From assembly GCF_003003775.1 (NCBI RefSeq), contig NZ_PVWJ01000034.1, forward strand, positions 1 to 42,752: a stretch of 42,752 nt of DNA. Direction: 5' to 3'. Shown one piece after another: positions 1 to 42,752 of this stretch (positions within the stretch are counted from its first letter, which is position 1; the number at the start of each line of letters is the position of its first letter). The stretch comes from Merismopedia glauca CCAP 1448/3. GTDB taxonomy: Bacteria > Cyanobacteriota > Cyanobacteriia > Cyanobacteriales > CCAP-1448. The position numbers and the translations under genes were made by a program. Below the pieces are notes generated by a model, which was given only the letters and a program-made list of their open reading frames with translations, made no database searches and was not told where the DNA came from.

Positions 1-150
<150 letters not shown>

Positions 151-185
151 AATCCAGCTTATAAGCTTCGGTTCTAGCTGAGAAA

Positions 186-214
186 GCGCTCTCCTGCAAA
201 GGGGAGCGTTTTTT
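186..214 (+). terminator. Rho-independent terminator after psbA
   Basis: An 8-bp stem, CGCTCTCC at 187-194 with GGGGAGCG at 201-208 (one T-G pair), closes a six-base loop and runs directly into six T residues. It lies 36 bases after the psbA stop and before the recR start region, so it should isolate recR from psbA transcription. Confidence 0.85.
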
Positions 215-235
215 GTTGGTCTACAAACAGACGAC

Positions 236-262
236 TATACTAGAGAAGTTGCGTGCTGGAGG
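236..262 (+). promoter_or_regulatory. Putative recR promoter -10 and ribosome binding site
   Basis: TATACT at 236-241 fits a -10 element; TTGTTG at 213-218 lies 17 bases upstream but is a poor -35. GGAGG at 258-262 is a strong Shine-Dalgarno sequence and sits 7 bases before ACG 270-272. If transcription begins about 7 bases after the -10, near 248, the upstream TTG at 213 would not be on the transcript. The placement is inferred from motif matches only. Confidence 0.4.
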
Positions 263-866
263 AAAGACAACGGTTTACACTCGTCCCTTAGCTCGGTTGA
301 TCGAGCAACTACAACGCTTACCAGGTGTAGGGCCAAAAACGGCTCAAAGACTAGCCTTACACATTTTGAAACGTCCAGAAACTGAGGTACAAGCCTTAGC
401 TCAAGCTTTAGTTGAAGCCAAAAAACAGGTAGGTTTTTGCACTCAGTGCTTCCACTTGTCTGCTGAACCTGTCTGCGAGATCTGCCGTAACTCCAACCGC
501 GATCGCCAAACCCTTTGTGTGGTTTCTGACTCTCGCGATGTGATCGCCTTAGAAAAAACTAGAGAATACCAGGGTTTATATCATGTCTTAGGTGGCGTAA
601 TTTCGCCGATGGATGGAATTGGCCCAGAACAGCTTCATATTGAGCCATTAATTAGGAGAGTTAGTCAGCAGCAGATCCAAGAAGTAATTTTGGCGATCGC
701 TCCCAGTATTGAAGGGGAAACCACCACACTATATGTAGGTCAATTAGTCAAACCATTTACCAAAGTCACCCGCATTGCCTTTGGTTTACCTGTAGGGGGT
801 GATTTAGAATATGCAGATGAAGTCACCTTGGCTAGAGCTTTGGAAGGCAGGCGAGAGTTACAGTAA
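249..866 (+). CDS. recR: Recombination mediator protein RecR
   Basis: RecR acts with RecF/RecO to load RecA on single-stranded gaps. In order the protein shows a helix-hairpin-helix ([17 protein letters not shown]), a four-cysteine zinc finger (CTQC and CEIC), and a Toprim domain ([14 protein letters not shown], then [11 protein letters not shown]). The start is unsettled. Open-frame TTG codons lie at 213 and 249, but homologous sequence begins only at VYTRPLARL from 273. The only codon with a good Shine-Dalgarno (GGAGG, 7 bases away) is ACG at 270, which would give 198 residues, the usual RecR length of about 200. The coordinates use the conventional TTG at 249. It follows the psbA terminator and appears to be its own unit. 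Confidence 0.93.
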
Positions 867-1030
867 CAAAAATATAGTAGGGATATGGGGACACGGAGAA
901 AAGCTAATAAGCTCTCTTTACTCCTCTGCTTCCTTTCTTAATAATTCCTACATGAAGATCTGCTTCAAAACTAACACGATAGATTATGATAATCCTGGCT
1001 TTCCCCTAGCTGCTAGCTATAGCGTTGGTT

Positions 1031-2263
1031 ATGAATCTAAGTCGCCTTAACCCTCTTTCAGCAACTTCTATCTGGTCGTGGTCTACAGAAGCCAGACTTT
1101 TAAGATGGCTCACCTATCTGTGGCTATTTATCGGTTTAGTAGTCCTATTTTCCGCTTCTTACCCAGACGGCAATGCCAACTATGCAGATGGATTATATTA
1201 CTTCAAACGCCAGTTAATTGGTGTAGCGTTGGGATTAGTAGTATTTAACTTGGTTCTGCGGTTACCTTTGCGTTACTTGCTCAAGGTAGCTCAATTATTC
1301 TTACTCGGTTTACTAGGTTTAATATTTTTGACTCTAATTCCTGGTTTGGGAACCACAACTAACGGTGCTACCCGTTGGTTGGCTTTTGGTCCGTTTCCCA
1401 TTCAACCGTCTGAGTTAATTAAACCTTTCTTAGTGTTGCAAGGTGCTTATATTTTTGGGTGTTGGTACAAGCTCAAAGTTAAAGTCCGAGTCACATGGCT
1501 GCTAATTTTTGGTGCTGTCTTAGCAGGGATTTTATTACAACCCAACCTGAGTACTACCGCCTTGTGTGGTATGACTTTGTGGTTAATAGCAGTTTCGGCT
1601 GGTCTACCCTTTTCCTATTTGGGAGCTACTGCATTTGGTGGTGTTCTTTTGGCTGTCATTAGTATGAGTGTCAAAGAATATCAGCGTAAGCGAGTTTTAT
1701 CGTTTCTCAATCCTTGGGCCGATCCGATGCAAGATGGTTATCAGTTGGTTCAAAGCTTGTTAGCGGTTGGTTCTGGGGGAACTTGGGGGAGTGGATTCGG
1801 TTTATCTCAACAAAAGTTGTTTTATTTACCGATTGAATATACTGACTTCATTTTCTCGGTTTATGCAGAAGAATTTGGCTTTGTAGGGTGCGTGGTACTG
1901 CTTCTATTATTGATAACTTATGCTACTTTGGGAATCGTTGTAGCTAGCCAAAGCAAGAACCCAGTCTTGAGATTAATCGCTGTAGGTGCAACTATCTTGC
2001 TTGTAGGTCAGTCTTTTCTAAATATTGGAGTAGCAACTGGAGCCTTACCAACTACGGGATTACCTCTACCACTATTTAGTTATGGTGGTAACTCGATGAT
2101 TGCAAGCTTAATGGCGGCAGGATTGCTCATTAGGGTAGCTAGAGAAAATACTGAGGCTAAAGTGGTTCCCTTGCCCAATCGTCGTCCTGTGGAGCCAAAT
2201 AGAAGGTTTAAGGTGATTCAAAAACCCCAAGCCTATACACAAATGAAGCGGAAGAGGAGATAA
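1031..2263 (+). CDS. ftsW: Cell division protein FtsW (SEDS family)
   Basis: A polytopic membrane protein of about 410 residues, the normal length for FtsW/RodA glycosyltransferases that polymerise lipid II at the septum. Around ten hydrophobic helices alternate with conserved loops. SEDS hallmarks are visible: the periplasmic stretch with TTNGATRWLAFGPFPIQPSE, the YTDFIFSVYAEEFGF motif, and the C-terminal TTGLPLPLFSYGGNSM. The last 40 residues are cytosolic and very basic (NRRPVEPNRR, KRKRR). ATG 1031 is chosen; a TTG lies two codons upstream at 1025 and neither has a clear Shine-Dalgarno. FtsW rather than RodA is inferred from overall resemblance. A hairpin follows the stop directly. Confidence 0.92.
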   Translation: MNLSRLNPLSATSIWSWSTEARLLRWLTYLWLFIGLVVLFSASYPDGNANYADGLYYFKRQLIGVALGLVVFNLVLRLPLRYLLKVAQLFLLGLLGLIFLTLIPGLGTTTNGATRWLAFGPFPIQPSELIKPFLVLQGAYIFGCWYKLKVKVRVTWLLIFGAVLAGILLQPNLSTTALCGMTLWLIAVSAGLPFSYLGATAFGGVLLAVISMSVKEYQRKRVLSFLNPWADPMQDGYQLVQSLLAVGSGGTWGSGFGLSQQKLFYLPIEYTDFIFSVYAEEFGFVGCVVLLLLLITYATLGIVVASQSKNPVLRLIAVGATILLVGQSFLNIGVATGALPTTGLPLPLFSYGGNSMIASLMAAGLLIRVARENTEAKVVPLPNRRPVEPNRRFKVIQKPQAYTQMKRKRR

Positions 2264-2303
2264 AGTGTAGGTTGGGCTTCCTACCTATGGTCAACCTAAC
2301 ACT
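2264..2303 (+). terminator. Hairpin just after ftsW
   Basis: AGTGTAGGTTG starting at 2264 pairs with CAACCTAACACT ending at 2303 (one bulged base). There is no proper T-run, only CTTTAG. It could be a weak terminator or a copy of the GTAGGTTGGG repeat also seen near 32846 and 39041. Confidence 0.4.
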
Positions 2304-2376
2304 CTTTAGTTCAATATTTTCTGCTGGCGGTTGTTGCCACTGGCTTTCAAAACTACTTTAAAGGTAGCTATTAGGA

Positions 2377-3750
2377 ATGAGTAACGATCGCTGTTGGCAA
2401 CAGGGTAAATTGCTAGAACTGGAAATCATCGATTTCAACGATCGCGGGGAAGGGGTAGGTAAATATGAGGGGCGAGTGGTGTTCGTTCCTGATACTGTAC
2501 CAGGGGATGTAGTGCTTGTGCGGTTGGATTTTGTCAAACCTCAGTATGCTGTGGGTAAGTTGCAGAAATTGGTACAAGCTTCAGGCGATCGCATTCGTCC
2601 TGCTTGTATTGTCGCTGATAAGTGTGGTGGTTGCCAGTGGCAGCATCTCAATTATGCGGCTCAATTAGAGGCTAAACGCCATCAAGTCATCGCTGCTCTA
2701 CAACGCATTGGTAAGATATCTAATCCCCCTGTAGCGCCTGTATTAGCGGCTCCTGTCCCTCTAGCTTATCGCAACAAAGCTACCTATCCTGTCGCCAAAT
2801 CTGCCACCCAGCAGGTACAAGCGGGTTACTATCGCCGAGGTACTCATCAATTAATCAATCTCAACCAATGTCCAGTTCAAGACTCCCGTCTCAATCCTTT
2901 GTTAGCTGAAGTCAAGCAAGATATCCAAAATCGGGGCTGGTCAATTTATGATGAAGTAAAGCATGATGGAATCATCCGTCATCTGTCTTTACGGATTGGT
3001 AGGCACACGGGAGAGATTTTACTAACTTTAGTCGTCACTAACTGGCAGTTACCAGAAGTAGCTCAGCAAGCTCAAGAGTGGCTAGAACGCTATCCTCAGT
3101 TAGTCGGTGTCTGTCTCAATTGTAATTCTGAAAAAACTAATGCAATTTTTGGCAAAGAAACTCGCTGTGTCTTGGGTAAAGCGTATTTAGAAGAAGAATT
3201 TGCTAATCTTAGGTTTCAATTGCGTTCTGATACCTTTTTTCAAGTTTATACAGAACAAGCAGAAGCTTTATTAGAACTCATCACTGAAAGATTAGAATTG
3301 GAAGGAAATGAGGTTTTACTGGATGCTTACTGCGGAATAGGGACATTTACTCTCCCTTTAGCCTTGAAAGTCAAGCAAGCACTGGGAATTGAAATGCATC
3401 CGGCTTCTGTGGAACAAGCTAGAGTCAATGCTAAGCTCAATGGAATTGAAAATGTGGAATTTTGGGCGGGTACAGTTCAAGATTGCTTGCCAAAACTTGA
3501 TATTAAGCCAGATATAGTCATTTTAGATCCACCCAGGCAGGGATGCGATCGCCAAACTCTAGAAACCCTCAAGCAAATCCAACCTCATCGAATCGTCTAC
3601 ATTAGCTGTAAACCAGCTACCCTAGCTAGAGATCTGCAAATTCTCTGTGAATTGGGTATTTACTCACTCCAACACGTCCAACCTACTGACTTCTTTCCTC
3701 AAACCCCCCATGTAGAATGCGCTGCATTTCTAGTTAGTTATCGAAATTGA
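2377..3750 (+). CDS. rlmD: 23S rRNA (uracil-C5)-methyltransferase, RlmD/TrmA family
   Basis: Makes 5-methyluridine in 23S rRNA using S-adenosylmethionine. The 457-residue protein has an N-terminal TRAM domain (about 8-70), then the [4Fe-4S] cysteines C77, C83, C86 and C165, then a Rossmann methyltransferase domain with DAYCGIGTF at 316-324 (AdoMet), DPPRQGC at 384-390 and the nucleophile C411 in YISCKPATLARDL. All catalytic residues are present. ATG 2377 is preceded by AGGA very close by. Cyanobacteria often carry one such gene, so whether the target is U1939 (RlmD) or U747 (RlmC-like activity) cannot be decided here. It is convergent with pyrD, whose stop lies 47 bases beyond. Confidence 0.92.
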   Translation: MSNDRCWQQGKLLELEIIDFNDRGEGVGKYEGRVVFVPDTVPGDVVLVRLDFVKPQYAVGKLQKLVQASGDRIRPACIVADKCGGCQWQHLNYAAQLEAKRHQVIAALQRIGKISNPPVAPVLAAPVPLAYRNKATYPVAKSATQQVQAGYYRRGTHQLINLNQCPVQDSRLNPLLAEVKQDIQNRGWSIYDEVKHDGIIRHLSLRIGRHTGEILLTLVVTNWQLPEVAQQAQEWLERYPQLVGVCLNCNSEKTNAIFGKETRCVLGKAYLEEEFANLRFQLRSDTFFQVYTEQAEALLELITERLELEGNEVLLDAYCGIGTFTLPLALKVKQALGIEMHPASVEQARVNAKLNGIENVEFWAGTVQDCLPKLDIKPDIVILDPPRQGCDRQTLETLKQIQPHRIVYISCKPATLARDLQILCELGIYSLQHVQPTDFFPQTPHVECAAFLVSYRN

Positions 3751-3797
3751 GGATTTTACAGTTTGTAGGTTGACTATTGTCGCCAAGGTTACTTTCT

Positions 3798-4958
3798 TTA
3801 CATAGGACTGCCTGAAACTTTATTTTCAGCCTTCCCTACTGCATCAGATATAGAGGCTAAACCAGCATCATCTAACTTTTGCAATAATCCTCCTAAAATT
3901 TCTTTGACCATTGCAGGGCCTGAATAGATCCAACCAGTGTATACCTGAATTAAACTCGCGCCTGCGGTAATTTTTTCCCAAGCATCATCAGCCGTAAATA
4001 CCCCACCAACACCAATAATTGGGATTTTACCCTGGCTTTGCTGCCAAATATAGCGAATGACTGCCGTAGAGCGATCGCGCAAAGGTGCGCCACTAATTCC
4101 CCCTGCTTCTTCGGTTATGGGTTTACCCGTAGCCTTAACAATTTTGGTTTGCAAACCCTCGCGACTAATTGTGGTATTAGTCGCAATAATCCCCGCTAAT
4201 TTGTAGCTTTGCGCTAATTCTACGACTTTAGAAATAGCTGACCACTCTAAATCTGGAGCAATTTTCACTAAAATTGGCTTTTTGTGCTGATTTTCTGCCA
4301 ACAGCGCCTCAATAATCAAACTTAGTTGGTCTTGAGATTGGAGCGATCGCAATCCTGGGGTATTGGGAGAACTGACGTTAATAACGAAATAATCCCCATA
4401 ATCTTGCAATAATCGGAAGCTAGCCACGTAATCGCCCGCCGCCTCTTCTAAAGGCGTAATCTTGGATTTACCCAGGTTAATGCCCAAAGGAAAGCCACTA
4501 GAGAGCAGATTATCTCTAAGATGATATCCTGACAACCGTTCCGCTAAAGCTGCTGCACCTTGGTTATTAAACCCCATCCGATTGAGTGCGGCTAAATCTT
4601 GAGTCAGACGAAACAAGCGGGGAGGTGGGTTTCCTAGTTGGGGATGAAAAGTGACTGTACCGAGTTCTGCAAAGCCAAACCCAAAACTCGACCAAATGGG
4701 TGCAGCTAACCCATCTTTATCAAATCCCGCCGCCAACCCCAGGGGATTTGCAAAGTCAATTCCCCAGAGGGTTTGAGATAGACGGAGATTAGAGTAGCAA
4801 AGCGATCGCTCTAACTGTTTCCTCGTCCACTTACCGACTGGATTATACCGTTGTTTCTCTAGCCAAACCAATATTTGCAGAGTTTGTTGATGCGATCGCT
4901 CTGGATCGACATTAGCTGAAAATAATAAAGGACGAATTACGTGTCTGTAGATATCCAA
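3798..4958 (-). CDS. pyrD: Dihydroorotate dehydrogenase (quinone), class 2
   Basis: Oxidises dihydroorotate to orotate in pyrimidine synthesis, passing electrons to membrane quinone. The 386-residue length and the N-terminal extension (about 1-60, with [13 protein letters not shown]) are those of the membrane-associated class 2 enzyme. FMN/substrate signatures visible: [41 protein letters not shown] with the class 2 catalytic serine, [23 protein letters not shown] and [13 protein letters not shown]. The start is TTG at 4956-4958 without an obvious Shine-Dalgarno. The 57-residue gene 4966-5139 ends only 7 bases upstream and secA lies just before that on the same strand, so these may be co-transcribed. 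Confidence 0.95.
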
Positions 4959-4965
4959 GGTTGGG

Positions 4966-5139
4966 CTATGCTATTGCTTCTAATTCAGGAACGCGATCGC
5001 TCTGGTATCTTTCAATCAATACTCCCATTACTTCCATCAAAGATGCTAGTGGATGAGATTCATCTTCACCCACTATATCGATTAAATCGTCAAGTAATTG
5101 TACTAATTGCTCGTAGTCTTCTTCAGTCCATAAGTTCAA
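4966..5139 (-). CDS. Small HigA-like protein (orphan antitoxin N-terminal domain)
   Basis: A 57-residue acidic protein read from TTG 5137-5139 to TAG 4966-4968. A GAGGA sequence lies 7 bases before the TTG, an ideal spacing. The text runs [16 protein letters not shown], then [16 protein letters not shown] and [14 protein letters not shown]. This pattern (EEDYE, short linker, HPLASLM..VLIE.YE) is what I recall from the N-terminal part of HigA-type antitoxin or regulator proteins in cyanobacteria, but the helix-turn-helix that should follow is absent. No toxin gene is next to it. It sits between the secA stop (13 bases away) and the pyrD start (7 bases away). A function as antitoxin is doubtful; that it is coded is fairly likely. 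Confidence 0.6.
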
Positions 5140-5152
5140 ATTTAGTTCCTCT

Positions 5153-8059
5153 TTAAACCGCTTGCGGCTGAGGCTGCGGCTGGAACTGGAACAGAGAGTA
5201 AACGACGTTCCGACGGATATCGATCATCATATCCAGGAACATTTGATATCCCTCTTGTTTATATTCAATTAGAGGGTCTTTTTGTCCGTAACCCCGCAGA
5301 CCAATCCCTTCTCGCAAAGAATCCATTGCTTGCAAGTGTTCTCGCCATAGGGTGTCGATTTGCTGAAGAATGAAGAATCGTTCGGCTTGACGCATTAAAC
5401 CAGGTTGAACGCGATCGATTTCTCCTTCTTTCATTTCGTAAGCTTTGCGTACCTCTTCATACAAGAAACTCTTGATTTGACCAACGGTCATATCTTCCAT
5501 TTGTTGAGGTTCTAAGTCACTGAGGATATAGACGAACTCTTTGACTTTATTAATTAAATTGGCTAGATCCCACTCTTCTGAAGGTAATTCGGGGTTGACA
5601 TAGGCATCAACGATGTCTTCCATCGTTTTTTCGGCATAACCGATTACTTGCTCTTTCAGGTCTTGTCCTTCCAAGACTCGACGGCGTTCGGCGTAGATAG
5701 CGCGCCGTTGATTATTCATCACCTCATCATACTCAAACACCTGCTTGCGGATGTCGTAGTAGTGGGTTTCGACCTTTTTCTGAGCGCCTTCCAAACTGCG
5801 AGTCAACATCCCCGATTCAATGGGCATATCTTCTTCAACTTTGAAAGCCTCCATTAAACCTACCACGCGATCGCCTCCAAAAATCCGCAGCAAGTTGTCT
5901 TCCAAACTCAAGAAAAACTTAGTCGTTCCGGGGTCGCCTTGTCGCCCAGCCCTTCCCCGCAACTGGTTATCAATCCGGCGAGATTCGTGGCGTTCTGTAC
6001 CAATAACGTGCAATCCACCCAGAGATACCACTTCATCATGTTCTTTACGGGTGAATTCCTCGTATTCGTCCTTAATTAAGTGATACATTTCCCGCAACTT
6101 TTGAATTACTAGATCTTCAGTTGGGGCATTTTCACAAGCAACAGCCACCCGTTCTTCAGCTTCTAATTCTGGTAAACTTCTTTCGCCGTACTCTTTCACA
6201 GCAAAATCTACAGCAGCTTTCAGCTTCTTCTGGGTTTCCTTCGATATCTCGGTGGGGAAAATTTCGGGAGAGGCTTTCCAGGTTTTTGCCTTTTTCCCAG
6301 GTGCAAATCCTTGGGCTGGGGGTCTAGCTCCAGAAACTCCTGGAACTGCCATTGGAGCCATCATATCTGCTGTTTCTGGCTCAACAATTTTGGGCATGAA
6401 GTATTCCCGAATCTTCAGCCTTGCCATATAGTCAGAGTTACCACCCAAGATAATATCTGTACCCCGTCCTGCCATGTTGGTGGCAATGGTAACAGCGCCT
6501 TTGCGACCAGCTTGAGCGATGATTTCTGATTCTCTCTCTACGTTCTCAGGACGAGCGTTAAGCAGGTTGTGGGGAACTTCTAACTGATTGAGCAACTGAG
6601 AAAGAACTTCCGATTTTTCGACGCTGGTGGTTCCTACCAATACAGGTCTACCTAGTTCGTGCATTTCGGCGCACTCTTGGGCAACAGCTTTCCATTTCCC
6701 TTGTTCATTTTTGTAAACTACATCTGGCATATCTAGCCGCGACGTGCGTTTATTGGTGGGAATAATCGTTACTTGTATATTGTAGGTTTTCTCGAATTCT
6801 GCTTCTTCGGTTTTGGCAGTTCCGCTCATTCCTGCCAGCTTATTGTAGAGTAAGAAGAAATTTTGATAGGTAATTGTGGCTAGAGTTTGGGTTTCTTTTT
6901 CAATTTCTACCCCTTCTTTGGCTTCAATCGCCTGATGCAACCCATCGCTCCATCTTCTTCCTGGTAGCACGCGACCAGTAAATTCATCGACGATAATCAC
7001 TTCATCGTTGCGGACAATGTAGTTGACATCCTTTTTGAATAATTCTTTGGCTTTGACAGCATTGAGGATGTAATGCGCCCAAGGATCTTCAGGGTTGTAT
7101 AAGTCATTAACATTTAGCAGCCTTTCTGCTTCAGCAAAGCCTAGACCTGTCATGGAGATGTTACGGGATTTCTCATCTACTACATAGTGGGCTGGGTTAC
7201 CTTGTTCATCTTGGCATTCATCTTCATCTTCGATAGGTCTGCCACTTTTATCCTTCCTTTGGATACCTTGACGCAATTGCCGTGCAATATCCACTGCTGC
7301 CAGATATTTTTCGGTAGGTAGCTCTACTTGTCCAGAGATAATTAACGGAGTTCGAGACTCGTCAATAAGAATCGAGTCTACTTCGTCAATAATGCAATAA
7401 TTAAGCGGTTTTTGTTCTTCTCCATCAGGAGTGTAAAAACCTAAGTTGGGTTGGACTACATCAGCCATAGATGTAGCCATGTTATCTCGCAGGTAGTCGA
7501 AACCTAGTTCGCTATTAGTTGCATAGGTAACGTCGCAGGCATAGTTTTTTTGACGTTCGGCGGAACTCATGCCAGATTGGATTAAACCCACACTCAAGCC
7601 TAAAAAGCGGTGGACTTGTCCCATCCATTCTGCGTCGCGACGAGCTAGGTAATCGTTGACGGTAACTACGTGTACACCTTTTCCAGTCAATCCATTTAAA
7701 TATGCTGGGAGAGTCGCGACTAAAGTTTTCCCTTCACCAGTTTTCATTTCGGCAATTTGACCTTTGTGGAGGACAATTCCACCCAATAGCTGCACGTCAA
7801 AGTGACGCATCCCTAACACGCGACGAGCAGCTTCCCTGACTACAGCATATGCTTCTGGCAAAATTTCATCTAGCAGTTCTTCGCGATCGCGGTTTCTTTT
7901 AACTTTCTCTAACCGTTGTCTAAATTCTGCTGTTTTAGCGGCTAAAGCCTCATCTGAGAGGACTTTAATCTCGTCTTCCAAAACGTTAATATCAGCGACG
8001 TAGGGTTGATATTTTTGTAGCTTGCGGGCGTTGGGATTGCCAAAAAGATTTTTGAACAT
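5153..8059 (-). CDS. secA: Preprotein translocase ATPase SecA
   Basis: Motor ATPase that drives unfolded proteins through SecYEG in plasma and thylakoid membranes. Visible landmarks: Walker A region [37 protein letters not shown], the [18 protein letters not shown] region, [15 protein letters not shown], and [21 protein letters not shown] cyanobacterial-type insertion rich in Met, Pro and Ala ([18 protein letters not shown]) precedes the second helicase domain. The C-terminus ends in QPQPQPQAV and lacks the Cys-rich zinc-binding tail of proteobacterial SecA. I start at ATG 8057-8059 ([10 protein letters not shown]), giving 968 residues; the frame stays open 19 codons further upstream without homology. 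Confidence 0.97.
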
Positions 8060-8204
8060 AGCAGCAGAGGGGGGAATTCTAAAGTCAATTTCAGCCTTTA
8101 GACTTAATCCTACCACCTACCTTGGGATGGATGTGGTACGGAAATCCAAACAGATAAAGTCAGAAGTCAGAAGTAACAGACACAGTTTAATTAAGCTGCT
8201 CTAC

Positions 8205-8723
8205 TTATTCAGTTTCTGAGAGGGTGCGGAAATCAAATCTATTGGCTTGAGAATGACAGCTAATGCAACCACCTGTATCAATTTGTTGGGTAAATTCTAC
8301 TTGGGGATGCAAGGCTTTGAAATAACGAGAATCTCTCAGAAGGGTGGGGATTAGTTCTTGAGCTACTGCATTTCGTGAATATTGCCGTAAATAGTTGACA
8401 ACCAGCCCATTTGCAGGTCTAATTAAAGGTTTTAATTGAACGCTATAGTGCTGTTGATTAGTTAATATTCTTAACCAAGATTGAGTTGGTAAAACTGCTG
8501 GGGGAATCCCAATATGGCAACTAGCGCAATTCTCTAAATATAGCTGATGTCCGAGTTGATATTCTGGGGCGATCGCTTCTACAGTTCCAATTGGCTCTCT
8601 GTTACTCTCTGAAGCCGATTGAGCTAATAACAATGACGTTTTCCAACCTATGATAAAGCTGCACAATAACACGGAGCAACAAAAGTAAAATATCCGTTTC
8701 CACCGACTATTAATCCGCCACAT
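8205..8723 (-). CDS. Diheme cytochrome c (DHC-type)
   Basis: A 172-residue exported protein. Residues 11-35 form a hydrophobic signal or anchor after a basic start (WRINSRWKR). Two covalent haem sites are clear: CASCH at 66-70 and CISCH at 153-157. Between them, PPAVLPTQSWLRIL matches the 'PP.LLP..SW' pattern I associate with the DHC diheme cytochrome family (PF09626, from memory). It would act in the lumen or periplasm as an electron carrier, but the partner is unknown. ATG 8721-8723 follows the unknown gene 8773-9402 by 49 bases on the same strand, so the two may be one transcript. An axial ligand set cannot be assigned by eye. Confidence 0.8.
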   Translation of the reverse strand: MWRINSRWKRIFYFCCSVLLCSFIIGWKTSLLLAQSASESNREPIGTVEAIAPEYQLGHQLYLENCASCHIGIPPAVLPTQSWLRILTNQQHYSVQLKPLIRPANGLVVNYLRQYSRNAVAQELIPTLLRDSRYFKALHPQVEFTQQIDTGGCISCHSQANRFDFRTLSETE

Positions 8724-8772
8724 AATTTTTATTTACTAGTTATCTCAAACTCAACTATTTCCCAAGCACAAA

Positions 8773-9402
8773 TTAACCAAGAGGATAGCTACCTGGTTGT
8801 ACAGCATGAATATATTCGCTCCCAGAACTAGGCAAACCTTGTTTGTAAGCTGCTCTTTCTGGCTGTCCCCAACCTAATTGTAATATTATTTCTGAGCCAG
8901 ATTGGGAAAGATTAGCCCATTCAATTTTTTGAGAGATCGGAATTTCTATCGTATTAAGAGCGATCGCTCTTACTATTTCTGTTTCTAGTTTATGATAGTT
9001 TTTCCCCGAATTAATACTTAAATATAAATCCATTCTTTCGGTGATTTCTTGCCAAAAATTGAAAATACTATCTTTGGCAGCTTTAATAGTTTCTAAGTCT
9101 TTCTTTAAAGCAATTAGTTGCTCGTGAACTTGAGGAAAAAATAAGTTTTTTCCCTGATAAATAAAGTTTTGCCAAACTATTCCAGAAACTTGGTTTTCTT
9201 CTTGATACTGATGCACCACCGCCCTAAAATCTTGATAAGCACTAAATTTTTGCATCGCATCTGGTTTAATAAATTTATCAACTAAAGCATTCCCCGATGG
9301 TCTGACAGTTAAATTTAAACGCTTTCCTTTTAAGCAGGCGAGACGTTCTGCTGCTAGGATTTGAATTAGTTGTTCTGTGGTGTAATTTCCATCCATAGAC
9401 AC
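8773..9402 (-). CDS. Conserved hypothetical protein (209 aa), function unknown
   Basis: I do not recognise a family. The protein is soluble, without signal peptide or membrane helix. It starts MSMDGNYTTEQLIQILAAER, has a basic stretch (CLKGKRLNLTVRPSG), a helical middle rich in charged residues (about 110-150) and an aromatic C-terminus (LQLGWGQPERAAYKQG). The start could also be the second Met, two codons in. It lies directly upstream of the diheme cytochrome gene with 49 bases between them, which suggests co-transcription but says little about function. Codon use resembles the neighbours. Confidence 0.75.
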   Translation of the reverse strand: MSMDGNYTTEQLIQILAAERLACLKGKRLNLTVRPSGNALVDKFIKPDAMQKFSAYQDFRAVVHQYQEENQVSGIVWQNFIYQGKNLFFPQVHEQLIALKKDLETIKAAKDSIFNFWQEITERMDLYLSINSGKNYHKLETEIVRAIALNTIEIPISQKIEWANLSQSGSEIILQLGWGQPERAAYKQGLPSSGSEYIHAVQPGSYPLG

Positions 9403-9523
9403 CCCTACTAATCAAACCATTAGATGATGATTTTACTCCCTAAATTTTCGACGCTATTAAATCAACTAAATCAACCCAACAAATTCTATCTAAGTAGAAC
9501 AGCGTAATTAAATTGTGGTGGCT

Positions 9524-9605
9524 GGGCGGGTTTTGTATAAGTAAAGATGTGATAATCACGTCTCTACTGTTATACCGTATAGGTGATGGCTAAACCCGCC
9601 CCTAC
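9524..9605. repeat. Palindromic dispersed repeat (GGGCGGGTTT ends)
   Basis: GGGCGGGTTT at 9524-9533 is the inverse of AAACCCGCCC at 9592-9601, and CTAC follows. The same ends enclose a different, shorter core at 18690-18750. Copies like this are probably non-autonomous repeats. It lies in the 363-base gap 9403-9765, which otherwise holds only the possible gene tail at 9633-9677. Confidence 0.6.
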
Positions 9606-9632
9606 AATTGACTTATGTTTAATTATACCCAC

Positions 9633-9677
9633 CTACTTAATTTCCTGAAAACTATTGATTAATTTGGTTAATTTACC
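9633..9677 (-). pseudogene. Possible vestige of a third lipoprotein copy (C-terminal tail)
   Basis: Reading the minus strand, the last codons give LINSFQEIK followed by TAG at 9633-9635. Both complete paralogues end in INSFQEVK or INSFQEVE. About 25 of the first 32 bases match the end of the gene at 9766. Upstream the frame closes quickly and the similarity fades, so at most 14-15 codons remain. It may be the stump of a third tandem copy, or chance similarity. Confidence 0.4.
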
Positions 9678-9765
9678 TGCACAAATCTAAGTGGTTTTAG
9701 GTGGTTGACTTTGATCTTTAATGTTAAATTACTTAGCTGCGATCGCCTCTTACCGTGTATTAATC

Positions 9766-10410
9766 TTACTTCACTTCTTGGAAACTGTTGATTACTTCTT
9801 CCATTTCTGAACGATTTTTAGAAAAGTCAGATTGGGATGTATAAGCAATAATTTGATGATAATTATTAGCTGTTTCTACAGTAGTGTGTAAGTAGCCTAT
9901 ATTGATGTTGTTAATTATGCCCAAAATTTCGTATTGAAGGGCAGGATTACCATTAACTGTGATACTTTTAGGACCAATTGTCTGAGCATTAGTAATGCTT
10001 TTGAGCAGAATTCCTCTAGTCAAGTCAGAATGTTTTGGTAAGTTAATATCTTGTCCAGCTTTTTGAAAATCAGCTTTGCTTTCACTTAAAACAATCAAAT
10101 ACATCTCCCGTGGAGCATTAGAAACTTCTAACTCAGCTTTATCGTTTAAACCTTGAGCTTTGCTCCAACCAGGGGGTAGATTGACTTGAATTTGACCATT
10201 AGGACTAACAAAAACATTATTACTACTGGGAGCAGTCGAAGCACTAGGTTCTGTGTACGGAGTAGAACTAGCAGTAGGAGTAACACTAGTTGAGGTAGTA
10301 GGACTTGGGGAAGAATCTTTTGCTAGTTCCCAAACTGGAATACAGCCTCCTAATGTCAATCCGACTAAGGTCAAACTTGGAAGTAACTTTTTGGTCATTA
10401 AGTAATTCAC
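9766..10410 (-). CDS. Lipoprotein with PsbP/DcrB-like C-terminal domain, copy 1
   Basis: A lipoprotein of about 214 residues. The signal peptide ends in the lipobox LTLGGC, then a Ser/Thr/Pro-rich linker of roughly 45 residues, then a globular domain (VFVSPNGQIQVNLPPGW ... MYLIVLSESKADF ... INSFQEVK). The domain resembles the PsbP/DcrB/Mog1 style (a short 'LPPGW' strand, a late 'E.V..SF' helix), which is inference. GTG 10408-10410 is chosen because GAGGAGG lies just before it and it aligns with the ATG of the paralogue (MNYL.TKKL); TTG 10425 and ATG 10398 are alternatives. It is about 294 bases downstream of its close paralogue, evidence of tandem duplication. No cysteine other than the lipobox one is visible. 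Role unknown. Confidence 0.78.
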   Translation of the reverse strand: MNYLMTKKLLPSLTLVGLTLGGCIPVWELAKDSSPSPTTSTSVTPTASSTPYTEPSASTAPSSNNVFVSPNGQIQVNLPPGWSKAQGLNDKAELEVSNAPREMYLIVLSESKADFQKAGQDINLPKHSDLTRGILLKSITNAQTIGPKSITVNGNPALQYEILGIINNINIGYLHTTVETANNYHQIIAYTSQSDFSKNRSEMEEVINSFQEVK

Positions 10411-10610
10411 CGATCTCCTCCTCAATTTTAACCTATTGCAAAAACTACCTCAGCTAATTTGTACCAAGTTGCTTTTAAGGTAATAGTTGGATTATCGACG
10501 ATCTTAACGCACTCTAGTGCGGTAATCTCCCAATTATAAGTATTATCTTTGATGGCAACTTGGTATTAACTGAATTTTAGATCCCTGGCTCAATCTAGAA
10601 ATTTACTGTA

Positions 10611-10694
10611 TATAGCAGTACGTCAAAAGGTGAGGACATACTTGGAGCCTGAAACGATTGATACCATCGGATTTTACTCCTGACTCCTGCTATA
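10611..10694. repeat. Dispersed repeat with 8-bp inverted ends, copy A
   Basis: TATAGCAG at 10611-10618 and CTGCTATA at 10687-10694 are perfect inverted ends. The interior (GGTGAGGACA..., CCTGAAACGATTGAT, ATTTTACTCCTGACTCCTG) reappears with changes at 30074-30157. It fills part of the gap between the two lipoprotein paralogues, so it is probably a small mobile or once-mobile repeat. Confidence 0.55.
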
Positions 10695-10703
10695 TCGATC
10701 CTA

Positions 10704-11396
10704 TTATTCAACTTCCTGGAAACTGTTAATAACTTCTTCTATCTCTGAGCGATTTTTAGCAAAGTCATCTTGAGAGGTGTAAGCCAGAATTTGATGATAA
10801 TTATCGTCTGTTTCTACAGTAGTGTGTAAGTAGACTACCTTGAGATTACTAGTCACCCCAGAAATTTCGTCTTGAAGAGCAGGATTACCATTAACTGTAA
10901 GACTTTTAGGCCCATTAGTCTGAGCATTCTTCAGACTTTTTAACAGAATTCCTTTAGTTATGTCAGAATGTTTTTGTAAGTTAACTTCTTGTCCAGCTTT
11001 TTCAAAGTCTTCCTTACTTTCGCTTAAAACAATCAGATACATATCTCGTGATGGGTTAGAAACTTGTAACTCAGCTTTAGCGTTTAAACCTGTTGCTTTA
11101 CTCCAGCCAGAAGGTAGATTTACCTGAATTTCACCATTCTCACTGACATAAGCATTACCGCTAGCAGGAGTTGTTGAAGTAGTAGCTTCTGTCGGTGGGG
11201 TAGTACTAGGAGTTGCTGAAGTACTAGTTTCCGTAGATGGGGTAGTACTAGGAGTAGAATTAGAAGCAACAGGGGTTGATGTAGTAGGAGCAGGTGAAGA
11301 GGTTTTTCCTGTTTCTCCAGATTGAGAGCATCCTCCCAGTGTCAATCCAATTAAAGCGAGAACGGCAATTAACTTTTTAGTCGTTAAGTAATTCAT
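10704..11396 (-). CDS. Lipoprotein with PsbP/DcrB-like C-terminal domain, copy 2
   Basis: Paralogue of 9766-10410, about 230 residues. Signal peptide with lipobox IGLTLGGC, then a longer low-complexity linker with near-repeats (TPSTTPSTETSTSATPSTTPP), then the same domain (AYVSENGEIQVNLPSGW, MYLIVLSESKEDF, YLHTTVETDDNYHQIL, INSFQEVE). The linker repeats differ in number from copy 1, typical of slippage. ATG 11394-11396 has GGAG upstream. The two domains share most residues, so the duplication looks recent. It would be anchored facing the periplasm or lumen. Function unknown; no catalytic motif is apparent. Confidence 0.8.
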   Translation of the reverse strand: MNYLTTKKLIAVLALIGLTLGGCSQSGETGKTSSPAPTTSTPVASNSTPSTTPSTETSTSATPSTTPPTEATTSTTPASGNAYVSENGEIQVNLPSGWSKATGLNAKAELQVSNPSRDMYLIVLSESKEDFEKAGQEVNLQKHSDITKGILLKSLKNAQTNGPKSLTVNGNPALQDEISGVTSNLKVVYLHTTVETDDNYHQILAYTSQDDFAKNRSEIEEVINSFQEVE

Positions 11397-11615
11397 TAAT
11401 TCACTCCTCAATGTTAGTGATGTCGCAAAGCAGTAGCTAAGGGACTTTTAAAACTTATCCGATCTTTCTATCGCTGTTTTTTGATTGTTGATTGCAGCAG
11501 TAGAAACATGGCAGGTTTATATGAATAGGGTTCCCAAAAACTAACACTAAACGATCGCTCTGATAGATCTTTCTAGTAGTACCACTGCTACCAGATAGTA
11601 TCTTTTGCGTTAAAT

Positions 11616-12206
11616 CTACTTGGTTTTGACTGGGATTAACTCTGTATTAACTTCGTTGAGTTGTCTGCGTTTTAACTTGACTGATTCAGCGCGGGGTAAC
11701 AGGTTGAATACTTCTCGCAAATTATCATCTATTTTTTCAAAAGGGATGACTCCCTTAGCATTCAATGTTACTTTGCCATCTCCATCTAAAATGATGGTTT
11801 GAGGTACTACACCTTGATAATAGTACCCAGGATTTTCTGGTGTTACCTTAACGCCAGGAATAATAGCATCCACATTATAGGTAATAAAAGTGAGTTCGTT
11901 AGCGTAAAAAGATTGGATTTGGGAGATTGTACTGGCAAAAGCTTTAGAATCTCGACTATCTTCTACATATAAAACTATAATTACAGGTTTATGGCGTTCT
12001 AAAGATTGCGTGATGTTGAATTTAGGATTGACTAAGGAACTGTTACCACCATATAGAGCAAATACATTACCATCAAAGCGATCGTCTGTGAGGCTAGCAT
12101 AAGCTGGGGGAATTCCCAACAGGAAAATACAGGTACAAATGGTTAATAATGCGACTAAAGCACGATTAATAAACCTTTGAGATACATCTACAAATAAGTT
12201 GGACAT
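11616..12206 (-). CDS. Thioredoxin-like thylakoid protein, photosystem I accumulation factor (Slr1796 type)
   Basis: About 196 residues from ATG 12204-12206 (MSNLFVDVSQRF); the frame extends 18 codons upstream with another Met. A hydrophobic segment (LVALLTICTCIFLLG) ending PPAYA is a signal or membrane anchor. The domain SLTDDRFDGNVFALYGGN, KPVIIVLYVEDSRDS, YYYQGVVPQTIILDGDGKV fits the thioredoxin-like family that supports PSI accumulation in Synechocystis (slr1796, established for that homologue). The place where a CxxC would stand reads SRDS, and there is no cysteine in the mature part, so thiol redox activity is unlikely. The region downstream, to 11412, holds no gene. The C-terminal 25 residues are basic. 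Confidence 0.72.
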   Translation of the reverse strand: MSNLFVDVSQRFINRALVALLTICTCIFLLGIPPAYASLTDDRFDGNVFALYGGNSSLVNPKFNITQSLERHKPVIIVLYVEDSRDSKAFASTISQIQSFYANELTFITYNVDAIIPGVKVTPENPGYYYQGVVPQTIILDGDGKVTLNAKGVIPFEKIDDNLREVFNLLPRAESVKLKRRQLNEVNTELIPVKTK

Positions 12207-12344
12207 TTTTAAATTTAGTCTTAGCATTGATTCAAATAAACTCGGAGCTAGCAATTTCACTTTAGTACAGAGTGGCGAACAGAATCAGTCAGTCAGTAGT
12301 TTCAGCTTAAATCCAATCGGGAAGAGAAAAAAAGTTGTTTTCTT

Positions 12345-12379
12345 CTTCCCTCTTCCTTCTTCCCTCTTCCTTCTTCCTT
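12345..12379. repeat. Heptanucleotide tandem repeat (CTTCCCT/CTTCCTT)x5
   Basis: Five 7-base units run up to two bases before the chlM stop codon: CTTCCCT, CTTCCTT, CTTCCCT, CTTCCTT, CTTCCTT. It is the longest pure copy of this class in the window and lies between chlM and the upstream start of the PSI factor gene. Confidence 0.85.
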
Positions 12380-12381
12380 AA

Positions 12382-13065
12382 CTAACGAGTCGCTTCCAAA
12401 AGACGGGAGAAATAAAAGCTGGTACGAATCATATCTTGACGTTGTACTTTAAAGCCGTTATCTGCCAAAATTCTGACTACATCTGCTTCCTTATGCAGGT
12501 AAGCGCGAGTTGCTTTACTCGCACCTGGAAAAAAGCTACCAACCTTTTTCAAAATCGATAAAGCTGGAGTATTAGGCGCGAAGCTGAGAATAATTCGATT
12601 TTCGGCTAAACTACACAGGTGGGAAATCATCTCTGCGGCTTTATCTTGGGGATAATGGATTAACACATCTAGACAAATCACACTGTGGTATTTACTACCT
12701 AAAGTTTCTAAATCTTGGACATTGAAAGTGACTTGAGAATCAGAACCTAATACCTCTTGCGCTCTTTCTTTAGCTTCTGATATCATTTTTTCAGAGATGT
12801 CGCTAGCGCTGACAGTAGCACCAGATGCAGCTAGGGGAATGCTTAAACTCCCAACTCCGCAACCTGCATCGCAAATCGAAATTTCTGAGAGATTACCATC
12901 ATCTTCTAACCAAGCAATGACCTTATCGACAGTTTGTTGATGTCCAGTGCGAATATCTAGCTGAACTTTATTAACCTCTCCATCTCCATAAATTCGCCGC
13001 CAACGGTCAAATCCAATGGAATTGAAATAGTCTTTAACTACAATTTTATCTTCTATCACGTTCAT
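12382..13065 (-). CDS. chlM: Magnesium protoporphyrin IX methyltransferase
   Basis: Methylates the C13 propionate of Mg-protoporphyrin IX in chlorophyll synthesis, using AdoMet. At 227 residues it is the usual length. The start KDYFNSIGFDRWRRIYG is characteristic, followed by the methyltransferase motif CDAGCGVGSLSIPLA, then SASDISEKMI, LDVLIHYPQDKA, and the C-terminal HKEADVVRILADNGF and YFSRLLEATR. ATG 13063-13065 is the only sensible start. The gene is divergent from the DUF1648 gene; 271 bases separate them and include a HIP1 site but no obvious binding motif. The stop lies almost on the heptamer repeat. Confidence 0.95.
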   Translation of the reverse strand: MNVIEDKIVVKDYFNSIGFDRWRRIYGDGEVNKVQLDIRTGHQQTVDKVIAWLEDDGNLSEISICDAGCGVGSLSIPLAASGATVSASDISEKMISEAKERAQEVLGSDSQVTFNVQDLETLGSKYHSVICLDVLIHYPQDKAAEMISHLCSLAENRIILSFAPNTPALSILKKVGSFFPGASKATRAYLHKEADVVRILADNGFKVQRQDMIRTSFYFSRLLEATR

Positions 13066-13336
13066 TGGTTCTTCTGGATCTGCAATTTATGGCAACCTTT
13101 AAAACTGTAGCAACAGATAGCCCTAACGGAAATAGTCTAGGTGGGTAATACCATATTTTTGGCTGAGAAGCAGGTATAGATTAACTTTTGCCAAAGGTTG
13201 GGGAAATTGGCGATCGCCGAGCAATATAAATTAAACTCATTTTAGAATTAATCTGGAAAATAAAGTATCTCATACACACTATGACTAAAAAAAGTTAAAC
13301 TAAATCTATAGTCTTAGTAACCGTGAGATAACTGCT

Positions 13337-13834
13337 ATGAGTCAGCGCCCTGTAATCGCGACTCGCCAGACTCTAATCGCTACAGCACTAGACCTAGTGG
13401 GAATTATTGGGTTAATAGTAAGTTTAGTCATTGCTGTATCGGCTTGGTCGGGATTACCAGATATTATTCCAGTTCATTTTGGGTTGGATGGACGACCTAA
13501 TGGCTGGGGAAATAAATCAATCTTCTGGATGTTTCCGTTCCTAAATATAGTTGTTTTTTTGAGTTTTACTGTTCTCAGACGTTATCCTCATACTTTTAAC
13601 TATCCAGTTAAAATAACACCCCAAAATGCAGAGTTTCAATATCAGATAGCTATCGATCTATTGAATTGGTTAAAAACTGAGTTTGTCTGGCTGTTTGTAT
13701 ATATAGAAGGGGAAATTATTCGCTCATCTAAGTTGAACAATTCTTCGTTAAACATAGAATGGTTGCTAGTATTTTTATGCTTCATATTTGTGACAGTCGG
13801 TGTTTACTTATATCAAGCTTCACGGGCACGTTAA
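13337..13834 (+). CDS. DUF1648 domain membrane protein
   Basis: A 165-residue protein with about three hydrophobic segments (IIGLIVSLVIAV near 22-38, IFWMFPFLNIVVFLSF near 64-80, and LLVFLCFIFVTVGVYLY at the end). Between the first two lies LPDIIPVHFGLDGRPNGWGNK, the DUF1648 signature found also in the SdpI immunity protein family. The known members are membrane proteins of unclear role. There is no neighbouring SdpC-like toxin. The ferredoxin/metallo-beta-lactamase gene begins 28 bases after its stop, so they are likely one operon. Confidence 0.8.
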   Translation: MSQRPVIATRQTLIATALDLVGIIGLIVSLVIAVSAWSGLPDIIPVHFGLDGRPNGWGNKSIFWMFPFLNIVVFLSFTVLRRYPHTFNYPVKITPQNAEFQYQIAIDLLNWLKTEFVWLFVYIEGEIIRSSKLNNSSLNIEWLLVFLCFIFVTVGVYLYQASRAR

Positions 13835-13862
13835 TTCATTTAAAATAAAGGCAATTTTTGAA

Positions 13863-14735
13863 ATGGCTCACCTCGATCAAAAACGCTCAGAAAACATAAC
13901 TGGTGACTTTTATGTAGACTCTACTTGTATCGATTGCGATACTTGTAGATGGGTAGCACCTCAAGTATTTTCTAGAATGGGAGAACAATCAGCAGTTTAT
14001 CATCAACCGGAAACAGATACAGAAAGGTTAACTGCATTGCAAGCCTTATTATCTTGTCCCACAGCTTCGATTGGAACTGTAGATAAACCCAAAGATATTA
14101 AATTGGCTCAATCAAGCTTGCCGATTTTATTAGAAGATAACGTTTATTATTGCGGTTATCATTCCGAAAAATCTTTTGGTGGTGCAAGTTATTTAATTGT
14201 TCGTCCCGAAGGAAACGTGTTAGTTGATTCGCCTAGATTTACCCCATCAATTGTCAAACAAATAGAAGCTTTGGGTGGACTAAAATATATGTATCTTACT
14301 CATAGAGACGATGTAGCAGATCATCGAAAATATCGAGAACATTTTGGATGTGATCGCATCTTACATCAAGACGATATCTCTAACGATACCATTGATGTCG
14401 AAATTCAACTTTCGGGAACCGAACCAATTCAATTAGATTGGGATTTATTAATTATTCCAGTGCCAGGTCATAGTAAAGGTCATACTGTATTACTATCGCA
14501 AAACAAATTCTTATTTGCTGGAGATCATTTAGCTTGGTCAGATTCGCTACAACAACTAATCGCCTTCCGCAGATATTGTTGGTATTCTTGGACAGAATTA
14601 GTCAAATCGATGCATCATTTAGCTACCTATTCTTTTGAATGGGTACTGCCAGGACACGGACGCAGATATCATGCTGATAGAAAAACGATGCAACAAAAAA
14701 TACAAGAATGTTTAGCCTGGATGGAAGCGAATTAA
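13863..14735 (+). CDS. Ferredoxin domain fused to metallo-beta-lactamase fold hydrolase
   Basis: A 290-residue protein with an N-terminal single [4Fe-4S] ferredoxin module (cysteines C22, C25, C28 and C65 in CIDCDTC and SCPTA) joined to a metallo-beta-lactamase fold domain. The hydrolase motifs are THRDDVADH at 146-154 in place of the usual THxHxDH, PVPGHSKGHT, LFAGDHL and LPGHG. So most metal ligands are present but the first motif is altered. Similar proteins occur in cyanobacteria and plastids; the substrate is not known to me. ATG 13863 is chosen because MAHLDQKRSENITG has the typical beginning; the frame runs further upstream through the preceding stop region. Likely co-transcribed with the DUF1648 gene. 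Confidence 0.8.
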   Translation: MAHLDQKRSENITGDFYVDSTCIDCDTCRWVAPQVFSRMGEQSAVYHQPETDTERLTALQALLSCPTASIGTVDKPKDIKLAQSSLPILLEDNVYYCGYHSEKSFGGASYLIVRPEGNVLVDSPRFTPSIVKQIEALGGLKYMYLTHRDDVADHRKYREHFGCDRILHQDDISNDTIDVEIQLSGTEPIQLDWDLLIIPVPGHSKGHTVLLSQNKFLFAGDHLAWSDSLQQLIAFRRYCWYSWTELVKSMHHLATYSFEWVLPGHGRRYHADRKTMQQKIQECLAWMEAN

Positions 14736-14744
14736 TTAATCAAA

Positions 14745-14863
14745 TGGCGATTAAAATCGCAGCTATACAATCGAAACCTGCGTAGGCAGGTTCAATCAGC
14801 CTCTAGTTTAAACTAGTCCGCGCAGGCGGACGAAAGTTTGTGTTGATGCGGTTTCAACCGCCA
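14745..14863. repeat. Multi-hairpin dispersed repeat with inverted ends
   Basis: The ends TGGCGATTAAAATCGC (14745-14760) and GCGGTTTCAACCGCCA (14848-14863) are inverted copies with three transitions, and each is itself nearly palindromic. Between them lie GAACCTGC-like AACCTGCGTAGGCAGGTT (14775-14792), TAGTTTAAACTAG (14804-14816) and TCCGCGCAGGCGGA (14817-14830). This string of hairpins is a repeat type common in cyanobacterial genomes. It sits upstream of petJ. Confidence 0.7.
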
Positions 14864-14869
14864 AAGTAT

Positions 14870-14919
14870 GACAGCCTGTCTTTTGACAGCGATCGCCCTC
14901 TTCATCTACATCCTATAAA
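14870..14919 (+). promoter_or_regulatory. petJ upstream region: TTGACA box and small palindrome (candidate)
   Basis: GACAGCCTGTC at 14870-14880 is a 5-bp palindrome around one base. TTGACA at 14883-14888 is a perfect -35 hexamer. TATAAA at 14914-14919 is too far for a standard -10, and CTACAT at 14906 has the right 17-base spacing but poor match. One of these may be bound by PetR, but I cannot recognise a PetR box with confidence. Confidence 0.25.
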
Positions 14920-14951
14920 AGTTATGTGCTGTGCTAAAGAGAGGAGAATCG

Positions 14952-15284
14952 GTGAAAAAGTTACTATGGACAGCAGTCATCCTGATGACTACAATGATAT
15001 TTGGCTTGGCTCAACCAGTGTTAGCCGCAGATTTAGATAATGGTGGTAAATTATTCGCTAATAACTGCGCTGCCTGTCATGCTGGTGGTAAAAATGTAGT
15101 TAACCCTCAAAAAACTCTCCAAAAAGCAGATTTAGAGAAGTGGGAAATGTACGATGCTGGTAAAATTACTACCCAAGTAACCAATGGAAAAGGCGCAATG
15201 CCCAGCTTCAAAGGACGTTTATCAGATGCAGATATTGCTGATGTAGCTGCTTACGTTTTAGCCCAAGCAGACAAAGGTTGGTAA
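14952..15284 (+). CDS. petJ: Cytochrome c6
   Basis: Soluble lumenal haem protein that carries electrons from cytochrome b6f to photosystem I, replacing plastocyanin when copper is short. The 110-residue precursor has a signal peptide (KKLLWTAVILMTTMIFGLAQPVLA) and a mature part of about 85 residues starting near ADLDNGG. Haem site CAACH at 39-43; the axial Met83 lies in KGAMPSF; the C-terminus is AYVLAQADKGW, typical for c6. Start is GTG 14952-14954 with GAGGAG 6 bases upstream; a GTG at 14931 is less likely. The PetR/PetP regulatory pair is encoded just downstream. Confidence 0.95.
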   Translation: MKKLLWTAVILMTTMIFGLAQPVLAADLDNGGKLFANNCAACHAGGKNVVNPQKTLQKADLEKWEMYDAGKITTQVTNGKGAMPSFKGRLSDADIADVAAYVLAQADKGW

Positions 15285-15322
15285 AAAGGCTAGTAAGTTG
15301 TTCCGCATCTAAAGTTGATAAC

Positions 15323-15347
15323 TGGGGCAGGCAAGATGCCTACCCCA
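15323..15347 (+). terminator. Hairpin between petJ and petR
   Basis: TGGGGCAGGCA at 15323-15333 pairs with TGCCTACCCCA at 15337-15347 (one mismatch) around a three-base loop. No T-run follows, so it could be a processing or attenuation site or a copy of a dispersed repeat rather than a true terminator. Confidence 0.4.
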
Positions 15348-15396
15348 CAAGAGTTTCAATCAATTTAAATTTCAAGACTAGATGCGTTTTAGCTTA

Positions 15397-15430
15397 GTAC
15401 TTCGGGCTTTGCTCAGTGCTACGCCTCTAC
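15397..15430. repeat. GTAGAGACGTAGC-family repeat, copy 1 (minus orientation)
   Basis: Reverse complement reads GTAGAGGCGTAGCACTGAGC followed by AAAGCCCGAAGTAC. Relatives are at 24160-24195, 30161-30197 and 39078-39108. Confidence 0.6.
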
Positions 15431-15460
15431 AAGTGAACTTTAGCTATTAGCCCATAACTT

Positions 15461-15486
15461 GACTTCTGACTTCTGACTTCTGACTT
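15461..15486. repeat. Heptanucleotide tandem repeat (GACTTCT)x3.7
   Basis: Three full GACTTCT units plus GACTT. It ends six bases before the petR start, so it forms the petR leader and may affect translation start spacing. Confidence 0.8.
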
Positions 15487-15492
15487 ACTAAA

Positions 15493-15915
15493 ATGGCTCC
15501 ATTGCCTCGATATCGTCCCAAACAAATTTCCCTAGGTCCATTAGAAGCAGAAATCTTAGAGATTATCTGGGAAATACGAGTAGCTACGGTTAAAGACATA
15601 CACGATCGCATATTAGCCGATCCAGATCGAGAATTGGCATATGCCTCAGTCACAACAGTGTTACGCCGCTTGACTCAGAAAGGGTGGTTAACTTGTAATA
15701 AAAATAACCGCGCGTTCTATTGGGAACCGTTATTATCGAAGTCAGAAGCCCAAGCCATTCAAGCTTACGAGCAGTTACACAAATTCCTGGCAATTAGTAA
15801 CCCAGATATAGTAGCTGCCTTCGCCGATAGTCTTGACACTGCTAGCCTCCAACAAATAGCAGCGATCGCCTCCAAAATTGAAGCAGTACGTCGCCAACGT
15901 GAGGAGCAAAAGTAA
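15493..15915 (+). CDS. petR: BlaI/CopY-type transcriptional regulator PetR
   Basis: A 140-residue protein with an N-terminal winged helix (LGPLEAEILEIIWEIRVATVKDI, then SVTTVLRRLTQKGWL) and a dimerising helical C-terminus. This is the Penicillinase-repressor family. In Synechocystis the homologous PetR (partnered with PetP) represses petJ and activates petE according to copper (established there). The gene follows petJ by 208 bases and overlaps petP by one base (TAATG), which supports the same role here. ATG 15493 is preceded by the heptamer repeat and has no strong Shine-Dalgarno. No petE gene is in this window. Confidence 0.85.
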   Translation: MAPLPRYRPKQISLGPLEAEILEIIWEIRVATVKDIHDRILADPDRELAYASVTTVLRRLTQKGWLTCNKNNRAFYWEPLLSKSEAQAIQAYEQLHKFLAISNPDIVAAFADSLDTASLQQIAAIASKIEAVRRQREEQK

Positions 15916-16766
15916 TGCATTTATTAATGCTACTCATGGCTATTTTAATAGCTTGCCAGATCAGAGTTGCAGTGTCAAAAGATCTGGGCAATTGGTCAAG
16001 TAAATGGCCGCGATCGCTGTTTTCTTTCATTTTTCCGCCACTACTGCTGTTGATGACTGCCCTAGCTGTACTTTGCATGGGTACTAATGGTACAATGCTA
16101 GGGTTTGAAGGTAGTAAAATTGGCTATACTTTTGCCTTGGGGTTATGGCTTTGGGCACTATACTCTTTGGTAAGGCTGGCATATCAAGGAAAGATGGCTT
16201 GCCTAGAGTTACGCAATTATTCTCAAGCTACCATATGCGATCGCCCCGCCCACATCATCAACACCGATTTTCCCTACAGCGCTCAAATCGGCTTTTGGCA
16301 ACCTCAATTAGTAGTTAGTACTGGATTACTTAAAACTCTCGATTCAGAGCATATAGAGGCAGTTCTAGCCCACGAAGAGGTACATAAAAACGAGCATCAT
16401 ACCTTTTGGTTTTTCTGGTTAGGCTGGTTACGCACCATCACAGCTTGGCTACCCCATACAGAAGCATTATGGCAAGAACTGCTTTTCTGGCGAGAACTCA
16501 GGGCTGATGAACAAGCTGCTCAAAAAGTAGATCCATTACTTTTAGCAGAAGCTTTAATTACAGTAGCTCAAACTACAGTCAAAAACACCACTATAATTGA
16601 GACATCTTTTAGCTGTAGCTTCGCCAGTCAACGTCTATCAGAAAGAATTGAAGCTTTATTATCTCCATCCAATCAACCTACTAAAGTTAACTCATCTAAG
16701 TGGTTCAATTGGCTGTGGATACTGTTAGTATTTCTCCCTTGGGTAACAGTTCCCTTTCATTCTTAA
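15915..16766 (+). CDS. petP: M56-family membrane metalloprotease PetP (BlaR-like)
   Basis: A 283-residue membrane protein. TM helices lie near 1-20, 35-57, 70-92, and at the C-terminus (FNWLWILLVFLPWVTV). The zinc protease motif HEEVH is at 153-157, followed by KNEHHTFWF and the third ligand Glu in WRELRADEQAA. It lacks the large sensor domain of MecR1/BlaR1. In Synechocystis PetP cleaves PetR depending on copper. The start ATG shares its A with the petR stop, so translation is probably coupled. Together with petR and petJ it forms a compact regulatory cluster. Confidence 0.85.
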   Translation: MHLLMLLMAILIACQIRVAVSKDLGNWSSKWPRSLFSFIFPPLLLLMTALAVLCMGTNGTMLGFEGSKIGYTFALGLWLWALYSLVRLAYQGKMACLELRNYSQATICDRPAHIINTDFPYSAQIGFWQPQLVVSTGLLKTLDSEHIEAVLAHEEVHKNEHHTFWFFWLGWLRTITAWLPHTEALWQELLFWRELRADEQAAQKVDPLLLAEALITVAQTTVKNTTIIETSFSCSFASQRLSERIEALLSPSNQPTKVNSSKWFNWLWILLVFLPWVTVPFHS

Positions 16767-16863
16767 GTTGTTTGATTTTTTTGATCTGACCTTTTCCTAA
16801 ACAGGCTCAAAAATCTGAGCTATCTTGGAAGATAAACCCACTGCATAGAAAATTGGTGGTGCG

Positions 16864-18654
16864 ATGAAAAAGCTCTTATTAATCTGCTTGTTTGTTTTGG
16901 GAATCGGATTGGCGATATTTAACTTTCCTGGATTGGCAAATCAAGGAGAGTTTGACTCTTTGATTGTGGATTTTCAAGAGAGTTTATCCCCCAGTCAGAT
17001 TCAAAGCGAAGTCCAAGCTATATCTCAAAAGTATGGTGTCTCTTTGCAACTGAATAGCGAATTTTCTCGAGGAGATAATTTGTATGTGGTGAAAGGAGAT
17101 AGTAATCTCCTTAAAGCTTTAAAAAAATCGTCTTTAGGTAAAGAAACTGAATATATTGAACCCAACTATGTTTATAAAGCCTTAGAAGTTCCCAACGATC
17201 CAAAGTACGCTGAACAGTGGAACCTGCGTAGCATCAATATTGAATCAGCTTGGGAAGAAACCAAAGGTGACGGGGTGACTGTAGCGGTGATTGATACTGG
17301 AATCGCTCAAGTTCCCGATCTAAAACAAACTAAATTCATCGCTGGATACGATTTTGTCAATAATCGCACCGATGCTACTGATGATAACGGACATGGCACT
17401 CACGTAGCGGGAACGGTAGCTCAATCTACCAATAACAATTATGGAACCGCAGGGGTGGCTTATCAAGCCAGCCTGATGCCTTTAAAAGTTCTGAGTCAAA
17501 GTGGTTCGGGTACAGTTAGCGATATCGCTGAAGCCATCAAATTTGCGGCTGACAATGGCGCAGATGTAATTAATATGAGTTTGGGTGGTGGTGGCGAAAG
17601 TCATTTGATGCAAGAAGCCATCAATTATGCTCATAGTAAAGGAGTCGTAATTATCGCTGCTGCTGGAAATTCTGGCGAAAATTCGGCTGATTACCCAGCT
17701 AGATACCCCAAAGTCATCGGGGTTGTAGCTACAGACTCTACAGGCGATAAAGCACCGTATTCCAACTTTGGTGCAGGTGTAGATATTGCTGCACCTGGAG
17801 GAAGTACGAGCGGGGGAAGCGATCGCGGTGGTATCTTACAAGAAACCATTGATTATCAAACTGGTCAACCCATCTTTGCTTCTCTTCAAGGAACCAGTAT
17901 GGCATCTCCTCACGTTACTGGGGTAGCAGCCTTAGTCAAAGCTAGCGGAATTGAAGAACCAGATGACGTTCTCAAAGTCCTCAAAGAATCAGCTAGAGTT
18001 GCCCCCAATGATACCCTGAATCAGTTTGGTGCAGGACATCTAGATGCCTCAGCAGCAGTTAAACTAGCCATCAAAGGGCAAATCAGCTTCAAAGACTTTT
18101 TCCGGTGGTTGCGGGATAATGGTTACCTGAGTCCTCGTTTCTGGATTGACGGTGGTGCGGTTGCTTTACTACCCAAGATTGGGATGGTAATCGGTTCTTA
18201 CCTCTTGGCTTGGTTTTTACGGAATTATTTCCCCATTCCCTGGACTTGGCCCTTGGCTACAGGTTTAGTCGCTGGCAGTTCTGGACTCTTTTTCTTACGA
18301 GGAATCTACATTTTTGACATTCCTCAATGGCCTTTCCGAGTTATGGGTAGTTCCGTTCCCGAACTAGGTAACATAGTACAAGGTAGCAGTATTCTCAACC
18401 CCCTCTTTGCTAGCGTATTGATTCCTCTAATCCTGATAATTTTGTTATTAGGACACTCTCAAGGAAAATGGCTAGCTATAGGCATGAGTTTGGGTGTCGC
18501 CTCTTGTTTAATCGTGAATGCCTTCGTTTCGCCCTCAGTTTGGGGATTGGGTTCGGGAATTGTGGCACAAACCTTTTTAGTCGTCAATGCCTTATTGTGC
18601 GTTGGACTAGCTTATTTAGCCGCTAAACCAGGAGAAAGAGTAGTCATCAGCTAA
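16864..18654 (+). CDS. Subtilisin-like (S8) serine protease with C-terminal membrane domain
   Basis: A 596-residue protein. After a signal peptide (LLLICLFVLGIGLAIF) comes an I9-like propeptide (about 30-105), then the catalytic domain with D144 in VAVIDTGIA, H177 in NGHGTHVAGT, oxyanion N269 in AAAGNSG and S345 in GTSMASPHVTG. All three catalytic residues are intact, and the core resembles thermitase-type subtilases. Residues after about 400 form a KGQISFKDFFRWLRDNGYLS linker and then roughly five hydrophobic helices, so the protease is membrane-tethered with its catalytic domain outside the cytosol. Target unknown. ATG 16864 has GGTGGTG, not a classic Shine-Dalgarno. It lies 97 bases after petP but is probably a separate unit. 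Confidence 0.9.
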   Translation: MKKLLLICLFVLGIGLAIFNFPGLANQGEFDSLIVDFQESLSPSQIQSEVQAISQKYGVSLQLNSEFSRGDNLYVVKGDSNLLKALKKSSLGKETEYIEPNYVYKALEVPNDPKYAEQWNLRSINIESAWEETKGDGVTVAVIDTGIAQVPDLKQTKFIAGYDFVNNRTDATDDNGHGTHVAGTVAQSTNNNYGTAGVAYQASLMPLKVLSQSGSGTVSDIAEAIKFAADNGADVINMSLGGGGESHLMQEAINYAHSKGVVIIAAAGNSGENSADYPARYPKVIGVVATDSTGDKAPYSNFGAGVDIAAPGGSTSGGSDRGGILQETIDYQTGQPIFASLQGTSMASPHVTGVAALVKASGIEEPDDVLKVLKESARVAPNDTLNQFGAGHLDASAAVKLAIKGQISFKDFFRWLRDNGYLSPRFWIDGGAVALLPKIGMVIGSYLLAWFLRNYFPIPWTWPLATGLVAGSSGLFFLRGIYIFDIPQWPFRVMGSSVPELGNIVQGSSILNPLFASVLIPLILIILLLGHSQGKWLAIGMSLGVASCLIVNAFVSPSVWGLGSGIVAQTFLVVNALLCVGLAYLAAKPGERVVIS

Positions 18655-18689
18655 CACCAAATTCCTAGCGGACTAAAGTGAAGTGAAGA

Positions 18690-18750
18690 GGGCGGGTTTT
18701 GTTTAGTATCAATTGCTTCGCAGGGATTTGCTTGCTAAACCCGCCCCTAC
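18690..18750. repeat. Palindromic dispersed repeat (GGGCGGGTTT ends), second copy
   Basis: GGGCGGGTTTTG at 18690 and CTAAACCCGCCCCTAC ending at 18750 match the ends of the element at 9524-9605, with a different core. It ends 22 bases before the start of the 73-residue gene and falsely lengthens that reading frame upstream. Confidence 0.6.
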
Positions 18751-18772
18751 AAAAATAAATGTGGAACACCTT

Positions 18773-18994
18773 ATGAGCATTACCATTAGTGGCAAAATCG
18801 AACGTAAAGGCTTTGGAATGGGGACTTGGGCGCTAGTAGGGGATGATGGCGAAACCTACGAACTCAAGGATGCACCAGAAGAGTTACGCCAATCAGGAAT
18901 TAAAGCCAAGGTAACAGGTGAAATCCGAAAAGATGTTATGACTTTAGCTATGATCGGGCAAGTTTTAGAAGTTTCTAGCTTTGAAACCGAGTAA
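18773..18994 (+). CDS. Conserved small cyanobacterial protein (73 aa), OB-like
   Basis: The protein starts MSITISGKIERKGFG and continues with MGTWALVGDDGETYEL, APEELRQSG, IKAKVTGEIRKDVMTLAMIG, then VLEVSSFETE. I know similar short proteins from other cyanobacteria but no function. The alternation of short strands and the 'V.G.I..D' pattern suggest a small OB-fold or beta-barrel; this is inference. ATG 18773 is chosen since the frame upstream runs through a dispersed repeat. It converges on the thioredoxin-like gene with two bases between the stops. Confidence 0.8.
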   Translation: MSITISGKIERKGFGMGTWALVGDDGETYELKDAPEELRQSGIKAKVTGEIRKDVMTLAMIGQVLEVSSFETE

Positions 18995-18996
18995 TT

Positions 18997-19317
18997 TTAG
19001 CTAGCAACAACTGCATCCAAAACTGCTTGTAACTTAGTTCTAAATTCACCTTTGGGATGACCGCCTTTGACTTCACCTAGTACTTGAAATTCACCTTCTG
19101 GGCGATCGCAAATAATATAAGTTGGCCATCCCATTTGTGATTTATCGGGATATTGACTCAGCAAAATTTGACGATATTTCCGATAAGTTGCGGTATCTTG
19201 CATTTTTACATCAATGAACTTTAATCCCAATTCTTCAGCAACTTTTTGGTCATAAAAAGCCATTTTGTGACAAATTCCGCATTCTTCTGAAGAAAATTTA
19301 ATTACAGCCCGTTCCAT
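18997..19317 (-). CDS. Thioredoxin-like protein (CGIC)
   Basis: A 106-residue thioredoxin-fold protein. The active-site motif is ECGICHKM near residues 12-19, with KFSSEE before it in the usual first-strand position, and the cis-Pro loop is MGWPTYII. The CGIC centre is unusual against CGPC of classic thioredoxin. No signal peptide, so it acts in the cytosol. The substrate is unknown. Convergent with the gene at 18773-18994. Confidence 0.82.
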   Translation of the reverse strand: MERAVIKFSSEECGICHKMAFYDQKVAEELGLKFIDVKMQDTATYRKYRQILLSQYPDKSQMGWPTYIICDRPEGEFQVLGEVKGGHPKGEFRTKLQAVLDAVVAS

Positions 19318-19816
19318 AGTTTACCCCTTAACCTATTAAATACTTAAACCACAATGAAGAGGCTATTACTGAAAATCCTATCATATAGGCAACTCCAAGT
19401 ATTAGTAATTAATTGCATAATTTAAGACAAGTAGATTTTTAATTACGTAAGACATCATCAAAACCTATGACATTTTATCAAAAATAACCATAATTCCTTT
19501 ACCAGTTATTGGGGAGAAATAGGATTTGCTCCCAAATTCATGGAGATGAAACATTATTAACCCAAGTTGCTAGTGATAAATTGGATGTACTCTTGAGGGA
19601 TTGGGGACTGGAGGACACGGGAAGTAAAATTTAATTAGCAATCAACAATCAACAATCAACAATCAACAAACAAGTCAAAAATAGTAACTAGCAACTTACG
19701 TTATTATTATTTCCCACAATCTACATATAATTGGATTAGTCAGGAACTAGTCTCAACTAATAAGCATCTAAAAAAATAGATGGAGAGTTAGGATTTGGAT
19801 TAAATTAGGAGTTATA
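19318..19816. other. 499-base gap without a convincing gene
   Basis: AT-rich leader between divergent genes. It contains the (CAATCAA)x4 tract at 19639-19666 and a 41-codon open frame at 19509-19634 that I could not tie to any family. No promoter, RNA gene or strong hairpin was recognised. Confidence 0.5.
19639..19666. repeat. Heptanucleotide tandem repeat (CAATCAA)x4
   Basis: Four perfect seven-base units followed by CAAACAA. A shorter relative with two units is at 37357-37370. Confidence 0.85.
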
Positions 19817-20929
19817 TTGATACAAAATAGTGACGAAAGTGAGCCTTACAATCGACCTCATCAAGCGAGAGAGGTGGAAGAATTTGGTGCTGATAAAAAG
19901 CAAGAAGCAGAAGCTGAATGGCTAGATCTAGAGGCATCTGAAGATGATGATATAGCTTTAGTATCAGGTTTGTTTCGCCAAATCTCTCAAGAAACTCCAA
20001 CAAGTCATAATATTCCTGAAACTCCAGAATTTATTTATCATCCAGAAATCAGTTATACCGAGAAACCAGAACTTCAAACTGAAAACTTATCCAAAACTCA
20101 GCTACCGAAACCACAGAAAGCCTATTTAATAGGGATAGGATTAGCGATCGCCCTGGCTATAACTAGTTTACTCAGTTTGGTTTTGGTGCGACTTGAACCA
20201 AATAATACTCCCGTCACCAGAGTACCTTCACCAACTACCAAATCGAACCCTTCCAGAAGTGAAAACTTCCAAAACCTAGATACTCCTCAACTGACCCGCA
20301 TCGCCTCTCAAAAGTTCACTCAAGGAGACATAACTGGTGGTATAGCAGCCTTAGAAGTTCTCTTAGATCGCAACGCCCTCAGCGAAACTAAACAAGCCCT
20401 AGCCGCCATTTCCTTGGGACAAATGGATACAGCAGAAATCAGCTTTTTGCGAGGGAGACTGATTTGGCAATCTTTAAATGGAAAAAGTAACGCCACTGAG
20501 ATCCAAAAAGCTAGAGAATTTTGGCAAAATTCCGTCAAAAAGCAGCCTAATTCCGTTTTATATCGTAATGCACTAGGTTTTGCTTACTACGCCGAGAATA
20601 AATTTAATGAAGCTATCGATATTTGGTTTGAGGCGATCGCTTTGGGAGAACAATCTCAATTAGAAATTCTAGCCAAACCTGCCAAAAAACAAGTTTTGAA
20701 TAACTATGCTGGTATAGCTTTAGCCTTGTGGCGTGTCGCAGATACTCAACCACCAGTCCGCAAGCAAGAATTAGAGCAAGAATCCATGAAACTAGGTAGC
20801 AAAGTGCTAATAGAAGCACCAACAGATTTTCAGCCAGAAAACCTCTCTCAAGACTGGATGTGGTCAAAAACAGCAATTGAGGACTGGCGCTCTTTTTTAA
20901 AAGAAAAGTCTCGTCAATCCATTAAATAG
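19817..20929 (+). CDS. Single-pass membrane protein with TPR-like C-terminal region
   Basis: A 370-residue protein with an acidic N-terminal half (EEFGADKKQEAEAEWLDLEA), one TM helix (LIGIGLAIALAITSLLSLVLV near 104-124), a Pro/Thr/Ser linker and a helical C-terminus. The latter has tetratricopeptide-like pairs, for example PNSVLYRNALGFAYYAENKF with NEAIDIWFEAIALGE. Proteins with this layout in cyanobacteria are of unknown function; a scaffold role is a guess. Start is TTG 19817-19819 with AGGAG five bases upstream. Convergent with lpxD. Confidence 0.75.
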   Translation: MIQNSDESEPYNRPHQAREVEEFGADKKQEAEAEWLDLEASEDDDIALVSGLFRQISQETPTSHNIPETPEFIYHPEISYTEKPELQTENLSKTQLPKPQKAYLIGIGLAIALAITSLLSLVLVRLEPNNTPVTRVPSPTTKSNPSRSENFQNLDTPQLTRIASQKFTQGDITGGIAALEVLLDRNALSETKQALAAISLGQMDTAEISFLRGRLIWQSLNGKSNATEIQKAREFWQNSVKKQPNSVLYRNALGFAYYAENKFNEAIDIWFEAIALGEQSQLEILAKPAKKQVLNNYAGIALALWRVADTQPPVRKQELEQESMKLGSKVLIEAPTDFQPENLSQDWMWSKTAIEDWRSFLKEKSRQSIK

Positions 20930-20959
20930 CAAGTAAAAGCTTAGCTGTCCATCCAACTG

Positions 20960-22003
20960 TTATGGAGACGATCGCTTTTGCAATTCTTTCAAGCTTTGGT
21001 ACATTTCTGGGAGTCTGTTGTAGACAGCCGTAGCTTTCAGGAATAATTTGTGCGGAATGGCGGGAATTCCGGTTACCATAGTTCCGGCGGCGACATTGCT
21101 GTGAATTCCAGCTTTAGCAGTGGCGATCGCACCATCTCCAATTTCTGCTTGGTTAGAAATCCCCACCTGTCCTGCTAATAAGACATTATTCCCTACTTTG
21201 ACCCCTCCAGCTAAGCCAACTTGAGCAGCTATTGCCGTATTTGAGCCAATCGTGCAACCATGACCGATATGTACTAAATTATCCAGCTTGGTATCCTGTT
21301 TAATTCTGGTTTCTCCGACGGCTGGACGGTCAACGGTGCTATTACAACCGACTTCTACCCCATTTTCTAAGATTGTATAGCCCGATTGCTCCATCTTGAA
21401 CCAACCCGTGGGAGTAGGGACAAATCCAAAGCCTTCCGCACCGATGACAGCACCACTATGAATCACGCAATTAGAGCCGATTTGACTGCGTTCGTGGATA
21501 GTACAATTGGCATGAAGGATCGTATCGTTCCCAATCTGCACCTCTGGATAAATGACAACATTAGGGTAGATTGAAACGCGATCGCCGATTTTAACCGCTG
21601 CTTCGATCGCTACATGAGCGCCAATATAGCAATCTTTGCCAATCGTAGCGGTTGAGTCAATGACAGCAGTGGAATGGATTTGGGGTTGAGGCAAGAAAGG
21701 TTGGTAGAATAGGGCGATCGCTTCTGCAAAAACTAATCTGGTTTCTGGTGCTGCCATCCAAGCAATACCTCTAGCAGTAGCCTTATCCTGCAATCCTGAA
21801 TCTTCTGGCAAAATCAAAGCGCTAGCACCTGTTTTATCCACATAACTAGCATATTTTTTTCCTTCTATATAGCTAATAGTTCCAGACTTAGCATCATCTA
21901 TCGGTGCAATTCCCACAATTTCCATATCGGAATCTGGGTTCAACTCCAAACTATTTTTAGTAGCTTTAGCACCAATCTTTTGAACTAATTCGCTAAATTT
22001 CAT
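20960..22003 (-). CDS. lpxD: UDP-3-O-acylglucosamine N-acyltransferase LpxD
   Basis: Third enzyme of lipid A synthesis; transfers a hydroxyacyl chain from ACP to the 2-amino group. The 347-residue protein begins with the uridine-binding domain (MKFSELVQKIG, IAPIDDAKSGTISYI) and continues with a long left-handed beta helix of hexapeptide repeats (IGKDCYIGAHVAIEAAVKIG and so on). The catalytic histidine is likely H248 in NLVHIGHGC by analogy with E. coli His239. C-terminal helix MYQSLKELQKR. Start is ATG 22001-22003, overlapping by ATGA with the stop of a fragmentary frame upstream. The gene stands alone, without lpxA or lpxC in the window. Confidence 0.93.
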   Translation of the reverse strand: MKFSELVQKIGAKATKNSLELNPDSDMEIVGIAPIDDAKSGTISYIEGKKYASYVDKTGASALILPEDSGLQDKATARGIAWMAAPETRLVFAEAIALFYQPFLPQPQIHSTAVIDSTATIGKDCYIGAHVAIEAAVKIGDRVSIYPNVVIYPEVQIGNDTILHANCTIHERSQIGSNCVIHSGAVIGAEGFGFVPTPTGWFKMEQSGYTILENGVEVGCNSTVDRPAVGETRIKQDTKLDNLVHIGHGCTIGSNTAIAAQVGLAGGVKVGNNVLLAGQVGISNQAEIGDGAIATAKAGIHSNVAAGTMVTGIPAIPHKLFLKATAVYNRLPEMYQSLKELQKRSSP

Positions 22004-22146
22004 CTGTTCTCAATGTCCTCAATTTCCAAATCTGCATACTGAGAAAAAGAACCTAGATCCCAAACCTCTCCCGCAGCGATCGCATCTACATTTTGCCACA
22101 GCCACAGTTCTCTTTCCGCAATTGCAGCAAGGGAATCTAATCGTAT
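22000..22146 (-). pseudogene. Remnant of a small antitoxin-like gene upstream of lpxD
   Basis: Minus-strand frame open from 22146 to TGA 22000-22002, reading RLDSLAAIAERELWLWQN, then AGEVWDLGSFSQYADLEI and EDIENR. The ERELWLWQN plus SF.QYADLEID style is what I recall from short antitoxin-like proteins in cyanobacteria. There is no ATG, GTG or TTG in a good place, and an in-frame TAA lies directly upstream after ATGCTACATTGCCCAGCA, so it seems truncated or broken. The stop overlaps the lpxD start (ATGA). No toxin gene adjoins. Confidence 0.45.
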
Positions 22147-22361
22147 TTATGCTGGGCAATGTAGCATGACCCAATTTGGATTGGCGATCGCATATAAGTA
22201 ATTATTATACTATAGCAGAATTCGCCAGAATACAGTCTATAAAGACTTAATAAAAACTTTTTTGCCCGAAAAAAGCCATCGATATTGTGTGAAACCTAAA
22301 ATTCTGATGCTAAAACCTTGAAAGTAGTGAATATTACGAAAATCCACTTCAAGTAAACGTT

Positions 22362-22487
22362 ATGACTAATAATTCATCAATAAAACCTATAGAAACAACA
22401 GGTCGTTATTTGGTTCTTCTTCCTGAAGGATCTGCGAGTGCTGGAATTAGAGCCTTAAATGACAGGACAGGGGTTAACACGAGTTGA
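22362..22487 (+). pseudogene. N-terminal fragment of an S8 peptidase prodomain
   Basis: Forty-one codons from ATG 22362 to TGA 22485-22487. The text MTNNSSIKPIETTGRYLVLL then PEGSASAGIRALNDRTGVN has the pattern of the first residues of cyanobacterial S8 propeptides, from memory. The frame then stops and no catalytic motif follows in the next 130 bases. I read it as the stump of a lost protease gene; it could instead be a tiny expressed peptide. Confidence 0.45.
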
Positions 22488-22615
22488 AATCTAACTAGTG
22501 GAAACTCTTGGGTAGCGTAAGTTTTCTGATATTATGTTCAGCTGCAACTATCTACTTATCAAATTTTCAATCTGTCCAAACTTCTCAAAATCAACCTTTT
22601 ACTCAAGGTACTGAG

Positions 22616-22855
22616 ATGTCCCAAATCAAAATATCAGTGTCTGTTGACGAGGCTCATTTACCTCAGATCCAGGAAGTTTCCCAGCATTTACAGTCATCTG
22701 GGATGAAGGTAGATCAAACTTTATCTAGTATTGGTATTATTAGCGGTTCTATTCCAGAAGATAGGTTGAACAGTCTTCGTCAGATTGATGGAGTACAAAA
22801 CGTTGAAACTCAGCAAAGTTATCAACTAGCCCCTCCTAACTCTAACATCCAATAA
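22616..22855 (+). CDS. Small I9-inhibitor-like protein (79 aa)
   Basis: A 79-residue protein beginning MSQIKISVSVDEAHLPQIQE and ending YQLAPPNSNIQ. Between lies MKVDQTLSSIGIISGSI and RLNSLRQIDGVQNVE. The beta-alpha-beta layout and the 'IGIISGSI ... GV..VE' pattern resemble the ferredoxin-like fold of subtilase propeptides (inhibitor I9). Similar short proteins, sometimes mislabelled ketohydroxyglutarate aldolase, are often next to S8 proteases in cyanobacteria as I recall. Here only the 41-codon S8 stump precedes it. The frame extends upstream to TTG 22508 with a hydrophobic stretch, so a longer exported form is possible. Confidence 0.6.
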   Translation: MSQIKISVSVDEAHLPQIQEVSQHLQSSGMKVDQTLSSIGIISGSIPEDRLNSLRQIDGVQNVETQQSYQLAPPNSNIQ

Positions 22856-22888
22856 GTTTTTAGATTTAGATTGGGATGAGATTGTCCT

Positions 22889-24127
22889 TCAGCTTATTTG
22901 TATCGTTTTCCCCATTGCTTGACCAGCTAAGTAACCAGTAGTCCAAGCACTTTGAAAATTAAACCCACCTGTCACGCCATCAATATCTAAAATCTCTCCC
23001 GCAAAGTATAGTCCTGGGTGAATTTTGCTTTCCATAGTTTTAAAATCAACTTCTTTTAAATCTACGCCTCCACAAGTCACAAATTCGTCTTTAAAAACTC
23101 CTTTACCCTGGATTTGATATTCTCCTTGGAGCAATTGATGTAATAGTCGATCCAACTGTTTATTAGGTAGTTCCGCCCAACGAGTATCGGGTTGAATTTC
23201 TGAAGCTATAACTAACCTTTCCCATAATCTACTAGGAATAGGAACCGGACAACTACTAATAATATGCCTTCTAGGAAGTTGAGATTTAACTAATAATAAC
23301 ATCTCTCGCAAAGGCTCTAATTTGTATTGGGGTAACCAATTAATAATTAAACTAGTTTTATAATTAACATCATGTAATTCCCTAGCACCCCAAGCTGATA
23401 ACTTTAAAATTGCAGGACCACTAATACCCCAATGAGTAATTAATAATGGACCACTCTGCTCTAATTTATTTTTACCACCTAAAGGCAAACGAACTTTAAC
23501 ATTAGTGACGCTAACACCAGGTAAATCTTGGAGTCTAGGATCTGAGATTTGGAAAGTAAATAGAGAAGGAACTGGAGGAATTACTTGATGTCCGCAATAT
23601 TTCGCCCATTTCCACCCAGACGGACTATTACCTGTGGCAAGGAGGAGGCGATCGCATTCCCAAATTTGTCCGCTTTTTCCTTTAACTAGCCATTTCCCAG
23701 CTTCAAAAGCAATCTCCGTCACCATGATTCCGGTGCGTACCTTTACCCCAGCGATTTCGGCTGCATCTAACAAGCACTGCACAATAGTTTCTGAACTATC
23801 CGTAGTCGGAAACATTCTCCCATCAGCTTCAGTTTTTAATTCTACTCCCTGAGACTCAAACCAAGCCACGGTATCTTTAGCCTGGAAGCGGCTAAAAGCA
23901 CCCCGTAAAGCCTTCCCACCCCTAGGATAATGTTGGACTAGCAAGGAGGGATCGAAGCAGCCGTGCGTGACATTACAGCGTCCACCACCAGAGATTTTAA
24001 CCTTACTCAGAGGTTCCCTACCTGCTTCCAACAAAATTACTCTAGCATCAGGATAATTTTCCCCGCAGGTAATAGCAGCAAAAAAACCAGCCGCACCCCC
24101 ACCAATAATCACGACTCTGATTGACAC
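22889..24127 (-). CDS. HI0933-family FAD-dependent oxidoreductase
   Basis: A 412-residue flavoprotein. The N-terminal dinucleotide fold reads RVVIIGGGAAGFFAAI, followed by the family signature KVKISGGGRCNVTH. A middle domain (about 190-330) is the inserted substrate region, and the end returns to the FAD fold with GLYFAGEILDIDGVTGGFNFQ and TTGYLAGQA. The length and motifs match the YhiN/HI0933 (Pfam HI0933_like) group; the substrate is unknown for most members. ATG 24125-24127. Ends convergently 33 bases from the I9-like gene. Confidence 0.88.
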   Translation of the reverse strand: MSIRVVIIGGGAAGFFAAITCGENYPDARVILLEAGREPLSKVKISGGGRCNVTHGCFDPSLLVQHYPRGGKALRGAFSRFQAKDTVAWFESQGVELKTEADGRMFPTTDSSETIVQCLLDAAEIAGVKVRTGIMVTEIAFEAGKWLVKGKSGQIWECDRLLLATGNSPSGWKWAKYCGHQVIPPVPSLFTFQISDPRLQDLPGVSVTNVKVRLPLGGKNKLEQSGPLLITHWGISGPAILKLSAWGARELHDVNYKTSLIINWLPQYKLEPLREMLLLVKSQLPRRHIISSCPVPIPSRLWERLVIASEIQPDTRWAELPNKQLDRLLHQLLQGEYQIQGKGVFKDEFVTCGGVDLKEVDFKTMESKIHPGLYFAGEILDIDGVTGGFNFQSAWTTGYLAGQAMGKTIQIS

Positions 24128-24159
24128 CTAATAATCACCCAATCTAGCAAAATCTTTCT

Positions 24160-24195
24160 GTAGAGACGTAGCCCTGAGCAAAGTCGAAGGGCTAC
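24160..24195. repeat. GTAGAGACGTAGC-family repeat, copy 2
   Basis: GTAGAGACGTAGCCCTGAGC then AAAGTCGAAGGGCTAC. The inner arms GTAGCCCT (24168-24175) and AGGGCTAC (24188-24195) form a perfect 8-bp hairpin. It ends just before the rubredoxin stop. Confidence 0.6.
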
Positions 24196-24199
24196 ATCT

Positions 24200-24358
24200 T
24201 CATTCTGGCTCAAAATCATCTTTACTAGCGCCACAAACCGGACAAACCCAATCTTCTGGAATATCGACAAATGGTGTTCCTGGTGCTATTCCACTATCAG
24301 GATCGCCTTCTTGTGGATCGTAAATATGTCCGCAAACCGTGCATATATACTTTGCCAT
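24200..24358 (-). CDS. Rubredoxin (52 aa)
   Basis: Small iron protein with one Fe(Cys)4 centre, an electron carrier in the cytosol. The 52 residues run from ATG 24356-24358 to TGA 24200-24202. Ligands are C6 and C9 in [11 protein letters not shown] and C39 and C42 in WVCPVCGAS. The intermediate PEGD-type loop and [13 protein letters not shown] are textbook rubredoxin. There is no C-terminal membrane helix, so this is the soluble type, not RubA which supports PSI/PSII assembly. A partner is not obvious; the flavoprotein upstream lies on the same strand but 70 bases downstream of its stop. Confidence 0.95.
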
Positions 24359-24433
24359 AAATTTTCCCTCTCTTCTCGATCGCCTAAGATATACCTAAAA
24401 TTTACTCACAAAACATTTAGGAAAACCCTAAAT

Positions 24434-24610
24434 TTAATAACGCTTAACTCTGGCAAAATTGTACAAAATTGCGGTTAAAATCGTGAACAATAACAGCAAC
24501 CAGATCGCACCACCTGGAATAAATGTGAGGATACTAATTCCTCTGAGTACATAAACTACAACGGTGATGATTATTAAACAGACAAGTAAAAAACCAAATG
24601 TTTGAGTCAT
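24434..24610 (-). CDS. Small two-helix membrane protein (58 aa)
   Basis: A 58-residue protein from ATG 24608-24610 to TAA 24434-24436. Two hydrophobic helices, FGFLLVCLIIITVVVYVL and AIWLLLLFTILTAILY, are separated by RGISILTFIPGG, and the C-terminus is basic (FARVKRY), so both ends probably lie inside. No family known to me. It lies 75 bases upstream of rubredoxin on the same strand. Even codon use and clean reading frame support coding, but it lacks a strong Shine-Dalgarno. Confidence 0.65.
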   Translation of the reverse strand: MTQTFGFLLVCLIIITVVVYVLRGISILTFIPGGAIWLLLLFTILTAILYNFARVKRY

Positions 24611-24717
24611 AAATAAGCTGCCTGTGCAATTAATTTAATCGTTGAGAGTGACGCAAAGAGGGGGAGAAGGCTCATCACTCCAGAAAGCTAACTAGATCGT
24701 ATACAATTTATGCCTGT

Positions 24718-24745
24718 GTAGGGGCGCAATGCTTTGCGCCCCTAC
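24718..24745. repeat. Perfect 12-bp hairpin repeat (GTAGGGGCGCAA)
   Basis: GTAGGGGCGCAA at 24718-24729 and TTGCGCCCCTAC at 24734-24745 with a four-base loop. It lies in the 328-base gap 24611-24938, which has no other recognisable feature besides the weak minus-strand frame rejected below. This type of GTAGGGGCG palindrome is common in cyanobacterial intergenic DNA. Confidence 0.75.
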
Positions 24746-24938
24746 GAATGACTTCTACTATAGACTGGTTGGTAGGTGAATCTTGCTAAGTAATCGAGTT
24801 GAGCAATTGGTATAATTTCTGACTGAACAAATATCCTCAGTGTAATTAACTAGTAATATCAGTAGATTTGCTGATGAAAAGCTCTGGCTCATCATCCCAA
24901 TATGTAAGTTAACCAGGTACAAAAGTGATGGAATTAAC

Positions 24939-25490
24939 ATGAGTGCGATCGCCCAACCACCTATAAATCATCAACAGCGATTAGCATTGCTAGCTGGGGA
25001 GATTTTCTTAGAAACTCAGGCTCATACAGACTGGGGTGGGGCACTGACAGCTAAAATGTTTTTACCTGTAGAGCGATCGCTCGTTTGGCAACGTTTAGTT
25101 GATTTTCCGCAGTGGGTTCAGTATTTCCCAGATCTTGTCTATTCCCAAATTATTACTAATACTGCTAAATCTGGCTATACCTATAGACGGCTTTACCAAG
25201 TCGCTAAAAAAAGCTTTTTGTTCTTGGCTGTAGAAGTCGAGATTTACTTACAGGTGCGGGAAATTCTGGGAGAAGAATTAGCTTTCTCATTAGAAAAAGG
25301 CAGTTTTAAAGACTTTAACGCCAATCTCAAGGTTAAAGACTGGGAAAAAGGAACTTTGCTCACCTACTCAGTTGCAGCTACTCCTACTATTCCTGTTCCT
25401 TCTATCCTAATTCAGCAAGCCATGCAGCTAGATTTACCCCAAAACCTCAGAAATATGCGTCGGGTAATTTCTCAAGTAAACTCTAGATAA
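24939..25490 (+). CDS. SRPBCC (START-like) family protein
   Basis: A 183-residue cytosolic protein. The fold pattern is GGALTAKMFLPVERSLVWQR, VDFPQWVQYFPDLVYSQII, YRRLYQVAKKSFLFLAVEVEIY, then a long C-terminal helix with PQNLRNMRRVISQV, as in polyketide cyclase/START-like proteins that bind hydrophobic ligands. The ligand is unknown. ATG 24939 is followed by a HIP1 site within the first codons. Its last 8 bases overlap the end of the S4-domain gene on the other strand. Confidence 0.8.
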   Translation: MSAIAQPPINHQQRLALLAGEIFLETQAHTDWGGALTAKMFLPVERSLVWQRLVDFPQWVQYFPDLVYSQIITNTAKSGYTYRRLYQVAKKSFLFLAVEVEIYLQVREILGEELAFSLEKGSFKDFNANLKVKDWEKGTLLTYSVAATPTIPVPSILIQQAMQLDLPQNLRNMRRVISQVNSR

Positions 25491-26262
25491 ACCGAGTTAG
25501 TTGCACCCGATAGCGTTCTTTTTTAGTTACCATTATTTCTCCGACTTCCAGCCGTCCCTTTCCCCGAATGGCGATTAAATCTCCAGATTTCAGGGTGTAA
25601 CTCGCTTGAGAGATGTCTTTCCAGTTAACTCGCACGTCTCCAGAGTCGATCAGGTCTACCATTTTACTGCGAGAAGTACCAAAACCAGCCGAAGCAACAG
25701 CATCTAACCTCAAAGAGGCTTCTACGGTGGTTAATTCTTTTTTCCGAGGTTCTCTAACTTTTAATTCAGTTAGAGTAATTAAAGTGGCATTGACGGGGAC
25801 AGAACGCACCTGCTTGAGAAAAGTTTGCAAAAACTCTACCATTTCCGGTACAACGATGACTTGAGCGCCACTTTCCCCCAAAACGATAATATCTCCAGTT
25901 TTTTCCCGCACGATTCCACAGCCCAGCATCGCCCCTAAAAAATCTCGATGGCTAGCAGGATCGAAGAGGAAATTTCCCGCCACTTCTAAAGCCGCTAGAG
26001 GCACTTGGGAACTATCTAATGGTAACTCAGCACGGGCTATAGCAACTCTTTGTCTTTCTGCTTGCGGATAACCGCCAAAAGCCACCAGTTGTACTTCTCC
26101 CAGCCTTTTAAATTGTCTCTCAACTTCTGCTAATTCTGGAGGCGATAAGAAGTCACTAACTTCTATTTCCCAGGTTTTAAAAGCAATTTCAGCCAAATCT
26201 ATAATTCGGGCGATAGTTTCCCGATTTTCTACTCCTTTTAACAGTTCTTCTCTAGGTAACAT
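25483..26262 (-). CDS. S4-domain RNA-binding protein (photosystem II S4 domain / YlmH type)
   Basis: A 259-residue protein with an N-terminal alpha/beta region (HRDFLGAMLGCGIVREKTGDI is the YlmH-like signature) and a C-terminal S4 domain (RLDAVASAGFGTSRSKMVDLI, DSGDVRVNWK, DLIAIRGKGRLEV). Cyanobacterial members are named photosystem II S4 domain protein; YlmH/RqcP homologues in Firmicutes bind stalled ribosomes. The exact role here is not settled, but RNA binding is well supported. ATG 26260-26262. Confidence 0.88.
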   Translation of the reverse strand: MLPREELLKGVENRETIARIIDLAEIAFKTWEIEVSDFLSPPELAEVERQFKRLGEVQLVAFGGYPQAERQRVAIARAELPLDSSQVPLAALEVAGNFLFDPASHRDFLGAMLGCGIVREKTGDIIVLGESGAQVIVVPEMVEFLQTFLKQVRSVPVNATLITLTELKVREPRKKELTTVEASLRLDAVASAGFGTSRSKMVDLIDSGDVRVNWKDISQASYTLKSGDLIAIRGKGRLEVGEIMVTKKERYRVQLTRFI

Positions 26263-26355
26263 TAATTACTTTACCGATTGTCCAATCTTTTGGGATCGCA
26301 TACAGTGGAAATAAGCAACTCCTCGATCGTCAGAGGAAACCTCAATGTTCTCATA

Positions 26356-26382
26356 ACTTCTGACTTCTGACTTCTGACTTCC
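26356..26382. repeat. Heptanucleotide tandem repeat (ACTTCTG)x3.7
   Basis: Same class as 15461-15486. It lies between two minus-strand genes, four bases from the end of the gene at 26387. Confidence 0.8.
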
Positions 26383-26386
26383 TAGC

Positions 26387-26896
26387 CTATCCCAATTCTG
26401 TATAACCTTGCAGGTTTTCTGGCTCAAACTGACGTAGAATTCTGGTAGCGAGATCGGTTAGGCTTTGGGAACCTTCTACTACGATCAGATATTTACCCGC
26501 ATTGAGGCGATTCCGATAGGGTAAAGCATCTCCACTACCAAAAATTAAACCAGTACCACCACCAACGACGTAACTGCCTAAAGCACCAGAAGCTGCTCCT
26601 AAGAAACCTCCGATGATATGATTGCCGATTTCCCCAGCCCAAGCAAAGGTGTTTAACCCTGTAATTAGACTAAATGTAGCCCCAGCAAAGAATCCAAAGG
26701 GTACTAACCAATAAGACATCAGTCTAGCTTGTTTGCGCGCGGATGCACTGGGATCTATAAAACCAAATTCGTCAGCACTTTTATATCCTCTACCCAAGAT
26801 AGAAATCTGATTCATCGGCAAACCTTGAGCTTCTAAGGCTGAATAGGCAGTTTCCGCCTGAATTCGGTCTGAAACTACAGCAATAAGGTAATTCAT
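26387..26896 (-). CDS. Glycine-rich membrane protein, general-stress-like
   Basis: A 169-residue protein. The N-terminus MNYLIAVVSDRIQAETAYSALEAQG resembles the alpha/beta start of general stress 17M-like proteins. A hydrophobic middle (WLVPFGFFAGATFSLITGL, then IIGGFLGAASGALGSYVVGGGTG) has glycine-zipper spacing, and the end is soluble (YLIVVEGSQSLTDLATRIL). Likely two membrane segments. Function unknown. ATG 26894-26896; no co-directional neighbour in close range except the S4 gene downstream. Confidence 0.75.
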   Translation of the reverse strand: MNYLIAVVSDRIQAETAYSALEAQGLPMNQISILGRGYKSADEFGFIDPSASARKQARLMSYWLVPFGFFAGATFSLITGLNTFAWAGEIGNHIIGGFLGAASGALGSYVVGGGTGLIFGSGDALPYRNRLNAGKYLIVVEGSQSLTDLATRILRQFEPENLQGYTELG

Positions 26897-27021
26897 AGCA
26901 GAAAAAAGTAAAATATATTATGGTAGAGTATGCCACAGCGATCGCTTAGAGCGCTAGCAGTTATAGCTCAATAATATACAATTTAGCAGCTTATTATCTG
27001 AAAGCTGAAAGCTTGATAAAG

Positions 27022-27095
27022 GGCGAACGATGGGACTTGAACCCACGAATGGTGGTACCACAAACCACTGCCTTAACCACTTGGCTACGCTCGCC
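27022..27095 (-). tRNA. trnH: tRNA-His (GUG)
   Basis: On the minus strand the 8-base 5' end GGCGAGCG pairs with CGTTCGCC at the 3' end (one G-T), which includes the extra G(-1):C73 pair unique to tRNA-His. The D arm GCC..GGC, the anticodon stem GTGGT/ACCAC with loop TTGTGGT (anticodon GTG), and the T arm GTGGG...CCCAT with loop TTCAAGT are all present. The 3' CCA is not encoded. Confidence 0.95.
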
Positions 27096-27173
27096 ATCAT
27101 GAACTCACCTTAAATATAGTAGCACTAAAATTATAAATTGGTCTAGTAGGTTGCAGAAAATCTGGGTAAAAAA

Positions 27174-27563
27174 ATGGTTATGAAAGGACTGGTAGCTATA
27201 GCTTTAGTCGGGTTAGGCTTGGTGATGGTGGTGACAAACCCAAGTAGCGATCGCTATGCTGATTATGCTGTCACTCAAATTCAAGACTCCCAAAACAGTA
27301 TCTGTCCTAGCAATATCTCAATTTTCGGGACATCACTCCAAAATGAATGTAAATCTTTCATTAACAACAATTCTAACCAAATTAAGCAAGTTATTTTACA
27401 GACGAGCGATCGCCAAAATATACTCTTATTTAGTATTTATAAAACTGATTTATCTGTTAGTAAACTAATTCCCAATATTCCCAGCAATGTAGCACCTGGA
27501 TATGAATTTGAAACTATCGGTGCGTTTGGTCATTTTTTAACCTATCAAGCGGAAGCTAAGTAA
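27174..27563 (+). CDS. DUF4359 domain protein
   Basis: A 129-residue exported or anchored protein: N-terminal hydrophobic helix (LVAIALVGLGLVMVVT), then NPSSDRYADYAVTQIQDS, the pattern of DUF4359, with two cysteines (SICPSN and NECKSF) that may form a disulphide, and a C-terminal soluble part ending ETIGAFGHFLTYQAEAK. Such short proteins are common in cyanobacteria; function unknown. Start is ATG 27174, with another Met two codons on. Confidence 0.8.
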   Translation: MVMKGLVAIALVGLGLVMVVTNPSSDRYADYAVTQIQDSQNSICPSNISIFGTSLQNECKSFINNNSNQIKQVILQTSDRQNILLFSIYKTDLSVSKLIPNIPSNVAPGYEFETIGAFGHFLTYQAEAK

Positions 27564-27564
27564 T

Positions 27565-27591
27565 AAGGAAGAAGGAAGAAGGAAGAAGGAA
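27565..27591. repeat. Heptanucleotide tandem repeat (AAGGAAG)x4
   Basis: Reverse complement of the CTTCCTT class. It starts two bases after the DUF4359 stop. Confidence 0.85.
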
Positions 27592-27721
27592 AAAATCGTC
27601 ATGCTGGTTTCATCAATTGCGATCCTGATCCCTTAACTTCCGCAGGAAGTCTAATATATAGTCCAGAAGTCAGAAGTGGGTACAATATAACTGTTTCCCA
27701 ATCTATTTATTAAAAAATATT

Positions 27722-29188
27722 GTGAGTTACTGCGTTAACTATAATTGTGTATCTCCGCAACATCCAGGAAATGGCTTATTTTGTAAGAACTGCGGCTCTA
27801 AATTGTTATTAAAAGAACGCTATCGTCCTTTGAAAATATTAGGTGAAGGAGGTTTTGGTAGGACTTTTGTGGCAATTGATGAGCAGAAACCTTCCCAACC
27901 TGAATGTGTTGTCAAACAACTATTAATGACCGAAAAAAATCCGGCTTTATTAAACAAAATTATCGAACTTTTCCACCGAGAATCTGAAAGATTAGATGAG
28001 TTAGGTAAACATCCACAAATACCAGATCTTTTAGCTCACTTCAGTGAAGACAGGCAATTATATTTAGTCCAAGAGTTAATTATTGGCTCTACTTTAGAGG
28101 ATGAACTTAAAAAAGAAGGTTGTTTCAGAGAAGAGCAAATTAGAGATCTTTTACTTAAACTATTAACTATTCTCGATTTTATCCATAAAAATCAAGTCGT
28201 TCACCGAGATATTAAACCTGCTAATATTATGCGTCGAAACGCAGATAGAGAACTATTCTTGATAGATTTTGGATTAGCTAAAATCATCCCACCCACAGCA
28301 CTGATGAAGACTGGAACTATTGTAGGAACTCCAGAATATGTAGCCCCAGAACAATTACAAGGCAAAGCTATTCCTAGTAGCGATCTATATAGTTTGGGCA
28401 TAACTTGCATTTATTTAATGACAGGAATTTCGCCATTTCAGTTATTTGATATTAACGAGCATAGTTGGGTATGGCAACACTATTTACCACCTCAGACAAA
28501 AGTCAGCGATCGCTTAACCAACATTTTAAATCGTCTCCTGCAACCAGCCGTTAAATATCGTTACGAATCGGCTGAAGCTGTTTTAGAAGCACTAAACCGC
28601 AATCCCAAAACTTCTAGTTCGACTCCTTTAAAACAGACAAATATTATTACCCCAGCTACCCCAAAAGCTAAGACTAAAAAAGGGATCAAACTTGAAGAAG
28701 TTGCCATAGACTTATTCAAAAAACACGTTCTCAACTTGTCAACTAATGAAATTGTTTCCAGTCAAGGGATAGACTACACTAAATTACAGAACTTACTCGC
28801 GCGTGGTAAATGGGAAAAAGCTGACGAAGAAACTCAATTAATTATGTGTGCAGCAGCCAACAAATCTTTAGGAAAATTTTTGCTAATTGGCGATCTTGAA
28901 AAACTCCCTCTAGAAGATTTAGAAATAATCGATCGCCTTTGGCTGAAATATAGCAAAAACAAATTTGGATTCACCATTCAAAGTGAAATTTACGCACAGG
29001 TAGACCAAGATTATCCAAGTTTTTGCGCCCAAGTAGGATGGCCCGTTCACAATCCTCACTTTCTGGATGCTTCATTACATTTTAACCTCCAAGCACCTAC
29101 AGGGCATCTACCCTCTAGACGGTGGATTGGAGGATCTCAATGGTGGTGTCATGCTGAAGTAATGGCAGCTAGGCTGGTCGCTTCTTAA
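27722..29188 (+). CDS. Zinc ribbon - Ser/Thr protein kinase - GUN4 domain protein
   Basis: A 488-residue three-domain protein. Residues 4-24 carry four cysteines (C4, C9, C21, C24) of a zinc ribbon. The kinase follows: glycine loop GEGGFG at 41-46, K65 in VVKQL, HRDIKPAN at 161-168, DFG at 182-184, APE at 208-210; all catalytic residues are present. After a linker the C-terminal 140 residues (from about 345) are a GUN4 domain: DYTKLQNLLARGKWEKADEE, IDRLWLKYSKNKFGF, then GHLPSRRWIGGSQWWC. GUN4 binds porphyrins and stimulates Mg chelatase in its stand-alone form (established). Start is GTG 27722-27724. It lies 96 bases before sirB. Confidence 0.93.
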   Translation: MSYCVNYNCVSPQHPGNGLFCKNCGSKLLLKERYRPLKILGEGGFGRTFVAIDEQKPSQPECVVKQLLMTEKNPALLNKIIELFHRESERLDELGKHPQIPDLLAHFSEDRQLYLVQELIIGSTLEDELKKEGCFREEQIRDLLLKLLTILDFIHKNQVVHRDIKPANIMRRNADRELFLIDFGLAKIIPPTALMKTGTIVGTPEYVAPEQLQGKAIPSSDLYSLGITCIYLMTGISPFQLFDINEHSWVWQHYLPPQTKVSDRLTNILNRLLQPAVKYRYESAEAVLEALNRNPKTSSSTPLKQTNIITPATPKAKTKKGIKLEEVAIDLFKKHVLNLSTNEIVSSQGIDYTKLQNLLARGKWEKADEETQLIMCAAANKSLGKFLLIGDLEKLPLEDLEIIDRLWLKYSKNKFGFTIQSEIYAQVDQDYPSFCAQVGWPVHNPHFLDASLHFNLQAPTGHLPSRRWIGGSQWWCHAEVMAARLVAS

Positions 29189-29284
29189 GATTTTCTTAAT
29201 AATGTCAAAAGTCAGCCATAATAAAGGTAGTTCGAGTTAGTCAAAAAAAACAACTGTAAAACGGAAAAACCGGATACAGAATTT

Positions 29285-30076
29285 ATGCAACTGCCGAGAT
29301 ATAAATTAGAGAGTCGAGCAATTTTGGGCAGAAAAATCTTATCAACCAATGTGTCATCAGCGTACTTATTAGTATCGCATGGGAGTCGCGATCGCAGACC
29401 ACAAGCAGCTATAGGCGAAATTGCCCAAAAGTGGCAACAGCAGATGGAAACGCGATCGCACTCAACTAATATTACAGACTTTTCCAGAGTTGGATCGGCA
29501 ACCTTAGAACTAAATGTTTTACCCCTGCATTTACAGATTAAAGAATTTGGAGAACAGGCGATCGCCGCAGGCTATGAAACTTTAGAAATATTGCCCCTAT
29601 TTTTGCTTCCAGGGGTACACGTCATGGAAGATATTCCCTCTGAAGTAGCTCAAGCCCAAACTTTACTACCTTCGAGATTAAAAATCAAATTACACCCTTA
29701 TATTGGCGCGCATCCTCAATGGAAACAAATTTTTGCCCAGCAAATCGCTACACTAGATACTCCCACCACAATTTTGTTCTCTCATGGTAGTCGTCGCTTG
29801 CAGGGAAATCAACCCGTAGAAGAATTAGCTAGTGAATTAGGGATAACTCCAGCTTACTGGTCAATATCTCCTACTTTAAACGAACAAGTCGCAAAACTCG
29901 CTAATACAGGATACAGCCAAATTGGAATTCAGCCTTACTTTTTGTTTCCTGGAGGAATTACAGATGCGATCGCTCAAACCGTCACTGACTTACAAGCTGA
30001 ATATCCCAAAATCCACCTCCAATTAGGTCAAATTATAGACTCATCAGCCATATTAGAACTTTTATCTACCAACTAG
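29285..30076 (+). CDS. Sirohydrochlorin ferrochelatase (CbiX/SirB type)
   Basis: Inserts Fe(II) (or Co) into sirohydrochlorin. The protein has two related halves: the first metal-binding region LLVSHGSRDRRPQAAIGE, LPLFLLPGVHVMEDIP, the second ILFSHGSRRLQGNQPVEELA with FLFPGGITDAI. The two SHGSR motifs and paired histidines identify the CbiX/SirB class. At 263 residues it is the long two-domain type. Start is ATG 29285; a later start near SSAYLLVSHG cannot be excluded because the first 20 residues are unusual. Together with cobA this gives the first and last steps of sirohaem synthesis; a precorrin-2 dehydrogenase is not in the window. Confidence 0.88.
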   Translation: MQLPRYKLESRAILGRKILSTNVSSAYLLVSHGSRDRRPQAAIGEIAQKWQQQMETRSHSTNITDFSRVGSATLELNVLPLHLQIKEFGEQAIAAGYETLEILPLFLLPGVHVMEDIPSEVAQAQTLLPSRLKIKLHPYIGAHPQWKQIFAQQIATLDTPTTILFSHGSRRLQGNQPVEELASELGITPAYWSISPTLNEQVAKLANTGYSQIGIQPYFLFPGGITDAIAQTVTDLQAEYPKIHLQLGQIIDSSAILELLSTN

Positions 30077-30157
30077 CAGTAGCCCTACGCCAAGGTGAGA
30101 ACACAATTTAAGGCTGAAACCATTGATTTAATTGTATTTTACTGCTGACTCCTGTAC
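30074..30157. repeat. Dispersed repeat, copy B (related to 10611-10694)
   Basis: TAGCAGTAGCCCTACGCC, AAGGTGAGAACACA, GGCTGAAACCATTGAT, ATTTTACTGCTGACTCCTG aligns with the element at 10611-10694 with gaps and substitutions. The first bases TAG are the sirB stop codon. Confidence 0.5.
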
Positions 30158-30160
30158 AGA

Positions 30161-30197
30161 AGTAGCACTTCGGCTTCTTTCAATGCTACGTCTCTAC
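30161..30197. repeat. GTAGAGACGTAGC-family repeat, copy 3 (minus orientation)
   Basis: Reads GTAGAGACGTAGCATTGAAA on the minus strand and then GAAGCCGAAGTGCTACT. It follows the dispersed repeat and is followed by a CTTCCTT heptamer tract. Confidence 0.6.
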
Positions 30198-30206
30198 GAA
30201 TAACTT

Positions 30207-30230
30207 CTTCCCTCTTCCTTCTTCCTTCTT
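30207..30230. repeat. Heptanucleotide tandem repeat (CTTCCCT/CTTCCTT)x3
   Basis: Three units plus CTT, ending 11 bases before the cobA ATG, so it forms the cobA leader. Confidence 0.8.
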
Positions 30231-30241
30231 GCTTTCTAAAC

Positions 30242-31039
30242 ATGACAACCTCCCTCAAACCCGCAACACAACCTCAAATTTCAGATTCAGCTACCTGTGT
30301 CGGTAAGGTATATTTATTGGGTGCAGGGCCTGGAGATCCAGGACTGATGACGATTAAGGGTAAAGGATTGCTAGAATGCGCTGATGTCGTAGTTTATGAT
30401 GCCCTAGTCAGTCCGCAAATTTTGCTGATGATTAACCCTCAAGCTGAGAAAATTCATGCAGGGAAGCGCAAAGGAAGACATTCATTACTACAAGAAGAAA
30501 CCACTCAACTACTAATTGAAAAAGCTCAAACTAATGCCATTGTAGTTCGCTTGAAAGGAGGAGATCCCTTTGTTTTTGGGCGTGGCGGCGAAGAAATGCT
30601 AGATTTAGTCAATGCTGGCGTACCAGTTGAAGTCATTCCTGGAATTACCGCAGGAATCGCTGCGCCCGCTTATGCTGGAATTCCTGTCACTCACAGAGGA
30701 TACAGTTCATCAGTCACTTTTGTGACTGGACACGAAGCCGCCGGAAAATACCGCCCTCAAGTAGAATGGGAAGCTATAGCCCGTGGTTCAGAAACCATTG
30801 TCATCTATATGGGGGTACACAACCTACCTCATATCACTAGCGAACTTTTAGCAGCCGGAATGAGTGTAGATACACCTGTTGCCTTGATTCGTTGGGGGAC
30901 TAGACCAGATCAAGAAGAATTAATTGGGACATTAGAGACGATTGTGGCGCAAGTAGAAGAAACTGGATTTAGCGCGCCAGCGATCGCGATTATTGGTCAG
31001 GTAGTTAACTTACACTCTCTTTTATCTGGTCAACTATAA
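30242..31039 (+). CDS. cobA: Uroporphyrinogen-III C-methyltransferase
   Basis: Methylates uroporphyrinogen III at C2 and C7 to precorrin-2, the branch point to sirohaem and cobalamin. A 265-residue single-domain enzyme with the family motifs VYLLGAGPGDPGLMTIKG, LKGGDPFVFGRGGEE (AdoMet site), PGITAGIAAPAYAGIPVTHR and WGTRPDQEE. It is not fused to hemD or to a siroheme synthase domain. The start ATG 30242 is close to the heptamer tract, and no clean Shine-Dalgarno is present. It follows sirB. Confidence 0.95.
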   Translation: MTTSLKPATQPQISDSATCVGKVYLLGAGPGDPGLMTIKGKGLLECADVVVYDALVSPQILLMINPQAEKIHAGKRKGRHSLLQEETTQLLIEKAQTNAIVVRLKGGDPFVFGRGGEEMLDLVNAGVPVEVIPGITAGIAAPAYAGIPVTHRGYSSSVTFVTGHEAAGKYRPQVEWEAIARGSETIVIYMGVHNLPHITSELLAAGMSVDTPVALIRWGTRPDQEELIGTLETIVAQVEETGFSAPAIAIIGQVVNLHSLLSGQL

Positions 31040-31082
31040 AATATTAGCTATTACTTCTGACTCCCATGACCGACCCTTTCAG

Positions 31083-31184
31083 GTGTATGTTTTAAGGAAG
31101 TGTTCCCTGAGTCCAAAAGGGGTGACGAGATCCCCTTCTTTCTCCCCCTTGTCCCCTGAAACCCGAAATCTGAAAAACATACAC
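31083..31184. repeat. Inverted-repeat element between convergent genes
   Basis: GTGTATGTTTT at 31083-31093 and AAAACATACAC at 31174-31184 are perfect 11-bp inverted arms about 80 bases apart. Inside lies a smaller hairpin AAGGGG/CCCCTT (31117-31137). It sits in the 154-base space between the cobA stop and the gene at 31194-31877, so it may act as a two-way terminator or be a small repeat element. Confidence 0.6.
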
Positions 31185-31193
31185 TTGAGAGGA

Positions 31194-31877
31194 TTACCGC
31201 TCCCCTAGTATAGAGTCTAGACTTTGTTGGTTCCGCACATCCATCGCCTCTACTAAGCCTTGAGACTTAGATTTACCGGATGTAGCGCGCGGTGGGGGTA
31301 TAACAGTTACTTCAGAACGATTCACCATTGCTGTTTGGCGCTGCAAGGGACGTGGTGCGTAGCCATCAGAGGTCATGGGTAATCTTTCTGGTTTCCGCCG
31401 TCTAGAGCGAGTTTTGGGGGGGACTGGTGCAGTTTTCCTGGTGGGGATGGTATTGCTACTTTGAGCCATAACTGGAGAACTAACAGGTTGCGGCTGAGGT
31501 GGAATGCGTCTATTTCTGGCTTTAGCCCTAGTTTGAGTGGTTTTAAGTGGGGTAGCAGAGCCAAATTTCCGTTGGTAGCGCCTATAAACCAAAATCGAGC
31601 TACCAGTACAAATTAAGGCGATCGCCCCATACAGTCCTACCGGAAAGTCAAATTCAGGGTTTTTCACTTGACTAGCTGTGGTTTCCCCAGCAGTCGCCTC
31701 TACAGCCACTCGGCGATCGCCTGTAGGATGAACTAATATTTCTAGAGAAATGGCTGCTAGTAGGGCAAAAAATACCCAAGTTCCAGCTAATGCCAAGAAT
31801 GGATGTTCGATCAAACGAAACCTACGCTTAGCTTTTGGCGACGAGGTTCCTGCACTTGGGTGATGAGATTTTTTCAC
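31194..31877 (-). CDS. Hypothetical two-TM protein with basic, Pro-rich tail
   Basis: I do not recognise a family. The 227-residue protein begins with a basic segment (KAKRRFRLIEHPF), then two hydrophobic helices (LALAGTWVFFALLAAISLEIL and FPVGLYGAIALICTGSSILVY), and ends in about 110 residues rich in Arg, Lys, Pro, Thr and Ser without structure (RNRRIPPQPQPVS, KTRSRRRKPER). A positively charged tail in the cytosol could bind nucleic acid or membrane surface, but this is speculation. ATG 31875-31877. Divergent from the prohibitin gene, 134 bases apart. Confidence 0.7.
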   Translation of the reverse strand: MKKSHHPSAGTSSPKAKRRFRLIEHPFLALAGTWVFFALLAAISLEILVHPTGDRRVAVEATAGETTASQVKNPEFDFPVGLYGAIALICTGSSILVYRRYQRKFGSATPLKTTQTRAKARNRRIPPQPQPVSSPVMAQSSNTIPTRKTAPVPPKTRSRRRKPERLPMTSDGYAPRPLQRQTAMVNRSEVTVIPPPRATSGKSKSQGLVEAMDVRNQQSLDSILGER

Positions 31878-32011
31878 TATCTTTAGTCCTCAACAGCGAT
31901 CTGGCGATCTGCAAACAACGCTTTTCAGTGTCAATCAACTGGAGTTGATGCCAGTTTTACCAACTGAGTTGAAGACACCATAGGAGAATTTAGCAAAAAA
32001 TTCAACTCGCT

Positions 32012-32845
32012 ATGATTAAAATTAAACATATGAGTAAAGATTTAAAACTAGCGATCGCTGGTGTATTACTAATCCTGTTCTTCTTCTTTTTGAATCCTAT
32101 CGTTTCAGTTGGGCCAGGAGAACGGGGCGTAGTCACGCATTTTGGGGCTGTGGATCTGAAACCATTTGCAGAAGGGCTACACGTCATTGTACCAATCCGC
32201 GATCGCGTGGTGTTGCTTGATGTCAAAGTTCAAAAACATGAAGTTCCAGCTAAAGGATCTACCAAAGACTTACAAGATCTCAAAGCCGTTTTTGCGGTTA
32301 ACTTTGCACTGCAACCCGACTTAATTGCCCGTACTTACCAACAACAAGGAAATTTAGGCGAGATAGTGGAGCGGATCGTAGCTCCTCAAACCCAAGAATC
32401 TTTTAAAACCGCCGTAGCTCAATTTACTGCCGAAGAATCCATCATCAAACGCCCCCAACTCAAGCAGAACTTTGATGATATTTTGAGCGATCGCCTCGTC
32501 AAATATGGCATTGAAATCTACGATACTAGTATTGTCGATATCCTGTTTTCCACCGAGTTTGCTCAAGCCGTCGAACGCAAACAGGTAGCAGAACAAGAAT
32601 CTCAACGAGCCGTCTACATTGCCGAAAAAGCACAACAAGAAGCTCAAGGTAGAATCAACCAAGCCAAAGGAGAAGCTGAAGCCCAGCGCTTATTACAGCA
32701 ATCTCTCAATAAAGAAATTCTCCGCAAACAAGAACTTGATAACCAACGGATAGCGATTGAAAAATGGGACGGAAAGCTTCCCAATGTTAATTCTGGCGCA
32801 ATTCCTTTTTTGAACCTGCAACCCGAAGAAAAGGAAGAAAAGTAG
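32012..32845 (+). CDS. Prohibitin-family (SPFH/band 7) membrane protein
   Basis: A 277-residue protein with one N-terminal TM helix (LAIAGVLLILFFFFLNPI) and an SPFH domain (VGPGERGVVTHFGAVDLKPFAEGLH, TKDLQDLKAVFAVNFALQPDL), then a long coiled coil (EQESQRAVYIAEKAQQEAQG, INQAKGEAEAQRLLQQS). It resembles mitochondrial prohibitin and Synechocystis Slr1106. Such proteins form rings in the plasma or thylakoid membrane and may scaffold FtsH proteases. Start is ATG 32012; a second Met is at codon 7. The gene is followed by a GTAGGTTGGG sequence at 32844. Confidence 0.88.
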   Translation: MIKIKHMSKDLKLAIAGVLLILFFFFLNPIVSVGPGERGVVTHFGAVDLKPFAEGLHVIVPIRDRVVLLDVKVQKHEVPAKGSTKDLQDLKAVFAVNFALQPDLIARTYQQQGNLGEIVERIVAPQTQESFKTAVAQFTAEESIIKRPQLKQNFDDILSDRLVKYGIEIYDTSIVDILFSTEFAQAVERKQVAEQESQRAVYIAEKAQQEAQGRINQAKGEAEAQRLLQQSLNKEILRKQELDNQRIAIEKWDGKLPNVNSGAIPFLNLQPEEKEEK

Positions 32846-32923
32846 GTTGGGTTGAGCTTGCGAAACCCTGCCATCGTGTTTACTGGGGTAATATGGCTAA
32901 TATCGGCGGTATAAAGATGTATT

Positions 32924-33331
32924 ATGGCTGAAATTACTGCTGAGGAACTGCGAAGACGTTACGAGGCTGGGGAAAGAGACTTTAGAGGATTGGATTTGAC
33001 TGAGATTGAATTGAGGGGCAAATTTACGAATGCTGACTTCACTGGTACTAATTTCCACTTCGCTCAACTCCGATATTGTATTTTTGAAGGATGCGATCTC
33101 AGTGGGGTAGATTTTCGTGGGATTCACATTGAAGATTGGCTCCAAATTAAGCAATGTATTTTTACTGGATTGGATTTGAGCCAAGCTGTTGGCGGAAGCC
33201 TTATTTTCAGTGAAGGAGACTTGCGAAATGTCAGATTGAGAAGAATTAATCTGTTTTACGGAAGTGCTGTTAACTGCAATTTGCGAGGAGTCGATCTTTC
33301 CGAATCCTCTTGGTTCAATCTGACGGGGTGA
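32924..33331 (+). CDS. Pentapeptide-repeat protein
   Basis: A 135-residue protein made mostly of A(D/N)LXX-like pentapeptides: RGLDL, TEIEL, NADFT, GTNFH, GCDLS, GVDFR, GDLRN, VRLRR, NCNLR, GVDLS. These build a right-handed quadrilateral beta helix. The N-terminal TAEELRRRYEAGERDF is a short helical cap. Function unknown; many occur in cyanobacteria. ATG 32924. It begins 78 bases after the prohibitin gene. Confidence 0.85.
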   Translation: MAEITAEELRRRYEAGERDFRGLDLTEIELRGKFTNADFTGTNFHFAQLRYCIFEGCDLSGVDFRGIHIEDWLQIKQCIFTGLDLSQAVGGSLIFSEGDLRNVRLRRINLFYGSAVNCNLRGVDLSESSWFNLTG

Positions 33332-33485
33332 CAGAAAGGCGATCGCAGATTTTATAACTGGAGTTTCCTACCCGTCAACTGAATATTTACCACCAATATT
33401 CAACTTCAGTTCCCATGTTTTTCTTGAAAAAATTGCTAAACTTAACCATCTGTAAGTTTCATCACATTTAAAGTAGGTTAGAGCA

Positions 33486-33968
33486 TTGCTAGACGAACAA
33501 GCTAAAAAAACCCTATTACGAAAAATCCCCCACGGATTGTATATCTGTGGCGTTAAAGATGGTGAAGAAGTCAACGGCTTTACAGCTAGCTGGGTAATGC
33601 AAGGTTCCTTTGCACCTCCCTTAGTCATCAACTGCGTCAAACAAGATTCTAAATCTCATGCCATGATTAAAGCTAGTGGCGTTTTTGCCCTTAGCTTTCT
33701 AGAAGCTAGTCAAAAAGACTTGGCGCAGAAATTCTTCAAACCTCAACGCCGAGTGGGAAATAAGTTTGAAGATATCGAATTTTATCTAGCTCCAGAAACA
33801 GGTTGCCCCGTTATTACTGATACTTTAGGCTATGTAGAATGCCGGGTCATCGGTGCGACTGAGCATGGAGATCACACCGTATATGTAGGTGAAGTCGTAG
33901 GTGCAGCAGTGCATAAAGAAGGAGATCCCTTACTCCTAGAAAGTACTGGTTGGCAATATGGAGGCTGA
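33486..33968 (+). CDS. Flavin reductase-like, FMN-binding split barrel protein
   Basis: A 160-residue protein with LLRKIPHGLYICGVKDGEE, NGFTASWVMQGSFAPPLVIN, the flavin-reductase motif GVFALSFLEASQKDLAQKFF, and GYVECRVIGATEHGDHTVYVGEVVG. This matches the C-terminal flavin reductase domain found also in cyanobacterial flavodiiron proteins, here as a stand-alone protein. It would reduce free or bound FMN with NAD(P)H. Start is TTG 33486 (MLDEQAKK); the Shine-Dalgarno is weak (TAGG). The 154 bases before it hold a small inverted repeat TGAATATT/AATATTCA near 33381 and nothing else recognised. Confidence 0.85.
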   Translation: MLDEQAKKTLLRKIPHGLYICGVKDGEEVNGFTASWVMQGSFAPPLVINCVKQDSKSHAMIKASGVFALSFLEASQKDLAQKFFKPQRRVGNKFEDIEFYLAPETGCPVITDTLGYVECRVIGATEHGDHTVYVGEVVGAAVHKEGDPLLLESTGWQYGG

Positions 33969-34030
33969 GGAGATAAAGAGATGAGAAGAGTTTGTTTGCT
34001 GTACGAATACTACTCTCTAATATCTAATAA

Positions 34031-34177
34031 TAGATCTCTTGCAAAAGTATTTGAGAAATCGATTACGGTCGCCGCAATTTCGGAGGAGACCTCCGAAATC
34101 GCGACCTCCCCTTCCTTCTTCCCTCTTCCTTCTTCCTTGACTCAACTAACAATTCTAGTATTTATGCAAGAGGTCTA
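34031..34177. repeat. MITE-like element with CTCTTGCA inverted ends
   Basis: TAGATCTCTTGCAAAAGT at 34031 and ATTTATGCAAGAGGTCTA ending at 34177 are inverted with 15 of 18 bases matching. Inside are a strong hairpin (34067-34106: GGTCGC...GCGACC around perfect 10-bp arms ATTTCGGAGG/CCTCCGAAAT) and a heptamer tract (34111-34138). A relative without these inserts is at 39657-39745. Confidence 0.55.
34111..34138. repeat. Heptanucleotide tandem repeat (CTTCCTT/CTTCCCT)x4
   Basis: Units CTTCCTT, CTTCCCT, CTTCCTT, CTTCCTT, inside the CTCTTGCA-ended element. A diverged relative lies at 34614-34640, across the upstream edge of the coaD frame. Confidence 0.85.
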
Positions 34178-34249
34178 ATATAAAATCTAGCTGCTGTGGG
34201 CTTAACTCCCAAGTCTCAAACAGATAATTGAATTTCACAACAGAAAATC

Positions 34250-34603
34250 ATGCCTTTGATCAAAGTCCAAACCTCTATTTCCACACCAGAAACTAGCCAA
34301 ATTCAAGAGTTACTCATAAGTCTTTCTGCTAAGTTAGCCAAACACTTAGGGAAGCCAGAATCCTATGTGATGACTGCTTTTGAATCGAATGTTCCCATGA
34401 CGTTTGCCGGAAGTATTGAACCAGCTTGCTACCTAGAAATCAAAAGTGTTGGCACTATGAGTAATACTCAAACTAAAGCCATGAGTCAAGATTTTTGCCA
34501 GCAGATAAATCAAACGCTGAAGGTGCCAATTAATCGAATCTACATAGAATTTGCTGACGCTAAAGGCTATATGTGGGGGTGGAACGGATCGACTTTTGGT
34601 TAG
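34250..34603 (+). CDS. MIF/phenylpyruvate tautomerase-related protein
   Basis: A 117-residue protein of the macrophage migration inhibitory factor superfamily. Pro2 immediately after the Met is the catalytic base; the sequence then follows MPLIKVQTSISTPETSQIQE, GKPESYVMTAFESNVPMTFAGS, PACYLEIKSVG, and NRIYIEFADAKGYMWGWNGSTFG. The C-terminal GWNGSTFG is the conserved end of the family. Likely a tautomerase; substrate in cyanobacteria unknown. ATG 34250. Confidence 0.9.
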   Translation: MPLIKVQTSISTPETSQIQELLISLSAKLAKHLGKPESYVMTAFESNVPMTFAGSIEPACYLEIKSVGTMSNTQTKAMSQDFCQQINQTLKVPINRIYIEFADAKGYMWGWNGSTFG

Positions 34604-34655
34604 GTAATGGGTAATTCCCTCTTCCTTGTTCCTTCTTCCACATACTTTAAAACCC

Positions 34656-35177
34656 GTGATCGCTATCTATCCTGGCAGTTTCGATCCTATTACCCTAGGT
34701 CACCTCGATATCATTCAAAGAGGTTGTAGACTCTTCGATCGCGTTATTGTTGCCGTACTCCGCAACCCTAGCAAAAGCCCTTTATTCACCGTCGAAGAAC
34801 GTATAGCCCAAATTCGCCAATCGGTACCACATCTCGATAATGTAGAGGTTGATGCTTTTGGCGGATTGACAGTAGAATACGCCAGAATCAAAAATGCTCA
34901 AGTAATCCTGCGAGGTTTGCGAGTCCTTTCCGATTTTGAGAAAGAACTGCAAATGGCTCATACTAACAAAACTCTTTCCCAGGAAATTGAAACAGTATTT
35001 CTAGCCACCTCTACAGAACATAGTTTCTTGAGCAGTAGTGTCGTCAAAGAAATAGCTAAATTTGGTGGCTCTATAGAGCATCTTGTTCCCTCACACGTCG
35101 CCGTGGAGATTTTTCGATGTTACGCCCCCCTTCCGCCCCCCCCAGCATCACATCCATTGCCCCTGACGATGGATTAA
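34656..35177 (+). CDS. coaD: Phosphopantetheine adenylyltransferase
   Basis: Makes dephospho-CoA from 4'-phosphopantetheine and ATP. The nucleotidyltransferase motif is [21 protein letters not shown], and the second motif reads [16 protein letters not shown]. Start is GTG 34656-34658 because [11 protein letters not shown] begins the family; the frame runs further upstream through a heptamer-like tract without homology. The usual length is about 160. Here 173 residues result since the protein continues past [11 protein letters not shown] into a Pro-rich tail ([15 protein letters not shown]) coded by the region that also starts the next gene. The overlap with 35117 is 61 bases. Confidence 0.94.
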
Positions 35178-35908
35178 TCGCCGAAGAAACACAAAATCCA
35201 GTAGAGCGAGTAAATTTAGAAATTCAAGCGGAACTAGATCGGCTGGAAGAAATGATCTTGGAGTGTCCCCGCCTACCGATAGTTGGCAAAACCCTAGTTG
35301 ATGAAGACAAGCTATTAGATACCTTAGATCAAATTCGGCTGAATTTACCAGCAGTTTTTCGGAAAGCTGAAGCCATTACCCATCATAAAGAAGAAATCTT
35401 TCGTCAAGCTGAACAGTATGCTAGAGAGATTGTGGAAACTGCCGAAAAGCGGGCTGAAGAAATTTTAGATGAGTTGGGTTTAGTGAGACGGGCGGAATTG
35501 GAAGTCCAAGATATTCGCCAGAGAGTGCAGGAAGAATGCGAAAGTTTGCAAAAACAAACCTTATCTGAGATTGCCATGATGCGTTTGCAAGCGCAACAAG
35601 AAATTGAGCAAATGCGACAAATAGCGATTGCCGAACGAGAAGATATTCAAAACCAAGCTGATGAATATGCTGATCGCGTTTTAGCTAGTATTGAAGAAAA
35701 TCTGCAAAGCATTACGGCAGTTGTTCGTGGTGGTAGAGAACAATTACAAGAAGATTTAGGAGAAATTAGAGCTAAGGCTCAAGACAATGAGCGTTTATCT
35801 AATCATGCCGCTCAAAATGGTAAAAAATCTCAGCAGAAGTCCAAGCAAAAGAAGAAAACGGCTGAATTACCCGACAAATCCACTGTTAATCCCCATAAAG
35901 AAGCTTAA
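35117..35908 (+). CDS. DivIVA-like coiled-coil protein
   Basis: A 263-residue soluble, strongly helical protein. After a Pro/Ser N-terminus ([13 protein letters not shown]) it has a helix ([20 protein letters not shown]), the phrase [19 protein letters not shown] found in DivIVA-type or ATP synthase b-like proteins of cyanobacteria, and a long coiled coil from about 75 to 220 ([34 protein letters not shown]). The end is lysine-rich ([12 protein letters not shown]). Possible membrane or division-site scaffold; unproven. Start ATG 35117 lies inside coaD in another frame, so translation may be coupled. The gor gene follows after 6 bases. Confidence 0.8.
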
Positions 35909-35914
35909 TCTCCC

Positions 35915-37300
35915 ATGAGTCCAGTAGAAGTAGAAACAAACAGCTATGATTACGACCTATTCGTCATTGGTGCGGGTTCTGGAGGCTTAGCAGCTTCTAA
36001 GCGGGCGGCTAGTTATGGGGCAAAAGTAGCGATCGCCGAAAACGATTTAGTGGGCGGAACTTGTGTAATTCGGGGCTGTATCCCCAAAAAACTGATGGTT
36101 TACGCCTCTAAGTTTCCGCACCTAATGGAAGCTGCCCCAGGATACGGCTGGAAAGGCGTCAAAAGCAAATTAAATTGGCAGCACCTAGTGGAATCGGTTG
36201 ACAAAGAAGTTCGTCGCCTCAGCCAACTTCATATTAGTTTTTTGGAAAAAGCTGGAGTCGAACTAATTCCCCATCGCGCCACCTTGGTAGATTCCCATAC
36301 AGTTCAAGCTGGAGATAAGCAGTATACCGCCGCCAAGATTTTGATTGCTGTCGGTGGAGAGGCGATTAAACCAGATGTCCCAGGTGCTAAAGAACATACC
36401 ATTACCTCGCGGGAAATGTTTTTGCTGCCCAAACAACCCAAACACATTGTCATAATTGGAGCAGGCTATATTGCGGTAGAGTTTGCCGGAATTATGCGGG
36501 GGTTGGGATCGAAAGTTACCCAGTTGATTCGGCAAGATTTGTTCCTCAAAGGCTTTGATGAAGATATTCGTCAAGGGATATTTGATGGGATGAAACATAG
36601 CGGCGTTCATGAAATTGTTTGCAATACCCAAGTTAAAAAGATTAAAAAAGTATCTAAAGGAATTAAAGTCACCTACTCTCAAGTTGGCGAAAAAGAGGAT
36701 CGAACCGTCACTACTGATACAGTATTAATGGCGATCGGTCGCGTTCCCAATCTTCAGGGGTTAGGCTTAGAAAATGCTGATATTAAGACAGCTAATGGTG
36801 CCATAGTCGTCGATGAATATAGCCGCACCAATCAACCTCATATCTTCGCTGTGGGAGATTGTACAGATCGGATTAATCTAACTCCTGTAGCCATTGGGGA
36901 AGGGCGCGCCTTCGCCGATACCGAATTTGGCAATAATCCGCGAGTTTTTAGCCATCAAGATGTACCTTCAGCCGTGTTTTCGCAGCCAGAAGCCGCAACT
37001 GTCGGACTCACGGAACAGCAAGCCAAAGCACAATTAGGGGAAGAAGGAGTCCAAATTTATCGGGCTAGATTCCGCCCCATGTTCTACAGCCTCACGGATA
37101 TGGAAGAGAAAACAATGGTGAAGCTGGTAGTAGAGAAGAAAACCGACAAGGTTTTGGGAGCGCATATGCTAGGTGATTACGCCGCCGAAGTCATTCAGGG
37201 AGTGGCTATAGCCATAAAAATGGGAGCCACCAAAAAGGATTTTGACGCAACTGTGGGGATTCATCCTTCTACGGCTGAGGAATTTGTCACTTTGAGGTAG
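35915..37300 (+). CDS. gor: Glutathione-disulfide reductase
   Basis: NADPH-dependent reduction of oxidised glutathione. The 461-residue protein has the FAD motif DLFVIGAGSGGLAASKR, the redox disulphide C50 and C55 in GGTCVIRGCIPKKL, a second dinucleotide motif HIVIIGAGYIAVEFAG, FAVGDCTDRINLTPVAI, and the C-terminal dimer motif GIHPSTAEEFVTLR with the catalytic His-Glu pair. Plant/cyanobacterial type of GR. ATG 35915. It is followed by the stem-loop at 37304. Confidence 0.93.
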   Translation: MSPVEVETNSYDYDLFVIGAGSGGLAASKRAASYGAKVAIAENDLVGGTCVIRGCIPKKLMVYASKFPHLMEAAPGYGWKGVKSKLNWQHLVESVDKEVRRLSQLHISFLEKAGVELIPHRATLVDSHTVQAGDKQYTAAKILIAVGGEAIKPDVPGAKEHTITSREMFLLPKQPKHIVIIGAGYIAVEFAGIMRGLGSKVTQLIRQDLFLKGFDEDIRQGIFDGMKHSGVHEIVCNTQVKKIKKVSKGIKVTYSQVGEKEDRTVTTDTVLMAIGRVPNLQGLGLENADIKTANGAIVVDEYSRTNQPHIFAVGDCTDRINLTPVAIGEGRAFADTEFGNNPRVFSHQDVPSAVFSQPEAATVGLTEQQAKAQLGEEGVQIYRARFRPMFYSLTDMEEKTMVKLVVEKKTDKVLGAHMLGDYAAEVIQGVAIAIKMGATKKDFDATVGIHPSTAEEFVTLR

Positions 37301-37303
37301 TAT

Positions 37304-37321
37304 TTGGGGCTGACACCCCAA
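37304..37321 (+). terminator. Small GC stem-loop after gor
   Basis: TTGGGG at 37304-37309 and CCCCAA at 37316-37321 close a six-base loop. No T-run follows, so termination is uncertain. A two-unit CAATCAA tract (37357-37370) lies further along in the same 137-base gap. Confidence 0.35.
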
Positions 37322-37437
37322 TTCGGAATAGTGAGAGATCGGGGCAAAAGAAAACCCAATCAACAATCAACAATTCATACTTCAAATCAGCAATGCCTTT
37401 TTTCATATCGATCGCAGTTGATTTACGCAAATAGTTT

Positions 37438-39090
37438 ATGTCTGAAGTCTTTGCTGAAGAACAGCTTTTATTTACACCAGTTACTCCCAGCAGTGATGCG
37501 ATCGCCACTATTTTTGCCTTCCCTAATGCCTACAATGTGGGAATTACAAGTTTGGGGTATCAGGTAGTTTGGGCGACCTTGGCTGGGCGTTCTGATGTGG
37601 CTGTGAGTCGTTTATTTACAGATGCCAGGGAACTTTTACCCAGAGATCCTGAGTTGGTCGGTTTTTCCCTGTCTTGGGAATTAGATTATGTAAATATTCT
37701 CAACCTGTTGGAGTCTTTAGAGATTCCGATTCGTGCGGGCGATCGCACTGACTCTCATCCTATTATCTTCGGTGGGGGTCCTGTTTTGACAGCTAATCCC
37801 GAACCATTTGCTGACTTTTTTGATGTGGTTTTGTTGGGGGATGGAGAAGAACTTTTAGGCAATTTCATCGAAGCTTACAAACAAGTTCGTAATAGTAGTA
37901 GAAACTCTCAATTAAGATATTTAGCTACAGTTCCAGGTTTGTATATTCCTAGTTTATATGAAGTGAGTTATGAAACCGGAAATACGGGAGCGATCGCTTC
38001 TATTCAACCTCTAGATTCTGCGATTCCTGCAACTGTGGAAAAGCAAACTTATCGAGGCAATACTCTATCTGTTTCTACAGTTGTTACTCCCAAGGCTGCA
38101 TGGGAAAATATTTATATGGTAGAAGTAGTGCGTAGCTGTCCAGAAATGTGCCGTTTTTGCTTAGCTAGCTACCTGACTTTACCATTTCGGACGGCGAGTT
38201 TAACAGATGGGTTGATTCCAGCAATTGAGAGGGGTTTAAAAGTAACTAATCGCTTGGGATTGTTAGGTGCTTCTGTAACTCAACATCCTCAATTTGATGA
38301 GTTATTAGATTATTTAAATCAACCTCAATATAAAGATATTCGCCTCAGCATTGCATCAGTTCGGACTAATACAGTCACAGAAACTTTAGCAAGAACTTTA
38401 GCTAATCGAGGTACGCGATCGCTGACTATTGCAATTGAAAGTGGTTCGGAACGTATCCGTCAAATTATCAATAAAAAGCTGGAACAAAACGATATTATCC
38501 AAGCAGCAATTAATGCTCAAAAAGGCGGATTAACTGGTTTAAAAATATATGGAATGGTAGGAATTCCTGGAGAAGAAACAGAAGATATAACGACAACAAT
38601 TTCCTTACTGAAAGAGATGAAAAAAGCTGCTCCCAAACTACGTCTGACTTGGGGATGTAGCACTTTTGTACCTAAATCCCATACCCCATTTCAATGGTTT
38701 GGAGTCAACAAAAATGCAGAAAAACGGTTAAAATTGTATGAAAAAGAATTGCGGAAAATCGGGATAGAATTTCGTCCAGAAAGCTACAATTGGTCAGTGA
38801 TTCAAGCCTTGATATCGAGAGGCGATCGCCGTCTATCTAAACTCTTAGAATTAACTCGTGAATATGGTGATTCTTTAGGTAGTTTTCGCCGTGCTTTTAA
38901 AGAACTAAAAGAACAAATACCTCCGCTTGAATACTACGTTCATCAAGATTGGCATACTGAACAAGTTCTACCTTGGCATCATCTTCAAGGTGCTTTACCA
39001 GTTAGCACTTTAACCAAACATTTTAATGAAGTCACAAAAGTAGGTTGGGTTGACAATAGAAAACCCAAATTTAATTTTGTAGAGACGTAG
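37438..39090 (+). CDS. B12-binding radical SAM protein
   Basis: A 550-residue enzyme. The N-terminal part (about 1-170) has the cobalamin-binding layout (VTSLGYQ-like NVGITSLGYQVVWATLAG, FGGGPVLTANPEPFADFFDVVLLGDGE). The radical SAM core contains the cluster cysteines C234, C238 and C241 in VVRSCPEMCRFC, then IAIESGSERIRQIINKKL, KIYGMVGIPGEETEDI, and TWGCSTFVPKSHTPFQW. The substrate is unknown. Start ATG 37438. The last codons (KVGWVDNRKPKFNFVET) and the stop TAG lie within or next to a palindromic repeat and a direct repeat at 39055-39132; without that insertion the frame would continue differently (see findings). Confidence 0.9.
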   Translation: MSEVFAEEQLLFTPVTPSSDAIATIFAFPNAYNVGITSLGYQVVWATLAGRSDVAVSRLFTDARELLPRDPELVGFSLSWELDYVNILNLLESLEIPIRAGDRTDSHPIIFGGGPVLTANPEPFADFFDVVLLGDGEELLGNFIEAYKQVRNSSRNSQLRYLATVPGLYIPSLYEVSYETGNTGAIASIQPLDSAIPATVEKQTYRGNTLSVSTVVTPKAAWENIYMVEVVRSCPEMCRFCLASYLTLPFRTASLTDGLIPAIERGLKVTNRLGLLGASVTQHPQFDELLDYLNQPQYKDIRLSIASVRTNTVTETLARTLANRGTRSLTIAIESGSERIRQIINKKLEQNDIIQAAINAQKGGLTGLKIYGMVGIPGEETEDITTTISLLKEMKKAAPKLRLTWGCSTFVPKSHTPFQWFGVNKNAEKRLKLYEKELRKIGIEFRPESYNWSVIQALISRGDRRLSKLLELTREYGDSLGSFRRAFKELKEQIPPLEYYVHQDWHTEQVLPWHHLQGALPVSTLTKHFNEVTKVGWVDNRKPKFNFVET

Positions 39091-39132
39091 CAGTGCTACG
39101 TCTCTACAGAAGTTAGAATAGAAAACCCAAAT
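39055..39132. repeat. 16-bp direct repeat flanking a palindromic repeat
   Basis: AATAGAAAACCCAAAT stands at 39055-39070 and again at 39117-39132, 62 bases apart. Between them a near-perfect palindrome at 39078-39108 (TGTAGAGACGTAGCA, one base, TGCTACGTCTCTACA) belongs to the GTAGAGACGTAGC family. The radical SAM stop codon TAG (39088-39090) lies inside the palindrome. Confidence 0.8.
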
Positions 39133-39178
39133 ATATTATAAGTTCCCCAAAATAAGATTTTTTCCTAATACCGAACTA

Positions 39179-39628
39179 ATGCTGCATTTTGAATATTCAT
39201 CTTTAATCGAAGCACCAGTAGATATTGTTTGGAAGTTTTATGAAAGAGAAGATATTTTACAACTTCTTACCCCTCCTTGGCAACCTGTAGAGGTTATCCG
39301 TCATCAAGGAAGATTAGATGTGGGCGCAATTTCTGAATTTAAGTTGCATTTAGGAATAATACCGATAACTTGGATCTCGACTCATACTCAATGCGAACCA
39401 AAACGGCTATTTGTAGACAAACAAACTGAAGGGATTGTGAATTATTGGGTACATCGCCATGAGTTTATCTCATTAGGAGATCAGACTAGATTAATAGATG
39501 CGATCGCTTATTCTTTACCAGGTAATTGGTTAGCTGAATCTCTGATTGGTTGGTGGGTAAATTCCCGATTAGAAGATATGTTTTGCTATCGACATCGCGT
39601 GACTCAACGAGAATGTGAAGTCAGATAA
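39179..39628 (+). CDS. SRPBCC family protein
   Basis: A 149-residue protein with the START-like pattern FEYSSLIEAPVDIVWKFYEREDIL, PPWQPVEVIRHQGRLDVGA, FKLHLGIIPITWISTHTQCEP, NYWVHRHEFISLGDQTRLID and a C-terminal helix WLAESLIGWWVNSRLEDMFCYRHRV. Similar proteins are labelled cyclase/dehydrase or cell-division inhibitor-like in cyanobacteria; function unknown. ATG 39179. Confidence 0.82.
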   Translation: MLHFEYSSLIEAPVDIVWKFYEREDILQLLTPPWQPVEVIRHQGRLDVGAISEFKLHLGIIPITWISTHTQCEPKRLFVDKQTEGIVNYWVHRHEFISLGDQTRLIDAIAYSLPGNWLAESLIGWWVNSRLEDMFCYRHRVTQRECEVR

Positions 39629-39656
39629 ATAGATGGTGCTTCGATCGTGTGTTCAC

Positions 39657-39745
39657 TAGAACTCTTGCAAAAGTGGAAAAATAATGGTTTCTAGAGATCA
39701 AAGCGTCAAAAGTACCCGACTCCCGATTCCCCGACTTCTGCAAGA
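39657..39745. repeat. MITE-like element with CTCTTGCA inverted ends, copy 2
   Basis: TAGAACTCTTGCAAAAGTGG at 39657 and CGACTTCTGCAAGA ending at 39745 are inverted (12 of 14 bases for the core). Same ends as 34031-34177. It lies in the 197-base gap between two convergent genes. Confidence 0.5.
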
Positions 39746-39825
39746 AAAACGGGATATAAGATAAAGTTCCAGAGCTTTCTCTTCAAGACTGGTCAAAATG
39801 ACTTAATTCCGGTATAGGTAAAAAG

Positions 39826-40845
39826 TCAATTCTCTAAATCAAAACCACCTAGAGAATAAACCTGACCATTAACTAATAATCGAGTTATACCTTTAGCTTG
39901 TAGCTGAGGGCTAGTTTTCTCTAAAATACCGCTATCTGGCACCTTAATCACTCTTTGGGAGCGGTTAGAGAACCTCATCGCCACTCGATGATTGGGGAAT
40001 ACAGGTAGAGTTTTTTCTTGAACTTCGCTATCGGGAATACTACCTAGATCGCTAAAATCTCTTAAAGGACGAGCAATTAACTCAGCAGAGCGATCCACGA
40101 CCAAATAACAGACCTTGGGCAAAGTTGCTGCCGAAAGGGGCAAAATCTTGACTTTTTCACCAATTTTAGGGATATCTGAGCGACGAGGTACAAGATTTAA
40201 TAACTCGGTTTCTTCTTCTGGCTCTAATTCGTCATCTTCCCAATCTTCATCAAAATCATCATCTAAGCCATCTTCGCTTTCAAGTTCAATATCTAGAGTT
40301 GGCGTGAGTAATACAGGTTTACTTGGTCCAGGGAGGTTGGGCAAGATTTTTTTAGGCGGAATTTCTGGCAAACTTGCAGTTTCATCCGCAATAGTGGGGT
40401 GAAGTGGCAGGAATTCCTGTGTTTGTAAGCCAGCGTCTCTTTCAGTTTCACTTTCTAGTTCTAACTGTGCAATAGGTGGCTCCGCCGCCGAGAGAATTGG
40501 CTCTATTTCTAGTTGCCGTGGTTGCTTGGATTCTACAGATTCTAGCTGGATTGGCGTAATTTCTGAGTTTATAGGCTGATTTAGTTTAATTTTAGAGTTT
40601 TTACTAACTTTATCAGCTACTAGAGAAGCTACCACACTCTCACTTGGATTGGCGATCGACTGAGCGCGCTTTTGTTGGATTAGCGCTTCATATTCCGCTT
40701 CAGGTAAGTTACTTTTTAAAAACCTACTAATGGTAGAACTACTGACACCATAATGAGTCGCCAGGGTAGATGTAGTTTCTGGCGAATGGCGATACATTCT
40801 GAGAATCTCGTTTTTGTCGGCTTCAGAGAGTTTTTTGGGACTCAT
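39826..40845 (-). CDS. Helix-turn-helix protein with acidic linker
   Basis: A 339-residue protein. The N-terminal domain MSPKKLSEADKNEILRMYRH then ETTSTLATHYGVSSSTISRF is a resolvase/transposase-like helix-turn-helix that should bind DNA. The centre (about 60-230) is low-complexity and acidic (LESEDGLDDDFDEDWEDDE), and the C-terminal 110 residues are folded (GEKVKILPLSAATLPKVCYLVV, TRLLVNGQVYSLGGFDLEN). No transposase catalytic domain is present, so it is more likely a regulator or chromatin-like factor kept in cyanobacteria. ATG 40843-40845. An 11-bp inverted repeat lies 50 bases upstream. Confidence 0.75.
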   Translation of the reverse strand: MSPKKLSEADKNEILRMYRHSPETTSTLATHYGVSSSTISRFLKSNLPEAEYEALIQQKRAQSIANPSESVVASLVADKVSKNSKIKLNQPINSEITPIQLESVESKQPRQLEIEPILSAAEPPIAQLELESETERDAGLQTQEFLPLHPTIADETASLPEIPPKKILPNLPGPSKPVLLTPTLDIELESEDGLDDDFDEDWEDDELEPEEETELLNLVPRRSDIPKIGEKVKILPLSAATLPKVCYLVVDRSAELIARPLRDFSDLGSIPDSEVQEKTLPVFPNHRVAMRFSNRSQRVIKVPDSGILEKTSPQLQAKGITRLLVNGQVYSLGGFDLEN

Positions 40846-40894
40846 GCTAAGAAATTTTAGATTACTCCCCTGGAGGTTTATCTGACTGGGTGAC

Positions 40895-40935
40895 TAAGCT
40901 GATGAATGTCAACTAAATAGGCTCTCATCAGCTTA
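40895..40935. promoter_or_regulatory. Inverted repeat in the divergent HTH/MFS promoter region
   Basis: TAAGCTGATGA at 40895-40905 and TCATCAGCTTA at 40925-40935 are perfect 11-bp arms with 19 bases between. The site lies in the 217-base space between the divergent HTH gene (starts 40845) and MFS gene (starts 41063), so it is a candidate operator or leader hairpin for the HTH gene. Confidence 0.5.
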
Positions 40936-41062
40936 ACAAAATCTACAGATTATTTTTGCAATTCTTAGTTCAACCGTAAATTTTTGTTTCAATAGATATA
41001 TCAACGTATTTAAATATTGTGGCTAATATTACCAATTCATTATTCGTGAGGATTTAATTTAA

Positions 41063-42499
41063 GTGGTTGTTTCTTCTCAGCCTACTGTATCACCCCAAAT
41101 ACCTATAGCCGAGGTGGAAATAGAGTTAGTTACTCCACCTCCTACACCAAAGTTAAGTAAAGGTGTAATTCGCTCTAGCCTTAAAGCATCTACTTGGGAT
41201 GGCGTATTTGCTACGATTTTTTCTAATGTCACTGGGGGGGTTTTACTCAGTGACTTTTTATTGCAACTAGGAGCAACTCCAGTAGAAATTGGTCTACTAT
41301 CTTCGATTCCGATGGTAGTCAATCTACTCCAACCTTTAGGAGCATATGTTTCAGAGCAAACCACTAGCCGACACTGGTATGGTTTGTGGATTTTTGGTCC
41401 TTCCAGGCTATTGTGGCTAATTTTATCTGGGGCGATCGCTTGGCAAAGTTGGCACTCTGGATCGCCCCACAATTTAGTGGTTTGGACTTTGGCGATCGTA
41501 TTTCTGACTAATCTTTTAGGTGCTTTGGGTAGCGCTTCTTGGCTGAGTTGGATGGCGGCTTTAGTACCGAGGAAGCTGAGAGGTAGATATTTCGGACTGC
41601 GGAATATGGCAAGTAATTCTGTCAACCTGATTTGCGTTCCCTTATTAGGATTGGCTCTATCTGCTTGGCCAGGAAGTAAAATTGAAGGTTATGGAGTGCT
41701 GCTGTTGGTGGGAGCGATCGCAGGAATTATCAGCTTAGGCTTTCAGTTTTCGATGGCAGATATTAACCCTCAAGAGGAAACTAGGCACAAATCTCACTCA
41801 ATTACAGCCACCCCTACCCCAGATAATCATCCTCTAGCTCCTAATTCCATTAAATTTTTAGTTTATTTAAGTTTTTGGACTTTTTCAGTCAATACTAGTG
41901 CCCCATTCTTCAATTTATACCTATTAGATAATCTTAAAATTGATGTTAGTTGGGTGACTATCTATGGCAGCATCATGTCAGGTGCTAGTTTGCTAATGCT
42001 GATGGTTTGGGGTAAGTTAGCAGATCGCTGGGGTAATCGCCCTTTATTGCTGATAGTTGGCGTAATGGTAGCTTTAACCCCACTGCTGTGGTTGGGAACT
42101 GATGAGCGCCAACTGTCATTATGGTTGTGGTTTCCTCTTTTACACTTGTTTATGGGGGGAACTTGGGCAGCGATTGATTTATGTGGTAATAACCTGCAAA
42201 TGGCAGTAGCTACAGGTAAGCATCAAGCAACTTTCTTTGGAATTGCCGCCGCGGTGACTGGGGTGAGTGGAGCTTTGGGGGCTACCGTTGGCGGTTTTGT
42301 GGCACAAAATGCAGATTTTGGCGGTTTGCCAGGGGTTTTTAGTCTTTCTGCTGTCCTGCGATTGTTAGCTTTATTAGCTTTGGTGTTAGTCAGCGAACAG
42401 GGGAGTCACTCAGTGAAAAAACTTTGGGGATCTTGGTTTGGGCAAAAATCTTCTGTATCTCTAGATGCTGTTAACCAAGGACAAAATCCTTCACAATAA
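41063..42499 (+). CDS. MFS transporter
   Basis: A 478-residue membrane protein with about twelve hydrophobic helices. After a cytosolic N-terminus (SSQPTVSPQIPIAEVEIELV) the first helices begin at GVFATIFSNVTGGVLLSDFL. MFS loop motif GKLADRWGNRPLL is between two helices of the second half; the first half has RKLRGRYFGLRNM instead. The central loop is polar (NPQEETRHKSHSITATP). Substrate unknown. Start is GTG 41063-41065. The 253 bases after its stop contain the AGTAACG heptamer tract and nothing else recognised. Confidence 0.85.
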   Translation: MVVSSQPTVSPQIPIAEVEIELVTPPPTPKLSKGVIRSSLKASTWDGVFATIFSNVTGGVLLSDFLLQLGATPVEIGLLSSIPMVVNLLQPLGAYVSEQTTSRHWYGLWIFGPSRLLWLILSGAIAWQSWHSGSPHNLVVWTLAIVFLTNLLGALGSASWLSWMAALVPRKLRGRYFGLRNMASNSVNLICVPLLGLALSAWPGSKIEGYGVLLLVGAIAGIISLGFQFSMADINPQEETRHKSHSITATPTPDNHPLAPNSIKFLVYLSFWTFSVNTSAPFFNLYLLDNLKIDVSWVTIYGSIMSGASLLMLMVWGKLADRWGNRPLLLIVGVMVALTPLLWLGTDERQLSLWLWFPLLHLFMGGTWAAIDLCGNNLQMAVATGKHQATFFGIAAAVTGVSGALGATVGGFVAQNADFGGLPGVFSLSAVLRLLALLALVLVSEQGSHSVKKLWGSWFGQKSSVSLDAVNQGQNPSQ

Positions 42500-42550
42500 A
42501 TATCGGGGAGATAGTAAGTACCTGTGCAAAATTAATTTAACATTTTGGTA

Positions 42551-42585
42551 AGTAACGAGTAGCGAGTAACGAGTAACGAGTAGGG
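42551..42585. repeat. Heptanucleotide tandem repeat (AGTAACG)x5
   Basis: Units AGTAACG, AGTAGCG, AGTAACG, AGTAACG, AGTAGGG. This is a different heptamer class from the others in the window. Confidence 0.85.
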
Positions 42586-42752
42586 ACTGAAGTACATAGA
42601 CCACCTCATGTAAATATACAAATAATTTTGCCTACCTACTTAGCGATTCATTTTTTCCCTATGCCCCACACCCAAAACCGCTCTATAGAACCCATACAAT
42701 CCTAGACAAATCTAAGTTGCTGTCTACTTCCTGCTTCACAGACGGCATCGGA

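Follow-up and report, generated by a model that had tools for sequence, protein, structure and literature searches.

Palindromic repeats and a 16-nt duplicate at the 3' end of a radical SAM gene in Merismopedia glauca

Very small dispersed repeats of cyanobacterial genomes, reportedly considered mobile by Elhai et al. 2008, are one setting for the locus described here. Another is the class of GTAG-tagged REPs, which have GTAG at one end, a short stem and many dispersed copies, mostly just 3' of genes, and which are described in cyanobacteria, with loops of 9-15 in GTAG-15 (Di Nocera, De Gregorio and Rocco 2013, PMC3733652, in the parts drawn on here). According to the same parts of that paper, these REPs can sit within ORFs, their GTAG termini often give flanking ORFs the TAG stop, and Rickettsia palindromic elements (RPE) are translated within proteins. 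The TnpA-REP proteins, which are related to the IS200/IS605 transposases, cleave and join single-stranded DNA, and the movement of very small repeats is called poorly understood in the abstract of PMC8266576. In the window, by which we mean the whole 42,752-nucleotide stretch analysed, two palindromic repeats, REP1 and REP2, are found where a B12-binding radical SAM gene ends.

Structure of the gene end

37438..39090, + strand: B12-binding radical SAM gene in its present reading (ORF, 550 aa, TAG stop)
39040..39068, + strand: REP2, a GTAG-tagged imperfect palindrome, GTAGGTTGGGTTGACAATAGAAAACCCAA, encoding VGWVDNRKP (54 strand-hits in the genome)
39055..39070, + strand: 16-mer AATAGAAAACCCAAAT, copy 1, made of the right half of REP2 and two bases
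39071..39116, + strand: 46-nt insert, TTAATTTT + REP1 palindrome + AGAAGTTAG (from sequence and RNA fold)
39079..39107, unstranded: REP1 palindrome, GTAGAGACGTAGCAGTGCTACGTCTCTAC, with 54 exact copies in the genome
39088..39090, + strand: present stop codon TAG, within REP1, in the frame V-E-T-stop
39117..39132, + strand: 16-mer AATAGAAAACCCAAAT, copy 2, with the private changes of copy 1
39133..39155, + strand: putative old 3' end of the frame, to the TAA at 39153-39155, without the 62 nt

The radical SAM gene matches TIGR03960 (E 7.8e-88; 295.5 bits, below the curated NCBIfam cut-off of 462.3), and the match stops at residue 532 of a 550-residue protein whose C-terminus reads ...VDNRKPKFNFVET. 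Across 39029-39160 the order is the KHFNEVTK codons, which are the last to align with orthologues, then REP2, two bases, TTAATTTT, REP1, AGAAGTTAG and the second 16-mer; the downstream open frame begins at 39179. It had been proposed in the initial annotation that a palindromic repeat provides the present last residues and stop of this gene, and the sequence supports it: the 16-mer lies at 39055-39070 and again, 62 bases on, at 39117-39132, and the TAG at 39088-39090 falls inside the palindrome 39078-39108, which is self-complementary at 30 of 31 positions around an odd centre. With the 62 nt removed, the frame does run on to the TAA at 39153-39155 and gives 551 aa, ending NRKPKYIISSPK (...VDNRKPKYIISSPK). 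Since the conserved part of the enzyme stops before the tail, the protein is probably still functional.

What that annotation had not noticed is that the first 16-mer belongs to REP2, a dispersed repeat distinct from REP1. The motif GTAGGTTGGGTT...AACCCAA gives 54 strand-hits in the genome, usually in the form GTAGGTTGGGTTGACGATAGGAAACCCAACA, as judged from 30 loci set side by side, and REP2 is found in 33 of 59 relatives (own genome left out). It has the many dispersed copies of a GTAG-tagged REP and also the unpaired tag, with GTAGG followed by TTGGGTT ... AACCCAA and GUAG unpaired in the minimum-energy fold. The window copy is a private variant of ...GACGATAGGAAACCCAA, with GACAATAGAAAACCC in place of GACGATAGGAAACCC and the end AAAT in place of AACA. 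VGWVDNRKPK was therefore repeat-encoded already before REP1 arrived. The NRKPK earlier taken for the original tail is itself encoded by REP2, so the gene end has been rewritten at least twice, by different repeats.

REP1 is likewise dispersed and of high copy number, with 54 exact copies of the 29-mer and 104 sites under a looser pattern, and by the strict pattern it is present in 3 of 59 relatives (own genome left out). In the stem its GTAG is base-paired, the partner being CTAC, and for this reason we call it no more than a GTAG-ended palindrome. REP1-like arms around a different inner sequence also occur in the window at 24156-24199 and 30158-30197. At five other loci (L168, L179, L187, L199 and L201) REP1 adjoins CAGAAGT heptamer arrays, in the common context AGTCATTC-REP1-AGAAGT, and the frames at L168 and L199 end RSHS-stop.

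The second 16-mer is a true local duplicate of the first. The 16-mer has two sites only in the window, counting both strands, with unlike adjacent bases on either side, and of the 19 genome matches to the pattern ATAGRAAACCCAAMW, 17 have the common form while the private form is confined to the two sites in the window, so the second 16-mer derives from the first and did not arise as a separate REP2. A chance origin is very unlikely: when the same flank geometry is slid along the window, a 16-nt repeat appears in 1 of 1152 placements, namely this site, and otherwise none exceeds 11 nt, and 3000 Markov-1 pairs give at most 10 nt.

The stretch 39036-39140 folds as RNA at -35.3 kcal/mol (shuffled mean -13.3, z -8.1). 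Because the arms TTAATTTT (8 bases) and AGAAGTTAG (9 bases) also pair in this fold, with one bulge and G-U pairs, nearly the whole 46-nt insert is a single hairpin; there is no T run downstream, which makes it unlike an intrinsic terminator. Between 38500 and 39700, Rfam returned no known structured RNA, the one entry reported, ncr1575, scoring 25.3 bits where the gathering score is 60.

Repeats in other genes and in orthologues

Eight open frames, the window's and seven others, end in or at REP1 among the 54 exact copies, a rough figure, for which frames were taken as open stretches of 120 codons or more, with neither a gene caller nor a random control; in one of the eight (L169) the overlap is the last base of the stop only. 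No frame reads through REP1 at any of the 54 copies, and 34 more end at most 60 nt before it. NCBIfam names five of the seven other frames (zeta-carotene desaturase, KdsB, sulfate adenylyltransferase, peptide deformylase and FolC) and leaves two unmatched. Five frames, including the window's, end VET-stop, since GTA GAG ACG TAG is the reading of REP1 in that frame. The repeat-supplied stop of the radical SAM gene is thus ordinary, a fresh instance of a known effect. At a further locus (L165; C13, 50,325 and 50,931) a pair of REP1 copies, separated by about 600 nt, terminates two neighbouring frames, both with VET-stop, one of them being the zeta-carotene desaturase (NCBIfam).

REP2 is also read in frame. 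Among 46 copies, by the same rough count of open frames, three frames end inside it and four, including the window's, read through. In mfd (L154/L233; C27, ~11,400) a REP1-like palindrome is followed 12 nt on by REP2, both in frame, DVAVLRLADKEVGWVDDRKP, with REP2 in the same reading frame as in the radical SAM gene, giving VGWVDDRKP. The linker that holds both is variable among relatives, and the matches of most relatives break there, so mfd was rejected as a clean example of insertion. In a thymidylate-synthase-like protein (L147/L280; C21, ~42,650) REP2 reads VGWVDEGNP and replaces a short loop of 11 aligned orthologues, all of them without REP2. Elsewhere (L150; C23, ~36,030), a REP2 copy and 30 nt lie between two copies of TATGAGCATTT, the flanking repeat starting exactly at the GTAG of REP2.

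Orthologues of the radical SAM gene were read to their stops at 109 loci (the best 80 of 486 places plus 29 loci; 107 distinct proteins), two of which, L029 (G001) and L039, appear to come from the same genome. Conservation stops at about residue 531 and the tails beyond are variable; none of the 109 contains RKPK, GWVD or IISSP. The ending RKPKYIISSP, which had been predicted for orthologues, thus occurs at none of these loci. This is a weak refutation, given an unconserved tail and a nearest orthologue found that is 77% identical, and since the tail is unconserved its absence neither proves nor disproves an insertion. That nearest orthologue (L039, Cyanosarcina radialis, same family; 77% amino-acid identity) ends KHLAIAL-stop at the point where REP2 starts in the window, and has a REP2-type repeat of its own, in reverse orientation, about 48-77 nt past the stop. 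Two others (L055 and L064) have REP1-type motifs at most 150 nt from the stop. Among the 59 relatives, no insert-free genome was close enough to supply an empty site, the nearest being another genus of the family, and at 77% amino-acid identity the empty site is unreadable from it. In two orthologues (L041 and L091) the protein ends in a short tandem repeat, EMREMREMREMRR, which is another repeat-made tail.

Origin of the duplicate

We hypothesize, with good confidence, that the 3' end of the gene was overrun by REP2 and then by the 46-nt REP1 hairpin, together with a 16-nt one-off duplicate that is not a fixed target-site duplication. Judging from orthologues, the gene would have ended at about the start of REP2, and the entry of REP2 would have added VGWVDNRKP in frame. 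The 46-nt REP1 hairpin element and a second copy of the last 16 nt of REP2 would later have joined REP2 at its right end; the structure itself is plain, and the presumed event would have shifted the frame so that the TAG of REP1 became the stop.

The initial annotation had the 16-bp duplication made by the inserting element, and held that other copies of the repeat should then be flanked by duplications. The first half of this stands insofar as the duplicate is real and local. As an insertion signature it is not supported, since at the 51 other exact copies that could be compared (45 nt on each side, at 52 of 54 copies; L202 and L212, near a contig end, were dropped) flanking repeats do not exceed 12 nt. 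The copy in the window, at 16 nt, is the sole one above 12. The next longest, of 12, 11 and 9 nt, are heptamer arrays (AGAAGTC or its complement; L168, L197 and L194), followed by one further 9-mer (L214), and the remainder are at most 7 nt. Flanks mismatched between copies, our control, give at least 9 nt in 41 of 2652 pairs and at least 16 nt in one, an 18-mer common to the flanks of two other copies; the observed rate of at least 9 nt (5 of 52) is above that of the control, with heptamer arrays accounting for three of the five. In 26 rows of variant REP1, part of the 104 looser-pattern sites, the longest is 9 nt, at L214, there a longer second reading of the site within the 54, and otherwise 8. 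The 47 REP2 readings, which may count palindromic sites twice, contain one 12-mer (L135), which looks like a short AAGTAAT array, and one 11-mer (L150, starting at GTAG), with the others at most 8 nt; mismatched REP2 flanks reach at least 11 nt in 14 of 2162 pairs. A target-site duplication as a rule for REP1 was therefore rejected, as no duplication of similar length occurs at most copies (52 exact, 26 variant and 47 REP2 readings). Flanking duplications at other copies are not the rule among the 52 exact or the 26 variant REP1, an outcome that the initial annotation itself had named as refuting its account of the duplication, and neither REP1 nor REP2 has the similar duplication at most copies expected of a transposable element of this kind.

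It thus seems quite unlikely that REP1 or the 46-nt element is transposable and made a 16-bp target-site duplication at the end of this gene. In favour of such an element, the nearly symmetric hairpin insert has an identical 16-mer on each side, and one REP2 copy has an 11-mer; but the remaining 51 exact copies of REP1 that could be compared show nothing of the kind, save for the heptamer arrays and one 9-mer, no long duplication is found among the variant copies, and REPs are described, in the sections of PMC8266576 used here, as moved by TnpA-REP through cleavage and joining of single-stranded DNA. Two separate events, in which a short local duplication arose at the end of REP2 and REP1 later inserted between the copies without a duplication of its own, or the reverse order, are an unlikely history. 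Duplication-free arrival of such repeats does occur, since the REP2 of the thymidylate-synthase-like gene replaces a loop and has no long flanking repeat; against this, REP1 must land exactly between two fresh copies, and almost the entire 46-nt insert is a hairpin whose arms match. Chance or an assembly artefact is hardly credible: the assembly is a draft of 254 contigs, but the null counts (slid window, Markov-1 and mismatched flanks) speak strongly against chance, the site is interior to a contig of 42,752 bases, and repeats of 16 nt spaced 62 apart are presumably short relative to the reads.

Under the history that we favour, with REP2 followed by the REP1 hairpin, the simplest account of the duplication would be a single accident of hairpin copying or repair: a nascent strand would leave the end of REP2, copy REP1 and its AGAAGT tail from another place, and then re-anneal 16 nt further back. 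Such re-annealing would fit the AA that the common tail AGAAGTCAGAA shares with the 16-mer at the right junction, although the match is just two bases long. Among the 40 of 230 candidates scored, no donor having both TTAATTTT and AGAAGTTAG as arms was seen; the best left-arm match among these (C24) reads TTTTAATTATA-TAGAGACG, with AGAAATATC on its right side. The 11-nt flanking repeat at the GTAG end of L150 might hint at a duplication-making mode, and counts against a one-off reading.

TnpA-REP are not known to make target duplications. In a profile search the genome yielded five matches to Y1_Tnp (PF01797), transposase-like genes that might move either repeat; repeats were looked for around three of them, where REP1 is absent and REP2 occurs once. 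In that region (C181) the match begins 260 nt from the lone REP2, and there is none on its other side in the 3,212 bases examined. The best match (L188; C101, 8771-9121) contains one internal TGA. It is tempting to speculate, though very doubtful, that GTAG-ended cyanobacterial palindromes sometimes insert by DNA copying and leave long duplications that vary in length, with 16 nt in this gene and 11 nt at L150, unlike TnpA-REP, and that a repeat already in place, such as REP2, can serve as the next landing site. The unusual 16-bp duplication offers a small clue to how very small repeats move. The last residues of one enzyme are set here by two successive repeats at a single site, where small repeats erode and remake a protein end, and such repeat-made tails should not be taken as conserved function.

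Comparison with known systems

Among the literature matches listed for the string GTAGAGACG, none concerned cyanobacterial repeats by title, and a search combining palindromes, C-termini and cyanobacteria returned nothing relevant by title. The repeats of the window, being very small and dispersed, resemble the reportedly mobile cyanobacterial elements of Elhai et al. 2008. REP2 is like the GTAG-tagged REPs, and its loop seems as in GTAG-15, as far as the cited parts of PMC3733652 describe these. REP1 differs from the elements described there in being a near-perfect palindrome with its GTAG paired with CTAC, where theirs is an unpaired tag. Measured against the Rickettsia RPE, on the account in those same parts, REP2 in mfd and in the thymidylate-synthase-like protein is alike in being a palindromic repeat read within a protein, whereas in the radical SAM gene the repeat ends the protein instead of lying inside it.
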